A DNA stretch of 64,000 bases from positions 44,879,049-44,943,048 of the forward strand of contig CM046856.1 in assembly GCA_025617745.1 (NCBI GenBank), given 5' to 3'. The first letter of the stretch is position 1, and each line of letters begins with the position of its first letter. A program made the translations under genes and the position numbers. Of this stretch, positions 1 through 64,000 are shown piece by piece. The notes beneath the pieces were generated by a model. The model made no database searches and was not told the origin of the DNA. It was given only the letters and a program-made list of their open reading frames with translations. This DNA is from Heliocidaris erythrogramma (taxonomy: Eukaryota > Echinodermata > Echinoidea > Camarodonta > Echinometridae).

Positions 1-2636
1 CGTCTGAATTTTCTTTTGTTGTGCTGCTTGAATTATAACGAATGTTTTGTTCCTTTTATAAAGGAGCTGAAGCTCCTTGCTTTTATATAGGAAGTCTGAT
101 GACCTTTCCATACATCTATATTCCAAGCCGCAAACGACATTCATTGTGATGAATCTTAATACTGCACTGACGTCAGAGGTTATGAGAGGGGCATCGCTTA
201 TAAATACGCACGATGAGTGGAGTCTTCAGATTCAGGAGCAAGGTGCATTTATCCTTCGAGTGACTCTATGTACTCACAACGAAATGAAAATATCTAGGCC
301 ACTATATGAACCGAGTAGGCCGTTCTGCTCCTGATTTTACCAACAGTTAGAATAAATACATAATATATAAGACTATGGGAAGAAATGTTTCTTCAAGTGC
401 GAATAAAATATCAACGTTAGGGGTAGTGAAACTGATTTCATTCCAGCAACTGCGTTTGCATTGTACTAGTCTCGTTCGATCTCTTGATCCCCATTTACGG
501 AAACCTACATGTAGGCCTCTACGTAAGGATGATGTCATCATGCTGATTTACATATTTACAGAGGGGCGCAACTGACCCTTCCACCTTTATTTTCATCTAT
601 TCTTTTTTTAATAATATTATGTGTTAATTATCGTTAATTAAGGGTATGGCCACTGAAAATGATTTTTTGAAGCAATGTACGCTGATCGATCGTCACAAGT
701 AGTCCCAGTAAAAAACATGGCTGCGAACTCCTAACTGATGCCTCACTTCTTCACCTCTGCCGTGTTTGCACCTTACTTGACGGTACGTAGTAATATAATG
801 TGGTATTAGGGCTCTATGTAATTCAGATCGTAAATTAATAATAAGTAAAGAACGATGCAGATCATGACAAGACTTTACCAATGACATCAATAGATGAACA
901 TTTGCTAGATTGTTCGATCAGCTTTTTATGCATAGGTCCACGGGTATATACGCCTATACTTCTCACATGTATTACTGAGCGAGACCCTCACAGTTCATTG
1001 AGTCTGAGTAAACGAAAAGCAAATGCGATAATATCCTAATATCCATGTGTACGTGACATCGCCAATTCTTTTATGGCTGTTATTATTATCATAAGTAGTA
1101 GTATTAGGTAGGAATAGTAGTAGTAGTAGTATTGCCAGTAGTTGCTGTTGTTGTTGTTGTTGTCGATGTAGTAGTATCATCACCAGTCACAAATTAAAGA
1201 CATTTTTGGAGTGAATGGAAGGTGCTTCATGTGTAAGTTGTGAAAAGGAGAAAGCTTAATCCTTAAAAGCGGTTAGCAATCTGGTCTTTACATCCATTGC
1301 CCAATTTAAGATTCAGGGACTATTGCTGCAACAATGTGAAAATGAATGATTAGAAGTACTACTAGTAACAAGGTGACTTATCGTTTTAAAAATCCCTAGG
1401 CATGTGTATCACGTGAATTGAAAAAGATATTCCCATTAAACGTTGTATTTGCAACTATAATTGTTGTACAATTATTACACAATAATGTTATGTAAAAATT
1501 TTCTTGAAAATTTAAATTTGATGATAAAAATAAATTAGAACTCTTGCAATTCAAATACGAAAGTTGTACAATTTGTATCCAAGCTAAGAGGGAAAAAAAC
1601 TCACTGTCGTGCATTGTGTGATTTATCTCCAATAAATGTTATACAAGAGATTGAAAATTGTTTGTCAAGTATTATACAGTCTATGTCAACTAATGTGGTA
1701 GCAACAAACAAAAAAAATATTAATTTCTTGTCCCAATTTCTAAAAATGAAAAGAATGACAAAATAAACATGTATAAGAATCTAGATCTATCTAATCAAGT
1801 TTATCTAATCACACATATCCATACCAAAAATGTTCAATCATTCCCTTAAATCCTGACAAAGCTATTCATAGAGCATCTCTATCAAATTTGGAGTGCTCAA
1901 TTGCCTTATTGAATGTGAATTTAAGCCCAAAAATTAGCAATATAAGATATCTCGTGTATGAGCTTGGATTATATAAATATCAAGAAAAATATTACGTTCC
2001 TTGTGAATTATGGCCATCATTTCACTATACTTGCTAACGTATGGGACGCAAAATTACCTTGGACTTGCCGCTACATAAATCTAAAAATCAATTCGACCAC
2101 CATCATCACACTTTAATATCATTTCTAAAACGGCCTCCAAATGAGAGCAACTCTGATTTGGGGTGACAATATGAATATTTTACATCAAAATGTATGCTTT
2201 ATCCATTTTTTGTAGGTCTTCATGCATTTATACAACTTGTATAAGGCATCGAATTACATTATTGAACATTAATGAGTAAAATACAAACTGCACAGCTGTG
2301 ATTATTCCTAAACCTATCTACATTGGTGGATAACATGATATCTCTACGGTTTTCGGTATGGAACTACATGTACATTTTATATATACCAGCATATATGAAA
2401 GTTAATATTTAACGAGCGTTCAGTTGAATAAGCAACAGATGGCATTGGGCCCGTCTCTTCACATGACAATAGTCAATACTGTTAAATGCAGGCAGACTGG
2501 ACCATACATTACGTATTGTAGTATAATACCATGAGTAAATAAATGGTGTGAAATGATAATATACCGAGGATATAACACTGAAAAAACCAATGGCAAATTA
2601 TGAGTTCAATAATAATAATAATAACTCTTTTTCCAG
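1..2636. other. Gene-free AT-rich stretch
   Basis: I see no convincing exon here. Open frames are under 90 codons, lack family resemblance and are not flanked by paired splice signals in a consistent phase. The only clear structure is a trinucleotide microsatellite near 1.1 kb and a short AAT run near 2.61 kb. It may be upstream intron or intergenic DNA of the receptor gene that is visible from 19.4 kb onward; the sequence does not decide. Confidence 0.6.
1081..1176. repeat. TAG/TTG trinucleotide microsatellite
   Basis: Imperfect trinucleotide repeats: runs of TAG/GTA followed by (GTT)n, then TAG again. On the minus strand it encodes a short polyglutamine/leucine frame, which is a by-product of the repeat. 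Confidence 0.85.
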
Positions 2637-2765
2637 CGTTAGGGGGAATCTTTATCTTTTATCTCAGCCTATTGTTAGCATTCCCCTTAACGCACGGTTT
2701 CTTTCCCCGTAACATCGAATTTCTATTGTGACGGAATAAACCTATTGTTAGGATTCCCCCTAACG
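2637..2765. repeat. Short inverted repeat (14-bp arms)
   Basis: CGTTAGGGGGAATC at 2637-2650 is exactly reverse-complementary to GATTCCCCCTAACG at 2752-2765, leaving a roughly 100-bp loop. A further imperfect copy of the arm (ATTCCCCTTAACGC) lies at about 2680. It could be a small foldback element or the remains of one. No clear target duplication was found. Confidence 0.55.
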
Positions 2766-2966
2766 TATAGGAATAGATTCAATTGCGATTCTGCACATTA
2801 CAGTGCACATTCTCCACTCTTCTGGGGAGCATTCCAGTCGGTCGCCTGTTTCTATTCCAATCGTGCATATTTCATTTGGAAAAGTGCAATGTTGTATAAT
2901 GACCAATCCCCCCCCCCCTCCCCTCCTTCTCCTGATGCTGCATTACTATGGACGTCAAAGGGAACA

Positions 2967-4720
2967 TTGACCCTGTATCACGAATGACCACTACCAGACA
3001 TTTTCAGTGGTGGGGGTGCCCGCCAGACGCCCATAATTAATGGACAATTTTGAGCTAGATTTAGCGAAATAGGTAATTCGATGAAACCTGATGGAAAATG
3101 GAGAGCATAACTCCCTACATCACAAATATCCACTGTCATATATATTAAGTGGTGGGTTCTGCGCGCCAGACGCCTTCAAATGCCATGCGTCTATAATTGA
3201 TTTTAAAAAATGAAATTGAAATAAAAGAGGTACATTAGCGAGAAAAGTAACAAGATGAAAAGTGGTGAAAAAAAGCATACCCCTGAATCATAAATGACAA
3301 CTGGCAGACACTTTGAGAGATGGGTTGTGCCAGGCACACGCTGTACTTTAGCGAGAAAAGGAAATAAAAAGTAAATAATGCAATGAAATACCAGGGTTAG
3401 TTTAGCTGGAAAAGTAATTTCGTAAAACCTGGTGGAATATGGAGTATAATGAATTATCACAGGCGGGCGTAAATCCCGGTATACATCCTTCACGTTTGGA
3501 AAAGGGGGATGGCCTAAATGAATATACCACTATTTTTCCAGCTAGACTAACCCTATTATTTAATTTCCTTTAATTACTTATTTATTTCTGAGTCGTTCCA
3601 TGAGGTTGGGGCAAAATTATGACGATGTCCTTGTAACGTTGGTATGAGTTCTTCTATTACACATGGAAGATGATATCATCTGTTGAAAGTTTTTATGCTT
3701 AGAATATATTTAGTAGTGCCCAGCCAGAGTAATTTCTGTTTCAGTTGGTACTCTGTCTCTTTCAAAGCTTTGCTTAAAATGCATTTCTTTTTTACCACCG
3801 TTACAATATGGACATCACATTTATATATCATTATAGTCAATAGTGTAAGTATAATACGCGCTATGATTGGTTAGATTTGCATCATTTGCTTCATTCACCA
3901 TGAAGCTAGAGTATTTCTCAACATAAACTGGCTATGCTTTTTACGCTGAACTGAATTTTAGCAAACATTGTAATGGTTGATAAGAGACATAGTTCCTCAA
4001 TCCCGTGGAATGACCTTTCTACTAATAATGGGCGTCTGTTATTAATGGGCGTCTGGCGGGTACAACCCACTGCTCAAAATGTCTGGCAAGATTAATTTAT
4101 TATACAGGGTTTATTTCTCTATATTTTCCAACAGGTTTTCATCCCGTTAATTTTCCCGCCAATCTGGCTCTTTTATTTTATTTTATTTTATTTCATTTAT
4201 TATTATCATGCACTTGTTATGGGCGTTTTGCATGTGGGGTTGTCTGGTGGGCACAACGCACTCCTCAAAACGTCTGGCAGTGGGCATTTATGATACAGGG
4301 GAATATGCTCTACATTTTCCATACACTAGCTCTCATCCCGTTACTTTTCTCGCTAATGTAGCTCTTTTATTACATCTATTTAGTAATATTATTCACCACT
4401 GATTGGTGTTTTAGTATTTGGGGGCGTTTGGCGGGCACAACTCACCACTTAAAATGTCTGGCAGTGGTCATTCATGATACATGGGGTTATGCTCTACATT
4501 TTCCACCAGCTTTCATCGAATTACTTATTTTGCTAATCTAACCCAAAATTTTGACCTATTCGAAGGGCCCTCCAGACCACCCCACCACACTGTGCACAAC
4601 TGACGTTCATTTCCTAGCATAGTTTTGTCCATGGCTTATTGCTATTTATATGAAAAAGACTTTTTCCCCCACTAGGTTGACCCCCGCTCTCTCCCGGTCT
4701 ATATAGGCCGTTGAACGGCA
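2967..4720. repeat. Foldback of about 180-bp tandem units, copy 1
   Basis: About three degenerate units of 145-180 bp, each containing GCCAGACGCC followed by a segment like TTAGCGAGAAAAGTAA and a segment like TGAATGACCACTGCCAGA, run in plus orientation from about 2970 to 3500. From about 4025 to 4540 further units run in the opposite direction (GGCGTCTGGCGGG at about 4030, related blocks near 4235 and 4427). A non-tandem terminal block with TTTTGACCT, ACGTTCATTTCCTAGCAT and ACTAGGTTGACCCC follows at 4550-4690. The same units and terminal block recur at 52.4-54.8 kb, so this is a dispersed foldback family, not a local duplication. No protein is encoded. Confidence 0.75.
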
Positions 4721-4806
4721 GCATAGCTGAAAATTGTGCGCTTTTGTCAAAAACCACAAAAGCACTTCTGTAAAGTAACCCACACTGATCACTGTGTGAC
4801 CGGGGC

Positions 4807-5725
4807 TTAAAGGAGAATTAACCCCTGATTACAAATTTACTTATATTGGAAGGTGTAATATATTCCTACTTATTGGCCTAAATCATTTTCTAATAAGATA
4901 TCAGAAAAGGGTATAAATAAAGATATTCCAACACCCGGTATCGTCTCCTACTCATTTACATGGGGGCTGCCATTTTCTTGCTGATTTGGAGTTGTACATG
5001 AACCATTGAGAAATGTTCCAGTCAGGAAGATATTTTGAATCCAAATCCTAAATTGATTTTCTTCATTACCTAAAATCCCATATGTGACGAAAAATATAAA
5101 GTGGGTGTTTACATGTATTATAAAAATTAAATCTTTATATTGATACTTTTAAATTGTCTGGTTTTGCTTAACAAAAATCTATTTTCTTGGGTTTGCCAAA
5201 CAGAGCAGAACATAATATATGCAACATGCATTCTGACTTTTCAAGTCCATTATCCGAAAGCAGGTGAATGCATAGTTTGCCGCTATAGATGCTCAGGGAA
5301 GAAGCATCCATAAAATTTGAATTAATTTGCTCCGTCCCATACGTCCAGTATCGAGAAAATAGATTTCTATTAAGCGAATATCGATTTTCAACAGAAATCT
5401 ATAAGGAAATCTTCAGTTTAAAAATAAATTGACATATCTATTCTATATTTTTAATCTCAAATGGGTTTTTAATTTTGAAAAAGGCAATTGAGCATTTGGA
5501 TTAAGAAAATCTTCTTGTACACATAAACAAAATGACAGCCCCCATGTCATGCATGTGCTGCTAGCAGACGATACATATTGCTAGCAGATGGTAAATTTTG
5601 CTCAGAAAATCTTGATTCGTATCGATCTCGTATATTTTGACGCGAAGCCATATAGTCTAACAAGTAGGAATAAATAACACCTTTGAACACTATCGTCTTT
5701 ATTTTTTAGCGTAATTCTCCTTTAA
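4807..5725. mobile_element. TTAA-flanked non-autonomous DNA transposon
   Basis: The element is bounded by TTAA at 4807-4810 and TTAA at 5722-5725. Its ends are inverted repeats: GCTTAAAGGAGAATTA at the left and TAATTCTCCTTTAAGC at the right. Sub-terminal symmetry continues (ATTCCTACTTATTGG on the left against CAAGTAGGAATAAAT on the right, and a GGGGGCTG block against a CAGCCCCC block). TTAA target duplication is the hallmark of piggyBac and Kolobok families, so this is probably a deletion derivative of one of them. It contains no transposase frame. Confidence 0.75.
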
Positions 5726-6127
5726 GCAGTCGTATAGATCAATGGAAAAGCGTCCCTACATTCAGAACATGCAATGTTGCCCAATATTTTAATGAACGAG
5801 TCTATTGTGGTCGAGTTTTTAGGCAATGTACATGTAGTTCGATAATACAGCTCGCTGGAAAAGAAATGTTAGCAAACTATTCTTTAATATTTGAACAGTG
5901 GCATAGCGTGGGTCCGGTGGGTCTTGTATGGATAAAATGTTATCTCTCTTTTTCTTCTTTTCTTTCATTTTCATTAATCACTTATCGATTTGGGGAGGGG
6001 GTTTGTGCCCATTGTGTCTGCATTTGATTATGGTTAAGATCCTTATATTTTCCTGAATATCGTAGAATTATTACCCATAAAAAATATCTAGAGTATATCA
6101 GAAAGAAGACCGCAATAGGCCTTTATA
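5726..6127. other. No gene seen
   Basis: Short unique-looking spacer between two mobile elements. Nothing recognisable. Confidence 0.5.
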
Positions 6128-7524
6128 ATTGTATCCCCCGGAGGATACTTTGGATTCAGCAGCGTTCCGCCGCCGCAGCCTCACATTCTTGTGTGCGCTC
6201 TAGCGGTCACATTTCTCGACGGATTTCTTTCAAACTTTGTATGGAGGTGTATCTTGGTAAAATCTGGACACCTATAATTTCTGGTGATGCTGCCCCCAGT
6301 GTTCCGACTTTTAGAGGGTAAAAGGTCATATTTTGGGGGATAGTTTTTGTGCGTTCTAGCGGTCACATTTCTCAACGGATTTTGTTCAAATTTTGCATGA
6401 AGGTGTCTTTTGGTATAATCTAGAAACCTATAGAGATTGGTGATGCTTGCTCCAGTGTTCCGTCTTTTATAGGGTCAAAGGTCATATTTTGATAGATGTC
6501 TTGTGTGCACTCTTGTGTGCGCTCTGGCGGTCACATTTCTCAACGGATTTCGTTCAAATTTTGCATGAAGGTGTCTCTTGGTGTAATCTAAAAACCTATA
6601 GTTTTTGGTGATGCTGCCACCAGTGTCCCGTCTTTTATAGGGTGAAAGGTCATACTTCAGGGGATGGCGTGAGTGCACTCTGCAGGCCACATTTCTGGAT
6701 GGATTTCTTTCAAATTGTATATGGAGATGTAACTTGTTATAATCTATACATCTTTACTCTTTGGTGATGCTGCCCTCATTGTTCCGTCCTTTATAGGGTT
6801 AAAGGTCATATGTCTTTTGTGCGCTCTAACTTCCACATTTGTTGACTGATTTCTTTCAGATTTTGTATGGAGGTACTAGGTCCATAGAGGTGTTGTGGAT
6901 CAGTGGATAAGTCCCCGGACTGTGAACCACGAGGTCCAGGGTTCGAATCCCACCGCACCACTAGCGTCCTTTGGCAAGACGTTAATCTACATTTGCCACT
7001 CTCCACCCAGGTGTTAAATGGGTACCCGGTAGGATGCGAAAGTTAATGTCGTTTGTTTAGCAATTTGAGCGCCACTGTACTGCTCTTGCTGGAATACTCC
7101 CCAGGGAGCGGATAAAGTGCACACATTGTGTGCGGGCATGTCAGAATCCGAGGACCGGGGTAATAATAGTATCGTAATATGTAAAGCGCTTTGATATTAG
7201 TTTACTTCTGAAAAGCGCTATATAAATAGACGTTATTATTATCATAGATTACTCTAGACCTATACAGTTGATGCTGCCACCAGTCTTTCATAGGGTCAAA
7301 GGTCATATTTTATTTATTTTCTATAGAGATGCCTTATACTCTAATGTACAAACATTGTTTTGGTGATGCTGCTCCTAGTGTTGACAATAGTCCGGGCCAC
7401 TGGCGGCAATCTCTACGCCATCCTTTTGTTTGAGGGAGGGGAGGGGGGAGGTTCTTTGTCCCTCCTTCGAATCGATGCCAGTGACGGGGGATACATTCGC
7501 ATTGCGCGGCAATGGACATTTCTA
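6128..7524 (+). repeat. Tandem-unit dispersed element, family A, copy 1
   Basis: Starts with TTGTATCCCCCGG and ends with GGCAATGGACATTTCTA. The body consists of degenerate tandem units of about 150 bp, each reading roughly GCGGTCACATTTCTC, ACGGATTTCTTTCAAA, GGTGATGCTGCC and TAGGGTCAAAGGTCATAT. A second copy with the same ends lies at 21,301-23,335. Frames inside have many stops, so it does not encode a protein now. A tRNA-derived SINE is inserted in this copy at about 6885-7242. Confidence 0.8.
6885..7242 (+). mobile_element. tRNA-derived SINE
   Basis: The 5' part has RNA polymerase III promoter boxes: an A-box-like GTGGATCAGTGGATA at about 6896 and a B box GGGTTCGAATCCCA at about 6939-6952. 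A central region containing GGGTACCCGG and a 3' region containing AAAGCGCTTTGA, then GCGCTATATAAAT, ends in a short (TTA)n tail. That order is typical of tRNA-derived SINEs. The family A copy at about 22,995 provides an empty site: flanks GTATGGAGGT and CATAGATTACTCTAGACC are adjacent there but separated by the SINE here. TATCATAG/TCCATAG-like bases on either side look like the decayed target duplication. Confidence 0.85.
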
Positions 7525-8459
7525 CTTATAATTTTGAGACAGCATTAGTGGCATATTTGTACACATTCGAATTTATCACCATTCTTGGTATAATAATGCT
7601 GAGATTCAAATCGTTTATTGTTATTAGCAGTGGGGGATCCACCGGGGGGGGGGCATTTCCGGCCCGTGCCCCCCCCCCCCCCCTTGGACCAAAATATGCA
7701 ATGTGCCCCCCTTTTTTCTTTTGGATTGTGCCCCCCTTTTAGAACGAAAGGAATTATGGAGGGAAACTGGACCCCCATAACCCCCCCCCCCCCCCCCGAC
7801 CAGTTTATGGTCGTTTCAATCTTTCATCTTTTCCGAATGCATTCGTGCGCGCGCTGATCTCCACGAATTCACTCTTCCCCACTTTTTTTTTTCTGCTTGC
7901 TTGCAGATGCTTTTCTGCATTTATTTCATAATCAATGTAAAACAACAGTTGCTTTCAAACGTAACATATAATGGATGAGGCGATAAACTTACATAGAAAT
8001 AATTGAGTGTTACATCATGATTGCAAACCATCTTTCAGTGATAATATTATATACACGTACCAATAATACAGTGAGTATGGATATAATTCTATATAAAACA
8101 TTTGATGATGTAGGTACAATTATTTACAAAATGCAGAGGGCAAAACTATCATAAGCAAATGCTTAAGACGATAGCAGCCCGGAATTGCATGCGTATAGAT
8201 GAGGATTCAGGAAATATATATAGAAAAAATTTGCCATATTGTAAATTCAAGAAAATTGCATACATTGAGAATCACTTATAACTCGCCATATTGTAATTTT
8301 AAGGGAATTGCATATATCTGTGCCGTGAGTGCGCAGGTGCAAAGTGCATATAGCTGGGGATTATGGTTTTGCAGATAATGTAATTGTATGGAGGGAAATT
8401 GAGTTTGGTTTAAGGATAACAATGGATACAGGACAATCAGGGGTCGATATTCAAAGCAA
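7525..8459. other. Homopolymer-rich intergenic DNA
   Basis: From 7630 to 7800 there are several long G and C tracts (for example at about 7669 and 7783) of the kind found at the ends of the window's DNA elements. The remainder is AT-rich and shows no coding signal until the LINE remnant at 8460. Confidence 0.6.
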
Positions 8460-9034
8460 TCATTCATGGTTGTAATTTAGCAGCAGATGTTTCTTCATTA
8501 GAGCTTTAAAAGAAAAATGAGAAGAGGCAGTTTTTATATTTCCAGGTAGTGAGTTCCATATATCAGGACCATTGTGTCTAATAGTTTTTTGCGCTATGAA
8601 TAGTCTGGGATTGTTTTGAGTGAAGTTTTGAGAGCATTTTGAAGAGTACTAGGTAGAGACTGTTTCGAGAATTTAAACATAAAAATAGCCGTTTGGAATA
8701 CATGAATGTCATTTATTTTAAGTGTTTTGAGTTTGTAAAATAACGGATCTGTGTTTGCTAAATAGTGCGAAGACGTACAAATGCGCAGCGCTTTTTTCTG
8801 GAGTAAAAGTAATGAGTTGATTCTTGTTTTGTAGGAATTTCCCCATGCCAGGTTACAGTAAGATAAATACGGATAAACTAGCGCATTATACAATATAAAT
8901 AAGGATTTTTGAGGTAAACTGTCTTTTAGTTTGTTTAATATACCTACTCCTCTTGACATGTTAGATGATATATTATCAATGTGATTTTCCACGTTAAATT
9001 GGAATCTATTAACACCCCCAAGAACTTTGTTCAC
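8460..9034 (-). pseudogene. CR1/L2-like LINE fragment, C-terminal region of the RT ORF
   Basis: The minus-strand frame of 146 codons encodes the region after the reverse transcriptase fingers/palm in CR1/L2-like non-LTR retrotransposons. Recognisable blocks are SLFILYNALVYPYLSYCNL, then AWGNSYKTRINSLLLLQK, KALRI and TDPLFYKLKTLKIND. After a frameshift near 8590 the reading continues in another frame with GPDIWNSLPGNIK-like sequence to about 8465, which is the usual C-terminal block. The catalytic RT motifs lie upstream in the family and are absent, so this is a 5'-truncated, broken copy. A related remnant sits on the plus strand at 55.3 kb. Confidence 0.8.
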
Positions 9035-9600
9035 CCTCCCAGGCTCAGGGTCCGTACGTGCGTAATTTGTGTGTGCATTATAATGTGTGAGCGGCCCGCA
9101 CGTACGTACGTACGATACACGGTCAGGATAGAGATCAGTCCAGGCAGTGGACTACCCCCCCCCCCCCCCCCCCACACTGAGCGACTTTTCGAGGGCTGGC
9201 AAGAACAAAGAAATACGGGTCAGTACCTTTTCCAAAAGTTGACAAACCTGCATTTTTGTGCCCCCCCCCCCCCCCTTATACAAAATCCTGGATCCGCCCC
9301 TAGTTATTAGGCCCCTAATTTTTCTCAGGAACCAGGAGCAAGTGTTTGTTCATGTGTATTGTGATAAACGCCGTTACATATATATATAAAATTGCTCTTA
9401 CAAACAGTATGTATCAACTAAAAACTGTACGACAGTGCTTTTAGGCAAAAGTGCACAATTCTGCCGAAAATCGGAGCTATGCCGCCGTAATACGTAAAAA
9501 AGGGGAACTGGAGATAACCAGCATCGTGCAACTTTTTCATACGCCGTGCATGACACATCTTTCTTTCATGTGGTTGCCAACTTCTGTCAAGATCAGTCAT
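9035..9600. other. Poly-C-rich spacer
   Basis: Contains C tracts at about 9157-9172 and 9261-9274 next to GGATCCGCCCCTAGTTATTAGG, which resembles the terminus of the GGCCCGTAACTAG element at 10.3-12.8 kb. A CGTACGTACGTACG run lies near 9100. No gene is apparent. Confidence 0.5.
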
Positions 9601-9609
9601 ACAAGAATG

Positions 9610-10339
9610 CTGGTTGAGAGCCAGTCTACAGTATCATCATCAAGTTCTTTTAAGCCTTATGGTCGATGGTTTGAGTTTCGCCACATTCACAGGTGTCGGA
9701 TGGCTCAGCTCCTATTTTGTGAAGGTAGTGTGCGGCCAACACCTGATCTGAGTCTGTTCAGGTTAACCCAAGGCTTGCGGGGGATATCACAGCCAGATGG
9801 TTTGTTTGAAGGACTATTGATGTACTGTCGTAGTGCTGATGTGGAAGAGTCCCACAGTTCAGCCCATCGATCACTGAGCCAGGAGGGCTTGTAGGGGTAC
9901 TGGGAAGTCAGGGTTGAGATTTCAGTTGCAAAGTGCCTGCGGGAGATCCCGGCCGTGCTCAAGTTGCTTGAAGGAGGCGGGGTCAGGCTATGGTCCCCGG
10001 CTTTACAGGACAGCTTAAATCTTGCAAAATCACGACGTAGTTAAGTAGGTGCTATCCCTACCAGGATGGGTAGGTTGTCAAGAGGAGTGACGGAAAGCGT
10101 GCCGCTGACAAGTCTCATGGCAGAGCTGAGGACAGCATCAATGTTCTTCTTGTGTGGGCTGTGCCTCCAAGCTGGCGCAGCATATTCTGCCGTGGAGTAA
10201 GTCAGAGCTAAGGTCGAGGTGCGCAGGGTGTTAAAGGAAGCGCCCCATCTGGTGCCAGCAAGTTTCCTTATCAGGTTGACGCGGGCCTATCTTGGATGCG
10301 ACAGACTTGGTGTGATTAGAGAAGGTAAAACTGCAGTCC
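9610..10339 (-). pseudogene. LINE C-terminal region (broken)
   Basis: Read on the minus strand from about 10,339 downward, several frames together give blocks of a non-LTR element C-terminus: SNHTKSVASK, a tryptophan/glycine block near GRFL, then RRHFATEISTLTSQYPYK and RLRSGVGRTLPSQN, followed by a CECGETQT-like cysteine block near 9690. Frameshifts and stops interrupt it at several points, so no product is expected. The antisense open frame of 147 codons at 9451-9894 is a shadow of this block. Confidence 0.65.
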
Positions 10340-12799
10340 CAGGCCCGTAACTAGGATTTTGCGGGGGGGGGGGGGGTTCAACATTGGAAAAGGTGGACCT
10401 TTCTGAGGGAGCGAAGTGACCGAGTAGGGGTGGCGGGTTGGGGGTCAGGGGGAGTGGCCCTCGAAGGGTATGGACACGAGCGTAGTCAGAATTATGTGAC
10501 AGGGAGTGGGTCAAATGTGAAGCCCGAACCACTGTGTAGGATTCCAAATACTGCAAGCGAGCAAAGCGATCGAGAGAAAAATAAAAATGTGCTTTTAAAT
10601 GGCAAAAAATTTCATTAGTCACCAATAGGTGAAATGTAAAGCTATATCTCCGGTCATCTTGTTGCCATATGCAGGAATCATTCATATAAATAAAGTTTTT
10701 AGGAAGTGAAGCGAACGGGGGTGGGGGGACTTTGTTGTTGTTCTTTTATAGAAAGTAACCCTATTATCTGGGCACCATGGAGATAGGGCAGTGATGTGCC
10801 CGAAATTGTCATAACATTGAATATTCATGAACCTCGCTTTATGAAACTATCTCGTTTATAAGGTGTGCGAGCGAGCGAAGCGAGCCAGGAAAAATGTACT
10901 TTAATTTGCTGTTGCTCATTTCAATATAGAAAGTGGTCCTAACAAGTATTCGGGTGCCATGGCGATAGGGCAGCGTGGATATTGCAATAACATCCTTGTG
11001 GAAATATTCATGGACCTCGCTGCCTGAAACTATCTCATTTCTAAGATTTGCGAGCGAGCGAAGGAAAATGTACTTTAATTCGTTGTTGCTCATTTCAATA
11101 AAGAAAAGTAAGGTAACCCTAATTTCTGGGCGCCATGGCGATAAGGTAGTGACGTGCCCGAAAATTGTCATAACAGTGAATATTCATGGACATATTATAA
11201 TAACATACTATGGAAATATTCATGGTCCTCGCTGCCTGAAACCAGAGCTATCCATATCTCTCTATCAACGCGCTCTGCCTGAAACTATCTCGTTCCAATG
11301 TTTTGTGAATGAGCAAAGCGAGCGACGGCAAACGCACTTTTCTATCTCCCAAATGTTATTTCCAAAACACCCCAAGTGTTATATCCGATATCGGGGCATC
11401 TTGTTATTTCTGATTGAAGTTTCCAAGAAGTCGATGTTTTATAAAACACTATCATGGCACTCCCGTTGAACAGGCTGGATCAGAGGGCCATAATTTAAGG
11501 GCCTGAATGACTAGACCGGGTCCGCCAGGAGTACTCCATGCCCCTTGAGAGCGGGAAAGTTTTCCATTTTAAAGTGAACAGACACATTAAATACCCCTCT
11601 CTCTTTTCCAGTATGGTTTCTATATTTCACTATTATATTCCATTACCACAGATTTCATTTGAGTCTTATCATGCTTATCACTGCTTATCTTCCCACGTTA
11701 TCTTTGTATGGTGTTTTAAGAAATCTATTTCCTTGTTTTGTCAGGATTTCCTGTCCACTCTAACACTTTTGAAACATCAAAATGCTATTCGATTTCGGCC
11801 TATAGGCTGATAGGAATCAATAATCATCCAAATGTCAGATGTCAAAGATAGTTTGATAATTACAATGTCATTCAACAGTTTCAGTAGTCAATCAACTTCA
11901 ACATATCTCCATTCATTTTCGTCAGATTTCAATCGAATTCGTCCGACCTGGCAATCCGCTGCAAAATTTTATCATCAAATCCATCTTTGAGAAGTCGATT
12001 TCAAGAAATTGTCATTCAAATTCGTCACATAGACAAGACCTTACAACGAGCGGGTGACGATTTTGAATAACTCTTGAACTCTTTCAGTCTTTGACAAAAC
12101 CGATAGCAAAATGAAAAAATAAATTCCGAAAATGAATGGCCAAAGACGTATATTGACTAGGCCTTATTATGAAGTTGCAGGACAAAAGCAAATAAAAAAG
12201 TTTTCAAATTGACTGGAAACCCGGCTGGAAACCCTATTGTCTCACATTATTTTCCACTTTCCTTCCTCTCTCCCCTTTCACGTGACCCCCTTGTGCGCCC
12301 TCTCCTATCTAAGCCAGTTGGTATATGGAAATGTTTTAAAACTTAACCTAAAATATCACTATTCTGATGTCACTTTGGAGAATTTCTTTTTTGTTGTTGA
12401 ATCAGATTTCTGCTAGCCAGCTTGGGGGGGGGGGTCGAACCCTCTGACCCCCTCCCTCGTTACAGGCCTGCCATGGATACTACAAACGAATTTGAATAAT
12501 TCTTTGAATGACGCTTTGAAAAAATCGATTGCAACTTAGCATAACGTACAAAATTCGAAAATGAATGGTGAAAGACGACATTGATTAATTATAGATTTTG
12601 CCAGATGAGGAAGCTACGGGAAAAACCAAAATCAAATGTATTAAAATAGACGGAAAGACCGATATTTTATCACGTTATTTTCACTTTCCATCATCTCTCC
12701 CCTCGCTTCTTTTTTTTTTCAAGCGGACCTCTGCTCGCCAATGGGGGGGGGGGGGGGGGCTAAACCCCTGAACCCCCCCCCCCCCTAGTTACGGGCCTG
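10340..12799. mobile_element. TIR element with G-tract ends
   Basis: The left end CAGGCCCGTAACTAG (10,340-10,354) is followed by a G tract. The right end is a C tract followed by CTAGTTACGGGCCTG (12,785-12,799), the exact reverse complement. It interrupts the LINE: the flanks GCAGTCC and GTCCAGGATG rejoin into a continuous LINE reading. A short GTCC/TCC duplication is possible but uncertain. The interior holds a three-unit tandem array and a further internal G tract beside GTTACAGGCCTG near 12,470, which suggests nested copies of the same terminus. No transposase was recognised. Confidence 0.7.
10755..11350. repeat. Three tandem units of about 178 bp
   Basis: Units start near 10,760, 10,940 and 11,115. 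Shared landmarks are GCCATGGCGATAGGGCAG, TGAATATTCATG, CTGAAACTATCTCGTTT, the motif GCGAGCGAGCGAAGCGAGC, and AAAATGTACTTTAATT. Spacing between the CCATGG landmarks is about 179 then 175 bp. The third unit has an extra partial duplication. The short open frames here differ between units and are not genes. Confidence 0.75.
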
Positions 12800-12841
12800 T
12801 GTCCAGGATGACATCAAGATACTTTGAGGTTGGGTGGAACT

Positions 12842-13190
12842 TTAAAGGGATTTGGTAACTTTTGTGGAGGCTTGGTTTAATAAATTGTTGAATTTTGATT
12901 ATATCTGTCTTGTATAATGATGTTCAGAAGGATAAATAAATAGCCAGGCATATAAAGGTTTTCAAATATATAATGCTATTACTAAGATATCTATGACTGA
13001 ATACTCCCATTTACGAAAGCCATACGCTTTAGTCTAACACTGAGTCTTTGGGGGGAAATGAGTCTGACATTTCCGGTCACTTGCATAAGTTTACTTTTGT
13101 GAAGGATATGATGATTTTGAAGTGCTTTTTCCGCCTGGGCTTCATTTTTACACCATATTTCATACACTGATTACAGTGACTACAGTGACT
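12842..13190. mobile_element. TTAA MITE, right end missing
   Basis: Begins TTAAAGGGATTTGGTAAC and is colinear for about 340 bp with the complete MITE at 25,617-26,003. It diverges near 13,185 before the right terminal repeat, so this copy is truncated. It was inserted in the LINE remnant, with a LINE frame on each side. Confidence 0.75.
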
Positions 13191-13194
13191 TTGG

Positions 13195-13291
13195 CCTCCT
13201 TCCATCGGGATGGAATGACGCGTGTCGTGAGACACTCGATAGGAAGGTGCGGAGACACTTTACTGCTTCAATACCTAAGTATTTTAAGAAC
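13195..13291 (-). pseudogene. LINE RT fragment interrupted by a MITE
   Basis: Read on the minus strand this block continues the linker frame after the MITE at 13,292-13,685: the residues EFLK at the right side of the MITE are followed on the left side by a block with the usual hydrophobic pattern of this part of non-LTR ORF2 before the first RT motifs. It is far too short to be functional. Confidence 0.55.
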
Positions 13292-13685
13292 GGTAAGCAC
13301 TATATAGGCACCAATCCTGCAGCTGAGCTCATGCATATTCATATCGCGTCAAATTGCTCATAATACGGTTTATTCCGTCAAAACTAGTCGGCATGAATAT
13401 TCATGAAAACGAATTGTAGCGATATTATAAAACGAGCAAGGGCATCGTGCAGCTGTTCTGTGTGGCGCAATCGGATAATCCAGTCCTCTCTTGGTGAAAG
13501 GACCACGAGTTCGAACCTCGGCAGAGGTTTATATTACGAAATTTTCTTTTGCTTATTTGAAAATAAGGTGACTGAGTAAGAAAATACAAGTCCGAAACTT
13601 GTAGTATTCAAAAAGTCTTCAAAAAGGGGTTTCTGATGTGAATATTCATGAGAGCTGCAGGATTGTTGCCTATATAGTGCTTACC
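13292..13685. mobile_element. 394-bp MITE with 9-bp TTTAAGAAC target duplication
   Basis: Perfect 9-bp direct repeats TTTAAGAAC lie at 13,283-13,291 and 13,686-13,694. Between them the ends are inverted repeats for more than 30 bp (GGTAAGCACTATATAGGCA at the left, TGCCTATATAGTGCTTACC-like at the right, continuing through ATCCTGCAGCT). Because it interrupts a LINE reading frame, the boundaries are independently supported. A 9-bp duplication points to a Mutator-like or related superfamily. A tRNA-like sequence lies in the middle. Confidence 0.85.
13452..13532 (+). other. tRNA-like Pol III promoter-like sequence inside the MITE
   Basis: An A-box-like GTGGCGCAATCGG at about 13,460 is followed 45-50 bp later by a B-box-like GAGTTCGAACCTC, with a weak T-arm-like stem (CGAG/CTCG). 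The whole does not fold into a full cloverleaf by eye, so it is a tRNA-derived relic or SINE head, not a tRNA gene. Confidence 0.5.
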
Positions 13686-13694
13686 TTTAAGAAC

Positions 13695-14230
13695 TCGGTA
13701 TAGATGTTGTCGTTTCCAGGTGCTTTGCCGCTCTTCAGGAGGGAAAGGTCACTAGTTGAAGGGATAGCAGAATTTAGAGCCTTAATTTCGGCATTCACTT
13801 GATAGGTGTGGGCTTTTCCCTCCGGTATTTGGTCCTTCCACTTGTCATTGTTGACCATCGCAGAGGCAACGGCGTTTGGTGAGACAGGACAAGGTTTGAC
13901 TTGATTGCTTCTGCCGGTAAGTCAGTTGATCGTGGACCAGGATTCGCGGCTTGAATGGGTGAATTTAATTTGACCTACTTCTTCTTCCCATCTAGTGCGT
14001 CTCTTCTTTTCAAGCAGGTCTAGCTGTTGATTTCCTTTCTCAACTCTCTCCTCGTTTGTGTTGGCAGTGGTGTGTGATTTGTAGAGACCGTCACAGTCCT
14101 TATCCCAACATGGGGTGTATGGCTTATCTTTCTTCTGGGTATGGAGTGCTTAGCCGCTTGATGGATCATGGCGCAGAAGTCTGCGTATGCCTCGTTCACA
14201 TTCGTTGATGGGTGGCAGAGGTGAGTTGTC
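13695..14230 (-). pseudogene. LINE endonuclease-RT linker fragment
   Basis: On the minus strand, overlapping frames give a block with HSIPRRK, then CWDKDCDGLYKSH, then RRTRWEEEVGQIKFTHSSRE and SWSTIN, and an open frame ending STSDLSLLKSGKAPGNDNIY. The linker between the apurinic endonuclease and RT domains of Jockey/I-group non-LTR elements has exactly this order (tryptophan-rich segment, the S/T-x-SWxxIN block, then GKAPGxD before RT motif 1). The frame ends at the MITE. Confidence 0.75.
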
Positions 14231-14274
14231 AGGCTGAAGGTATAAGCTTAGTAAACTTTGGCAACGCATTTCAG

Positions 14275-14650
14275 ACACATTAAAAAATATGTCTTGCACA
14301 TCTCCATCCAAAGAAATATGTGTGTGACGAATTTCACGAGCATTGCTCGAAACATGAGGAAGTAGTTCGATGCGCAAGATTTGCAACGGACCGAGCGACC
14401 GAGCGACCGCCCGACAGACCGTACGCTGATTCTTATATACCCCCTTCAAACTTCGTTTGGCGGGGGTATAAAAATAGCGGTGCGCCTCTTTGCCACCTCC
14501 TGAACCCATCATTGAAAATGAACTAAAATCAGTTTCACGTTCAGTTCGATCAGTTCGATGCGCAAGATTTGCAACGGACCGAGCGACCAACCGACTTACC
14601 GGCCGCCCGACCGACCGCCCGACAGTGTGAGTGTGTGTGTGTATCAATCA
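14275..14650. repeat. Direct-repeat block with GACCGAGCGACC motifs
   Basis: AGTTCGATGCGCAAGATTT followed by GCAACGGACCGAGCGACC occurs at about 14,364 and again at about 14,550. Between them is a block with TATACCCCCTTCAAACTTCG and GGCGGGGGTATAAAAATAG, which can pair as a hairpin and recurs at about 15,258-15,320. It ends in a short GT run. Its repetition marks it as part of a dispersed element. Confidence 0.65.
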
Positions 14651-14699
14651 GATATGATTATTTACGTCTGGGGACCGACCTTTAACGTCACCATCCGAA

Positions 14700-15241
14700 A
14701 GACGTGACTCAGTCTCGAACCTGGGTCCGCGCTGAATCAGTTTATAACTTCCACTGTTAGCTGGATTACAGGCGCACGTATGGCAAGCCCTTTTAACATT
14801 TAATCCTATTTCATGATATCAAGAAATCAATTCTTGATATCAAGAATTCGATGTCTTGATATCAACAATTCAATTCTTGATATCAAGAATTCGATTTCTT
14901 GATATCAACAATTCAATTCTTGATATCAAAAATTTGATTTCTCGATATCAAGAATTGCCATTGGTTAAGAACACAAAATGATTTCTTGATATCAAGAATT
15001 CGACTTATTGATATCAAGATCCGCGCTGAATCAGTTTATAACTTCCACTGTTAGCTGGATTACAGTCGCACGTATGGCAAGCCCTTCCTTTTAACATTTA
15101 ATCCTATTCTTGATATCAAGAAATCGAATTGTTGATCTCAAGAATTGAATTGTTGATATCAAGAAATCGAATTCTTGATATAAAGAATTGAATTCTTGAT
15201 AACATGAAATAGGATTAATTGTTAAAAGGGCTTGCCATACG
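14700..15241. repeat. Palindromic CTTGATATCAAG array inside inverted repeats
   Basis: Arms TGGCAAGCCCTTTTAACA at 14,781 and its complement ending GGGCTTGCCA at 15,237 enclose two blocks of the self-complementary unit ATTCTTGATATCAAGAAT, repeated every 15-30 bp. The right block is mirrored relative to the left. The segment CCGCGCTGAATCAGTTTATA through GGATTACAG is directly duplicated (about 14,728 and 15,021). Minus-strand GGTTCGAGACT near 14,713 resembles a tRNA B box. It can form extensive hairpins and has no coding capacity. Confidence 0.75.
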
Positions 15242-16820
15242 CACGCCACAACGCCCAGACCGTACGCTGATTCTTATATACCCCGTTCAAACTTCGTTTG
15301 GCGGGGGTATAAAAATAGCAGGGGCTCGCCCCTTTGCCACCTCCTAAACCCACCATTGAAAATGAACTAAAATCAGGACTTTCTCTCGTACATTGCTTTC
15401 CTAATATGACTACTCTTGCGTTTGTTTGTTTGTTTTTATTTAAAGAGAATATGAAATAAAAATGTCCCTTTCTTAAACTGGAAGGTATGCCTAGGTATAG
15501 CATATAAATAAAAAATACCTCCCATTTTCCATCTTGATGACAAATCAATAAAGTTTTTTTAAATCTATCGCGAGGTTATTTAAATTGTGGCAAACGCATG
15601 CCTATTTATATCTGTATATGTACCACTTGATTAAAGGATTTTCACCATTTTTGTCATATTTTACATCATAGAACCTTGGAGAGGGTGCAGCCAACCTCCT
15701 CGTGGTCCTCTCTGGGTGGCAGCTCGCTGCTGGCTAAGGTTGCCACCATGATAAACCGAACGAAAACAGCTTCTCTTCATACAGCACCTTATCCACAAGC
15801 ATCCTTTGTGTAAACTAAAAATTGTTTTTCTATTGCCTTATTTGTAGATGAAATGTAGCTGAAAGAACTAATTGATATTTGAAATGACACAATATGAATA
15901 TAAAAATTAATTAAATTTATTCATAACTACTGTAATCATGGTAATCATGTTGACATCGTGTCTTTGATATTCTTTTATCACAATTTTCTTTGTGTTTTTT
16001 GCCATTATCTTTTTCTGATGTATAGTATGAAAATTTACAAATAATAAGTATGTAGTCATTTTAGAATGATAATAAGTAGGCCCACCTCTTGCTAACAAAA
16101 TTCTCCTGTGAGGTACTTTGGTCAAGATTTTTCTTATTTCAAAATCTTAAATTTTATTACTACTTATTTTTGTTATTTACAAACATGACAATGGTCAACA
16201 TACTTTCGGCCCTCGTTCTATATTTTCCTTCTTCTGTTTTATTTATGTAGTGATCAACCTTATACTATTAACCCATCATCATGTTTGAAATAGGTTGATG
16301 AGACAAATTTTATGATGTACTTACTTTAAATTAAAAGCATAATGGAACTAATTTTTTTTAAATCTGAATAATAGGTTTCATAAATACCATAACAAGGCTT
16401 TGATTTATCCTGTTAAAATGCAATTGGCAGAAACATGGCAATGACATCCCTATTCTTGCTCCTGAAATCCTTAGATAACGTTAAATTTACTTTTCACTTA
16501 ACTATAGGCTGCAATTTCGTTTCAACTGTTTCCTGTGTGCATTGGTCCTCTGGGGTGTGCTGTCAACAAGCGGAGAAAAAATGAGTAGGTATATATTCAG
16601 TTTCAAAAAATAAGGTCATATTGGAGTTAATTCCAGCATGGATTCATTAAACTGCTTATGGTGAAAATCTCCAGCACGGGATTTGTTTACACGGCAAGGA
16701 TTGCCAAATAAACTTGTTGGTCTCTGCCTCTCTGCTATTCGGCATCCCTTTGGGGCATGTGAAAATATAGTGTTTAGTGCCTCTGCAATTTCGCCAGAAT
16801 GGCGTAAGATATATAATTTT
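15242..16820. other. No gene seen; repeat fragments then unique AT-rich DNA
   Basis: 15,258-15,370 repeats the GGCGGGGGTATAAAAATAG block from 14.4 kb. The remainder is AT-rich. A GC-richer stretch at 15,670-15,760 has an acceptor-like and a donor-like site, but no confident domain; see rejected items. Confidence 0.5.
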
Positions 16821-18236
16821 TATTCACTATCTGAAGAATAAAGAAACCGGTAATAGTGAATTTTGCTATTTTCGACTTTTTATTCCGATTTTTGAAACAT
16901 ATTTACTATTTTCCGTGACAAAGCATTCTTTATCATTATTACGTATACACTCTAAAAAGTGAAGTGCCGAAACACGAGTGCTAATTAGAAGTTTGCACTT
17001 GACATGCTATTTCTAGCAGTTCACGTGCCATTTGCGTCTGGGAGATGATAAGGTGCAGAAAATTGAGTGCTAAAAGTAAGTGCTGAATGTAAGGATGCTC
17101 GTTTTACTCTTCAAGTGCTGACCAACGTCCCGTGATAGCCCCTGCACAATTCTGTGCTAATAATTAGGAGTTGCGCATGAGCAGATAAAGGTCATTTCAC
17201 ATAAACTGGCATGTTCGTTTAAAATTCACTGCGATAAGCATCAACAGTGTAATGATTATTCATATATTCATTTAATTATACTTTTCATTAAATCCACTGA
17301 TAAGCAACAAAGTGTTCATTGATGGTTGGTATTTGACAGTCTGCCAAATGATAGCCAACTTGCAAACAACATGAACTATTCTAGTCACCTGGTCTACGAT
17401 GTCTTTCTTTCATAGAGTTTGAATTCTGTAGGTTGCTATGTCGGCCAAGCTTACGTATTTTCTTTCTTTAAAAAGATGCCTATCCAAACGAAAAAAGGGA
17501 AAGGTCATTTGCGAAGAGTTGCTCATGGGCCAATTACGAAATCGTTTATTAGGAAACTGTAGTGCAAGAGCCATCATCTGCTGCACAGGCATGACGTGGT
17601 AAGTAAAAATTTAAGACGTTAAATTTAGAACTTCTGTAATTTTATGCGAATGAAGGTATCAAATAATATGATATTTACATCTTTGTGGTGGTGGATATGA
17701 AACATGATGAAAAGCAATGAAGTGGAAATGCCATGTTTCAGCATGTGTAGTGTGGCCAAACGTCTACGGTACGCGTTGTCGTTGACATGAAATTTTTTGA
17801 TCATGCGGGGTCAGCCAGGCACTACAGGTGTGATTTTGTGCATACTGTTTGTGTATACTGTTTGTGTATAGGCCTAAATGTTCTTTAGTACTATATGGGT
17901 GCAAAAGTGTTAGCACTACTAGTGCCGTTTTGGGGGCTTTAAAATGGGTTATTTAATGCACAAGAAGTGTGGTTTTTGCGAGCTGCATGCGTCTAATAGC
18001 ACCAGAAGTGTAAAAAGGTTTACACTTAAAGTGTTTAAAGTAGCACTTGGACTGGTGTTGAATTATAGCACTTGTACAAGTGCTACTTTAGCACAATTTG
18101 TGCAGTCCCTATGTGTGCCCTTACAGGTGCTGCCTCCAAATCTTGAGGTGCTAAAAATAGCACTTGAATTTTTAGAGTGTACATATGTAACAAAATTCAC
18201 TTTTGCCGGTTTCTTTATTCTTCAGATAGTAAATAA
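16821..18236. mobile_element. Inverted-repeat element carrying a nested insertion
   Basis: The left arm (16,821-16,866, containing ACTATCTGAAGAATAAAGAA) is reverse-complementary, with few mismatches, to 18,190-18,236 (containing TTCTTTATTCTTCAGATAGT). Almost everything between the arms is a second TIR element, so this looks like an older short MITE that was a landing site for the younger one. Confidence 0.7.
16946..18181. mobile_element. 1.2-kb TA-flanked TIR element (TACACTCTAAAAA ends)
   Basis: The left end TACACTCTAAAAA and right end TTTTTAGAGTGTA are inverted repeats with TA at both ends, as in Tc1/mariner-type insertions. The interior is peppered with AAGTGCT/AGCACTT, particularly 17,890-18,170, forming local palindromes. 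The element at 61,161-61,674 has comparable ends (TACACTGTAAAAA) and AGTGCTATTT-rich arms, so the two may be related. The 106-codon frame at 17,944 is a by-product of the arm repeats. Confidence 0.75.
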
Positions 18237-18559
18237 AGACTCTGCAAGTATATTATCACATTAGTTGGCACCCGTCTGTCTCGAGAGACAATGGAGTTTG
18301 CTCTAAAGTCTGTCTTTAGATTCGTTTCCATCTCCTGCCGTGGCTGTATAATCCTATTCTGGATAGACACACCGTCTGGCCGTTGCTGCATGTGAAAGTT
18401 AGTCCTTGTTGTGGTGCTGACGTAAGCATTTCATTTCTTAGTCTTCGTTTTTCTTTCCATTTTTGCTCTCGCTGCCACTCCTTTGCAAACCCATCTTCAC
18501 AACCATCTCGTCACTTGCTACGGTTTCTTGCCAAGGCTTCCCAGTTTCTAGTGTCACGT

Positions 18560-19054
18560 TGCTATTACGCGGTTTCGACACGCATTGTGTTTTCTACACA
18601 CAGGATGCTACCGTCAACTAGCAAGGATGTACTACCCCCCCACCCCCCCCCCCCCCCCCCCCCCCACTTGAGTAATGTTATTTACCAATTTCAGTGCCGG
18701 TGCGATGCCAGGTACGTGGGCCGTACTTCTCAGCGGTTGGCTGATCGCATTAAACAACACGTCCCCTCGACTATTCGGAACTGTACAACCAATCAGCGCA
18801 CGCAGCCCGTCCGTGCCTGCAAATCTGAAATGCACGCTAACAGACCAAAGATAGCCAAATGCGATTCAGCGATTGGTCTCCACTTGCTGAACAATCCAGC
18901 TTGCGCACAGAGCTATGCCGACGATCAATTCTCAATTATGTCCCGGGCCAGAAGCGCAGCGCATTTACGCTTTCTGGAAGCCGCCTACATTCAATCGCAC
19001 GAACCCCTTCTGTGCAGACAAAAGGAGTTCGTCCAAGCTTTGCGATTGTTCTGA
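18560..19054 (+). pseudogene. Penelope-like element, GIY-YIG endonuclease region
   Basis: The plus-strand frame ending at 19,054 encodes the C-terminal part of a Penelope-like retroelement. It has a short Cys-containing segment, STRIVFSTHRMLPSTSKDVL, a proline run translated from a poly-C tract (about 18,635-18,664), then SNVIYQFQCRCDARYVGRTS and QRLADRIKQHVP. This is the GIY-YIG nuclease core as it appears in Penelope elements (VIYxxxC...YVGxT...L..R...H), followed by a helical tail. The reverse transcriptase domain that should precede it is not recognised upstream, and the poly-C run probably replaces lost sequence. I regard it as a truncated relic. Confidence 0.8.
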
Positions 19055-19119
19055 AATTACGGCGTCTGTGTTGCGTCCGGGTTCATCGAGTATAATATAG
19101 TTGATTTCAAGTAATTTGT

Positions 19120-19175
19120 TATATACCTGCGTGATAACCTGATGAGTGCAGGTCGAAAAGCTTCGTTATCATGTC
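19120..19175 (+). ncRNA. Possible hammerhead-ribozyme-like motif at Penelope 3' end
   Basis: CCTGATGAGTGCAGGTCGAAA at 19,139-19,158 has the two conserved hammerhead core strings, CTGATGA and GAAA, separated by nine bases that could only form a very short stem II. Penelope-like elements are known to carry hammerhead motifs in their terminal repeats, and the position just after the GIY-YIG frame fits. Stems I and III are not convincing by eye, so it may be a degenerate copy or a chance match. Confidence 0.3.
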
Positions 19176-19390
19176 TCTTTTTCGTGCCATATTGAAACTT
19201 TTTTTTTCATCGAAAAAAAAAATTCTACACTTTTGAACTGTTGAAATCACGTTTAATGTCTGTTCATTTTTACTTTCTTATTTTAAATATCAGAAGACGT
19301 GTTAAAATAAGTTTCCTTCGTACAATTTTTAGACTATAATTATTCATGTATGAGTGAGGGTAAAATTCATTTCATTTGCTATTTACACAG

Positions 19391-19720
19391 ATGTCTCACT
19401 GGATTGCCTCACTGGTCGTATACTTACATCTCTCGGGTATCCTTCATACTATCCCAATGATGCATCCGAGGAATGGTATATCACTGCACCTTCTCACAAG
19501 AGGATCCTCATCACTTTTAATTTCTTTACCTTGGAAACTGTTGATAGTTTTGATATTAAGGACGTGTTGAATTCCCGCAGATGGATACGATACACGGGCG
19601 AGAACATGCATTTCCCTCCTTTCCTAACAAAAGGGCATAGTCTTCGTGTTAGGTTCACTTCCGATGCAAGAGGCAGAAGAAAAGGATTCAATATTTCAGT
19701 CTCGTGCAACAAACCTTCAA
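19391..19720 (+). CDS. Receptor exon: CUB domain
   Basis: Exon with acceptor TTTACACAG before 19,391 and donor GTAAGT at 19,721; both introns are phase 1. It encodes 110 residues of a CUB domain, an extracellular beta-sandwich module of secreted and cell-surface proteins. Visible hallmarks are a leading Cys in CLTGRILTSLGYPSYYPN, the typical EEWYI strand, ILITFNFFTLE, and the closing pattern SLRVRFTSD with GFNISVSC. Only two cysteines are present, so the second disulfide of the classic four-Cys CUB is missing, as in several CUB subgroups. It is the first exon I can place. A signal peptide exon must lie upstream, perhaps outside the window. The same phase in all downstream exons ties it to one gene. 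Confidence 0.75.
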
Positions 19721-19949
19721 GTAAGTTCAGTGGTCTATAAAATATAAGCTTTTGTTTCTTTACTATGCCTAATATTACCTAAATTATGATAGAACATGTA
19801 TTATTGTTTATCATATATAATTTACTGTTATTAAAGTTTTTTAACTTTTCCATTTTAATATGTAAACATTTCTTATCATAATTATTCCAATTTGTATATC
19901 TATGAAACACTGAAAGACATCATGTTGAAAAGAAAGAAAGATACCTAGA

Positions 19950-20040
19950 AACACAATAGATGACTCTCCCTGATTTTAAAGAATTATGAAATACATAAAT
20001 CATTCAGAATAACCGAAGAGAGAGTCATCTATTGTGTGTA
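19950..20040. repeat. Small foldback with 17-bp arms
   Basis: CACAATAGATGACTCTC (about 19,953-19,969) is exactly reverse-complementary to GAGAGTCATCTATTGTG (about 20,020-20,037). It is a roughly 90-bp hairpin or mini-MITE immediately before the candidate exon at 20,061. Confidence 0.65.
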
Positions 20041-20060
20041 AATGGGCTTATTATTTGCAG

Positions 20061-20247
20061 AATGCTACTTCACATCCCCACAAGATGCTGTTACTACAAA
20101 AGACCTGTTTACTGATTCAAATTTTATGCATACTTTTGAAACAAAGGTTGTTCTTGACAACCTGGAAGCTTGCCAGAGGCTTGCCAGACATAGCAAGAAG
20201 TAATGTATGCAAACTGGATTCCAAGTATTGTAGTTCATTAATAACAG
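20061..20247 (+). pseudogene. Candidate receptor exon (Cys-containing module) with a 1-nt frameshift
   Basis: Acceptor TTATTTGCAG precedes 20,061 and a weak donor GTTAAT follows 20,247. Entering in phase 1, the frame reads CYFTSPQDAVTTKDLF and continues to EACQRLARHSKK, then hits TAA. One base later, the next frame reads SNVCKLDSKYCSSLIT up to the donor. The length is 187 bp, one more than a multiple of three; a single extra base explains both the stop and the loss of 1-1 symmetry that every neighbouring internal exon shows. Four cysteines and a Leu-rich helix hint loosely at a PAN/apple-like module, but I do not claim the fold. It could be a decayed exon, an allele or assembly error, or a chance match. 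Confidence 0.4.
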
Positions 20248-20367
20248 GTTAATGGAATTCCTCGTTACTAGGTCCCCAGGAAATAAACATCCATAAATTT
20301 GAATCACTTAGTAAACAGGTCTATTGATAAAACATGGCTGTAATGGCCTTATTGCGGGCAGCCGACT

Positions 20368-21062
20368 AGCCAGGATTAGCTTCGTGAATGTAGAAAAAAA
20401 AATGGCTATACGCCTTCTACACACGAAGCTAGGCGTTATTACCCAGCAATCACATTCCGCACGGGGTAGTACGACATGAAAAATGCCCTGAAATCACACT
20501 TTTCTGATAGTTTCCGCGACCCACAGACCCTTCCCCACAGCGTTTCCTCCTAGGGAAACGTTTGTAATGACAATTTTTTTTCGATTGACTCTAATTTTGG
20601 AAATATATCCATAAAAAGATGATAAAAATTTCAGAAAACTCACCAGCGTTTGCGTATCCATGCCTCCGAGGTCATGCAGATCAAAATGGCGGCACGATCG
20701 CCGTAATCGAAATCATGAAAACTATTAGGCGCCGTTTGTAAATTTATTATTTAGCTCAATTATTTACATATAATTCACTATTTAGCTCTTTTCTACGATT
20801 ATAATACGATAAAATGACATAAAGGATACAATGTTTTATAAATAATGAATTTTGCAATTTCCATTTTTTTTAAAGAATGATTTTACAATATTCATCATAT
20901 ATAAATAATGAGTTTTGAAGTTTCCATTATTTATAAATAATGATTTCACAAATTCATTATATATCAAATATTATGTGATTGCTGGGTAATAACGCCTAGC
21001 TTCGTGTGTAGAAGGCGTATAGCCATTTTTTTTTTCTACATTCACGAAGCTAATCCTGGCTA
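20368..21062. mobile_element. 695-bp foldback MITE with 9-bp target duplication
   Basis: The 9-bp sequence CAGCCGACT flanks the element at 20,359-20,367 and 21,063-21,071. The arms are nearly perfect inverted repeats of about 85-90 bp, starting AGCCAGGATTAGCTTCGTG and including TGGCTATACGCCTTCTACA and AGGCGTTATTACCCAGCAAT. The interior is AT-rich with repeats of TTTATAAATAATGA. A 9-bp duplication and long arms suggest a Mutator-like non-autonomous element. High arm identity implies recent activity or conversion. Confidence 0.85.
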
Positions 21063-21300
21063 CAGCCGACTCAGTGTTTTTTTTTCTTTTTCTTCCGCAT
21101 GCCCCCACCCTATTCCCTTTGGTCCTGGACGTTATTTTGCCTGTTCTTAGAAGCATTACAAGATTATAATAAGAATACGGGTAATCATGAAATCATTTCA
21201 TCTATTTGCTTAAACAGCTTGTTTTTATTATGACATGTTAGTGCAGTGATCTTGTATCAAATCCACACTTAATATACGGTAGGGTTAATTTATTGTCATA

Positions 21301-23335
21301 ATTGTATCCCCCGGCAAAATGCCGGAGGATACTTGGATTCAGCAGCGTTCCGCCGCCGCTGCCGCCGCGTCATATTCTTGTGTGCGCCCTAGCGGTCACA
21401 TTTCTCGACGGATTTCTTTCAAACTTTGTATGGAGGTGTATCTTGGTAAAATCTGGACACCTATAATTTCTGGTGATGCTGCTTGTTGTTGTTGTTAGTT
21501 TGTTGGCGATATCCATCGCGATTTAGATGATTTACGCCAGGCTAGTTGTAAAGGGCGACATTGCCCTCTTATCTGTTATGGTCTCTCGTTATATAATTCT
21601 GATACCTTGCCCGGTGTGTGAGATAAGGACTTTCCTTGGCCTTTGTTATTGGCGTAGTGCAAGTTTAGGAAGGATTAGTCTTGGCTTGTTACTCCTTATT
21701 TGTTAGTTATTTAATCTTAGAACTGGGTAAGACAGAAAAAAAAATTGGTAAGTGGTTTTAGCATTAACTCAGGAGTTACTAGTGTCCCTGTATTAAAGAG
21801 TTGCGACATGGACGTCCCACTTTTCTGGAAACAAAATGGCGTTCTTTCTATTGAGAACACCCAGGTGCTCATCGGAATTGAATAGAAATGTTACGTAATA
21901 GTGGAAACAAAATGGCGTTCAAATCCCAGTTGTCGTAACTCTCTAATACAGGGACACTAGGAGTTACTGATGTATACTGCCCCCAGTGTTCCCTCTTTTA
22001 TAGGGTAAAAGGCCATATTTTGGGGGATAGTTTGTGTGCGCTCTAACGGTCATATTTCTCTACGGATTTGTTCAAATTTTGCATGAAGGTGTCTCTTGGT
22101 ATAATCAAAAAACCTATAGATTTTGGTGATGCTACCTCCAGTGTTCCGTCTTTTATATGGCAAAAGGTCATATTTTGATAGATGTCTTGTTTGCACTCTT
22201 GTGTGCGCTCCGGCGGTCACATTTCTCAACGGATTTCGTTCAAATTTTGCATGAAGGTGTCCCTTGGTGAAATCAAAAAACCTATAGATTTTGGTGATGC
22301 TACATCCGGCGTTCCGTCTTTTGTAGGGTCAAAGGTCATACTTCGGGGGATGGCGTGAGTGCACTCTGCAGGCCACATTTCTGGATGGATTTCTTTCAAA
22401 TTTTGTATGGAGATGTATCTTGGTATAATCTACACATCTTTGCTTTTTGGTGTTGCTGCCCTCATTGTTCCGTCCTTTATAGGGTCAAAGTTCATTTGTC
22501 CATTTCTTGCACTCTTCTGCATTTTTTGACAGATTTCGTTCAAATTTTGTATGGAAGTGTATCTTGGTTAAATCTACGCACCTATGGTTTTTGGTAATGT
22601 TGTCACCAGTGTCTCGTCTTTTATAGGGTCAAAGGTCATACCTTGGAGGATGACGTGCACTCTGCAGGCCACATTTCGTAATGGATTTCTTTCAAATTTT
22701 GTATGAAGATCTTGGTACAATCTACAATTTTCTACTTTTTTATATTGCTGCCCTCATTGTTCCGTCCTGTATAGGGTCAAAGGTCATATGTTTTTGTGCG
22801 TTCTAACGTCATTTCTTGACGGATTTCTTTCAAATTTTATATGGAGGTGTGTCTCAGTGAAATCTAGACATCTATAGTGTTTGCTGATGCTGCCCTGAGT
22901 GTTTCGCTTTTTACAGGGTGAAATGTCATATTTTGGTTGCATGCATTCTGGAGGACACATTTGTTGACTGATTTCTTTCGGATTTTGTATGGAGGTCAAT
23001 CATAGATTACTCTAGACCTATACAGTTTTTGGTGATGCTGCCCCCAGTGTTCCGTATTTTATAGGGTCAATGGTCATATTTTAGTGGATATCTTGTCTGC
23101 GCTCTGCATGTCTCATTTCTTGACAGATTTCTTTCAAAATTCTACAGAGATGCATTATACTCTAATGTACACACATTGTTTTGGTGATGCTGCTCCTATA
23201 GTGTTGACAATAGTCCAGGCCACTGGCGGCAATCTCTATGCCATCATTTTGTTTGAGGGAGGTTCTTTGTCCCTCCTTCAAATCACTGCCAGTACTGGGG
23301 GATACATTCGCATTGCGCGGCAATGGACATTTCTA
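21301..23335 (+). repeat. Tandem-unit dispersed element, family A, copy 2
   Basis: Same ends and about 150-bp tandem units as the copy at 6.1-7.5 kb, including the closing GGCAATGGACATTTCTA. This copy has more units and a small hairpin CCCCGGCAAAATGCCGG at its left end. An unrelated block of about 490 bp interrupts it at about 21,483-21,972, beginning with a (TTG)n run and containing a 178-bp MITE. The open frames inside are repeat-derived and full of stops. Confidence 0.8.
21781..21958. mobile_element. 178-bp MITE with 10-bp AGGAGTTACT duplication
   Basis: AGGAGTTACT occurs at 21,771-21,780 and 21,959-21,968, directly bordering inverted ends AGTGTCCCTGTATTAAAGAG and CTCTAATACAGGGACACT (25 of 27 bp match). 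The interior has two further direct copies of GGAAACAAAATGGCGTTC. Ten-bp duplications fall in the 9-11 bp range of Mutator-like elements. There is no coding capacity. Confidence 0.85.
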
Positions 23336-23879
23336 GTTAGTTTTACGTGCAAAGTTTTTTTCTATAGAGGGGTGCGGTATGTTCCCATTCTTACTATAAT
23401 AATTGAGAGAAAAGATGAACAGTCAGGATACCTTGCTTGGAATCGTATTGAGAACGTAGTCTTTTATTTTATTAAATCTAAAAAGAATTTATTGAACCAT
23501 TCATAAATAAGTACGTCAACTTGACTCATTAATATCAGTTTTAAGTACATGTTAAATAGTTTGTTATATCAAAACTAAAATCATTAAATGTTGCATAGAT
23601 CTTATGATATTTTCCTTTACTGATAAAACATATTCATCCTAATTTAAAGTCTTAAATTTCCTTATAGCAGATCAATATCCAACTACTTATAACTTTGTCA
23701 TCAAATCATTTTATGCATATATAGCCTCTAATACAAGAAAATCTGCCTGAATATTCAAGTTGTCGTGCATAATTGAGCAGTAATTTAAATACATATAAAT
23801 ACATGTACTTAACAAACCAAATGGCATCTTGTATCATTCATAATATTTCTACAAATCACACTCTTCAAGACATTCATGG
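23336..23879. other. No gene seen
   Basis: AT-rich intronic DNA between the candidate exon at 20.06 kb and the SRCR exon at 25.10 kb. An 80-codon tail of an open frame runs in from the family A element and shows no domain. Confidence 0.5.
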
Positions 23880-24380
23880 TTTTATAAATATTTTTGGATG
23901 AAATAAATAAGAATTATGATACATTAACTTAAAACTAAGAATTATCCAAATTCATTATGTTTGATCTTGGAATACCATCACATTCTTTAATGATTAGAAG
24001 TAATAAAATGCCATAATTTCAATGCAAAAATATAGAAGAAAATTCGTTCGTTCGCATTGATATTCTCAATTGAGGGGTGCCGTCCATTGGTGTAGATCCG
24101 TGCATTTCTTTTTTTTTTTTCATTAAAAAAAAATATTTTGGGATGCTCTAAAGTGCAAGTTTTATAGACAGATTTTTGAAAAAGTCCCACACCCTCCCCC
24201 GCTCGGTCGCTTCGCTCAGTGGCGTATTTAGGGGGCAGGGGGCACTTGCCCTTGGCGGCACTAGGAGGGGTGTAAAAAACGCAAAGGAGAGAAAGATAAA
24301 ATAGGAAAATGAAGAATCCGCAGGGTAAATGCACAAGAAATCTAGTTTTTGAAGGTTTGAAATGCGAAAATTTCCCAAAG
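23880..24380 (+). repeat. Dispersed repeat family C, copy 1
   Basis: Contains AAATGCCATAATTTCAATGC-like sequence, TTTTATAGACAGATTTTTGA, CGCTCGGTCGCTTCGCTCAG and GGCGTATTTAGGGGGCAGGG in this order. The same order appears at about 57,960-58,450 (plus) and in reverse at about 56,830-57,330. The minus-strand frames of 76 and 138 codons here reflect the repeat and have low complexity. Confidence 0.7.
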
Positions 24381-25100
24381 CTCAGTCTCTTTGCCCCTCG
24401 CATAATTATTTTCTTTCAAGATGTCGTAATTTTGTGCCCCCAGTATACCTGTATAGTTTTTTAGATAGCTTAAAGCCCTTGTTCTTAAAGTGCCGCCCAT
24501 GGGCCACTTGCAGCCCGCGAGACGATATCATGCGGCCCGCCAAAATTATCTAGTAAGAAAAAAAAGCTTGTTTTAAGTAGTATGTTGATGCATAATATGA
24601 TATCATCCTAACTACTGTTATGTATAAAAGTGTCACATTTTTTTTTTCAAATGACGTGCATACAAGACTATCTACATCACACTTGTAGTTTCTCATTTAG
24701 CGAAACTCAGTTTCATTCAGAACAAATAATAAAACATCCATTATTTCCGTAATTGCATAATTCATTCTAATACTACATCCACCCCAAGCTGTACTCACTT
24801 CTTGGAAGGATATTCTGTCGAAATGGTAAATGAAGCATTGTGGGAATTTCTAGCAGAGAAAAATTGTAGACGAACATCGCAAGATGTCGCCTCTTTAAAA
24901 CCCATAGTGCTCTGCCGGTTACGATTTTACATTAATTAGCCACGGAGAAGTAAAATTCCATAAGAGACCAGTGCAATTAGCACATACGTACCTATCGACA
25001 AGTGAATTACGTAACGGTATCTGCAAAGTAAATAACATAATGAAAATCAGTTTCTTCAACTAAACAGTAATCATAGCATATTCAAATATTCTCTCATTAG
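24381..25100. other. Intron, no repeat or gene recognised
   Basis: AT-rich intron ending in the acceptor CTCTCATTAG for the SRCR exon. Nothing else is supported. Confidence 0.5.
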
Positions 25101-25337
25101 ACGCCTTTTCTGGCCGTTTGGTTGGCGGTGCTTCACCAGAAGAAGGGTTCCTCGAGTTATCATCCCAATCCGGTGAATGGATGAGAGTATGTGAAGAAAG
25201 CTTACCTGCTGAGGTGGCAGAAGTCATCTGTGGAGAACTCGGCTATTCCGGTGTCAAGGATATATCCTTTGAGAATGATACATGTTGGTCACATGATACA
25301 ATACAGAATTGTACAAGAGCACCACGTTGCGAAGGAA
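25101..25337 (+). CDS. Receptor exon: SRCR domain, N-terminal part
   Basis: Acceptor CTCTCATTAG and donor GTTAGT; phase 1 at both ends, 79 codons. It encodes the first two thirds of a scavenger receptor cysteine-rich domain: GRLVGGASPEEGFLEL, then SGEWMRVCEESLPAEVAEVI with CGELGYSGV, then SFENDTCWSHDTIQNCT. The GRLVGG-EG-W-VC-A-V-CxxLGY pattern is that of SRCR domains, which bind proteins or polysaccharides outside the cell. The domain is completed by the short exon at 26,275. The canonical G-W-GTVC is altered to W-MRVC, so it is a divergent member. Confidence 0.8.
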
Positions 25338-25616
25338 GTTAGTAAATGTATACCGTTTCTTTTATCTCATTAGTAGAATTAAAGGAAAGCATTGATATTG
25401 AAGCTGGGCCAATGACGACTCTCTTCTCCGTGAATGGCAGAACAAAAAACAGGAAAAGACGGGCAGGGGGGAAACCTTGAGAAAACGATACGACTCCCTC
25501 CCAGACCATCAAATTTTGACTATCCGGAATAACATTTCGCCATATAAAGTTCAGTTGGGAAACATAGTACTGTATTGAGGATTGTACGACACATGCTAAC
25601 TGGTCTATTTCAAACA

Positions 25617-26003
25617 TTAAAGGGATTCGGTAAGTTTGTGGAGGCTTGATTTAATAAATTGTTGAATTTTGATATCTGTCTTGTATAATGATGTTCAATG
25701 AAGAATAAACAAAGAGCCAGGTATAGAAAGGTTTTCAAATATATAATGCTAGTATTAAGATATCTATGACTGAATACCATTTACGAAAGCGTATGGCCAT
25801 ACGCTTTAGTCCAACACTGCGTCTATGGGGGAAACGAGTTCCGGTCACTTGCATATTTTTACTTTTATGAAGCAAATGATGATTTTGAAGTGGGGTTTTT
25901 TCCTTGGCTTCATTTTGATACCATATTACGTACACTGATAGCACTGTAAGGCCAGGCAGCTCAGATTTTATCAAGCCTCTACAAAGTTACCAAATCACTT
26001 TAA
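25617..26003. mobile_element. Complete TTAA MITE in the SRCR intron
   Basis: TTAA at 25,617-25,620 and TTAA at 26,000-26,003 flank inverted ends: GGATTCGGTAAGTTTGTGG with AGGCTTGAT at the left, and ATCAAGCCTCTACAAAGTTA with CCAAATC at the right. The truncated copy at 12,842 shares the sequence. It is a non-autonomous piggyBac/Kolobok-type element sitting between the two SRCR exons, antisense or sense being undefined. Confidence 0.85.
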
Positions 26004-26033
26004 GCAATTCTCAGTTTCAACCCTGAAGAAAAA

Positions 26034-26092
26034 CCTATCCTAACCGATACCCTAAACCTAAACCAAATCGTAACCTTAGTCCTACCCCTATA
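26034..26092 (+). repeat. Degenerate CCTAA-rich tract
   Basis: A run of imperfect units such as CCTATCCTAACCGATACCC, CTAAACCTAAACC and CCTTAGTCCTACCCCTA resembles decayed CCCTAA telomere-type repeats. A complementary-strand tract of the same kind lies at about 45,890-45,990. Confidence 0.5.
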
Positions 26093-26274
26093 TAATTATG
26101 TGATTAAAACATGGCAAAGAGCAAAATGTCGCCATATGAGTCACCTCCCCAGTATGAGGAGAGGTATAAATTACTTGTCATATTATTATTATTATACCCC
26201 CTCAGTCATTTTCTTCTTAACTGCAGTGTAATTAAATTTGCTTCTCAAATAAATACGCATGATTGTTCCTACAG

Positions 26275-26352
26275 ATATGTATCGTCTTCAGGACTGTACA
26301 CCTGTTCATTCAAAATGTTCTTCTGATAAGGCCGTCAGAATAAAATGTTTAG
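26275..26352 (+). CDS. Receptor exon: SRCR domain, C-terminal part
   Basis: A 78-bp exon bounded by acceptor TGTTCCTACAG and donor GTGAGT, phase 1 at both ends. It reads MYRLQDCTPVHSKCSSDKAV then RIKCLG. This is the closing third of an SRCR domain, where a Cys-x(n)-Cys pair precedes a final hydrophobic strand ending in Cys (normally AGVRC-like, here AVRIKC). Joined in phase to the exon at 25,101 it completes one SRCR domain. It is too short to be noticed as an open frame and was found by phase and cysteine pattern. Confidence 0.75.
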
Positions 26353-27345
26353 GTGAGTCATATGAGTTCTGCTTATAATTACCTACTTTTAATAAAGAAG
26401 TTAGTAGGGAAGACCCACGTATATATAGGAACAGCATGTGGCAAAGGACATCAGGGTAAAAGTGATGAATTCTTGTACCTTATATGAATTTGTATGTCAG
26501 TATGTTGTGTCATATCTGAATGTAATAATGATATTATTCATATGATTATAAATCTTGTAAAAAAAATAAAATATTGTTTTGTTTTGTTTTTTAAAGATAT
26601 TCTTATTTCATTTCTAGTTGCGTTATTCAGTTCTGTCTACACGTCAGATTGAGTCGAGGTAAATAACTATCTGTAAAATCCAATAATATTGCACATTTTT
26701 TCTTGGATATCCCAATGCATGATACACCACAGTGTACATGTAAGTTGTATCTATGTAGAGAATTTGTAGCTACCTTTAATACCCTCAACTGTTGGTGTAA
26801 AGCTTTTTATAGACCATTCATTGTGGTTCGGGCGAATATGTTGAAAATTTGAAACAACGAAGATAAACGTGTACAATTCATATTATAATCTGAAGATTTG
26901 CCTCAAAGCGTAGCAACTGTGTTTTTAATAAGCCCTCTATTTTCCTTAAAATGAGACTTGGAGAATTTTACTAAATTAAGCCCCATCCAAAAATGTACAG
27001 TGTATTTTGTAAAACATCCCTTTTCGGCGTTTTGAAGAATACTCATCAAGGAACCATATTTCTTCCATATAGGTTTCCATACATGTAAAAACGACTTTGT
27101 GTCGTCCAAAACTTATAACTAGTTTTGGGATAATCACAGAATTTGTCACCAGAAATACCGTGCCCATTGTTCTAGATTATCGCATTGCAAGAAATTACCG
27201 CGTGTGGTATAAACCGATACCCCTTTTCGGTGGCTTTAAATAATGTTGAGTGAACACCCATTGATGAGTAGATCTACGTTTATTTTATATCTGCCATTTT
27301 CCACTTTCTTCTGAAAACTTTACTGACCTTTTTATTTCATTATAG
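26353..27345. other. Intron, nothing further recognised
   Basis: AT-rich intron between the SRCR and WSC-like exons. It begins with a good donor (GTGAGT) and ends in the acceptor TTTCATTATAG. Minus-strand frames at 26.9-27.2 kb have no support. Confidence 0.55.
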
Positions 27346-27609
27346 AACCCGGATATAAAGGATGCCACGAATTTGAAATGATACAACCACAGAACGGCTT
27401 CTCCTTTGAATCAACTGCACGGTGCATCTCATCGTGTAAAACAGACGAACCACAAGCTATTGCTATTGTGAGTCATGTAGAATGCTTTTGTACAACAGCT
27501 TCGGAGGTCGGTTTGGAAGATGCAAGAAACTTACCTCACTCTGAGTGCACAAAAACAGCAGAAAATGACTCTTCATCAGCTTCCCAATCGAAAATGTTGG
27601 TTTACAGCG
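27346..27609 (+). CDS. Receptor exon: WSC-like domain
   Basis: An 88-codon exon with acceptor TTTCATTATAG and donor GTAGGT, phase 1 at both ends. The sequence reads GYKGCHEFEMIQPQNGFSFE, STARCISSCKTDEPQAIAIV, SHVECFCTTASE, later ECTKTA and KMLVYSG. The order GC...C...C...ECFC...C...VY matches WSC domains, putative carbohydrate-binding cysteine-rich modules of cell-wall sensors and of animal polycystin-1 and Kremen. The seventh/eighth cysteine region (usually CGG) is altered, so it is divergent. It sits between the SRCR and sushi modules of the same receptor. Confidence 0.7.
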
Positions 27610-28196
27610 GTAGGTACATGTCTCATAGTCATGGTATTGTAGGCCCTCGTTTTGTAAGCTAAAAATTATCATTTTTTCACATCTTTGATGAGGTAAATGT
27701 ATAACGTTGAATTATACGAGCCTGCACCCTGTCACATGATATAATACTATAACAAATAGACTTTGAAGACTCTGGGCAACTTGGTTCTTAATTTTGAATA
27801 AATTTAGATATACTTGAAATTGGGAAATTATTACCACTATTTATGATTTACTAAAATCATGTGAATTACGCCCATGAGAACATGGATAGCGTATAATAAA
27901 TACACATTACATGACGTTCATCAACGAAGTGTATGGATCTAACCGAAGTTCCAATTGAAAATATGCCATAATATCAGTTTAAACAATCAACAGAGGACTT
28001 TGTCCCATCTGGGCATTGTTTCCCCCTTTCTCTTAGTATCATTATATTGTGTGTTTGAAATGTAAGCTATTACCATATCATTCACTCATGATGTAAAATG
28101 TGTACAATCATCATTCTAATATTTTTTCTAAAAATACATCAGATCCTCTGAATTTATCCAGAATAAATCAAAATCATTCACTTATACTTTCTTCAG
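27610..28196. other. Intron, nothing recognised
   Basis: 587-bp AT-rich intron starting GTAGGT and ending in a pyrimidine-rich acceptor CTTTCTTCAG. No repeats recognised. Confidence 0.55.
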
Positions 28197-28397
28197 CCTC
28201 TGTAGGTTTTTGTGACGAACTAAATGACACTCTGGGTGGATCTTTTGATTCTAACATCACGTGGTTTGGTTCTATCGTTCATCTCACATGCATGGATGGA
28301 TACAGTCTGAATGGAAGTGGAACCTTTCAATGTGTGGCGGGATCCACACCATACTATCCAGTGTGGAACGATTCATCAACATGTGATGAGATCGAAG
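28197..28397 (+). CDS. Receptor exon: sushi (CCP) domain
   Basis: A 67-codon exon with acceptor CTTTCTTCAG and donor GTATGC, phase 1 at both ends. It encodes one complete sushi/complement control protein module: GFCDELNDTLGGSFDS, then GSIVHLTCMDGYSLNGSGTF, QCV, and a closing W and Cys in VWNDSSTCDE. The C-C-C-W-C spacing and the LTCxxGYxLxGSGTxxC core are diagnostic. Predicted N-glycosylation sequons (NDT, NIT, NGS, NDS) are frequent. In receptors such modules mediate protein binding and act as stalk spacers. An alternative acceptor 12 bp downstream (CTGTAG) would trim four residues. Confidence 0.85.
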
Positions 28398-28911
28398 GTA
28401 TGCAAAAACATAGGTTTCTTTCAATCTCAAGACCGTATTTCAAATTTTCCTCCAACTAAAGCTGGACCTACCTATTTAGAGTATGTAATTATATTCCAGT
28501 ACTTCAATGGCAACCATTTTTATATAGCGGTTTATTGTGTTAATTATAGTCTGACCGTCTGGTAAGAACTCGGATCTTTGATATTTTTCATTTCAAAATG
28601 TTGTTTATTTGTTCCTTTTTTTTCCTTCCTCGAATCATCAATAAGAAAATATGGGGTCTATTTTTTCATTAAGGTAGTGACCTCTTAATTCTTTTAAGTC
28701 ATACGATTATGGGTTTGATGTTATGTTATTTTAGTAAAGATAATAAGATATAGCTGGCTTTGACTTTACGCAGTTTAATCATGGACATTTACAGGAGGAA
28801 AATAAAAATTTAAAATTGATGAATGTAATTACGAAGCTGTAAAATATAAACTAGATATTCGAATTTCAGAGACATGTCAATAACAATAGTGTTGGTAACT
28901 CATTTCACCAG

Positions 28912-28971
28912 CGACAGATAGCACTACTACTATGACTATGACAACGTTCGCTCAAGGTCACAAAATGAAAG
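28912..28971 (+). CDS. Receptor exon: Ser/Thr-rich stalk, part 1
   Basis: A 60-bp exon from acceptor ATTTCACCAG to donor GTATAC, phase 1 at both ends, reading TDSTTTMTMTTFAQGHKMK. Thr-rich segments of this kind are typical O-glycosylated stalks between the last globular module and the membrane. Support is the phase match, good splice sites and its place directly after the sushi exon. The following intron runs 20.6 kb to the next recognised exon. Confidence 0.6.
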
Positions 28972-29307
28972 GTATACCTTTGTTATTTCGTTCTAAGAAC
29001 TTCTTTTACACAATATAAAGTAGGTCCAAAGCAGGTTTGTTATTACCTCACTTTGAATATAATATATTATAATAATATAATTCTCCTTCACTTAAATTTC
29101 GACAGATTTTTTGTATCGCAATCGGAAGTAGTTCCTAATAGGTTAAAAATATTTATTTTCAAAACAATGCAGATGAGTTGTTCTTTTAGGGGGACAATCA
29201 TTAAAATGTCAATTTCTGTATCATTCGAAGACTTAAACTCATCAACAACAAAATCAATCTGAAAATATCTCAGAGTAATGATTGAACATGCCACCCCCAT
29301 TCCTCAA

Positions 29308-29985
29308 AAAATGAGGGCGTATACTATGAGGCGCTGAGTGTTCGCTTGTAAAGTCTGTCCATGTTTACACCATTTTCGTACGAAATCCACTTTGTTTTGT
29401 ACAAAATGCAATTCCGTTCACGAAATTTGTTTCGACCTAAACGAAATGGATTTCGTAGTGACGAAACACAAATTCATTTCGTACCATACGAAATGGATTC
29501 CGTTGCGACGAAATCCATTTTGTGTGGTAGCTAACGTAATTCTGTACACGAAATACATTTCGTACCATAAGAAATGGCTTTCGTTGAACGAAATCCATTT
29601 TGTGTGGTAGCTAACGCAATTCCGTAGACGAAATATACATTTCGTACTATACGAAATGGCTTTCGTTGAACGAAATCCATTTTGTGTGGTAGCTAAGGCA
29701 ATTCCGAACACGAAATACATTTCGTACCGTACGAAATACATTTCGTACCGTACGAAATACATTTCGTACCATACGAAATGGCTTTCATTGAACGAAATCC
29801 ATTTTGTGTGGTACCTAACGCGATTCCGTACACGAAATTTATTTCGTACCGTACGAAATACCTTTCGTTGTAACGAAATGGATTTGGTGGTACACCAAAT
29901 TCATTTCGTGGACGTAATGCTTTCTGTCAAGTACGGGATATAAGAAGGTCGCTGATTGGCCGCCTTGTTGATCATAGCATCAAGC
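29308..29985 (+). repeat. ACGAAAT-rich tandem array, copy 1
   Basis: From GTATACTATGAGGCGCTGAG through repeated units of about 80 bp built on ACGAAATGGCTTTCGTTGAA, CGAAATCCATTTTGTGTGGT and ACGAAATACATTTCGTACC, ending in GAAGGTCGCTGATTGGC. Repeat landmarks recur at about 29,521, 29,601 and 29,684, with a longer third interval. Many units are locally palindromic (ATTTCGTAC/GTACGAAAT). A second copy in reverse orientation is at 48,623-49,256. The translated frames on both strands are repeat artefacts. Confidence 0.85.
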
Positions 29986-30239
29986 TCCGCCCCCTAATCC
30001 CGCGCTCTGCATCCGGCTTTCCATGGGGGCATTTCCGGCGGGTCAAAAGTGCACACTGCTCCCACTTTTCATGTATTAGCCTATGGAGCCAAATATTTTT
30101 CAGTGTACCAGCGAAAATCAGATTTTAGCCTGCGCACAGCGCGTAAAGTTATTGAAATTATAAATTTGAATATTCATGAGCTTTTATAACTAACATAAAA
30201 TTGAACTGTACTTAAGCTTCAACTACTGTACTTGTGCAG
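29986..30239. other. Spacer between arrays
   Basis: Contains a block with GGGGGCATTTCCGGCGGGTC and no gene. Confidence 0.4.
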
Positions 30240-30545
30240 CCAAAATGAGCAGAAGATGAAGAAGAACAAGAAGAAAAAGAAGATAAAGAAGACAAAAAAG
30301 GGGAAGAAGAGGAAGAGGAAGAAAAGGAAGAAGAAGAAAGAGAAAATGAAGAAGAAGAAAAATAAAGAGGAAGAGGAAGAGGGAAAAGGGGAAGAAGCTG
30401 ATGAAGAAGAAAAAGAACCCCAAAAAAGGTGAGGAAAAGGAAATGGAAGAGGAAGAAGAAGAAAAAGGAAAAAAAAGAGGAAGAGGAGGAGGAGGAAGAA
30501 CAAGAACAAGAAGAGGATGAAGAAGAAAAAAGAAGTAAAACTGAA
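30240..30545 (+). repeat. 300-bp polypurine tract
   Basis: Almost uninterrupted A/G sequence of GAA, AAG and GAGGAA triplets on the plus strand. It is low complexity. The long Lys/Glu-rich plus frames and Phe/Leu/Ser-rich minus frames are by-products. Confidence 0.9.
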
Positions 30546-30617
30546 GTACAAAGAAAAAATGTGCGCCCCAGGACCCCATATGTACCACCATGCACTGGCT
30601 GCTGGTGCATGTAACCC

Positions 30618-30866
30618 CCCCCCCCCCCCCCAAAAAAAAAACAAACAAACAAACAAACAAACAAAAACAAATCAAAACAAAACAAAAAACAACAAACAAA
30701 CCAAAAACAAAACAAACAAAACCTACAAAACAAACAAAATCAGAAACAACCCAACAACTAAACCAGCAACAAAACAAAACAAATCTCAAAAATCTGATAT
30801 TTCTTTTCTTCTTCCTCTTCTACTTCTTCTTCTTCTTTTTCTTTTTTCTCCTTCATCTTCTTGTAA
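30618..30866 (+). repeat. Poly-C, (CAAA)n and polypyrimidine block
   Basis: A C tract at 30,618-30,632 is followed by an A run and about 150 bp of CAAA/AAAC repeats, then a CTT-rich polypyrimidine segment (30,796-30,866). With the preceding polypurine tract it forms a potential purine/pyrimidine mirror region. Confidence 0.85.
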
Positions 30867-31276
30867 AATGAGTCCATCAACAGAAACCCCACACAAATCA
30901 GTCTATCATCCAGTTATTCAAGGTTGCATAAGGCTGTATTCAACCAATCCACCATCACACTTCAGAACACATGCCATATTATGCCTGCATCATCATCATC
31001 ATCACATCTTACACAAATTATGGGGAAACACACAAATATTTCTCAGTGTTTCTCAGTGTGAAATGATGTTTATTAAAATAACTCACTTATCAACATAAAA
31101 GTTAATGCTCTCTTGAAATGCCATATATACATGAACGTAAATCCTTGAATTACATGTACTCTCTTTATTTTCAAATTCTTTCATTAATGTGACATATCTG
31201 TTCTTGAAATATGTAACTGATTTCTATTATTCCAGAATGTATTCCAGAATGTATGATTTGTATTTTGATTGATTTG

Positions 31277-31312
31277 TGTGGAAATAAACTAAACTGAAAC
31301 TGAAACTGAAAC
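31277..31312 (+). mobile_element. LINE-type 3' tail
   Basis: GGAAATAAACTAAACTGAAACTG-like sequence ending in ACTGAAACTGAAAC resembles the short-repeat 3' ends of CR1/L2-like elements. The remnant at 56.4 kb has a related end (GAAATAAACACTGAAACCG). How far the element extends upstream is unclear. Confidence 0.5.
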
Positions 31313-33563
31313 ATTATAACATATGGTTCATGAACAACAAATCATGGGGCAGGTGAGGGGGACGGCATACCAATTTTATTTCATTTTGTAAGCAAACAAG
31401 TTTAAATCTATCCAGTGACATCCGATATATAGGTGGATTGTAATGTGTATCCATGTACATCCCTTCAAATGATCATCAGAATATACAAGACATAAAAGTA
31501 CTAAGAGACCACCTTACTGCCCAAAATGATATGAGGTGATGTATGTCCAAATATTGGTAGTTTTGAAAATTTCGTGGTGAGCTGAAACTCCCGAGCCCCT
31601 GATTTGTCTGCCTAGAAACATTCATGATGCCCCATTGCACAATGATTGCACAGATCATAAAGAAGGAACGAATTACTTATTCTAGAACCATACCTCAGGA
31701 TAGCTTCAAGGAAATGCATGATGAAAGGGATAATCACTTCAATCACTGAAGACCAAATAAAATATCATGATTAGATCTGAATGCACGACTTATGCTCATG
31801 CTTACAATTATAAACACAAGTTGCATTAAAGCTGATTAAACAAAATCATATTTCAAAATCTTTTTCTAAATTACATTGGAATTAAAAGGAGAATTATTTG
31901 ACTTAAAACATTTATTGGTTATATTTAGAATTTTAAACTGCAATATCCTGAGGTGACATGATAATTGACTGTGTCTACATATTAAGCATTTGGGGAAGTG
32001 TGAAAAAAATTTAGAATGATGCTTAGTCACCTTTTCATATTCATGTTTTAAATGGGCAAATCATACCAACTACAATTTTTTAATTACATATACAAGGTAC
32101 ATGGACATGTATACCTACAAAAGGGAAATCAGCTTTTATTTAAAAATTACAAATTTAGGGGTGCATATATAATGGGTCTAAGAGTGAAATGACAAGTGAT
32201 TGCAATAAGGGCTATTAAATAGCCTCGATACACCCCCCCCCCCCCCAAAAAAAGGCAGATTTATTGGTCTACTTGGACACACACCCAAATTACAAATCTG
32301 TCTGTTTCCCCTTAAAAAAAAGTATGTTCGCTCTTTTATACAAATATGTTGACATTCAATATCCAGCTCAAAAATATATGCATTCCTGAGAGTTATGTAA
32401 ATAACCAATAAGCCTCTCTAGCTTTAAAAAATGATTTAAACCTTGAAATAATAATAAAGACAAAGAATAATTTGATCCTTAATAACTCTGTAAGAGTCAA
32501 ATATACATAAAATGCAGTTCTGTAATATCATTTGGAAATTTAGATGAGAGACTTCCAATAGCCAAGCTTTGGTATAGAAATTACTAGATTACAAACAAAT
32601 CATTCCTCTAATAATCGCTCCCTGGGATTAATTGGTCTAAACACACTTCAGAATAATAACCCCTTTTGGTTTGATCTAGCTGAATACAACCTACCAGCAT
32701 ACTGTAACATGTCCTTTGTATTAGGTAGTCATTAAGGGTCTTAGAATAATCCCTCCAATAGATGTTTAGAGAGACTTCTAATTCACACGCTACTGGATTT
32801 TCAATGACTTTTTCTCATAGTATAGTTGAGCAATTATATTCTTTGGTTTCGTTCTTTAAGTCTTCGGACTTCTCCCTCTGTGCTGTGCTCGATCCTGCCC
32901 ATGCAGGCCTTGATAGTACCAAGTCTTCATACCAAGCCCTTTTGTATCACCAAAATGTCTTATGACTGTTCAACTGTGATATTTTATCATCTTCTACTTC
33001 TTTGATGCCACTTTACTCCTGCCTGGACAGGAGTACCGAGTTCCCATATATACAAAGCTCTGTATATACCTTATAATCTGATGTCCATGCTCAGCAGTAA
33101 ATGTTGGTTTGCACATTTATATTTCCTCATTGTGAATGGACTATCCGTCGTTGTGTAGTGATCTTAGTTAACACTCGCCATCATCCATTACTAGACACTC
33201 ATCAAGCCTTGTAACTGATGCGCTTCCTTGGACAACCTGCATAAATAAAAACAAAAAGAAAGGAAAGAAAAATTAAACTTCTTGTAGACTGTAGGCTGAA
33301 TTTAAAGAAGGAAAAAATGGGTACATCTCTACTTTTATGTTACAATTTTTTTTTATTCTTTCTTAATGGTAGAAATGTAAATCTAGGTTCAAATCTTTCA
33401 AAAGAAGTAAATATTTTTATTTTCCATTCCAAATTTGATCCTAGACCAAGACCTCTAGTAAACTTTAAAATGGCTAAATTAGTAAGCAGGTTTAATGAAA
33501 ATAATTTACTGGACTTCAGCATTTTAATTTTGACTGTACAGACTAGGGGTCTACAGTAAACAG
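31313..33563. other. Intron, no gene recognised
   Basis: AT-rich DNA, with a C tract and A run near 32,232-32,254. Frames of up to 80 codons show no domain. The TACA at 33,565-33,568 is the target duplication of the adjacent LTR retrotransposon. Confidence 0.5.
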
Positions 33564-33775
33564 ATACATGCTGCAACACCCCAAGTGTTCAAAGGCGACG
33601 CCTGGGATGGGCAGACGATAACTGTGTTTTTCTTCGGGTATGTTATCGTACCCACACAGACCATTCGCAATTCTCACTCTCCTCCCGTATCTCACTTAAG
33701 GAGTAAAGTGTAACTTACATCACAAATAAATGCTTTGCTAGTTATATAAATTTTTAACTCTGTACCCTTGGTGTC

Positions 33776-33781
33776 TTTATT
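33776..33781 (-). promoter_or_regulatory. Polyadenylation signal in the 3' LTR
   Basis: AATAAA on the minus strand (GAAAGAAATAAAGACACC context), about 690 bp downstream of the LTR TATA box in the transcript direction, so it would define the end of R. The same hexamer is at 43,149-43,154 in the 5' LTR. Confidence 0.6.
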
Positions 33782-34469
33782 TCTTTCGTCATTATTATTA
33801 TTAAGTTCTTCCGGTTACAGTCAGAAGAAACAAAAGAACATAAAATCATTTATACTCACAGTACTGTGCAACTTCGCGCGTGAGATCTCAGAACGAACTT
33901 TATATTAAAAATTAAATTAAGGGGGGATCAACTATGTCTCCTCAGGGTTGGGGTGATTCACAGTCCGAATCGCAGGGGAGTGGTCGTCGCTGGACTGGCC
34001 GCCGGGTGGTGGTGATCGTCTACAAGTGTAACTGTAAGCTTCGAGTGTTGATTCAGCAGTATTCGATGTAACTTTGAAGGAAACAACTATCTGGTATTAA
34101 TGCATAGTTCAGCCACGAAGACGAACAGTAGAAAATAATTATTCGGGTTCTGATGAAGACTTGTCGGTCATAATTGCTGGAATAGGCCTACTTGACGACG
34201 TCCGGGTAAATTAATTCAGGAACAGAAGATTTTTCAAAGTTCTCGTTTGCTTTAGTCTAAAAGACATTCTTATCAGAAGACAATTTCCTACTCCCTGGTA
34301 GAAAATCTCCAAAACCTTCAAAGGTGTAGGCTACTCTGCCGAGGAGGCCCTCCTTACTGCTTTTTTCGGACTCGGCTCTCGCCTCTGGCTTCTCGCTGTC
34401 TCTCTCTCTCTTTTTGCTGTATCCCGCTTCTTTCTGTATGTCGCTGCTTTCTGTATAACTCGGAGCCTC

Positions 34470-34477
34470 TTTTTATA
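34470..34477 (-). promoter_or_regulatory. TATA box copy in the 3' LTR
   Basis: Minus-strand TATAAAAA (context GTGGTATAAAAAGAGGC), identical to the one in the 5' LTR. In this LTR it could drive transcription into the neighbouring intron. Confidence 0.55.
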
Positions 34478-34951
34478 CCACTTTTCCATTTGGTAAAATT
34501 TCACAACTGCCACACCCCTTCTGCCCATTTCAATACCTTTTGACCAATCAATTGTCTTTATTCCTCCGATCGATTAAGATTTTGCACACCTTCCACTGCC
34601 CTAGCTAGTGGTAACCCCTTTGGTAATTTCTTATTATTTTAATAGTAATATACTCCCATTCAAATTTCATAACATTTTACTATTCGGAGGTCCGGTGTTT
34701 ACTCTTGTCCCAGTTCCCAAATTATGTTTCTCTCTGACTAAAATTGGGTTTGTTATGGAAATTTGCCCGGGTATTCACCTTGCATTAATTGGGTTTGTTA
34801 TGGAAATTTGCCCGGATGTTCACCTTGTATTCTTCTTTTATATTCTTTAAATCACCTTCAGTTCACCTTCTTATTATCTCCTTCACACTTTAATTCCCTA
34901 ACCCAATTTGTGAATTAAGCTATTGACTCTCAAAATTTTCAGGATTCTACA

Positions 34952-34961
34952 CCATCTCCCT
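34952..34961 (-). promoter_or_regulatory. Polypurine tract of the Gypsy element
   Basis: Minus-strand AGGGAGATGG abuts the start of the 3' LTR (TGTAGAATCC). A purine run at exactly this place primes plus-strand DNA synthesis in LTR retroelements. Confidence 0.7.
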
Positions 34962-36326
34962 GGCACTTAAATGATGTCCTCATCATTTCGATAACTTCAA
35001 ATAAATACATTATTACATAACAATTCTTTATCAACCATAGTGACATTACATTATTTTGGGTATATCATAATCCAGTGCACCATCAATATTTAACTCCTCG
35101 TAGCCACACATGCAAAGCTACTGACAATAACAAACAACAAGTTACAATACTGGAATAAACAAAGGCTATAATATAAGCTATAATATACAGCACAAGTAAT
35201 CATATTGATTACATAACAAATACACAGACACGTTATCAGCACGTCGCCCAAATAATATATTACATAAATAGGATTTCCTACAATTCCATGTGCATAGGGA
35301 ACTTTGGGAAAACTTCCCTAATCTTCCTGCAAATCTTTAATAACATGCACACAAAAAAACAACAGAAGAAACAAATAGAAGAGGAATGGAAAGGAGGAAT
35401 GCTAGCACGACCCGTGATATTCTTATTTTCAGCATTTTGATATAATCTTTTTTTTTTCTTTCTTTCAACCAACCCATGGGAATGGTGATAATAGAAGGGT
35501 TTCTGACTCACTCATCTCTTTTCTTCTCTTTTCTGGCTCATCATCACTGAGGTTCGTATGAGTAGGTTTATTCCTCTCGATTCTTTCTGAATGGAGGTAC
35601 TTAATTATATGTACTCATCGCAGTTTCAGTTCTGGAGTAGCCGCAATCAACTAATCCGTCTAGCCGTCTTTTCCCTTCCATTTGTTGCCACAGATACAGT
35701 TATTATCATTATTTGCGTTGGCTAATTATCTCTCCTTTTTTTCTTTCTTCACTTTCGGCTCTTATCTCTTCTTTTATTATCATTATAATTATACTTATTA
35801 TTATTATACTTATACTCCACCTGTTCCATTCCTCTTACTATCCTTGAATAAACAAGGAAAACTTCTTGCTTCATCTTTCAAATAACATCATATTATATAC
35901 TCTACTTCCAGGGTTCCGGGGTATTTTGTCTTAATTTCTTAAGCAACACACGGACCCAATAATATTTGTATTAGCTACTGGCACTGAGTAGGAATTATCT
36001 CATAGTTTCACCTACAGGTGACCAACTCGTCACTCCGCCAACTTGGATTCCCCCATCTGCTCCTTTGGCAGGGGTTATACCAATTGACCTGACATCCAAC
36101 TAACGATTCACGTAATAACCGGTTAATTTGAGATTTGGTAAAATCTCTGTACAACTACGCGACAATTATTATTATCTTCATCAACTTCTTCACAACATGC
36201 CAAGTTGTAGGGACACATTTTCCCTAACAACAAGACAACATATTCAACTCAAACACTATTCAATTCCAATTTGGGGAAATTTTGCCTCCAAATTTTTTTT
36301 CTTTTTGAAAAGAAACAAAAATTATA
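34962..36326 (-). other. ORF-free 3' region of the Gypsy element
   Basis: About 1.37 kb between ORF3 and the polypurine tract with no recognisable protein. It is AT-rich, with a (TTA)n-like run near 35,770-35,815. In other LTR elements this position may hold an env gene; none is seen. Confidence 0.7.
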
Positions 36327-37070
36327 TTAACCTCGTCTATCAGACGGTCCTAAAGAGGTCTCATTAGGCGGCTCGTATGCCAACCCTCGAGCTACACAAC
36401 TAAAAAACCTCACTAAATCTTGCCTTCCTAACTTACTAACATAAACACCATATAACACCATCATACCTATAGCAAACATAACCTCTGTTAAAGACATACA
36501 TACAAATAATATCTTTGTGATCATAAAAATGCACAATACTGAGACAACATTGGTTAAAATGGTGCTATCAATATTACATCGCGCCATAATTGGCTGAGAA
36601 TAGACCAACCTGTCGGGTGGGCGGGAGCATCTTTTTGACTTCCTTTGGGGAATATCTTCCTCTTCTTCAGAGGCAGCTTCATGCTCCACCTGAAAGCTGG
36701 GGCTATCTAAGGCATCATCCTTAGACTCGGTTTCTATAATATCTGAATCAACTTCAGAAATCATTTCTTCTCTATTTACATCTTCTATATTTACATAAGC
36801 ATCATCCCTCTCCTCCTCTCGGATTACCTCTACCATATTTTCTGCATCCTTATCCTGAGCAGGGGGATCTCGGGGAACAGAATTTAAAGGGGTTTCAGGT
36901 ACTCTCCTTTTAGGGTAACCCAAGGATCCTGACCAACCGACTAGCCCATCCCCATCTTCTTCCTCACTGTTTTCCTCTGCTTCTAGTTTTTCTAGTCTTT
37001 CGGCTTTGTTTGGGAAGGAATCCACAAGGCAGTAATAAATTTCTGTGCAATGTTCTACTTGACTTACCAC
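36327..37070 (-). CDS. ORF3: acidic protein with C-terminal hydrophobic segments, overlapping pol
   Basis: 247 codons in the +1 frame relative to pol, overlapping the last 107 bp of pol. Residues about 25-150 are strongly acidic (runs such as EEENSEEEDGDG-like and EEEEDIPQ), with a basic patch RKSKRCSRPPDRLVYSQ near 143-160, then two hydrophobic stretches at about 170-210 (VVSVLCIFMITKILFVCM, VMFAIGMMVLYGVYV). The basic RPPDR patch resembles the C-terminal tail of pol in related Gypsy elements, so part of this may be pol sequence reached by frameshift. The hydrophobic end could anchor a membrane protein. There are no cysteine-rich ectodomain, fusion peptide or signal peptide, so I do not call it env. 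Confidence 0.6.
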   Translation of the reverse strand: MVSQVEHCTEIYYCLVDSFPNKAERLEKLEAEENSEEEDGDGLVGWSGSLGYPKRRVPETPLNSVPRDPPAQDKDAENMVEVIREEERDDAYVNIEDVNREEMISEVDSDIIETESKDDALDSPSFQVEHEAASEEEEDIPQRKSKRCSRPPDRLVYSQPIMARCNIDSTILTNVVSVLCIFMITKILFVCMSLTEVMFAIGMMVLYGVYVSKLGRQDLVRFFSCVARGLAYEPPNETSLGPSDRRG

Positions 37071-40000
37071 CCATTTCTGGTCTTACCTCATAAACAGGGA
37101 TATCAGGATTAGGTTGATTGATCACAACATAAATGTCTCTTCCCCATTTATCTGCTAATTTATGCTTACCCTTGAAACCAAGGTTCTTAACTAGGACTCG
37201 ATCTCCTATTATCAGCTTATTCTCTCTAACCTGGGATTCACACTTACCCTGATTCCTCTCCTGCTTCTCGGAATTATGTGCAGAAGCGAGTCGATATGCA
37301 TTGTCCAACCTATTCCTAAGCCTCTGTATGTAGCTATCATTAGCACTGTTATTGTCCTTACCCGAGTCAAGACCCAAAATAACATCTATTGGTAATCTGG
37401 CGTGGCGACCAAACATCAAATAAAATGGGGAAAACCCAGTGGAACCATGTTTACTACAGTTGTACGCATGCATGAGAGATGGGACGTGTGCCTTCCAATT
37501 TTGCTTCTGATCTTCATCTAGGGTGCCCAACATACTTAGTAATGTCCTATTCATTCTTTCACAAATTCCATTACCTTGGGGGTGGTAAGGGGTGGTTCGA
37601 CTCTTTTTGATTCCAGCTAGTTCGCATAGTTCTCGGATTGTCTTGGATTCAAAATTCCTCCCTTGATCTGAGTGGAGACGTTCAGGGAAACCATAGGGTA
37701 TCAAAAAGTTGTCAAAGAGTGCCTTAGCTGTCGTCCGAGCTGTCTGATTCGGGGTTATGACTGCTACCGCATATTTGGTAAAATGGTCTGTTATTACCAA
37801 AATATTGCTCTGACCACCCTTCCAATCTTCTACAGTCAAATAGTCCATGCAAACCAATTCCATAGGCCTTGTCGTTCGTATGCTTACTAAGGGGGCAGTC
37901 GTTTGTGGAGTGGGTACCCCTTTTCTACGTAAACACCTAGCACATGTTCCTACATAATGCTTCACATCCCTGGTCATGTGGACCCAATAGAACCTTCTTC
38001 TGATTGAATCTAAGGTTTTATCAACCCCTAAGTGACCGTTCTGGTTATGTAACATCTCGAAAGCAAAGCTATAGTACCTAGGAGGTAGGACTAATTGTTG
38101 AATCTCTTCTCCTAATATCATGCTCTTCCTATAGAGAATGCCATTTATAAGAGTCAGTTTCTCCCATTCCCTTAACAACTTCTGAACAGCGGGACTTTCT
38201 TTTCTCCTTTGTCGAAGGGTGGGGCAATTTCCAGTTTCCCTAATTTGTATTACCCGTCTAAGGGTGGGATCTAGACGTTGTTCTTGGTACCAATCAGGGG
38301 GGTCACCTGGAGGATGTGGGGAGTTGCTTACTTCTTCAGGGGAAGGTGGAAGATGGAGATTCCCATCATGCCTAATGATTTCAACGTATGATGTGTCTGG
38401 AGCCCGTCTCTCAGTCATACCTTGCATTGTCGCGGTTACCACGGATGGAGTCACTGTTTCTTGCGTGTCATCAGGTAAATCTGACTGTGGGGGGTTTCGG
38501 GAGAGGAGGTCTGCATCTATATTCGTCTTACCTGTCTTGTAGTTGAGTGTAAGGTTATAGCTGGCCAATGCAGACAGCCATCTATGTCCTGTAGCATCCA
38601 GCTTGGCTGAGGTTAGCACATAAGTGAGTGGGTTACTGTCAGTGTATACCTGAACCTCTTGTCCATATAAAAAATCTCTGAACTTCTCAGTAACCGCCCA
38701 CTTAAGTGCTAAAAACTCTAACTTGTGTGCGGGATAATTTTCCTCACCTTTGGAGACAAACCTGCTCCCATACGCTATGACTCGTTCCTTTCCCTGATCA
38801 TCCCTCTGGTAGAGTGCCGCACCTAACCCTGCCCTACTGGCGTCTGTATGCAAGATAAAGGGGCGTTGGAAGTCGGGGTACAGGAGGACTGGTGGAGATG
38901 TTAGTCTTGTCTTTAAGTCAAGGAATGCTTGTTCCTGTTTTCGTCCCCAAATCCAAGGAGGAAGCATTGGCCGATCCTTACCCTTCCCTTTCCGAGGTCC
39001 TCCCAATAGATTGTACAAGGGCTTAGCTATCTTTGAGAAATTGGGAACAAACTTACGGTAATATCCTGCTAACCCTAGGAAGGCTCTCAATTCCTTTACA
39101 GTCTTTGGGGTACCCCATCCTTGAATAGCGCTAGTCTTTCCAGGATCTGTTGAAATACCGTCTTTCGAAAGAACGTGTCCTAAGTAATGGACCCTAGATT
39201 GTAGCAATTTGCATTTTGCAGGTTTCAACTTGAACCCATGCTCAGCCAATCGTGCTATGACTTTATCGAGCCGTTCCAAATGCTCATCAATTGTGGTGCC
39301 GAATACAATTATATCATCTAAGTAAACAACGCATGACGTGTGATTAAGTTCACCCAGGCATTTTTCCATAGCGCGCTGGAAGGTAGACGGGGCATTGCAC
39401 AACCCAAAGGGCATCCGGTTGCATTCCCATAAACCGAAGGGGGGTGGTAGGGTAAAGGCAGTCTTCTCTTTATCTCCTTCCGCCACTCCAATTTGCCAAT
39501 AACCTGCCTTGAGATCTAATGAACTAAACCAACAAGCACCCCTCATGATCTGTAGTAACTCATCCACCCTGGGAAGCGCGTAGGAGTCTTTAATTGTTTT
39601 CTGGTTTAGCTTACGGAAGTCGATGCAAAACCGGAGTGCACCATCTTTCTTCCTTACGAGGACTACCGGGCTGGCGTACGGGGAGTAAGATTCTCTAATT
39701 ACTTCTGCATCCCTCATCTCCTGGAGATGTTTTCTAACTTCCTCATATTGACTTGGCGGAATCCGCCTGTATCTTTCTCTCACCGGGTCATTATCAATTA
39801 AGGGGATCCTATGCTCTTCAATCTTACTGTGTCCCAAATCTACATCAGAGCTACTAAATGCATAATCATACTTATGGACTATGTCATAAACCCTCTCCTT
39901 ATCTTCTCTGGTTGCTGGGGAATCCCCAAAATCTAAGCTTTCCCTCAACCTGCTTGGGTGGTTGGGTTGTGATGTCACTACCTGACCATGTGTTTGGGCA

Positions 40001-41004
40001 GGTCTAACTTCATGGCAAAAATGTAGTTTCCCTAACTGCGTTCTACGGGGAAGCCAGATATCTTCACTAGTCGGATTTTGGACCAAAACCGGCATGGACT
40101 GCTCCTCCATTATTCCCTTGTCTACACTAATCACAGTAGGTTCTATAATCAACCCTCTGGGAATGGTTCTAATCTTAGGTTCTAATACTGCTTCATATTG
40201 CACTGGCAACTTAGGAAGAAAAACTTGTGCGTTGACAATTTGAGCCTGCTGCGCCGGAATCCTTAGCGCCTTACGGGATGCGTTTCGCGCCGTTCCCAAG
40301 CCGCTGTACAATTTGGGGCCTGCTAGTGCAATATACGCTGCCTGCCATGCTGGGCTTGTGTCCCCCCTCCTCTCGCCGGGAAACATGGGTCCAACGGTTG
40401 TCTTACCTATCTCCTCAAATCCTGTTATTATGTTCATTCCAACACAAAGAGGGACCTTCTGGTTATAACTGGTGTCTGGGACGATCAAAACAAGTCCTTT
40501 CATTACTGGCCTAACGAAAGAGGGGAGTGCACCAGGGAGAAACAACTCTACTTCAATATACCCCAAGTAAGGGACAATAGTGCCATTTGCAGCCTCTACA
40601 TGCAAGAGGTCTTCAATATCATGTAACTCAACATGGGACAGCTTGTGACGATAAAAGCTATTGGCTAAAGTTGTAATTTGCGAGCCGGTATCTAACAAAC
40701 ATTGACAGGGTTGACCTTCCACTTGAGCTTGGCTCTCATTAACAGATCCAACCAATCTTTCAAAAATTTTGGGGCTGGGGGTACGGGGAGAGTTCCTATT
40801 GCAAGGACCTACCGCCTTCCCCATGGCAGTGGTCCGGGGTAGTTTGACCCTTGGGCATGTTGGGTGGGACGTGTGTTTCCGGAATGAGACATCCGGGGCG
40901 CTGGGTTTTGAGCCAGAGGGTTCGGTGGTGGGGGTGGACCTGGGCGAATACTGGGCCCTGGGAATTCCCTGCACTCCCTGGCAAAATGACCAACTTGCCC
41001 GCAC
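36964..41004 (-). CDS. Pol polyprotein: protease, reverse transcriptase, RNase H, integrase
   Basis: 1346 codons from the first in-frame Met; the real entry is probably by -1 frameshift from gag. Domains: aspartic protease with DTGS at 105-108; RT about 395-665 with LDLKAGYWQI and YLDD at 561-564; RNase H about 715-838 with acidic residues D721, E763, D789 and D830 region; integrase zinc finger H986, H991, C1021, C1024; DD35E core D1054, D1113, E1149; C-terminal GDRVLVKN and TLHRNLLLPCGFLP at about 1266-1331. This order, RT-RH before IN, is Ty3/Gypsy. The long spacer between protease and RT is normal for the vertebrate/deuterostome Gypsy groups with PNMA-like gag. No stops or frameshifts were found, which supports recent insertion. 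Confidence 0.95.
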   Translation of the reverse strand: MRASWSFCQGVQGIPRAQYSPRSTPTTEPSGSKPSAPDVSFRKHTSHPTCPRVKLPRTTAMGKAVGPCNRNSPRTPSPKIFERLVGSVNESQAQVEGQPCQCLLDTGSQITTLANSFYRHKLSHVELHDIEDLLHVEAANGTIVPYLGYIEVELFLPGALPSFVRPVMKGLVLIVPDTSYNQKVPLCVGMNIITGFEEIGKTTVGPMFPGERRGDTSPAWQAAYIALAGPKLYSGLGTARNASRKALRIPAQQAQIVNAQVFLPKLPVQYEAVLEPKIRTIPRGLIIEPTVISVDKGIMEEQSMPVLVQNPTSEDIWLPRRTQLGKLHFCHEVRPAQTHGQVVTSQPNHPSRLRESLDFGDSPATREDKERVYDIVHKYDYAFSSSDVDLGHSKIEEHRIPLIDNDPVRERYRRIPPSQYEEVRKHLQEMRDAEVIRESYSPYASPVVLVRKKDGALRFCIDFRKLNQKTIKDSYALPRVDELLQIMRGACWFSSLDLKAGYWQIGVAEGDKEKTAFTLPPPFGLWECNRMPFGLCNAPSTFQRAMEKCLGELNHTSCVVYLDDIIVFGTTIDEHLERLDKVIARLAEHGFKLKPAKCKLLQSRVHYLGHVLSKDGISTDPGKTSAIQGWGTPKTVKELRAFLGLAGYYRKFVPNFSKIAKPLYNLLGGPRKGKGKDRPMLPPWIWGRKQEQAFLDLKTRLTSPPVLLYPDFQRPFILHTDASRAGLGAALYQRDDQGKERVIAYGSRFVSKGEENYPAHKLEFLALKWAVTEKFRDFLYGQEVQVYTDSNPLTYVLTSAKLDATGHRWLSALASYNLTLNYKTGKTNIDADLLSRNPPQSDLPDDTQETVTPSVVTATMQGMTERRAPDTSYVEIIRHDGNLHLPPSPEEVSNSPHPPGDPPDWYQEQRLDPTLRRVIQIRETGNCPTLRQRRKESPAVQKLLREWEKLTLINGILYRKSMILGEEIQQLVLPPRYYSFAFEMLHNQNGHLGVDKTLDSIRRRFYWVHMTRDVKHYVGTCARCLRRKGVPTPQTTAPLVSIRTTRPMELVCMDYLTVEDWKGGQSNILVITDHFTKYAVAVITPNQTARTTAKALFDNFLIPYGFPERLHSDQGRNFESKTIRELCELAGIKKSRTTPYHPQGNGICERMNRTLLSMLGTLDEDQKQNWKAHVPSLMHAYNCSKHGSTGFSPFYLMFGRHARLPIDVILGLDSGKDNNSANDSYIQRLRNRLDNAYRLASAHNSEKQERNQGKCESQVRENKLIIGDRVLVKNLGFKGKHKLADKWGRDIYVVINQPNPDIPVYEVRPEMGGKSSRTLHRNLLLPCGFLPKQSRKTRKTRSRGKQ

Positions 41005-42056
41005 CTATAGCATGGTCCCTTACCTTGTCTGTACCCTCGTGGTTGTCCTTCCCCCCTGGGGCACAGGCTCCCTCGACACTCTAGCTCCCTTTTAAGCTCT
41101 CTCACCTCTGCCAATTCCTGTTGCAGTTGTTTTGTTAGGGATGGAGTAGATTCAGCGCTAGTTGGATGGTGCTGAATTTTGGAACGGGCACTCATGCCCT
41201 TAAATTCCTTCCCTTCGATAACTTCTTGTTCACTCGCTCTAGCGATCCGAACAAGTTCGTCAAATGTCCTGGTGGTCTCATAACGATGCCTAATCCCTTG
41301 CTTAACAGACTCATCCATCAACCCTCGCCAAAATACAACCCGGCAGGTCTCATCCTTTGCTGACGCCGCAATGCCTCCCCTACGCTCAGCGCGATCTATA
41401 AGCAATTGTAGCCTTGCACTATATGCTGTTATTGATTCATTAGCTGCTTGCTTGCTCGAGTACACCTGCTGTAGGAGCACCGCGCCACTTTCAACAGTCC
41501 CATAGAATCCCTCTAACTTACCTACTAAATCATCAACCGTTGCCTCGGGACCTAAACTTATTACCATTTGACTCGCCTCGCCCTTCAAAGAACGCCTTAC
41601 TAATCGTGCCAACATCTCTTCGGTGCATGTTTCATCAGATTTCAAACATTCAATTTCATATTTCCAGGTTTCAAAGCTAACATCACCTTTCCCCTTTTCT
41701 CCACTAAAATTTGAAATCCTTTGACCTGGGTGTTGTAGGAAAAGTCCCACCTTTGGGCTCACGTTAGCATCGGGCTCATCCTTAATAACGGGTAAAATAA
41801 GGGCAGCTATCGGGACGGGGGCAACCTGTACGGCCTTATCATGAATTTTGGGATTATCTATTTCCATTGCCTTCCCCGCTAGCTCGGCAGTGGGAAAAAC
41901 AATAAATGCTGTACCGGTCCTTTCATTCGTAATTGTATCAATCCCTAAGGAAATTTTTATGGGTTCACCTTGGAAAAGGTCCCTAATATCTTCCTCACCT
42001 GCCTCTGGGACTAGTCCCTTCAACATCACTACGTGGTCACCTCGAACACCTTCCAT
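40809..42056 (-). CDS. Gag: RRM-like domain, PNMA-like capsid, CCHC zinc knuckle
   Basis: 415 codons. Residues 8-80 resemble an RNA recognition motif: VVMLKGL fits RNP2 and RTGTAFIVF fits RNP1, with a helix EEDIRDLFQ and a second helix AELAGKAMEI. Residues about 115-290 form a capsid-like helical block (RISNFSGEKGKGDVSFETWK, LEGFYGTVESGAVLLQQVYS, ITAYSARLQLLIDRAE, CRVVFWRGLMDESVKQGIR). The xLxxFSGxxxxxxxxFxxW start and order are those of PNMA/Gypsy capsids. CYRCGQVGHFAREC at about 345 is a CX2CX4HX4C knuckle. Gag packages RNA and assembles particles. The stop at 40,809 lies inside the overlap with pol. PNMA proteins are also known to have an RRM-like N-terminus, which strengthens the comparison. 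Confidence 0.85.
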   Translation of the reverse strand: MEGVRGDHVVMLKGLVPEAGEEDIRDLFQGEPIKISLGIDTITNERTGTAFIVFPTAELAGKAMEIDNPKIHDKAVQVAPVPIAALILPVIKDEPDANVSPKVGLFLQHPGQRISNFSGEKGKGDVSFETWKYEIECLKSDETCTEEMLARLVRRSLKGEASQMVISLGPEATVDDLVGKLEGFYGTVESGAVLLQQVYSSKQAANESITAYSARLQLLIDRAERRGGIAASAKDETCRVVFWRGLMDESVKQGIRHRYETTRTFDELVRIARASEQEVIEGKEFKGMSARSKIQHHPTSAESTPSLTKQLQQELAEVRELKRELECRGSLCPRGEGQPRGYRQGKGPCYRCGQVGHFARECREFPGPSIRPGPPPPPNPLAQNPAPRMSHSGNTRPTQHAQGSNYPGPLPWGRR

Positions 42057-42126
42057 CTTGGTAAATTATATCAAATCCTAATAACCCAAATTCAACGAAG
42101 GGAAGTGAAATACTTATTCATGCATC

Positions 42127-42837
42127 TTAACGACAAGGGTAGCACCCGCAAATATACCGATACTTACAACAAAATAATCTTATTCTCTGACGAAAGTAAT
42201 TATGCCCTGGTGTAAAACAAAACAATGATTCTGGGCAAGTCACAGGGGGGAAGAGGTGGGAGGTAGGATGTGTGGGATAATGCTCCTGAAAACTGGCCAA
42301 AATACATTTTACAACGCATTTATGGTAGTGCGGAGTCGAGTGGGGAGTCAGGAGAAGCATGCATATGGGGATACCTAACAAGGTTGTATAAGATGCTATC
42401 AAATCAAGGTACGAAATTTGGACACAATAATCCAATGCTTCAACAAAATTGTCTACATCCGAACTCGGTAAAATGTAGTACTGGGATATAATTGCTCTAC
42501 AAGTTCTTTGGGGGACTAGTAGGAATCCACACAGATAAATAATGTCTTCGAAAGGGACGTGCGTTTGAGACCGCCCGACAGGAAGGCCTAGAACATGTCT
42601 GTAAAAGAGTCTAAATGCTTTCTTGGGTTTTCTTATATTCTCTGGAAGGAGAACAATGCACTCTTCGTTTGAATTATGCGTATCTATTCCCTGCCTAAAA
42701 TCCCTAACTGAATTAAAATATTCTGAATGTCTAGCCAATTGATTTACTTCTGTTGCAGTGACAGAAATATGCAAATCTCCTCTATAGGGAGTCGTATCAC
42801 CCATTGGAACATAACTAACAAAAAAAAATATTAACAA
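42127..42837 (-). CDS. ORF0: leader ORF with BTB/POZ-like domain
   Basis: 236 codons between the 5' LTR and gag, ending 70 bp before the gag Met and in a different frame. A more natural start may be Met12 (42,804). Residues about 20-118 look like a BTB/POZ fold: GDLHISVTATEV, LARHSEYFNSVRDF, IVLLPENIRKPKKAFRLFYR, FEDIIYLCGFLLVPQRTCRA. These align with the BTB pattern DVxLxV...HSxYF...F, I.LPE....AF..fy, then a helix with LCxFL.V. Residues 125-155 (VDNFVEALDYCVQISYLDLI) resemble the helix pair after many BTB domains. The tail is His/Pro/Cys-rich. BTB domains dimerise or recruit Cullin-3; any role here is inference. I know of no standard Gypsy gene at this place. Confidence 0.6.
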   Translation of the reverse strand: MLIFFFVSYVPMGDTTPYRGDLHISVTATEVNQLARHSEYFNSVRDFRQGIDTHNSNEECIVLLPENIRKPKKAFRLFYRHVLGLPVGRSQTHVPFEDIIYLCGFLLVPQRTCRAIISQYYILPSSDVDNFVEALDYCVQISYLDLIASYTTLLGIPICMLLLTPHSTPHYHKCVVKCILASFQEHYPTHPTSHLFPPVTCPESLFCFTPGHNYFRQRIRLFCCKYRYICGCYPCR

Positions 42838-42893
42838 TTACATAATTATAGCAATATTCAACCAAAAGAAGACTAATAATTACTTAATTACGA

Positions 42894-42939
42894 GGTAGAG
42901 CATCGTGCTGATAACGCATAAGAGGGTCGTGAGTTCTGC
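42894..42939 (+). promoter_or_regulatory. tRNA-Ile(GAU)-like sequence at the primer-binding position
   Basis: The bases directly next to the inner end of the 5' LTR read, on the plus strand, GGTAGAGCATCGTGCTGATA, then ACGCATAAG and GGTCGTGAGTTC. This follows a nuclear tRNA-Ile from the D-arm through the anticodon loop (CTGATAA, anticodon GAU) into the T-arm. Because the element is on the minus strand, its RNA is complementary to the tRNA here, as a primer-binding site should be. The usual match to the tRNA 3' CCA end is absent, so it would be an internal or cleaved-tRNA primer, or an extended copy of primer sequence. Confidence 0.5.
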
Positions 42940-44323
42940 TGCTGCAACACCCCAAGTGTTCAAAGGCGACGCCTGGGATGGGCAGACGATAACTGTGTTT
43001 TTTCTTCGGGTATGTTATCGTACCCACACAGACCATTCGCAATTCTCACTCTCCTCCCGTATCTCACTTAAGGAGTAAAGTGTAACTTACATCACAAATA
43101 AATGCTTTGCTAGTTATATAAATTTTTAAACTCTGTACCCTTGGTGTCTTTATTTCTTTCGTCATTATTATTATTAAGTTCTTCCGGTTACAGTCAGAAG
43201 AAACAAAAGAACATAAAATCATTTATACTCACAGTACTGTGCAACTTCGCGCGTGAGATCTCAGAACGAACTTTATATTAAAATTTAAATTAAGGGGGAT
43301 CAACTACGTCTCCTCAGGGTTGGGGTGATTCACAGTCCGAATCGCAGGGGAGTGGTCGTCGCTGGACTGGCCGCCGGGTGGTGGTGATCGTCTACAAGTG
43401 TAACTGTAAGCTTCGAGTGTTGATTCAGCAGTATTCGATGTAACTTTGAAGGAAACAACTATCTGGTATTAATGCATAGTTCAGCCACGAAGACGAACAG
43501 TAGAAAATAATTATTCGGGTTCTGATGAAGACTTGTCGGTCATAATTGCTGGGATAGGCCTACTTGACGACGTCCGGGTAAATTAATTCAGGAACAGAAG
43601 ATTTTTCAAAGTTCTCGTTTGCTTTAGTCTAAAAGACATTCTTATCAGAAGACAATTTCCTACTCCCTGGTAGAAAATCTCCAAAACCTTCAAAGGTGTA
43701 GGCTACTCTGCCGAGGAGGCCCTCCTTACTGCTTTTTCCGGACTCGGCTCTCGCCTCTGGCTTCTCGCTGTCTCTCTCTCTCTTTTTGCTGTATCCCGCT
43801 TCTTTCTGTATGTCGCTGCTTTCTGTATAACTCGGAGCCTCTTTTTATACCACTTTTCCATTTGGTAAAATTTCACAACTGCCACACCCCTTCTGCCCAT
43901 TTCAATACCTTTTGACCAATCAATTGTCTTTATTCCTCCGATCGATTAAAATTTTGCACACCTTCCACTGCCCTAGCTAGTGGTAACCCCTTTGGTAATT
44001 TCTTATTATTTTAATAGTAATATACTCCCATTCAAATTTCATAACATTTTACTATTCGGAGATCCGGTGTTTACTCTTGTCCCAGTTCCCAAATTATGTT
44101 TCTCTCTGACTAAAATTGGGTTTGTTATGGAAATTTGCCCGGGTATTCACCTTGTATTAATTGGGTTTGTTATGGAAATTTGCCCGAATGTTCACCTTGT
44201 ATTCTTCTTTGATATTCTTTAAATCACCTTCAGTTCACCTTCTTATTATCTCCTTCACACTTTAATTCCCTAACCCAATTTGTGAATTAAGCTATTGACT
44301 CTCAAAATTTTCAGGATTCTACA
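42940..44323 (-). repeat. 5' LTR of the Gypsy element
   Basis: 1384 bp, over 99% identical by eye to the 3' LTR. In element orientation it starts TGTAGAATCC at 44,323 and ends GTTGCAGCA at 42,940. It contains the promoter and R region used for the genomic transcript. Confidence 0.95.
43842..43849 (-). promoter_or_regulatory. TATA box in the 5' LTR
   Basis: Minus-strand TATAAAAA about 475 bp into the LTR, in context GTGGTATAAAAAGAGGC. It is the best promoter candidate for the element transcript. AATAAA lies 690 bp downstream. Confidence 0.6.
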
Positions 44324-44327
44324 TACA

Positions 44328-44807
44328 CATCTAGTCTAAAATAATAAATATACTATCTAATTTTATAAGTTACAAAGCTAGATCTACTAGTATTAGAGTC
44401 TACTACGTTTTAGCTATGGCCAAATTGATTTTTTTACAAATCCATGCTTAGGGATCTACATTTTCGAAAAACAAATTTACCTTTCCAATTCAACCTGGGT
44501 TTCCTGCAGTGTGACTGGATGATGACGTCTACAGCCCAGGAGGGTCTATCACAATATTGGATGATCTGGTCTTGGTCCCCATGTACGTGTTTCACTACTT
44601 TGGTCCGATAGCTCTGCAATCAAAAGGGAACAAAAAGTAGATATAGGCCTACTGTCTAGATTATCAGATATCTTACTCGCAGATCCACTACTCTCGTCTC
44701 TAAGTTAGTGCCAGTGGTAACATGTCAATGACAATGCCAATGGTTGTCACTACACTACTCACTAGACCGAAAGTTTTCAGTCTCTCTGTATAGTTGGTTG
44801 TTCCACT
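44328..44807. other. Intron, no gene seen
   Basis: AT-rich unique-looking sequence between the Gypsy element and the next TIR element. A 61-codon minus frame has no support. Confidence 0.5.
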
Positions 44808-45706
44808 GAGGCGCTTGCGCCGAGGGCCTCTTGACACCCGACCTGAATTGTATATTCATGAGGCACGATTTCCTACTGAATTATGCATGAAAACGTGAAT
44901 AGTTAGATAACCGCGGCGATCGCCCAGCAAATTGGCCAATGAAATCTCAAGGATTTCTTACTTCAGTTCTGGACTAGTCTATTTTTTTTGGGGGGGGGGG
45001 GGATTACGTAAATCTCTTGCTCAAAATAGATTCACAGACAAGCACATTATGAAGAATTCGATCTCTAGCTTACAAACCATGGTAATTTGAAATAAGACAA
45101 ATGTACATATTTCTCAAGAGATCATCATATATTTACAAATAATGAAGAATGGGCAATAAAAGTCACCGTTCAACAATAGATGCATCTCCATCAATTCTGA
45201 TGTAACCAAGGAGTTACCAGCAACTTCACTGCCCGGCAAGGCCCCGGGGGATCCGCCTGGCCCTCGCGAAGCATGCAGTCTCACTCTCCATCCCTGGCCC
45301 ATGGAGGTAATCAGCACAGAGTGGTAGCGCGTGATTTTTTTTTTTTCCATAGCCAGTAGGCAGATTCACAAAAACATCTTGTCCGTTTAAGTGCAGATTT
45401 GATTGCATCAACTTGCAAATCTTTGAATCTGTCAATCTTCAACATTCTAGCGGCATATTCTAAGCTCTTACAAATATCGTCATCACTCGTCGTGGAAGAA
45501 ACGTTGAACGCAATTTTGGGCTGCGATTAATTAATATGTAAGAAATAGCGTGCAGTCGAGTCATGAATATTTAACATTACGTCATGGTAGCTCGCGCTTA
45601 TTAGATAATTTTCACCGACCAAAATTTGGTCGGAATATTCGTCAAAACAATGAAATACAAAATAAATTCAGATCGGGTGTCAAGAGGCCCTCAGCGCAAG
45701 CGCCTC
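44808..45706. mobile_element. 900-bp TIR element carrying a helicase relic
   Basis: The left end GAGGCGCTTGCGCCGAGGGC continuing to CTCTTGACACCCGACCTGAA is reverse-complementary, with few mismatches, to 45,661-45,706 (TTCAGATCGGGTGTCAAGAG through GCGCAAGCGCCTC). That is about 45 bp of TIR. A G tract lies at about 44,991-45,002. No clear target duplication was found. Its interior carries part of a RecQ-like helicase on the minus strand. Confidence 0.75.
45226..45480 (-). pseudogene. RecQ-like helicase fragment, Walker A region
   Basis: On the minus strand, one frame reads EYAARMLKIDRFKDLQVDAI (upstream of the motif), and after a 1-nt shift the next frame reads NGQDVFVNLPTGYGK followed by ALPLCADYLHG. 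This is motif 0/I of RecQ-family superfamily 2 helicases: a Gln 20-odd residues before GxDVFVxLPTGYGKS. The Walker A serine/threonine after GYGK is replaced by a lysine run from an A tract, and the reading frame is broken, so it is dead. Such helicase genes ride in some invertebrate DNA transposons. The enclosing TIRs suggest it came with one. Confidence 0.7.
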
Positions 45707-46204
45707 GGTTTTCAAAGGATTTCAACAGCGCCAGGGCCTAGACAAGATGCTACATACTTGTATGATCGAATCTCTTTGGGGAAAACTCGGCCATGATGTA
45801 ATTCCGACCCGAAGACAACTTGCCCTCGATGGAAAAATTGGCCGCATAATTGAATTTTCATTTTTTTTAATTGTAATTTTTTGTTAGCGTTAAGGTTACG
45901 TTCAGAGTTTAGGGTTAAGCCTCAGGTTAGGTTTTTCTAGCGCTATATAGTTCAGAGTTAGAGTAGGATTTAGGATTTGGGTTAAGTGGCGGATGAGAGC
46001 GGAGAGAAGGCGGGCTGGGACTCATCCACTCGGAACCATCACCCGGCCATCACGGAGGCCACTTTATGAACCTTTTTATAAATTTGAAAGAATCCTACAA
46101 TATGTCTATATTATCAGTATTTAAAAAAAAATACATTTGCAAACTTGTTTTGTGACATATCATTGCTATCATTACCATAAAAACTTCAATGAACATTTGA
46201 GAAG
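45707..46204. other. No gene; degenerate TTAGG-rich tract
   Basis: 45,889-45,990 contains imperfect units such as GTTAAGGTTACG, TTTAGGGTTAAG, CAGGTTAGGTTTT and TTTAGGATTTGGGTTAAG, like decayed telomere-type repeats. The rest is featureless. Confidence 0.5.
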
Positions 46205-46421
46205 TTAAGGGGTACTCCAGGCTGAAAATAATAAATACTGAATAAAAAGAGCAAAATGAAACAAGTAAAACCCTGAAAGTTTCATCAAAATCCGATTACA
46301 AATTACAATTTAAGATATTGAATTTTAAAGTTTTGCATTATTTCGATAAAACAGTACCATGCATATCGTCATGAATATGCAATGAGTAGGCTGATGATGT
46401 CACGTCCCCACTTGCCTTTTT

Positions 46422-48065
46422 AGCTCACCTGAGCCTAAGGCTCGAGTGAGCTATTGCGATGGAAATTTGTCCGTCGTCCGTCGTGCGTCGTGCGTCGTGC
46501 GTCGTGCGTCGTCCGTCGTCCGTCGTCCGTCGTCCGTTAACTTTTTACATTTTCATCTTCTTCTCCAAAACCCATGATCGGAATTCAACCAAACTTGGTA
46601 GGAATCATCCTTAGGGGTAGGGGACCCAAAGTTGCTAAAATGGTACATGTGGCCCCCAGGGGGGCCCAGGGGGAGGGCCCCCAATTGTAAAAGCTATGTA
46701 AATTTCAAACATCTTCTTCTCCAGAACCAGGCATAGCTCAGACTTGGTATTGTGTATGGAGATACCTCTATAGATGAAGAATGAATGTTGTTCATGAAAT
46801 TTCTCTGAGTGGCCCTATAGGGGCCCTGTGGGGGTAACATATTGGAGGGTGGGGGGGGGGGGGGGGCCGCTGCCAGGCAAAATGTACATTCTGATCTTCT
46901 TCTCCAAAACACATGATCGGAATTCAACCAAACTTGGTAGGAATCATCCTTAGGGGTAGGGGACCCAAAGTTGCTAAAATGGTACATGTGGCCCCCAGGG
47001 GGGCCCAGGGGGGCCCAGGGGGAGGGCCCCCAATTGTAAAAGCTATGTAAATTTCAAACATCTTCTTCTCCAGAACCAGGCATAGCTCAGACTTGGTATT
47101 GTGTATGGAGATACCTCTATAGATGAAGAATGAATGTTGTTCATGAAATTTCTCTGAGTGGCCCTATAGGGGCCCTGTGGGGGGGGGGGGCGCTGCCAGG
47201 CAAAATGTACATTCTGATCTTCTTCTCCAAAACATATGATCGGAATTCAACCAAACTTGGTAGGAATCATCCTTAGGGGTAGGGGACCCAAAGTTGCTAA
47301 AATGGTACATGTGGCCCCAGGGGGGCCCAGGGGGAGGGCCCCCAATTGTAAAAGCTATGTAAATTTCAAACATCTTCTTCTCCAGAACCAGGCATAGCTC
47401 AGACTTGGTATTGTGTATGGAGATACCTCTATAGATGAAGAATGAATGTTCATGAAATTTCTCTGAGTGGCCCTATAGGGGCCCTGTGGGGGTAACATAT
47501 TGGAGGGGGGGGGGTCGCTGCCAGGCAAAATGTACATTCTGATCTTCTTCTCCAAAACACATTATCGGAATTCAACCAAACTTGGTAGGAATCATCCTTA
47601 GGGGTAGGGGACCCAAAATTGCTAAAATGGTACATGTGGCCCCCAGGGGGGCCCAGGGGGCGGGCCCCCAAGTGTAAAAGCTATGTAAATTTCAAACATC
47701 TTCTTCTCCAGAACCAGGCATAGCTCAGACTTGGTATTGTGTATGGAGATACCTCTATAGACGAAGAATGAATGTTGTTCATGAATTTTTTCTGGGTGGC
47801 CCTATAGGGGGTGTGTGGGGGTAACATACTGGAGGGGGGGGGTGGGGCAAGTTGTCCACCATCCATAAACTTTTTACATTTTCAGCTTCTTCTCCAAAAC
47901 CCATGATTGGAATTTAACTGAACTTGGTAGGAAGCTCAGACTTGGTATTGTGTATAGAGATACCTCTATAGATGAAGAATGAAAGTTGTTCATGTGCTAG
48001 AGAGAACATACACCAGATATGAATTGATCCCCTCAGGTGAGCGTCGTGCCCCCGGGGCTCTTGTT
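46422..48065 (+). repeat. Nested tandem-unit element (AGCTCACCTGAG ends)
   Basis: Begins AGCTCACCTGAGCC and ends CCCTCAGGTGAGCG...GGCTCTTGTT, giving short inverted ends. The body has four to five units of about 325-340 bp starting CTTCTTCTCCAAAAC at 46,556, 46,894, 47,219, 47,544 and 47,886. Each contains AATTCAACCAAACTTGGTAG, GGGGACCCAAAGTTGCTAAA, GGTACATGTGGCCCC, and a G-rich stretch. Units are very similar except the last. The short minus frames repeat identically in each unit and are artefacts. Confidence 0.85.
46469..46537 (+). repeat. GTCCGTCGT/GTGCGTC microsatellite
   Basis: Runs of CGTCGTC and CGTCGTG 7-bp units near the left end of the nested element. Confidence 0.9.
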
Positions 48066-48622
48066 CTTATTTTATTATATGAAATCATAATTATTTCATT
48101 TTATCATACATGCGTATAACCTGTCTTCCTTGTAACAATATAAGTCTCAGCAAAAGTGATGATCTTACACATTAAATCAGCATTCAGTCCAATTTTTACA
48201 TTCTTGGAGGAGAAATTTTGAATAATTATAATTTTATATAATAAATTACAAAGGTACAAGTGGGGGTATGATGTCATCGGGTCGCTCGTTCCTGACAGAA
48301 CTGTTTCACCAAAATAATGCAAAAAAGTTTAAAATGTCATAACTTCGTTGTCCGATGTTGATAATTTTTTTTTAGTGTTTTGCTTGTTTGATTTTACTCT
48401 GTCTATTCAAATGACATAATTTTCAGCCTGGAGTACCCCTTTATGAAGCAAAAAGTGCCACAATTTAATTCTTGTCGCTCTCCTCCTCATGGTTAAAGTT
48501 AAGGGATGCCCAGACAACTCGGTGGCGAGTCGACCTGCATCCGAGTTTGATGTAGGATCCCAGTCCAAGATACACGTGGCACATACCGTACAGATCAGTG
48601 GCACGTGGTCACGATCAACACG

Positions 48623-49256
48623 GCAGCCAATCAGCGACCTTCTCATATCCCTTGCTTGACAGACACAGACGAAATGGATTTGGGTGTACCACGAAATACA
48701 TTTCGTGTACAGAATTGCGCTAAGTAGCGCACGAAATAAATTTCGTTGCAACGAAATGTATTTCGTGTACGGAATTGCGTTAGGTACCACACAAAATGGA
48801 TTTCGTTCAACGAAAGCCATTTCGTATGGTACGAAATGTATTTCGTGTACGGAATTGCGTTAGGTACCACACAAAATGGATTTCGTTCAACGAAAGCCAT
48901 TTCGTATGGTACGAAATGTATTTCGTGTACGGAATTGCGTTAGCTACCACACAAAATGGATTTCGTTCAACGAAAGCCATTTCGTATGGTACGAAATGTA
49001 TTTCGTGTACGGAATTGATTTCGTGACCACGAAATGGATTTCGTCGCAACGGAATCCATTTCGTATTGTACGAAATTCATTTCGTACCACAGAAAGTGTA
49101 TTTCGTCACTACGAAATCCATTTCGTTTAGGTCGAAACAAATTTCGTGAACGGAATTGCATTTTGTACAAAACAAAGTGGATTTCGTACGAAAATGGTGT
49201 AAACATGGACGGACTTTACAAGCGAACACTCAGCGCCCCATAGTATACAACCACAC
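48623..49256 (-). repeat. ACGAAAT-rich tandem array, copy 2 (inverted)
   Basis: Reverse-oriented copy of the array at 29.3-30.0 kb. It starts with GCCAATCAGCGACCTTCTCA and ends with CTCAGCGCCCCATAGTATAC. Three units repeat exactly every 80 bp (TACCACACAAAATGGATTTC at about 48,786, 48,866 and 48,946). Together with copy 1 it brackets the Gypsy insertion in an inverted arrangement about 19 kb apart. Confidence 0.85.
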
Positions 49257-49596
49257 CCCCGCCCAATCTATTCCATTGGCCCTAACGCTCAGCAATAGTT
49301 GTTTTCATCATGCCATCAGAGAGAGTGAGAAAGAACTGTTGAATATAAACTTTGAAAATGTAAGAATTATAGTATATAGCATGAATGTGGCATTGTGGCT
49401 ATTTTTTTATTTTTTATTTTTTGGTTTCATTTCGTTATACACACATATCTTATTCATAGTACAGAAACTGGTTTTGATATATAAACATGTTTAATACTAT
49501 AAAATTACATACCATGAATCTCAAACAATGTTGAATATACAATTCTATATTGTAGGTTTAGTAATCATATTAAATATTACTTTGATAATTTCATAG

Positions 49597-49689
49597 TTTC
49601 AACATCACTCTCCGAAAGTACATGTACTTCCACGGCTATGATATCTAGTCATAGGCCTACGAGTGAAAATACAACACCGAATACCACGG
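49597..49689 (+). CDS. Receptor exon: Ser/Thr-rich stalk, part 2
   Basis: A 93-bp exon with acceptor AATTTCATAG and donor GTGAGA, phase 1 at both ends. It encodes STSLSESTCTSTAMISSHRP followed by TSENTTPNTT, a Ser/Thr-rich segment suited to an O-glycosylated stalk. It keeps the same phase as all upstream modules and lies before the membrane exon. Additional stalk exons in the surrounding 20.6-kb and 12.3-kb introns cannot be excluded because such short, low-complexity exons are hard to spot. Confidence 0.6.
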
Positions 49690-51239
49690 GTGAGAAATAA
49701 TCATGTTGATATGTTGATGGTGAAAAGTCGTTTTACTGATTATTCTTTCACAAGACACCTGCCTTCATTTATATATTTACATGCATTTATATACATGCTC
49801 ATTCAAGTAACAAAAAATACTAACACTATCTCAAAGTAATGCTAAACCATATCTTTCAAAATTTTTCAAGCCTACTTTCTCATTCTACAATAACTAACAA
49901 ATTGGACGCACGCCATCAAAGCACACTTATTCATTTCCATTTACCAGGAATTAGATTTTAATTAAACATAGATAAATAAAAATAGTGATTAGGAGTCCTA
50001 GTAAACTGATGAATATTGCAATAGAAGACCTTCATTTTTGGTAACGAGTAGTTGAATTCCGAAATCTTTAGATATAAATGAGAGGAACATATTTTATACT
50101 TGTTTTGACACAGTGTAATAATTGATATGCCATCTCTAGATAAATCACGAGATGTTATTCAGTTTAACTCGATGGAAAATATGTCCAGCCTAGATAACTT
50201 TGTGAAGATTTCAAACGTTATATATGAAAGTTAAGGAATTTATCATTTTTAGCCAACGTTAGCTTTTTCCAGTCATCTGACATTCTAACATAAATTCTTC
50301 TTCATTCAGTTAAGAATAACATAGAATATCTGACAACAAAATCATGCATAAAATAAGGTGTACGAGACTACATTATAACGTGAAACAAATATCAGAAGGA
50401 AATGCAAACGAGGCTTGCATGAAATTACACCAAAGTTTGTAGTGAAAAAGGGAAAATTTATTGGAAGTAACAATATTAAAATACGCATGGCAAATCACAA
50501 ATTGGAATAGATAAAATTAACGCAAGGGCAATCTCTTCGTATTAGAAATATGATTTGACAAATCTTCATGCGAGAAGGATGGTGATCCTTTATCGAGTTT
50601 TCGTTCGAAACGATGCTCAAACATGCGTTTCGCTATACGACGTTTCTTTATACGATGTTCAGACTATGGAACTTTAATTACTTATCGTATAGCTATAAGA
50701 TGAATTAAGGCAGTCTGTCGGGGCGATTCTATCAGCACAGAATATATATATTTCATTCTTTTTCATATTTTCGTTTTCATACAGCTAACTAGCCAAATTA
50801 ATTTGTACACGCGATATTGTTTTCTGAAATCTTTTATCTAAGACTAATTTGCAATTACAATGAAATACATTAGTAGCAATCCAGCCTGTGCAATAATTTG
50901 ATTTGTGTGAAAGCAGACAAATCAGAGAAGCAGATTGGTAAATGGTTGAAGGAAATTGGACAAGTAATAAAGCAAGTGAGGATTTAAAAAAATTTGTAAT
51001 CACTATACATGTGGGAATTTCAAATTGGCAATATCGGTACGGTCACAGTGATGTAGCGGTACTCGACTTTCCCCCATTTGCTCCAACACACAAAATGACT
51101 AAAATGTATTTTCTTTTTTCAAAATGTTTAACTCAGTTGGATTTTTTTTTCTATTTGGAGGACCTATAGCAATATGCTATCTACAATATATTCTGAGCAC
51201 TGCCCCGAGGAGAAAACCGGAATGTAATGATATTTTGGT
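49690..51239. other. Intron, no repeat or gene recognised
   Basis: AT-rich sequence after a good donor (GTGAGA). Frames are short and unsupported. Confidence 0.55.
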
Positions 51240-51546
51240 GTACGACAAATGGGAGAGTTGACCGTGAATACGTCACCGCCCAAACGTGTGCTAAAAGCAT
51301 GCGCGTATGGAAGGCCATCAACGCCATAATTAGTACCCGGTACGTACCCGGTACGTGTGTCCAAATAGAGCATACGTATGCTCCATATGAGCATACGTAC
51401 CCGGTACGTATGTCCAAAAAGAGCATACGTATGCTCTATATGAGCATACGTACCGGGTACGTATGCCAGTTAACTACATACGTATGCTCTGTTAACTCCA
51501 GTACCGCCCAAACAGCTGTTGTTTATATCACTCCGGCGCTGATGGG
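51240..51546 (+). repeat. GCATACGTATGC/GTACCCGGTAC palindrome cluster, copy 1
   Basis: Perfect 12-bp palindromes GCATACGTATGC at 51,370-51,381 and 51,423-51,434, with partial ones near 51,390, 51,443 and 51,477. They are interleaved with ACGTACCCGGTACGT-type palindromes. Preceding sequence GCGCGTATGGAAGGCCATCA with ACGCCATAAT is shared, in reverse, with the cluster at 60.6-60.9 kb. Confidence 0.8.
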
Positions 51547-52439
51547 GGTCCGTTATCAGTGTAGCGATGAATGCTAGTCTCAGCCATCGGTCTAGATATC
51601 AGTGAACTCATCAATGAGCAGCCCAAGCCTATTGTAATCATCACAAAAAACTAGAAAACAAGCTTAAGGACTTCTTTTAAAACATATAAATGTCTGAATT
51701 GTCTTAGTATCTCCCCTTCCATAATACATTTTGTGCTTATATTTTGCATGCAAGATTTCTTTGTTTTATCATGATTTTCTTATTAGTGGAGAGGAAATCA
51801 TAATATCTTTCAAAACTGAGGGAAGATGTGTGAAATCTAATGTGAAATATTACAGCAAGCAGGCGCGCAATTCGGGGGAATGGACTGAGTGACATGTCCC
51901 CAGGAAAATGAGGTAAGGCTACTATTTAAGCTCTCAAGTGCTCTAGAATGCAAAGTTTCACTATTTAAAAATGGAACATGTTCTCACGCCGCTCCCTCGT
52001 TTAATACATTTAAAATTTACATTAAAAAAATTGTAAACAGGTATTATTACATAGGTAGGGAGAAAACGTCCCCCGAAAATTGAAAGCCGCAAAACATTGT
52101 CATAATGACGATTTGAGCTGCCCGTCCCCATAAAAGAAGAGAGAAAATGTGGATATTAACCTCAGACTTTGATTTACCTGTGTGAATAAAAGTGGTCTTA
52201 AATACAAAGTTTCAAACTACTAAACGTAAATTTTCTAGCTCGTAGCGACCTCGCAATATAGAATATTAAAGTTATCCAGGTCATTGATAAGACGTGTGAC
52301 ATTTTCATGGTATAGCAAAATGCAATGTTTTATTATTTGTGGGAGGGGCAGCGATGTATCCCCTTCAAAAGATTGAGATCCGAGTACAGCTTGTATTGCG
52401 TTCCTGGCGATTTAGAAATACACTATATTTCAATTCTTA
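51547..52439. other. Intron, no gene seen
   Basis: AT-rich with no repeat recognised. A 64-codon frame at 51,889 is unsupported. Confidence 0.5.
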
Positions 52440-54780
52440 CGGCTCAATTTTTTGAGGCTCATTACGCCACTGGAGCTATAGCTTAGCGTAAAAGGTGACA
52501 GGGTGAAAACTGCTGGAAAATGTAGAGCATAACCCCCTGTATCATGAATGACTACTACCAGATAAATTGAGCCGTAGGTTGCGCCCGCCAGACGCCCCTA
52601 ACGCCAGTTCCCCATAACTGATTTTTTAAAAAGGAAGGAAAAAATAAGTCATATAGATTGGCGAGAAAAGTAAGGGTGAAAGCTAGTGAAAAAAATATAG
52701 AGTATAATACCCTATATCATGAATGACCACTGCCAGATGTTTTAAGGGATGGTTGTTCGAGGAAGACGCCCCTAAATGCAAAACGCCTATTATTAGAGCA
52801 TGGTAATGATAAATAAATAAAATAAAAGGGCTAGGTTGGCAAGAGAATTAATTTGATGGCAAGAGGTGGAGAATATAAAATATAACTCCCTGAATCATGA
52901 ATGAGCCCTGCTTGAAATTTTTAGAGATGTGTTGTGCCCGCCAGATTCCCAAATGCCAGACGCCCATAACCGATTAAAAAATTAGAAAAAATAAATTAAT
53001 TAAACAACTACATTAGCGAGAGAAGTAACTCGATCATGAAAAGTGGTAAACAATATTGAGTGTAATTTCTGAATCATGAATAAACACTGCAAGACATTCT
53101 GAGAGGTGGGTTGTGCCCACCAGACGCCCTCAAATGTCAAACGCCCGAAATTGATTTAAAATTTTGGAAATTAAATGAGATAAAAGAGCTAGATTGGCCG
53201 GAAAGTAATGGGATGAAACCTGTTGAAAAATATTGAGAAATAAATCACGTATCATAAATGAACCTTGCCAGATGTTTTGAGTGGTGTGTTGTGCCCGCCA
53301 GACGCTCTAAAGTGCCAAACGCTCATAAAAATAAGAAAAAGAAATAAAAAATAAAATAAATCAGAGAGCTACATTAGCGAGAAAGGCGGACGCACCATAA
53401 TTGAGGTAAAAATGAACAGAGGCGGCGCTCCGGGGGGGGGGGGGGCAGGGGGCCACAGTGCCCCCACACTTTTTCAGGTACCCCAAATGTGCCCCTTTTC
53501 ATAGCTGATAAGTGCCCCTTTTCTTCGCATAGTGCACCTTTTTCTTTCTAATAAGTGCCCTTTTACCTTCTGATAAGTGCCCCTTTAAGCTCAGATAAGT
53601 GTCCCTTTGAAATCCGACAAATGTCCCTGTTTTCCGTTCTAATAGTGCAATTTTTCCTTATGATAAGTGCCCTTTTCACCTCTGATAAATGCCTCTTTTA
53701 AGTGCCCCTTTTACTTCTGATCAGTGCCCACTTTTCGTTTTAATATTATTATTTTCCCTTTTGATAAGTGCCTACCTATATATCTATATATATTTAACAT
53801 ATTGTACCTATATACTCCGATATCGCTTACAAACTGTGCCCTAAAGTCCACAAAAGAGCCATATACCTAGATCCAAATAATCAGAGAGACTTCATAATAA
53901 TAGATTCCCCTACTGATATCAGCACAATGCATGCAGTGGAGCAAGGGGCAGGAGGGGCACAATTCCCTACCTACAATTCCCATACAAGAATGAGCAGTGC
54001 CCCTAAGTCATAAAAAAAAATTCTAAAATTTTTCCTAAATCTCGCTCCCTACGCTCGCTCGCATTTACCATTGCCTTCTTATCATAATTTAGGAAGATCG
54101 CTGCTATTCAAAATATCCTCAATAGTTTTGCTCGCTTCGCTCGCTCGCAAATGAATAATCAGACAATTACACTCAACTGCAAAGTAGTTTTTTTTTTTCA
54201 AGAACCATGTTAAGACATAAACAATAATGTGTCGAAAATGATCCTCGATAGTGTATTTTTCAGAATGTAGCGGTATACTAATGTGCCAAAGTGGCATTTC
54301 CGCCTTATTTTCAACATAAGAAAATGGAAGAGCTAGAAATGCGTAGCCCCCTGTATTATGACTGACCACCCGACCACTGTCAAATATGACTGTTGGTAGT
54401 ATCTGCCAAACGCCAATAGAAAAACGATTTTCCACCAGCTTTTATCCCGTTAATTATCTTAATTATCTTATCTCTTTTATTACATTCATTTATCATTATC
54501 GTGCAGTGATGGGAGTTTGCCACATGGAGGTGTCTGGATGGCACCACCCACCACTTAAAATCTCTGGCAGTGATCATTCATGATACGTGTTTATGCTTTA
54601 CTTTTTCCAGCAGAATTCATGTAGTTACTTTTTTTTATTGCTAATCTAACTCAAAATTTTGACCTCTTTGGAGGGGCTTTCTGACCGCCCCCTACCCCTT
54701 TGCGAACTGGAGACGTTCATTTCCTAGCATTTTTCCACTAGGTTGACCCCCTCTGGCTCCGGGTCTAAAGGCAATTGCTT
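52440..54780. repeat. Foldback of about 180-bp tandem units, copy 2
   Basis: Five plus-oriented units with GCCAGACGCC-like landmarks at about 52,587, 52,767, 52,943, 53,119 and 53,297, a spacing of 176-180 bp. Inverted units at about 54,340-54,600 end in the same terminal block as copy 1 (TTTTGACCTCTTTGGAGG, ACGTTCATTTCCTAGCAT, ACTAGGTTGACCCC). A separate short-unit tandem block occupies the loop. Confidence 0.8.
53411..53775 (+). repeat. Tandem GATAAGTGCCCCTTTT repeat
   Basis: After a G tract and GGCGGCGCTCC, about ten degenerate units of 25-30 bp such as CTGATAAGTGCCCCTTTT follow. Related blocks occur in reverse at 56,530-56,700 and directly at 59,325-59,455, each beside a G/C tract, so this is the terminal region of another dispersed element. 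Confidence 0.75.
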
Positions 54781-55206
54781 ATCTGGACTACATTATTTTG
54801 GAAAAGAAAAAGGATAAAAAAAGGTAGGAAAAGCCTAAAACTTACAAGTGTGTCACAAGAGTATAACAAAAAAACAAAAAGAAGAAGGAAAAGGAAGAAG
54901 CAGTCATAGGCGCAGACATGGGTGGGGGCACAACGGGGTCGGGGCCCCCGCTAGAAAAAGGGGTCCTTTATAATATCTGAATCTTTCAATCAATGTGAAG
55001 GATTGCAATGGAACCAAATTGCTTTTAAAACCTTATAACTTGAGGACAGGGGTGTCGAACCGTGTTCATGATTGGGGGGGGGGGGGGATGACCGGCGAGG
55101 GAGCGAAGCCAGTGGCATATCTAGAGATTATGGCGCCAGGGTAAACAATGAAGTTACGCCCCCCCCCCCCCCTACAAGGGGTGAACATAAAACGAAAAAA
55201 AGGACC
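54781..55206. other. G/C-tract-rich spacer
   Basis: Contains G tract at about 55,074, C tract at about 55,160 and GTGGCATATCTAGAGATTATG-type element termini. No gene. Confidence 0.5.
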
Positions 55207-55885
55207 ATTTTGTGACATTGGTATTGGTATCTTTTTTATTGTGGTTCTGGAGACTGCTTCAGCTTCCCCAATTAGCAGTTGTGTGTGATGGTGTAATGAA
55301 CTGTAAAACTATTTCACGTAATATTGGTGTCATGAATAGATTAAAACCACATTTCCATTCTTCCTCCTTGTGGGGCAATACACACGAAACTTTGTTAAAC
55401 AAAATTTTATTACTACAAAAGAAAGCTCTTCGTATCATTTGCCTTTCTCATTTTCGCTCCCATACGGATCCTCTTTTCTTTGAAAATAAAATATTGAAAA
55501 TTAAAGATCTTTATCTCCTTCAGTAAGGCCAGTTTATATATTCTTATAATAACGACATGCTTCCTTCCGTTTTTAATGATATGTTTACCCAAAATAAATC
55601 TTCTCATAAGTACCCAACCCGGCGTTGTAATGCTATCATCAAGCTCAAAACACGTACAGCCCCCAAATTTTGGAACTATTCAAAATGACATTCAACTTGC
55701 CCCCTCACTTAATTCATTTAAGAGGAAATTGAAATTGTCTCTTATACTTCCTTACAATACAAATTAATATCAGTGCATTGTCAAATCACGTCTTGCCCTT
55801 TTTAATGCACCTATCCTTCCCATTACGTCTTTCTTTACGCTTTGTATGTAACTATGGTCACTACCGCTGTAGTATGCACATCATG

Positions 55886-55916
<31 letters not shown>

Positions 55917-56440
55917 CTTTCTTCTCCTCTCCACCTCTCCTCTCTTTTTCTTTACTCTTCACATAATTATGCAGCAATATTTTCTATCCTTGTATTTCTC
56001 TCTTCCCTTGCTTTATTTTCTGTTGTCTTATATCTTTTGTTTTTATTATGTTCACTATACTATATGCGTGTCGTAACAAGTTTTCAAATTATGGATTACT
56101 AATTATATTATTATTCTGACACTTTTTGGTAATCTTCTATGTATATTTAGATTTTTTTCTAGTCAATATATTTACATGTTACAAAAAATTATGTTCGTCA
56201 TTACTTCGAGGGATCCATATTCTACAAGCTCTGCTTTTCAGTGGATCCCTCCATTTCCACAGGTTTAACTTTAAAAAAAAAGAACTATTATACTGGATGT
56301 TTATGTATACTTTCTATTTTATAACCTTAAACCAGGTAAAATGTATTATATTATTGAATATTGAATTGTATAATTGATTTTTTTTTCACAATCGTATGTT
56401 CTGTCCTGTTGGAAATGAAATAAACACTGAAACCGAAAAA
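55207..56440 (+). pseudogene. CR1/L2-like LINE 3' fragment
   Basis: Plus-strand frames give ISRNIGVMNRLK, WGNTHETLLNKILLLQKKAL, RIICLSHFRSHTDPLFFENK and ILKIKDLYLLQ, then after a stop the frame continues with YNNDMLPSVFNDMF and, frameshifted, to near 55,765. Compared with the remnant at 8.5-9.0 kb, the YPYLSYCN block before WGNT is deleted. A 3' UTR with a (CT)n run (about 55,890-55,918) runs to GAAATAAACACTGAAACCG at about 56,420-56,438, the LINE tail. No catalytic RT motif is present. Confidence 0.75.
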
Positions 56441-56820
56441 AATAACAACTGAATGACTCATGTGCGAGCGAGCGAAAAGAGCGAGCAAAATTTTGCAGAC
56501 TTTTTTTCTAATACTGAATTCCTTTGGTTGAGAATTATTTGCAAAGGGCACTTATTAGAAAGGAAAAAGAGCACTTTTAGTAGTAAAAAGGCCACTTAGC
56601 AGAGAGAAAGGGGGCATTTTTTCAGATGTAAAAAGGGCACTTTTGGGATACTTGATAACTGGGGTGGGCACTGTCCCCCCCCCCCCCCCCCCCTGTTAGG
56701 GGCGCATTATTTAGCAGGAGTCATATGAAACTTACATGATATAGTGAGCAAAGCAATTACATCTTTATTTTTTCAAATTTTGAACCCTTTTAGCTATTTA
56801 TGAACTATATATTGGGGGCG
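56441..56820. repeat. Reverse GGCACTTATTAG-type tandem repeat and C tract
   Basis: GCGAGCGAGCGAAAAGAGCG at 56,464 is followed by units such as GGGCACTTATTAGAAAGGAA and AAAAAGGGCACTTTTGGG, then a C tract at 56,668-56,692. It mirrors the block at 53.4-53.8 kb. Confidence 0.65.
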
Positions 56821-58450
56821 CGAATTTACGAGAGGGAGCAAAGCGACCGAGCTTTGGAAAATTTTTGCATTTCAAACCTTCAAAAACTAGATTCCTATCG
56901 CATTTATCTTGCGGATTTGGAGGCGTATAATCCGTAAGGATTATGATTTTTCTTAATTTCCTATTTATTTTCTTTCTCTCCTTTGCGTTTTTTGCGCCCC
57001 TCCAAGTGCCGCCCGGGGAACGTGCCCCCTGCCCCCTAGATACGCCACTGAGCGAAGCGACCGAGAGGGGGGGGGGTTGTGTGGGAGGGGGTATCCCCCT
57101 CCCGCACCAGGGACTTTTTCAAAAATCTGTCTATAAAACTTAATTGAGAATAACAATGCGAGCGAACGAATTTTCTTCGATATTTTCACATTGAAATTAT
57201 GGCATTTCCATACTTCTAATCATTAAAGAATATGATGGTATTTCAAGATCAACCATAATGAGTTTGGGTAATAATTAGTTTTAAGTTAATGTATCATAAT
57301 TCTTATTTTTTTATTTATCCAACAATATTGGGGGGGGGGGGTGATAATACAGGTCATCCCCCACCTCCAAATGAATTATAAAGAATCAAATTTGTCCAAA
57401 CACTTTCAATCATAACGCACCGAGGGGAAAAAAATGTCCAATATTGTTGCAAGAAAGTTGCGATTGATTGCAAGTTGCAACTGATCGGTACTGACCAATC
57501 AAAATCATTGTTGCAAGCGCATCTTCTTGAATGGGCAGATCCTGAACCATTCAGAATGGTTGTTCTAATTTGCTTTACAATTTGCAACACCCCATAAGAC
57601 TCATTGTGCTGTTGCTAATGACACTACAATGGATACAATAATATGCAAATCATTAATAGATTGGTGAAAGTAACATCTGACGTTTACCGCCACCCACTGG
57701 CGTAGACAGGGGGGCACCGGGGTCCATGCCCCCCCCCCCCCTATTCAGCCACTAAATATAAAAAAAGCGAGAGCGAAAAAGCGGGGGAAGTGAGAGAAAA
57801 AGGCCTAAAAAGGCGCTACAAGCCGTTATCTGTCTCTCAATATTTGCTAAAACGTCCTCTCCCTGCACCCAACCCTGTTACCATGGGTGTCGATCCCAGG
57901 GGGATGGGAGTATATATACCAAAACAAAAACTGAGGTGGGGGATGGCCTGTATTATCACCCCAAATATTTTTTGGATAAAATAAATAAGAATTATGATAC
58001 ATTAACTTAAAACTAATAATTATCCAAACTCAAGATGTTTGATCTTGAAATACCATCACAATCTTTAATGATTAAAAGTAAGGAAATAAGAAATGCCATA
58101 ATTTCAATGCCAAAATATCGAAGAAAATTCGTTCGCTCGCATTGTTATTCCCAATTAAAGGGTTCCGTTCATTGGCGTAGATCCGTGCAATCCTTTTCAT
58201 TAAAAACCATTTGGGATGCTCTAAAATGCTATAAAGTTTTATAGACAGATTTTTGAAAAATTCCCTAATGTAGGAGGAGGATACCCCCTCCCACCCCCGC
58301 TCGGTCTCTTTGCTCAGTGGTGTATCTAGGGGGGCAGGGGGCACGTATCCCGGGCAGCACTTGGAGGGGGCGCCAAAAACGCGAAGGAGAGAAAGAAAAA
58401 TAAGGGGAAATGAAGAAAAACCATAATCTTTACGGATCACGCGCCCCCAA
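56821..58450. repeat. Large inverted repeat of family C (arms about 0.5 kb)
   Basis: The left arm about 56,830-57,367 and right arm about 57,933-58,450 are reverse-complementary. Matching landmarks include AATATTGGGGGG...TGATAATACAGG against CCTGTATTATCACC...AATATT; TAATCATTAAAGAATATGAT against ATCTTTAATGATTA; and ACTGAGCGAAGCGACCGAG against CTCGGTCTCTTTGCTCAGT. The spacer is about 565 bp. The single copy at 23.9-24.4 kb shows the same order as one arm. Confidence 0.7.
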
Positions 58451-60244
58451 ATCCGCCGCCACCCTTCTACCGCATTTTTTTTAATATGAAAAACGACCCC
58501 TGTCACTGTGTGTGTATACGTGTGTGTAAGTATGTGACTGTAATTTTGTGTGCCACCCCGCCCCCCCCCCCCCCCCCCGTTCAACAAGTATGGCTACGCC
58601 AGTGGAAGCAGTATAAGAATATGGTTTGGAATGAAAAATGAGTAGGAAAAGTAACTGAGGAGGCAAAGGAGAAACAATTAAATCAAATAAAGAGCTGAAG
58701 AAGTGGCATAAGATTACAAGAAGAAGAGATTAAGAATTTATCGGTTGGAATCCACGGCAGCTAGGTAAATTATTGATAAGAAGTGGTGCTGCATTCTGGA
58801 ATAAAATGTGCAGATATATTTCGACTTTACCCTGGTGTTAGATTTTAGCGGCGTTCAGGGATTTCACACAATTTTGTAATGAGAGACCCCCACTACATTA
58901 GCTAACTGTTACTCATTCAAAATTATTTTAAGAATAAGGAGTGTAAGCCGCAGAGAGGCGAACATTGACCCGTAGGACGAACATCATGTCAAAGAAGATA
59001 AGCCCAGTCCCCCCCCCCCCCCCACCCCCAATTCGCCGGTTGCTGGGGCAGACTACAACTGACTAGCTAGCAAACGAAGCGAGCCAGCAAGTAATATTCG
59101 ACACTCTTTTGTTATGCTGCCCGAATAGGGAGGAGCGCCGCGGAGAACCCATCCCCTCATGCTTAGTTATACGAGGCAGGGAGGGGCTGCAGCCCCCCCC
59201 CCCCCGGAGGATTATGAAATTATCAATATTCGGGCAACTGTCAACTCATGATATTCAAGCAGCTATTACCTCATATTAATTGATGTATGGACAGCATTGC
59301 CACTGTAAGACAGGGATAAAAGGCAGAGGCGGCGCTCCCGCCTCATTTCTTCGTTTAGTGCCCTTTTCTTTCTAATAATTGCTCTTTTAACCTTTTGATA
59401 ACTGCCCCCTTTGACATCAGACGTTAGTGCCCCTTTTGAAATCGGATATCTTGTAATATTGTGTGTAAAAACGTAAAACAATTTTGGTATTCCAGGTGTG
59501 TATCGATATTGAGCCAAAATCCCCTCTTTCCTCTGTTTATAAACTTCTGATAGTTCATGAGCAGGGGCCGCGGAGCGTTTTTGAAAGTGTGTGTGGGGGG
59601 GGGGGAGGGGGGCTGATTTGATTTCACTCAATAATGACAATTTTTCGAAGTTTTTTCCGAGATTTTATGAAACGTATGCTCAAGAAAATGAGGGGTTTGC
59701 AGCCCCCAGTCCCAGGGTTCCACGGTCCATGCATGAGGCTCTATTTTTTAGTGTCTAACCATTATTCATTATCACTTTTTATTTAATCAAAAAACTGCTT
59801 ACCTTCCACATATAAAATGAAATATTAAGATATTAGAAATATGCAATAATATTTTTTTGAAATATAAACATTTTTAACAAGGGTACCACACTTTTGGTAT
59901 ATATTTTATGTTCTTTATTTTGTTTTGTTACTGTCCTTGGTTTATATTTATAATTATTGTTATTCAAATAGTGTTGTTATAAACATCTATAGGAAAATGT
60001 ACCACCCTCTCTAACTATCAGAATCAAAATCAATCAATCAAGCAAGCAGTCAAAGACAAACCTGGATAATACGTCATTCAGGATGAAGGGTAGGCTGTAC
60101 CAGTGTTTCAAATATATTTTGTTTTGTAAGTCCCTATAAATAAAACTGAACGTGCTTTTAGTGCCGAGCTAGATGTTCAGGTTCGGTAACGTACGCTAAC
60201 AACGACGCAAATGTTTTGCATTAGGTGTGTAAAGCGTCTTCATT
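58451..60244. other. No gene; element termini and homopolymers
   Basis: C tracts near 58,561, 59,010 and 59,191, G tracts near 59,597, a GCAAACGAAGCGAGCC motif at 59,068 and a short GTGCCCTTTT tandem block at 59,325-59,455. A (GT)n-like run is near 58,505. Frames of up to 170 codons on the minus strand follow these repeats and have no domain. Confidence 0.5.
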
Positions 60245-60299
60245 ATTTTTATTTTTTATTTTTTATTTTTTATTTTTTATTTTTTTTTGGGGGGGGGGG
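60245..60299 (+). repeat. (ATTTTT)n microsatellite and G tract
   Basis: About six ATTTTTT units followed by a long G run. Confidence 0.9.
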
Positions 60300-60554
60300 A
60301 GGTGGGGGTATCACAGGGGCACAACACAAATTAGACAGTGGAATGAAACAAACAAATAGTTTAAAAATCTTCAGCTCAGTTTTGCCCGAATATCGCTCAA
60401 TTCTTACAATGTTTGTTTTTTGGTTTGTTTGTATTTTTTGTGGGGGGGGCGGGGGCTGCACTTGAACCCCCGAAGCCCTAGTTTGTGCGGCCCTATAACA
60501 ACACTAGCCTTCTTTGCTACACTGATAACGGACCACCCACTGCCGCCCCAGTTA

Positions 60555-60910
60555 CAAAACAACAGCTGCTTGGGCGGTACTCGAGTTAACAGAGCATACA
60601 TGTACGTATGCAAGTTAGTTTAGCATACGTATGCTAGTTAACTAAGCATACGTATGCTCTGTTAATCATACGTATGCTAGTTAACTAAGCATACGTATGC
60701 AAGTTAGTATGCATACGTATGCAAGTTTAATCAACATACGTATGCCTAAATGAAGCTCTGTGATTGGTCCGTTTGCATACATATGCTCAAGTAGGGCATA
60801 CGTACCCGGTACGTAACTTAATAGAGCATACGTACCGGGTACGTATCCGATGCGAATTATGGCGTCGATAGCCTTCCATACGCGCGTGCAAATCATAATG
60901 TACGCATGGG
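60555..60910 (-). repeat. GCATACGTATGC palindrome cluster, copy 2 (inverted)
   Basis: Perfect GCATACGTATGC at 60,623, 60,646, 60,689 and 60,711, with several near matches, separated by AGTTAACT-type palindromic linkers. ACGTACCCGGTACGT palindromes follow near 60,790-60,845, then the shared block ATTATGGCGTCGATAGCCTT, which is the reverse of the start of copy 1 at 51.27 kb. Confidence 0.8.
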
Positions 60911-61325
60911 TCTGACATAATGTACGCATGGCTCTGGCAGAGCATACGCGTGGTTCTGGCAGAACGTAGTATGGGTATTCTTTATTATAGTTCCACGTCA
61001 TACGCGTGGTCATGCCATGTCACACGCGTGGTCTTGCCATGTCACAGGCATGGTCTTGCCATGTCATATACGCGTGGTCTTGCCATGCATGTCGTACGCG
61101 TATTATTATATCGCGCTTTCTCATTGGTTGAAGGATTATACTGTGATATTGTTGAGACATTACACTGTAAAAACTTAAGTGCTGTATATAGCACTTTTTG
61201 AAGGCATGCATAGGGACTGCACTCAGAGTGCTATTGAATGCACTCAGAGCTAGAGTGCTATTTCAGCACTTTCACGGGAGCTGGACCGGCTCCTTAAACT
61301 GCTAAACATTCATTTAAAAAAACGA

Positions 61326-61398
61326 TTTTGGCGAGCCTCGAACCAGGGTCCGCTGATCGAGAATTGCTGGCATTACCGCTAGACTAACTCACATCGTA
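61326..61398 (-). other. tRNA-like sequence, left arm of the MITE
   Basis: On the minus strand GTTAGTCTAGCGGTAATGCC (A-box-like) is followed by CTGGTTCGAGGCT (B box) about 35 bp later. It is shaped like a tRNA but lacks matching acceptor stems, so it is a tRNA-derived relic. Confidence 0.55.
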
Positions 61399-61499
61399 CG
61401 ATTTAGAGCAGATCATATTGTTACATAGTGAATTTACGACACCACATAGTTCATGTTATCTACTTGACTCCCATGACTAAACTGGATTGCAAGAAGCAT

Positions 61500-61565
61500 T
61501 CGTTAGTCCATCGGTAACGTCAGCGCCTCTCAATCAGCGGAACCTGGTTCGAGGCTCACCACGGT
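61500..61565 (+). other. tRNA-like sequence, right arm of the MITE
   Basis: Plus-strand GTTAGTCCATCGGTAACGTC, then CCTGGTTCGAGGCTCACC, is the partner of the left-arm sequence in opposite orientation. Two opposed Pol III-type promoters inside inverted arms could give complementary transcripts. Confidence 0.55.
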
Positions 61566-62005
61566 CACATTTTTTTTTGCTGGTAAATTAGCACACTACA
61601 AGTGCTATAAACAGCATTTCAGGTGCAGTCACTATACATGCCCCTAAAAGTAGCACTTAAGTTTTTACAGTGTATGTATGCATGGTTGTGTCAAAGCGTG
61701 CACGTGGTTGTGTCATACCCATACCGTGCGCGTGGTTGTGCCATAACGTACGCATAGTTGTGACATAACGTACTTCTCTAAGGCCCTGTCATAATTTCAC
61801 ACAACACATAAAGAGCAGGCCCATTATTTTTTACACCTTTGATTATGTTGATACACCACTGTTTACAATGATATAGTTTTGTTCCATTAGAGTTAACAAT
61901 ACATTATCATTATAGATTGGTGGTACGGTCACTATTCAAGCGTAATCATATTATGTGGATTTTATATTCCTATCTTTATTACGATGACAGATTTTCAACC
62001 TACAG

Positions 62006-62114
62006 GACAGATTTCAGTAATCATTGTCGTACCTATGACGGCGCTGGTCATGATCATCTTATTCAGCATACTCGTGTACATTATATTTAAGCACAGAGGA
62101 AGCTGTCAGAGCTG
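62006..62114 (+). CDS. Receptor exon: transmembrane segment
   Basis: A 109-bp exon with acceptor TTCAACCTACAG and donor GTATGT; it enters in phase 1 like all upstream exons and leaves in phase 2. It encodes QISVIIVVPMTALVMIILFS then ILVYIIFKHRGSCQS: about 26 hydrophobic residues followed by a basic stop-transfer KHR, i.e. a type I membrane anchor. The Cys just inside the membrane is a possible palmitoylation site. The phase change marks the switch from shuffled extracellular modules to the cytoplasmic part. The cytoplasmic exons are not identified in the remaining 1.9 kb. Confidence 0.7.
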
Positions 62115-62143
62115 GTATGTTACATGTAGATGATTATCTACAA

Positions 62144-62174
<31 letters not shown>

Positions 62175-64000
62175 TGCTTCTTGTTATAATTATCAGTATT
62201 AATATTATTTACAGTAGTCCTACGATATGAATTATAGATGCAGATATTGCGATAAGCCGATAACTATTATCATCCTCAATATTATCATTATTCCTATAAG
62301 CACGAATTAAAATCGATCCATGGAATATCTTGCATTGAGCTATGAAAATTAATGTACAAAGCAATATTTTGAATGGAGTTTTTCAAGTATAGGGTAGTAG
62401 AAAAAAAAATCCTTGATAGGTTCGTAAAGACAGTGTACATACTTGATCTATTTTACTACAATAACCTTAATGATAATTTTACTTTGATTTGTTCCATTCA
62501 CAATTACAATAATAGGAATGCCAAAAATATCCATATTCCTCTTAATTTATATGATTTCTTTATCTCTCAAGATGTTATTTTCAACGAGCCTTTTTTGATA
62601 ATCCCACACAATTATTTATCACACTATATTGCCGTGATTTTTGTGATGTGTTTTCAACGAAAATACACGTAAATGATTTGAATTGAATTCATAATTAAGT
62701 ATTAAAGATTACATTCGTTAATAGTTGTATCTCATTATGTGACTTTGAAAGGATTCGGTTGGTCTTTCCCTTTTAAAAAAATAAATCTTTCGTGGACCCT
62801 TCGAAATTTGATTTGGTCTGAAGAATATGAATGCAAATATATTGTGAATAATACTAGCTGAGTCTTTAGAGCTGATGAAGAAAAAAAAATCACTGTAATT
62901 ATGTATATTGTTTTCTCTTTACTTGTTTGTCTATGAAATTATTTATCGCGTCAGTTATTCCTCGAGGTGTAATACTAAGAATCGTGGTGAGAAGAAATAT
63001 TTATATTATGGTCTCTCTGCTTTATTATACTTTGGAGGAGTCAAGTTGTGCATGCCGGTACATTCACATATACATGTACATGTAGTTGATAATCATTTGT
63101 TTAATAGTATAGAACTATGAAAGAAAAGTAATATTCCATGGTAGTTGGTTCCACATTTTGTAGAAGCATTAAGCACTGACCCCCGTAAAACCATCTTGGC
63201 ATACCACAAGTACACAAGCAAAAAAAAAAAAAAAATGTGTCCTCCCCTTGAAAATGTGTACCCAAAAAGAGCACTTTAAATAATTATGATAAACTTTTAT
63301 TTTGTTTCTAAGATGTACCCCCTTTACAATATTGTGGCTTGCGTCAGTACCGCTGACACCGTTCTATAGTAGACAAAGCGTACAAGCTGCACAATGAATT
63401 AGGGAAAATACTCCTGTATTTGTCTTGCACACGTGTCATTTTTAATGAAAAAATGAGAGCGTATACAAAAAATCTTTCGTCTTTGTTTTAGTTACAAGTG
63501 AGTGTCAACCCGCAGCTTGCCACCTAAAATCTTACACCAATCGAAGCACGGACCAAACTAAATCGGACTTTCTGACATCATAGGGTGCCCTTCAACATTG
63601 GAAGGGATATAATCTCTTCTGTGACATTGGGATATTTCATTTACTGATTTTCTAAATGATCTAATCATTATGCCATTTCATAATTGGGTACATTCCACTT
63701 CAGTGGGTAAAATTTAAGAACTAAATTACAGGTGTCATATTTTTCCTCCTTCGATTTATAACTGCTTTTTTTCAAATAAAAAAATAATAATTGGAAACGT
63801 ATTCAACCTCCTAGAGGCAAACTCGTTTTATAAACATATGGTCATCTTTGTTCATTCTGGTGTCGGTGAACCCTTTTGGCACATGGTCCTCATTGTTACC
63901 CAATTCTGTTCTTCATTAATTTTAGCAAGTTGTAAGAGCCGTTTCCATCTGAAAAGGTATGAAAAGTTTCAACAAAACCCCGCCCTGCATTAAATGAATC
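62115..64000. other. Intron after the transmembrane exon; no gene recognised
   Basis: Starts with donor GTATGT. A (TTA)n microsatellite is at 62,145-62,172. Open frames at 62.4 and 62.9 kb are AT-rich and unsupported. Acceptor-like TTTTAG sites near 63,491 and 63,926 do not give a persuasive phase 2 exon. Confidence 0.5.
62145..62172 (+). repeat. (TTA)n microsatellite
   Basis: About nine perfect ATT units. Confidence 0.95.

What the first reader, a model, noticed from the sequence alone, without database searches (positions are those of the whole stretch)
42127..42837. BTB/POZ-like ORF between the 5' LTR and gag of a Gypsy element
Seen: an uninterrupted 236-codon minus-strand ORF fills the leader of an otherwise intact LTR retrotransposon. 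Its residues 20-118 carry DLHISV, HSEYFNSV, IVLLPE, AFRLFY and FEDIIYLCGFLLV in BTB order, and a following helix pair resembles that after many BTB domains. Established: Ty3/Gypsy elements normally begin with gag, and BTB domains dimerise or recruit Cullin-3 ligases. Inference: a captured host-type adaptor used by a retrotransposon, for instance to counter host restriction or to direct protein turnover, would be a new arrangement.
Basis: partly seen in the sequence, partly recalled or inferred. Interest (0 to 1): 0.85.

Follow-up and report, generated by a model that had tools for sequence, protein, structure and literature searches.

The report
BTB-like gene in retrotransposon leader
A mobile genetic element of the Gypsy type carries, in front of its usual genes, an extra gene that selection has kept and that is predicted to fold like a BTB domain, a protein-assembly module widely used by cells; our literature searches found no such accessory gene described for these elements.

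The parts
42940..44323 (-). 5' LTR, 1384 bp, TG...CA ends
   Evidence: 99.1% identical to the 3' LTR; ends read directly
33569..34951 (-). 3' LTR, 1383 bp
44324..44327 (.). target-site duplication TGTA (sense of the element), 5' side
   Evidence: flank read; 4-bp duplications also at the C14 (TACA) and C6 (TATC) copies
33565..33568 (.). target-site duplication TGTA, 3' side
42894..42936 (.). stretch just inside the 5' LTR whose plus strand reads like the inner part of a tRNA (D arm to T stem); possible unusual primer-binding region
   Evidence: read by eye; GGTCGTGAGTTC occurs once in the window and in 0 of 100 shuffles; the tRNA likeness is recalled, not tested by a tool
42815..42833 (-). splice-acceptor-like site (polypyrimidine run then TAG) 11 nt before the ORF0 ATG
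   Evidence: second best of the stretch 43850-41990 and best upstream of ORF0 in a simple scan; no RNA evidence
43085..43093 (-). splice-donor-like site GAT|GTAAGT at 43090
   Evidence: best donor upstream of ORF0 in a simple scan with recalled frequencies; the best of the whole scanned stretch, at 41998, lies in gag
42127..42804 (-). ORF0, 225 aa from ATG (236 codons stop to stop from 42837)
   Evidence: open at 3 of 7 genome places; purifying selection
42472..42780 (-). BTB-like part (residues 20-122 of the 236-codon frame)
   Evidence: AlphaFold2 model pLDDT 82-93 by blocks of ten (residues 21-50, 61-120), structural matches, profile alignment
42280..42471 (-). helices after the BTB-like part (residues 123-186), in the place of a 3-box/BACK start
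   Evidence: predicted helices 128-140, 144-154, 169-186; relation to BACK not settled
42157..42300 (-). C-terminal module (residues 180-227), Cys/His/Arg-rich
   Evidence: 75, 77 and 73% identical in P0001, P0002, P0003, against 70, 38 and 36% for residues 12-122
40809..42056 (-). gag, 415 aa: RRM, PNMA-type region, CCHC zinc knuckle
   Evidence: Pfam
36964..40824 (-). pol: weak protease match, RT, RNase H, integrase
   Evidence: Pfam
36327..36836 (-). third frame, 169 aa, acidic with a hydrophobic segment, open in the C14 and C6 copies too
   Evidence: no Pfam family over its cut-off

Best explanation
ORF0 is a genuine accessory gene of one Ty3/Gypsy family. Its product has a shortened, highly divergent BTB-like domain (predicted), followed by helices and a well conserved Cys/His/Arg-rich C-terminal module. 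Inferred mechanism: the BTB-like part multimerises the protein, which presents several copies of the basic C-terminal module to a ligand that changes little between species, most likely the element's own RNA or Gag, or a conserved host factor. It would so work as a scaffold in handling or assembly of the element's RNA, as multimerising RNA regulators do. The mRNA is probably spliced into the acceptor just before the ORF0 ATG. Shown: gene, copies, selection, relatives, and that no ORF0 was found in three sister families. Predicted: the fold. Inferred: multimerisation, ligand, splicing. I put the accessory gene with a BTB-like fold at about 0.75 and the scaffold mechanism at about 0.35.
Confidence: 0.6

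Rival explanations
1. ORF0 is a Cullin-3 substrate adaptor: the BTB-like part and following helices recruit Cullin-3, the C-terminal module binds a host restriction factor, which is degraded.
For: Best folds include KEAP1, KBTBD2, SPOP, KLHL11 and the vaccinia A55 BTB-BACK, which are Cullin-3 partners (by entry titles and recall); helices follow the BTB-like part.
Against: The phi-x-E motif (recalled), seen by eye in at least 14 of the 20 host BTB exons, is not at the matching place in ORF0 or P0001-P0003. No kelch, MATH or other substrate domain was found by Pfam. High conservation of the tail is not what an arms race with a host factor would give (inference).
Confidence: 0.15
2. ORF0 is a selected accessory protein of an own small alpha/beta fold that only resembles BTB; the match is convergence or a bias of the predictor.
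Against: Two models from different alignments with BTB entries at the top, and a collinear profile alignment that beats 200 of 200 and 300 of 300 shuffles.
Confidence: 0.2
3. ORF0 is a chance open frame in a long leader, with no protein function.
For: No transcript or protein evidence; no ORF0 found in three sister families.
Against: Excess of synonymous change; relatives at 43-73% protein identity with few, short gaps.
Confidence: 0.03

Closest known systems
Retrosat2/RIRE3/RIRE8 ORF0 of grasses (PMC3485330, passages read)
   Same: An extra ORF named ORF0 upstream of the gag-pol frame of an LTR retrotransposon.
   [quoted passage not shown] here a PNMA-type gag, an ORF0 with relatives at 43-73% identity and a BTB-like predicted fold. 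Sequences not compared.
CERV of Cer1 (C. elegans LTR retrotransposon; PMC10309623, abstract and passages read)
   Same: An element-specific accessory protein with a Cys-rich region; CERV comes from a spliced RNA, ORF0 perhaps too.
   Different: 517 aa, exons 1-3 in the gag frame, no obvious homology outside nematodes by the paper. A functional analogy only.
Poxvirus BTB-Kelch proteins such as vaccinia A55 (PMC6484134, search listing only; PDB 6i2m)
   Different: A55 matches BTB by sequence and is reported to bind Cullin-3; ORF0 has no BTB sequence hit, no kelch match and no phi-x-E motif.
Host BTB/POZ exons of the same genome
   Same: Collinear conserved blocks.
   Different: No close sequence relation; ORF0 scores 22.6 where single host BTBs score 103-215 against the rest.

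Membership tests
Ty3/Gypsy LTR retrotransposon | LTR pair with TG...CA ends and short target duplication | tested here: met
   4 bp at the 3 copies with open ORF0
Ty3/Gypsy LTR retrotransposon | pol order protease, RT, RNase H, integrase; gag with zinc knuckle | tested here: met
   (protease match weak, E 0.03, under its cut-off)
Ty3/Gypsy LTR retrotransposon | primer-binding site for a tRNA 3' end at the 5' LTR border | tested here: inconclusive
   the stretch after the LTR resembles the inner part of a tRNA, not its 3' end
BTB/POZ (PF00651) | match to the family profile | tested here: not met
   0 families at E up to 10 for the window protein; no BTB among 11 members. Therefore not filed as a PF00651 member
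BTB/POZ (PF00651) | BTB core fold | tested here: inconclusive
BTB/POZ (PF00651) | collinear profile similarity to BTBs above chance | tested here: met
   0 of 200 and 0 of 300 column shuffles reach the score; HHalign probability only 4 and 11%
BTB/POZ (PF00651) | [AC]H[KR] motif before the LAA-S-YF helix | tested here: not met
   gap at that place in both profile alignments
BTB-Cullin-3 adaptors | phi-x-E motif after the -S-YF- helix | tested here: not met
   by eye; the motif itself is recalled
BTB-Cullin-3 adaptors | binding to Cullin-3 | not testable with these tools
   needs protein
Rev/CERV-like RNA export factors | binding of unspliced element RNA and nuclear export | not testable with these tools
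   functional analogy only
Retrosat2-type ORF0 | sense ORF between 5' LTR and gag | tested here: met
   position only
Retrosat2-type ORF0 | sequence homology | not tested
   sequences not at hand

The most novel reading that the evidence does not exclude
An LTR retroelement family carries its own BTB-type adaptor, kept by selection across species, which uses the BTB-like part to build an oligomeric platform and the conserved C-terminal module to hijack a conserved host machine (ubiquitin ligase, silencing complex or RNA export), a first accessory gene of this kind in a Ty3/Gypsy element.
Probability: 0.3. Interest if true: 0.85.

Novelty: new variant of a known kind. Interest (0 to 1): 0.6.

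Why it matters
As far as I recall, few accessory genes of animal Gypsy elements are described, and mostly after pol. A selected gene in front of gag with a BTB-like fold would widen what retroelements encode, would offer a parallel to viral BTB proteins, and gives a natural comparison: sister families in the same genome in which it was not found. The well conserved C-terminal module is a concrete, testable handle on what the protein binds.

Tried and rejected
Sequence-only routes to BTB: Pfam on the window protein and on 11 alignment members, PDB sequence search with the window protein, the profile and P0001-P0003; none gave BTB. A single typed BTB consensus against the profile gave only the LA-S-YF block, P 0.035. 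Viral contigs: 42 stretches matched a pattern, none encodes a relative. Troyka elements considered and rejected: they have CG...CG ends and 3-bp duplications (abstract of PMC12440569); here TG...CA and 4 bp. Weak tblastn matches of P0002 to sister family A leaders (E 2.2 to 8.1 in five loci; 1.7) were followed with 4.5 kb of upstream DNA and dropped: stops inside, profile search empty. In family B an antisense stretch matched P0006 at E 0.013 and the window protein at 0.22; not followed. The gag tree does not resolve whether ORF0 was gained by this family or lost by its sisters. Prior art: in eight paper searches I saw 20 of 45, 7 of 7, 15 of 208, 15 of 25, 1 of 1, 15 of 43, 6 of 6 and 15 of 40 listed papers; no title or start of abstract among these describes a BTB ORF in an LTR element. 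I read the abstract and a search for terms of PMC12440569 and passages of PMC8647823, PMC5408684, PMC7264820, PMC10309623 and PMC3485330; of the rest only listings. The library holds open-licence papers only; Repbase was not searched. A search on half-tRNA primers was not taken further. The host organism was not identified. In one search the window copy was read on the wrong strand; its window rows are void and were replaced.

Full report
What is there. On the minus strand the window holds an LTR retrotransposon from 44323 to 33569. Its LTRs are 1384 and 1383 bp and 99.1% identical over one 1385-column alignment, start with TG and end with CA, and are flanked by TGTA on both sides. Between them lie, in order, ORF0 (ATG 42804, end 42127), gag (42056-40809; RRM, PNMA and CCHC matches over their cut-offs), pol (40824-36964; RT, RNase H and integrase over their cut-offs, protease weak) and a third small frame (36836-36327). 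The order RT, RNase H, integrase makes it Ty3/Gypsy (established knowledge). The frame of ORF0 is open from 42837; the longest ATG product has 225 residues. Residue numbers below count the 236-codon frame.

Copies. The ORF0 protein matches 12 stretches at 7 places in the 1.06-Gb genome (25 candidates scored); the relative P0002 as query finds the same 7 places (9 stretches, 12 candidates). The tool says that such counts are lower bounds. Three places are open throughout (window, C14, C6), four are broken by stops, shifts or deletions (C8, C5, C9, C4 at 38.33 Mb). The C14 and C6 copies have their own 4-bp target duplications (TACA, TATC) and LTR pairs 99.8 and 99.2% identical. So these are separate, fairly young insertions of one family that kept the frame.

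Selection. Each copy was laid on the window pairwise. For ORF0 the three open copies against C8 give ratios 0.16-0.21, against C5 0.31-0.34, against C9 0.23-0.35, against C4b (C4 at 38.33 Mb) 0.36-0.39; the six pairs among decayed copies give 0.24-0.81. gag gives 0.28-0.33 against C8, but 0.48-0.51 against C4b, 0.67-0.69 against C5 and 0.80-2.41 against C9 (only 1-3 synonymous changes there). One-sided tests for an excess of synonymous change, made for 5 of the 12 open-decayed pairs: P 9e-5 (window-C8), 0.0016 (window-C5), 0.035 (window-C9), 0.018 (window-C4b), 8e-6 (C6-C8). The pairs share branches, and the counting ignores the transition bias, which makes the ratios somewhat too low. Among the three open copies there are too few changes to judge (0-4 non-synonymous). 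Outside this genome, the 5.8-billion-protein search gives P0001 (73% identity in the alignment), P0002 (47%) and P0003 (43%) over 89-95% of the query, and six partial ones after two profile rounds. Their DNA and hosts are not given, so dN/dS across species could not be computed, nor could I see whether they lie in retroelements.

What the protein does. The phi-x-E motif of Cullin-3 binders (recalled), which I see by eye in at least 14 of the 20 host exons, is absent in ORF0 and P0001-P0003, so a Cullin-3 adaptor is not favoured. Residues 180-227 are 77 and 73% identical in P0002 and P0003 while residues 12-122 are 38 and 36% identical; in the nearer P0001 the two parts hardly differ (75 and 70%). 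The module carries invariant Cys and His residues and an RQR-RL-CC stretch, which could bind zinc, RNA or membranes (inference); from residue 205 on the model is not confident. The simplest mechanism is a multimerising scaffold that presents this module to a slowly changing ligand, such as the element's RNA or Gag. CERV of Cer1, required for export of the element's genomic RNA (PMC10309623, abstract and passages), is the nearest functional parallel that I know. A run of pyrimidines with TAG stands 11 nt before the ATG, and donor-like sites lie at 43090 and 43232 (simple scan with recalled frequencies); 12 ATGs lie between 43850 and 42804, so a spliced RNA is plausible but unproven.

Family-specific gene. 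gag as query finds 101 matches (101 of 660 candidates scored). The ORF0 family's gag is found at the same seven places. Thirteen further loci with an unbroken, nearly full-length gag match of 45-46% identity fall into three sister families. In the 1.5 kb before gag none of the 13 has a sense frame above 104 aa; five further partial loci were scanned too, and the one longer frame there (159 aa) is by its sequence the start of gag itself. tblastn of P0001-P0009 and the window protein gives nothing below E 2 in the 13 leaders. In 4.1-4.5 kb upstream of one member of each family the longest sense frames are 98 aa (A) and 107 aa (B); C holds frames of 143-246 aa that read like pieces of another element's pol; a profile search of all three is empty, and the best tblastn match is an antisense one at E 0.013. 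So no ORF0 was found there, and this lineage seems able to live without it. Whether ORF0 was gained here or lost by the sisters is open, since the tree is unresolved at that point.

Prior art. Leader ORFs are known in plants: Retrosat2, RIRE3 and RIRE8 have an ORF0 before gag-pol whose role is unclear (PMC3485330, passages). Bdelloid rotifer elements carry varied extra ORFs, called ORF3 (PMC5408684, passages). In eight paper searches no title or start of abstract that was listed describes a BTB ORF in an LTR element; several lists were capped and the library is limited to open licences.

Noticed in passing
window 42894-42936: Just inside the 5' LTR the plus strand reads like the inner part of a tRNA (D arm, anticodon region with GAT, T stem; by eye and recall), so the primer-binding region may pair with an internal piece of a tRNA, not with its 3' end. 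The leader is unchanged in the C14 and C6 copies.
   Followed up: partly
window 36327-36836: Third frame after pol: acidic, then a basic patch and a hydrophobic segment, open in three copies; no Pfam family over its cut-off.
   Followed up: partly
window 40809-41004: gag and pol frames overlap by 196 nt with pol at the -1 offset (and arithmetic), as for a frameshift.
   Followed up: no
window 18320-19054: Frame of 244 codons with a GIY-YIG domain over its cut-off, possibly a remnant of another mobile element.
   Followed up: no
window 29466-29868 and 48691-49149: Two arrays of related, partly palindromic minisatellite units built on ACGAAATNNATTTCGT.
   Followed up: no
window 46546-47842: About four tandem copies (3.9) of a 349-bp unit containing CCCCCAGGGGGG.
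   Followed up: no
L032-L037, L039-L045: Three sister Gypsy families with RRM/PNMA-like gag and near-identical open copies, hence perhaps recent activity.
   Followed up: partly
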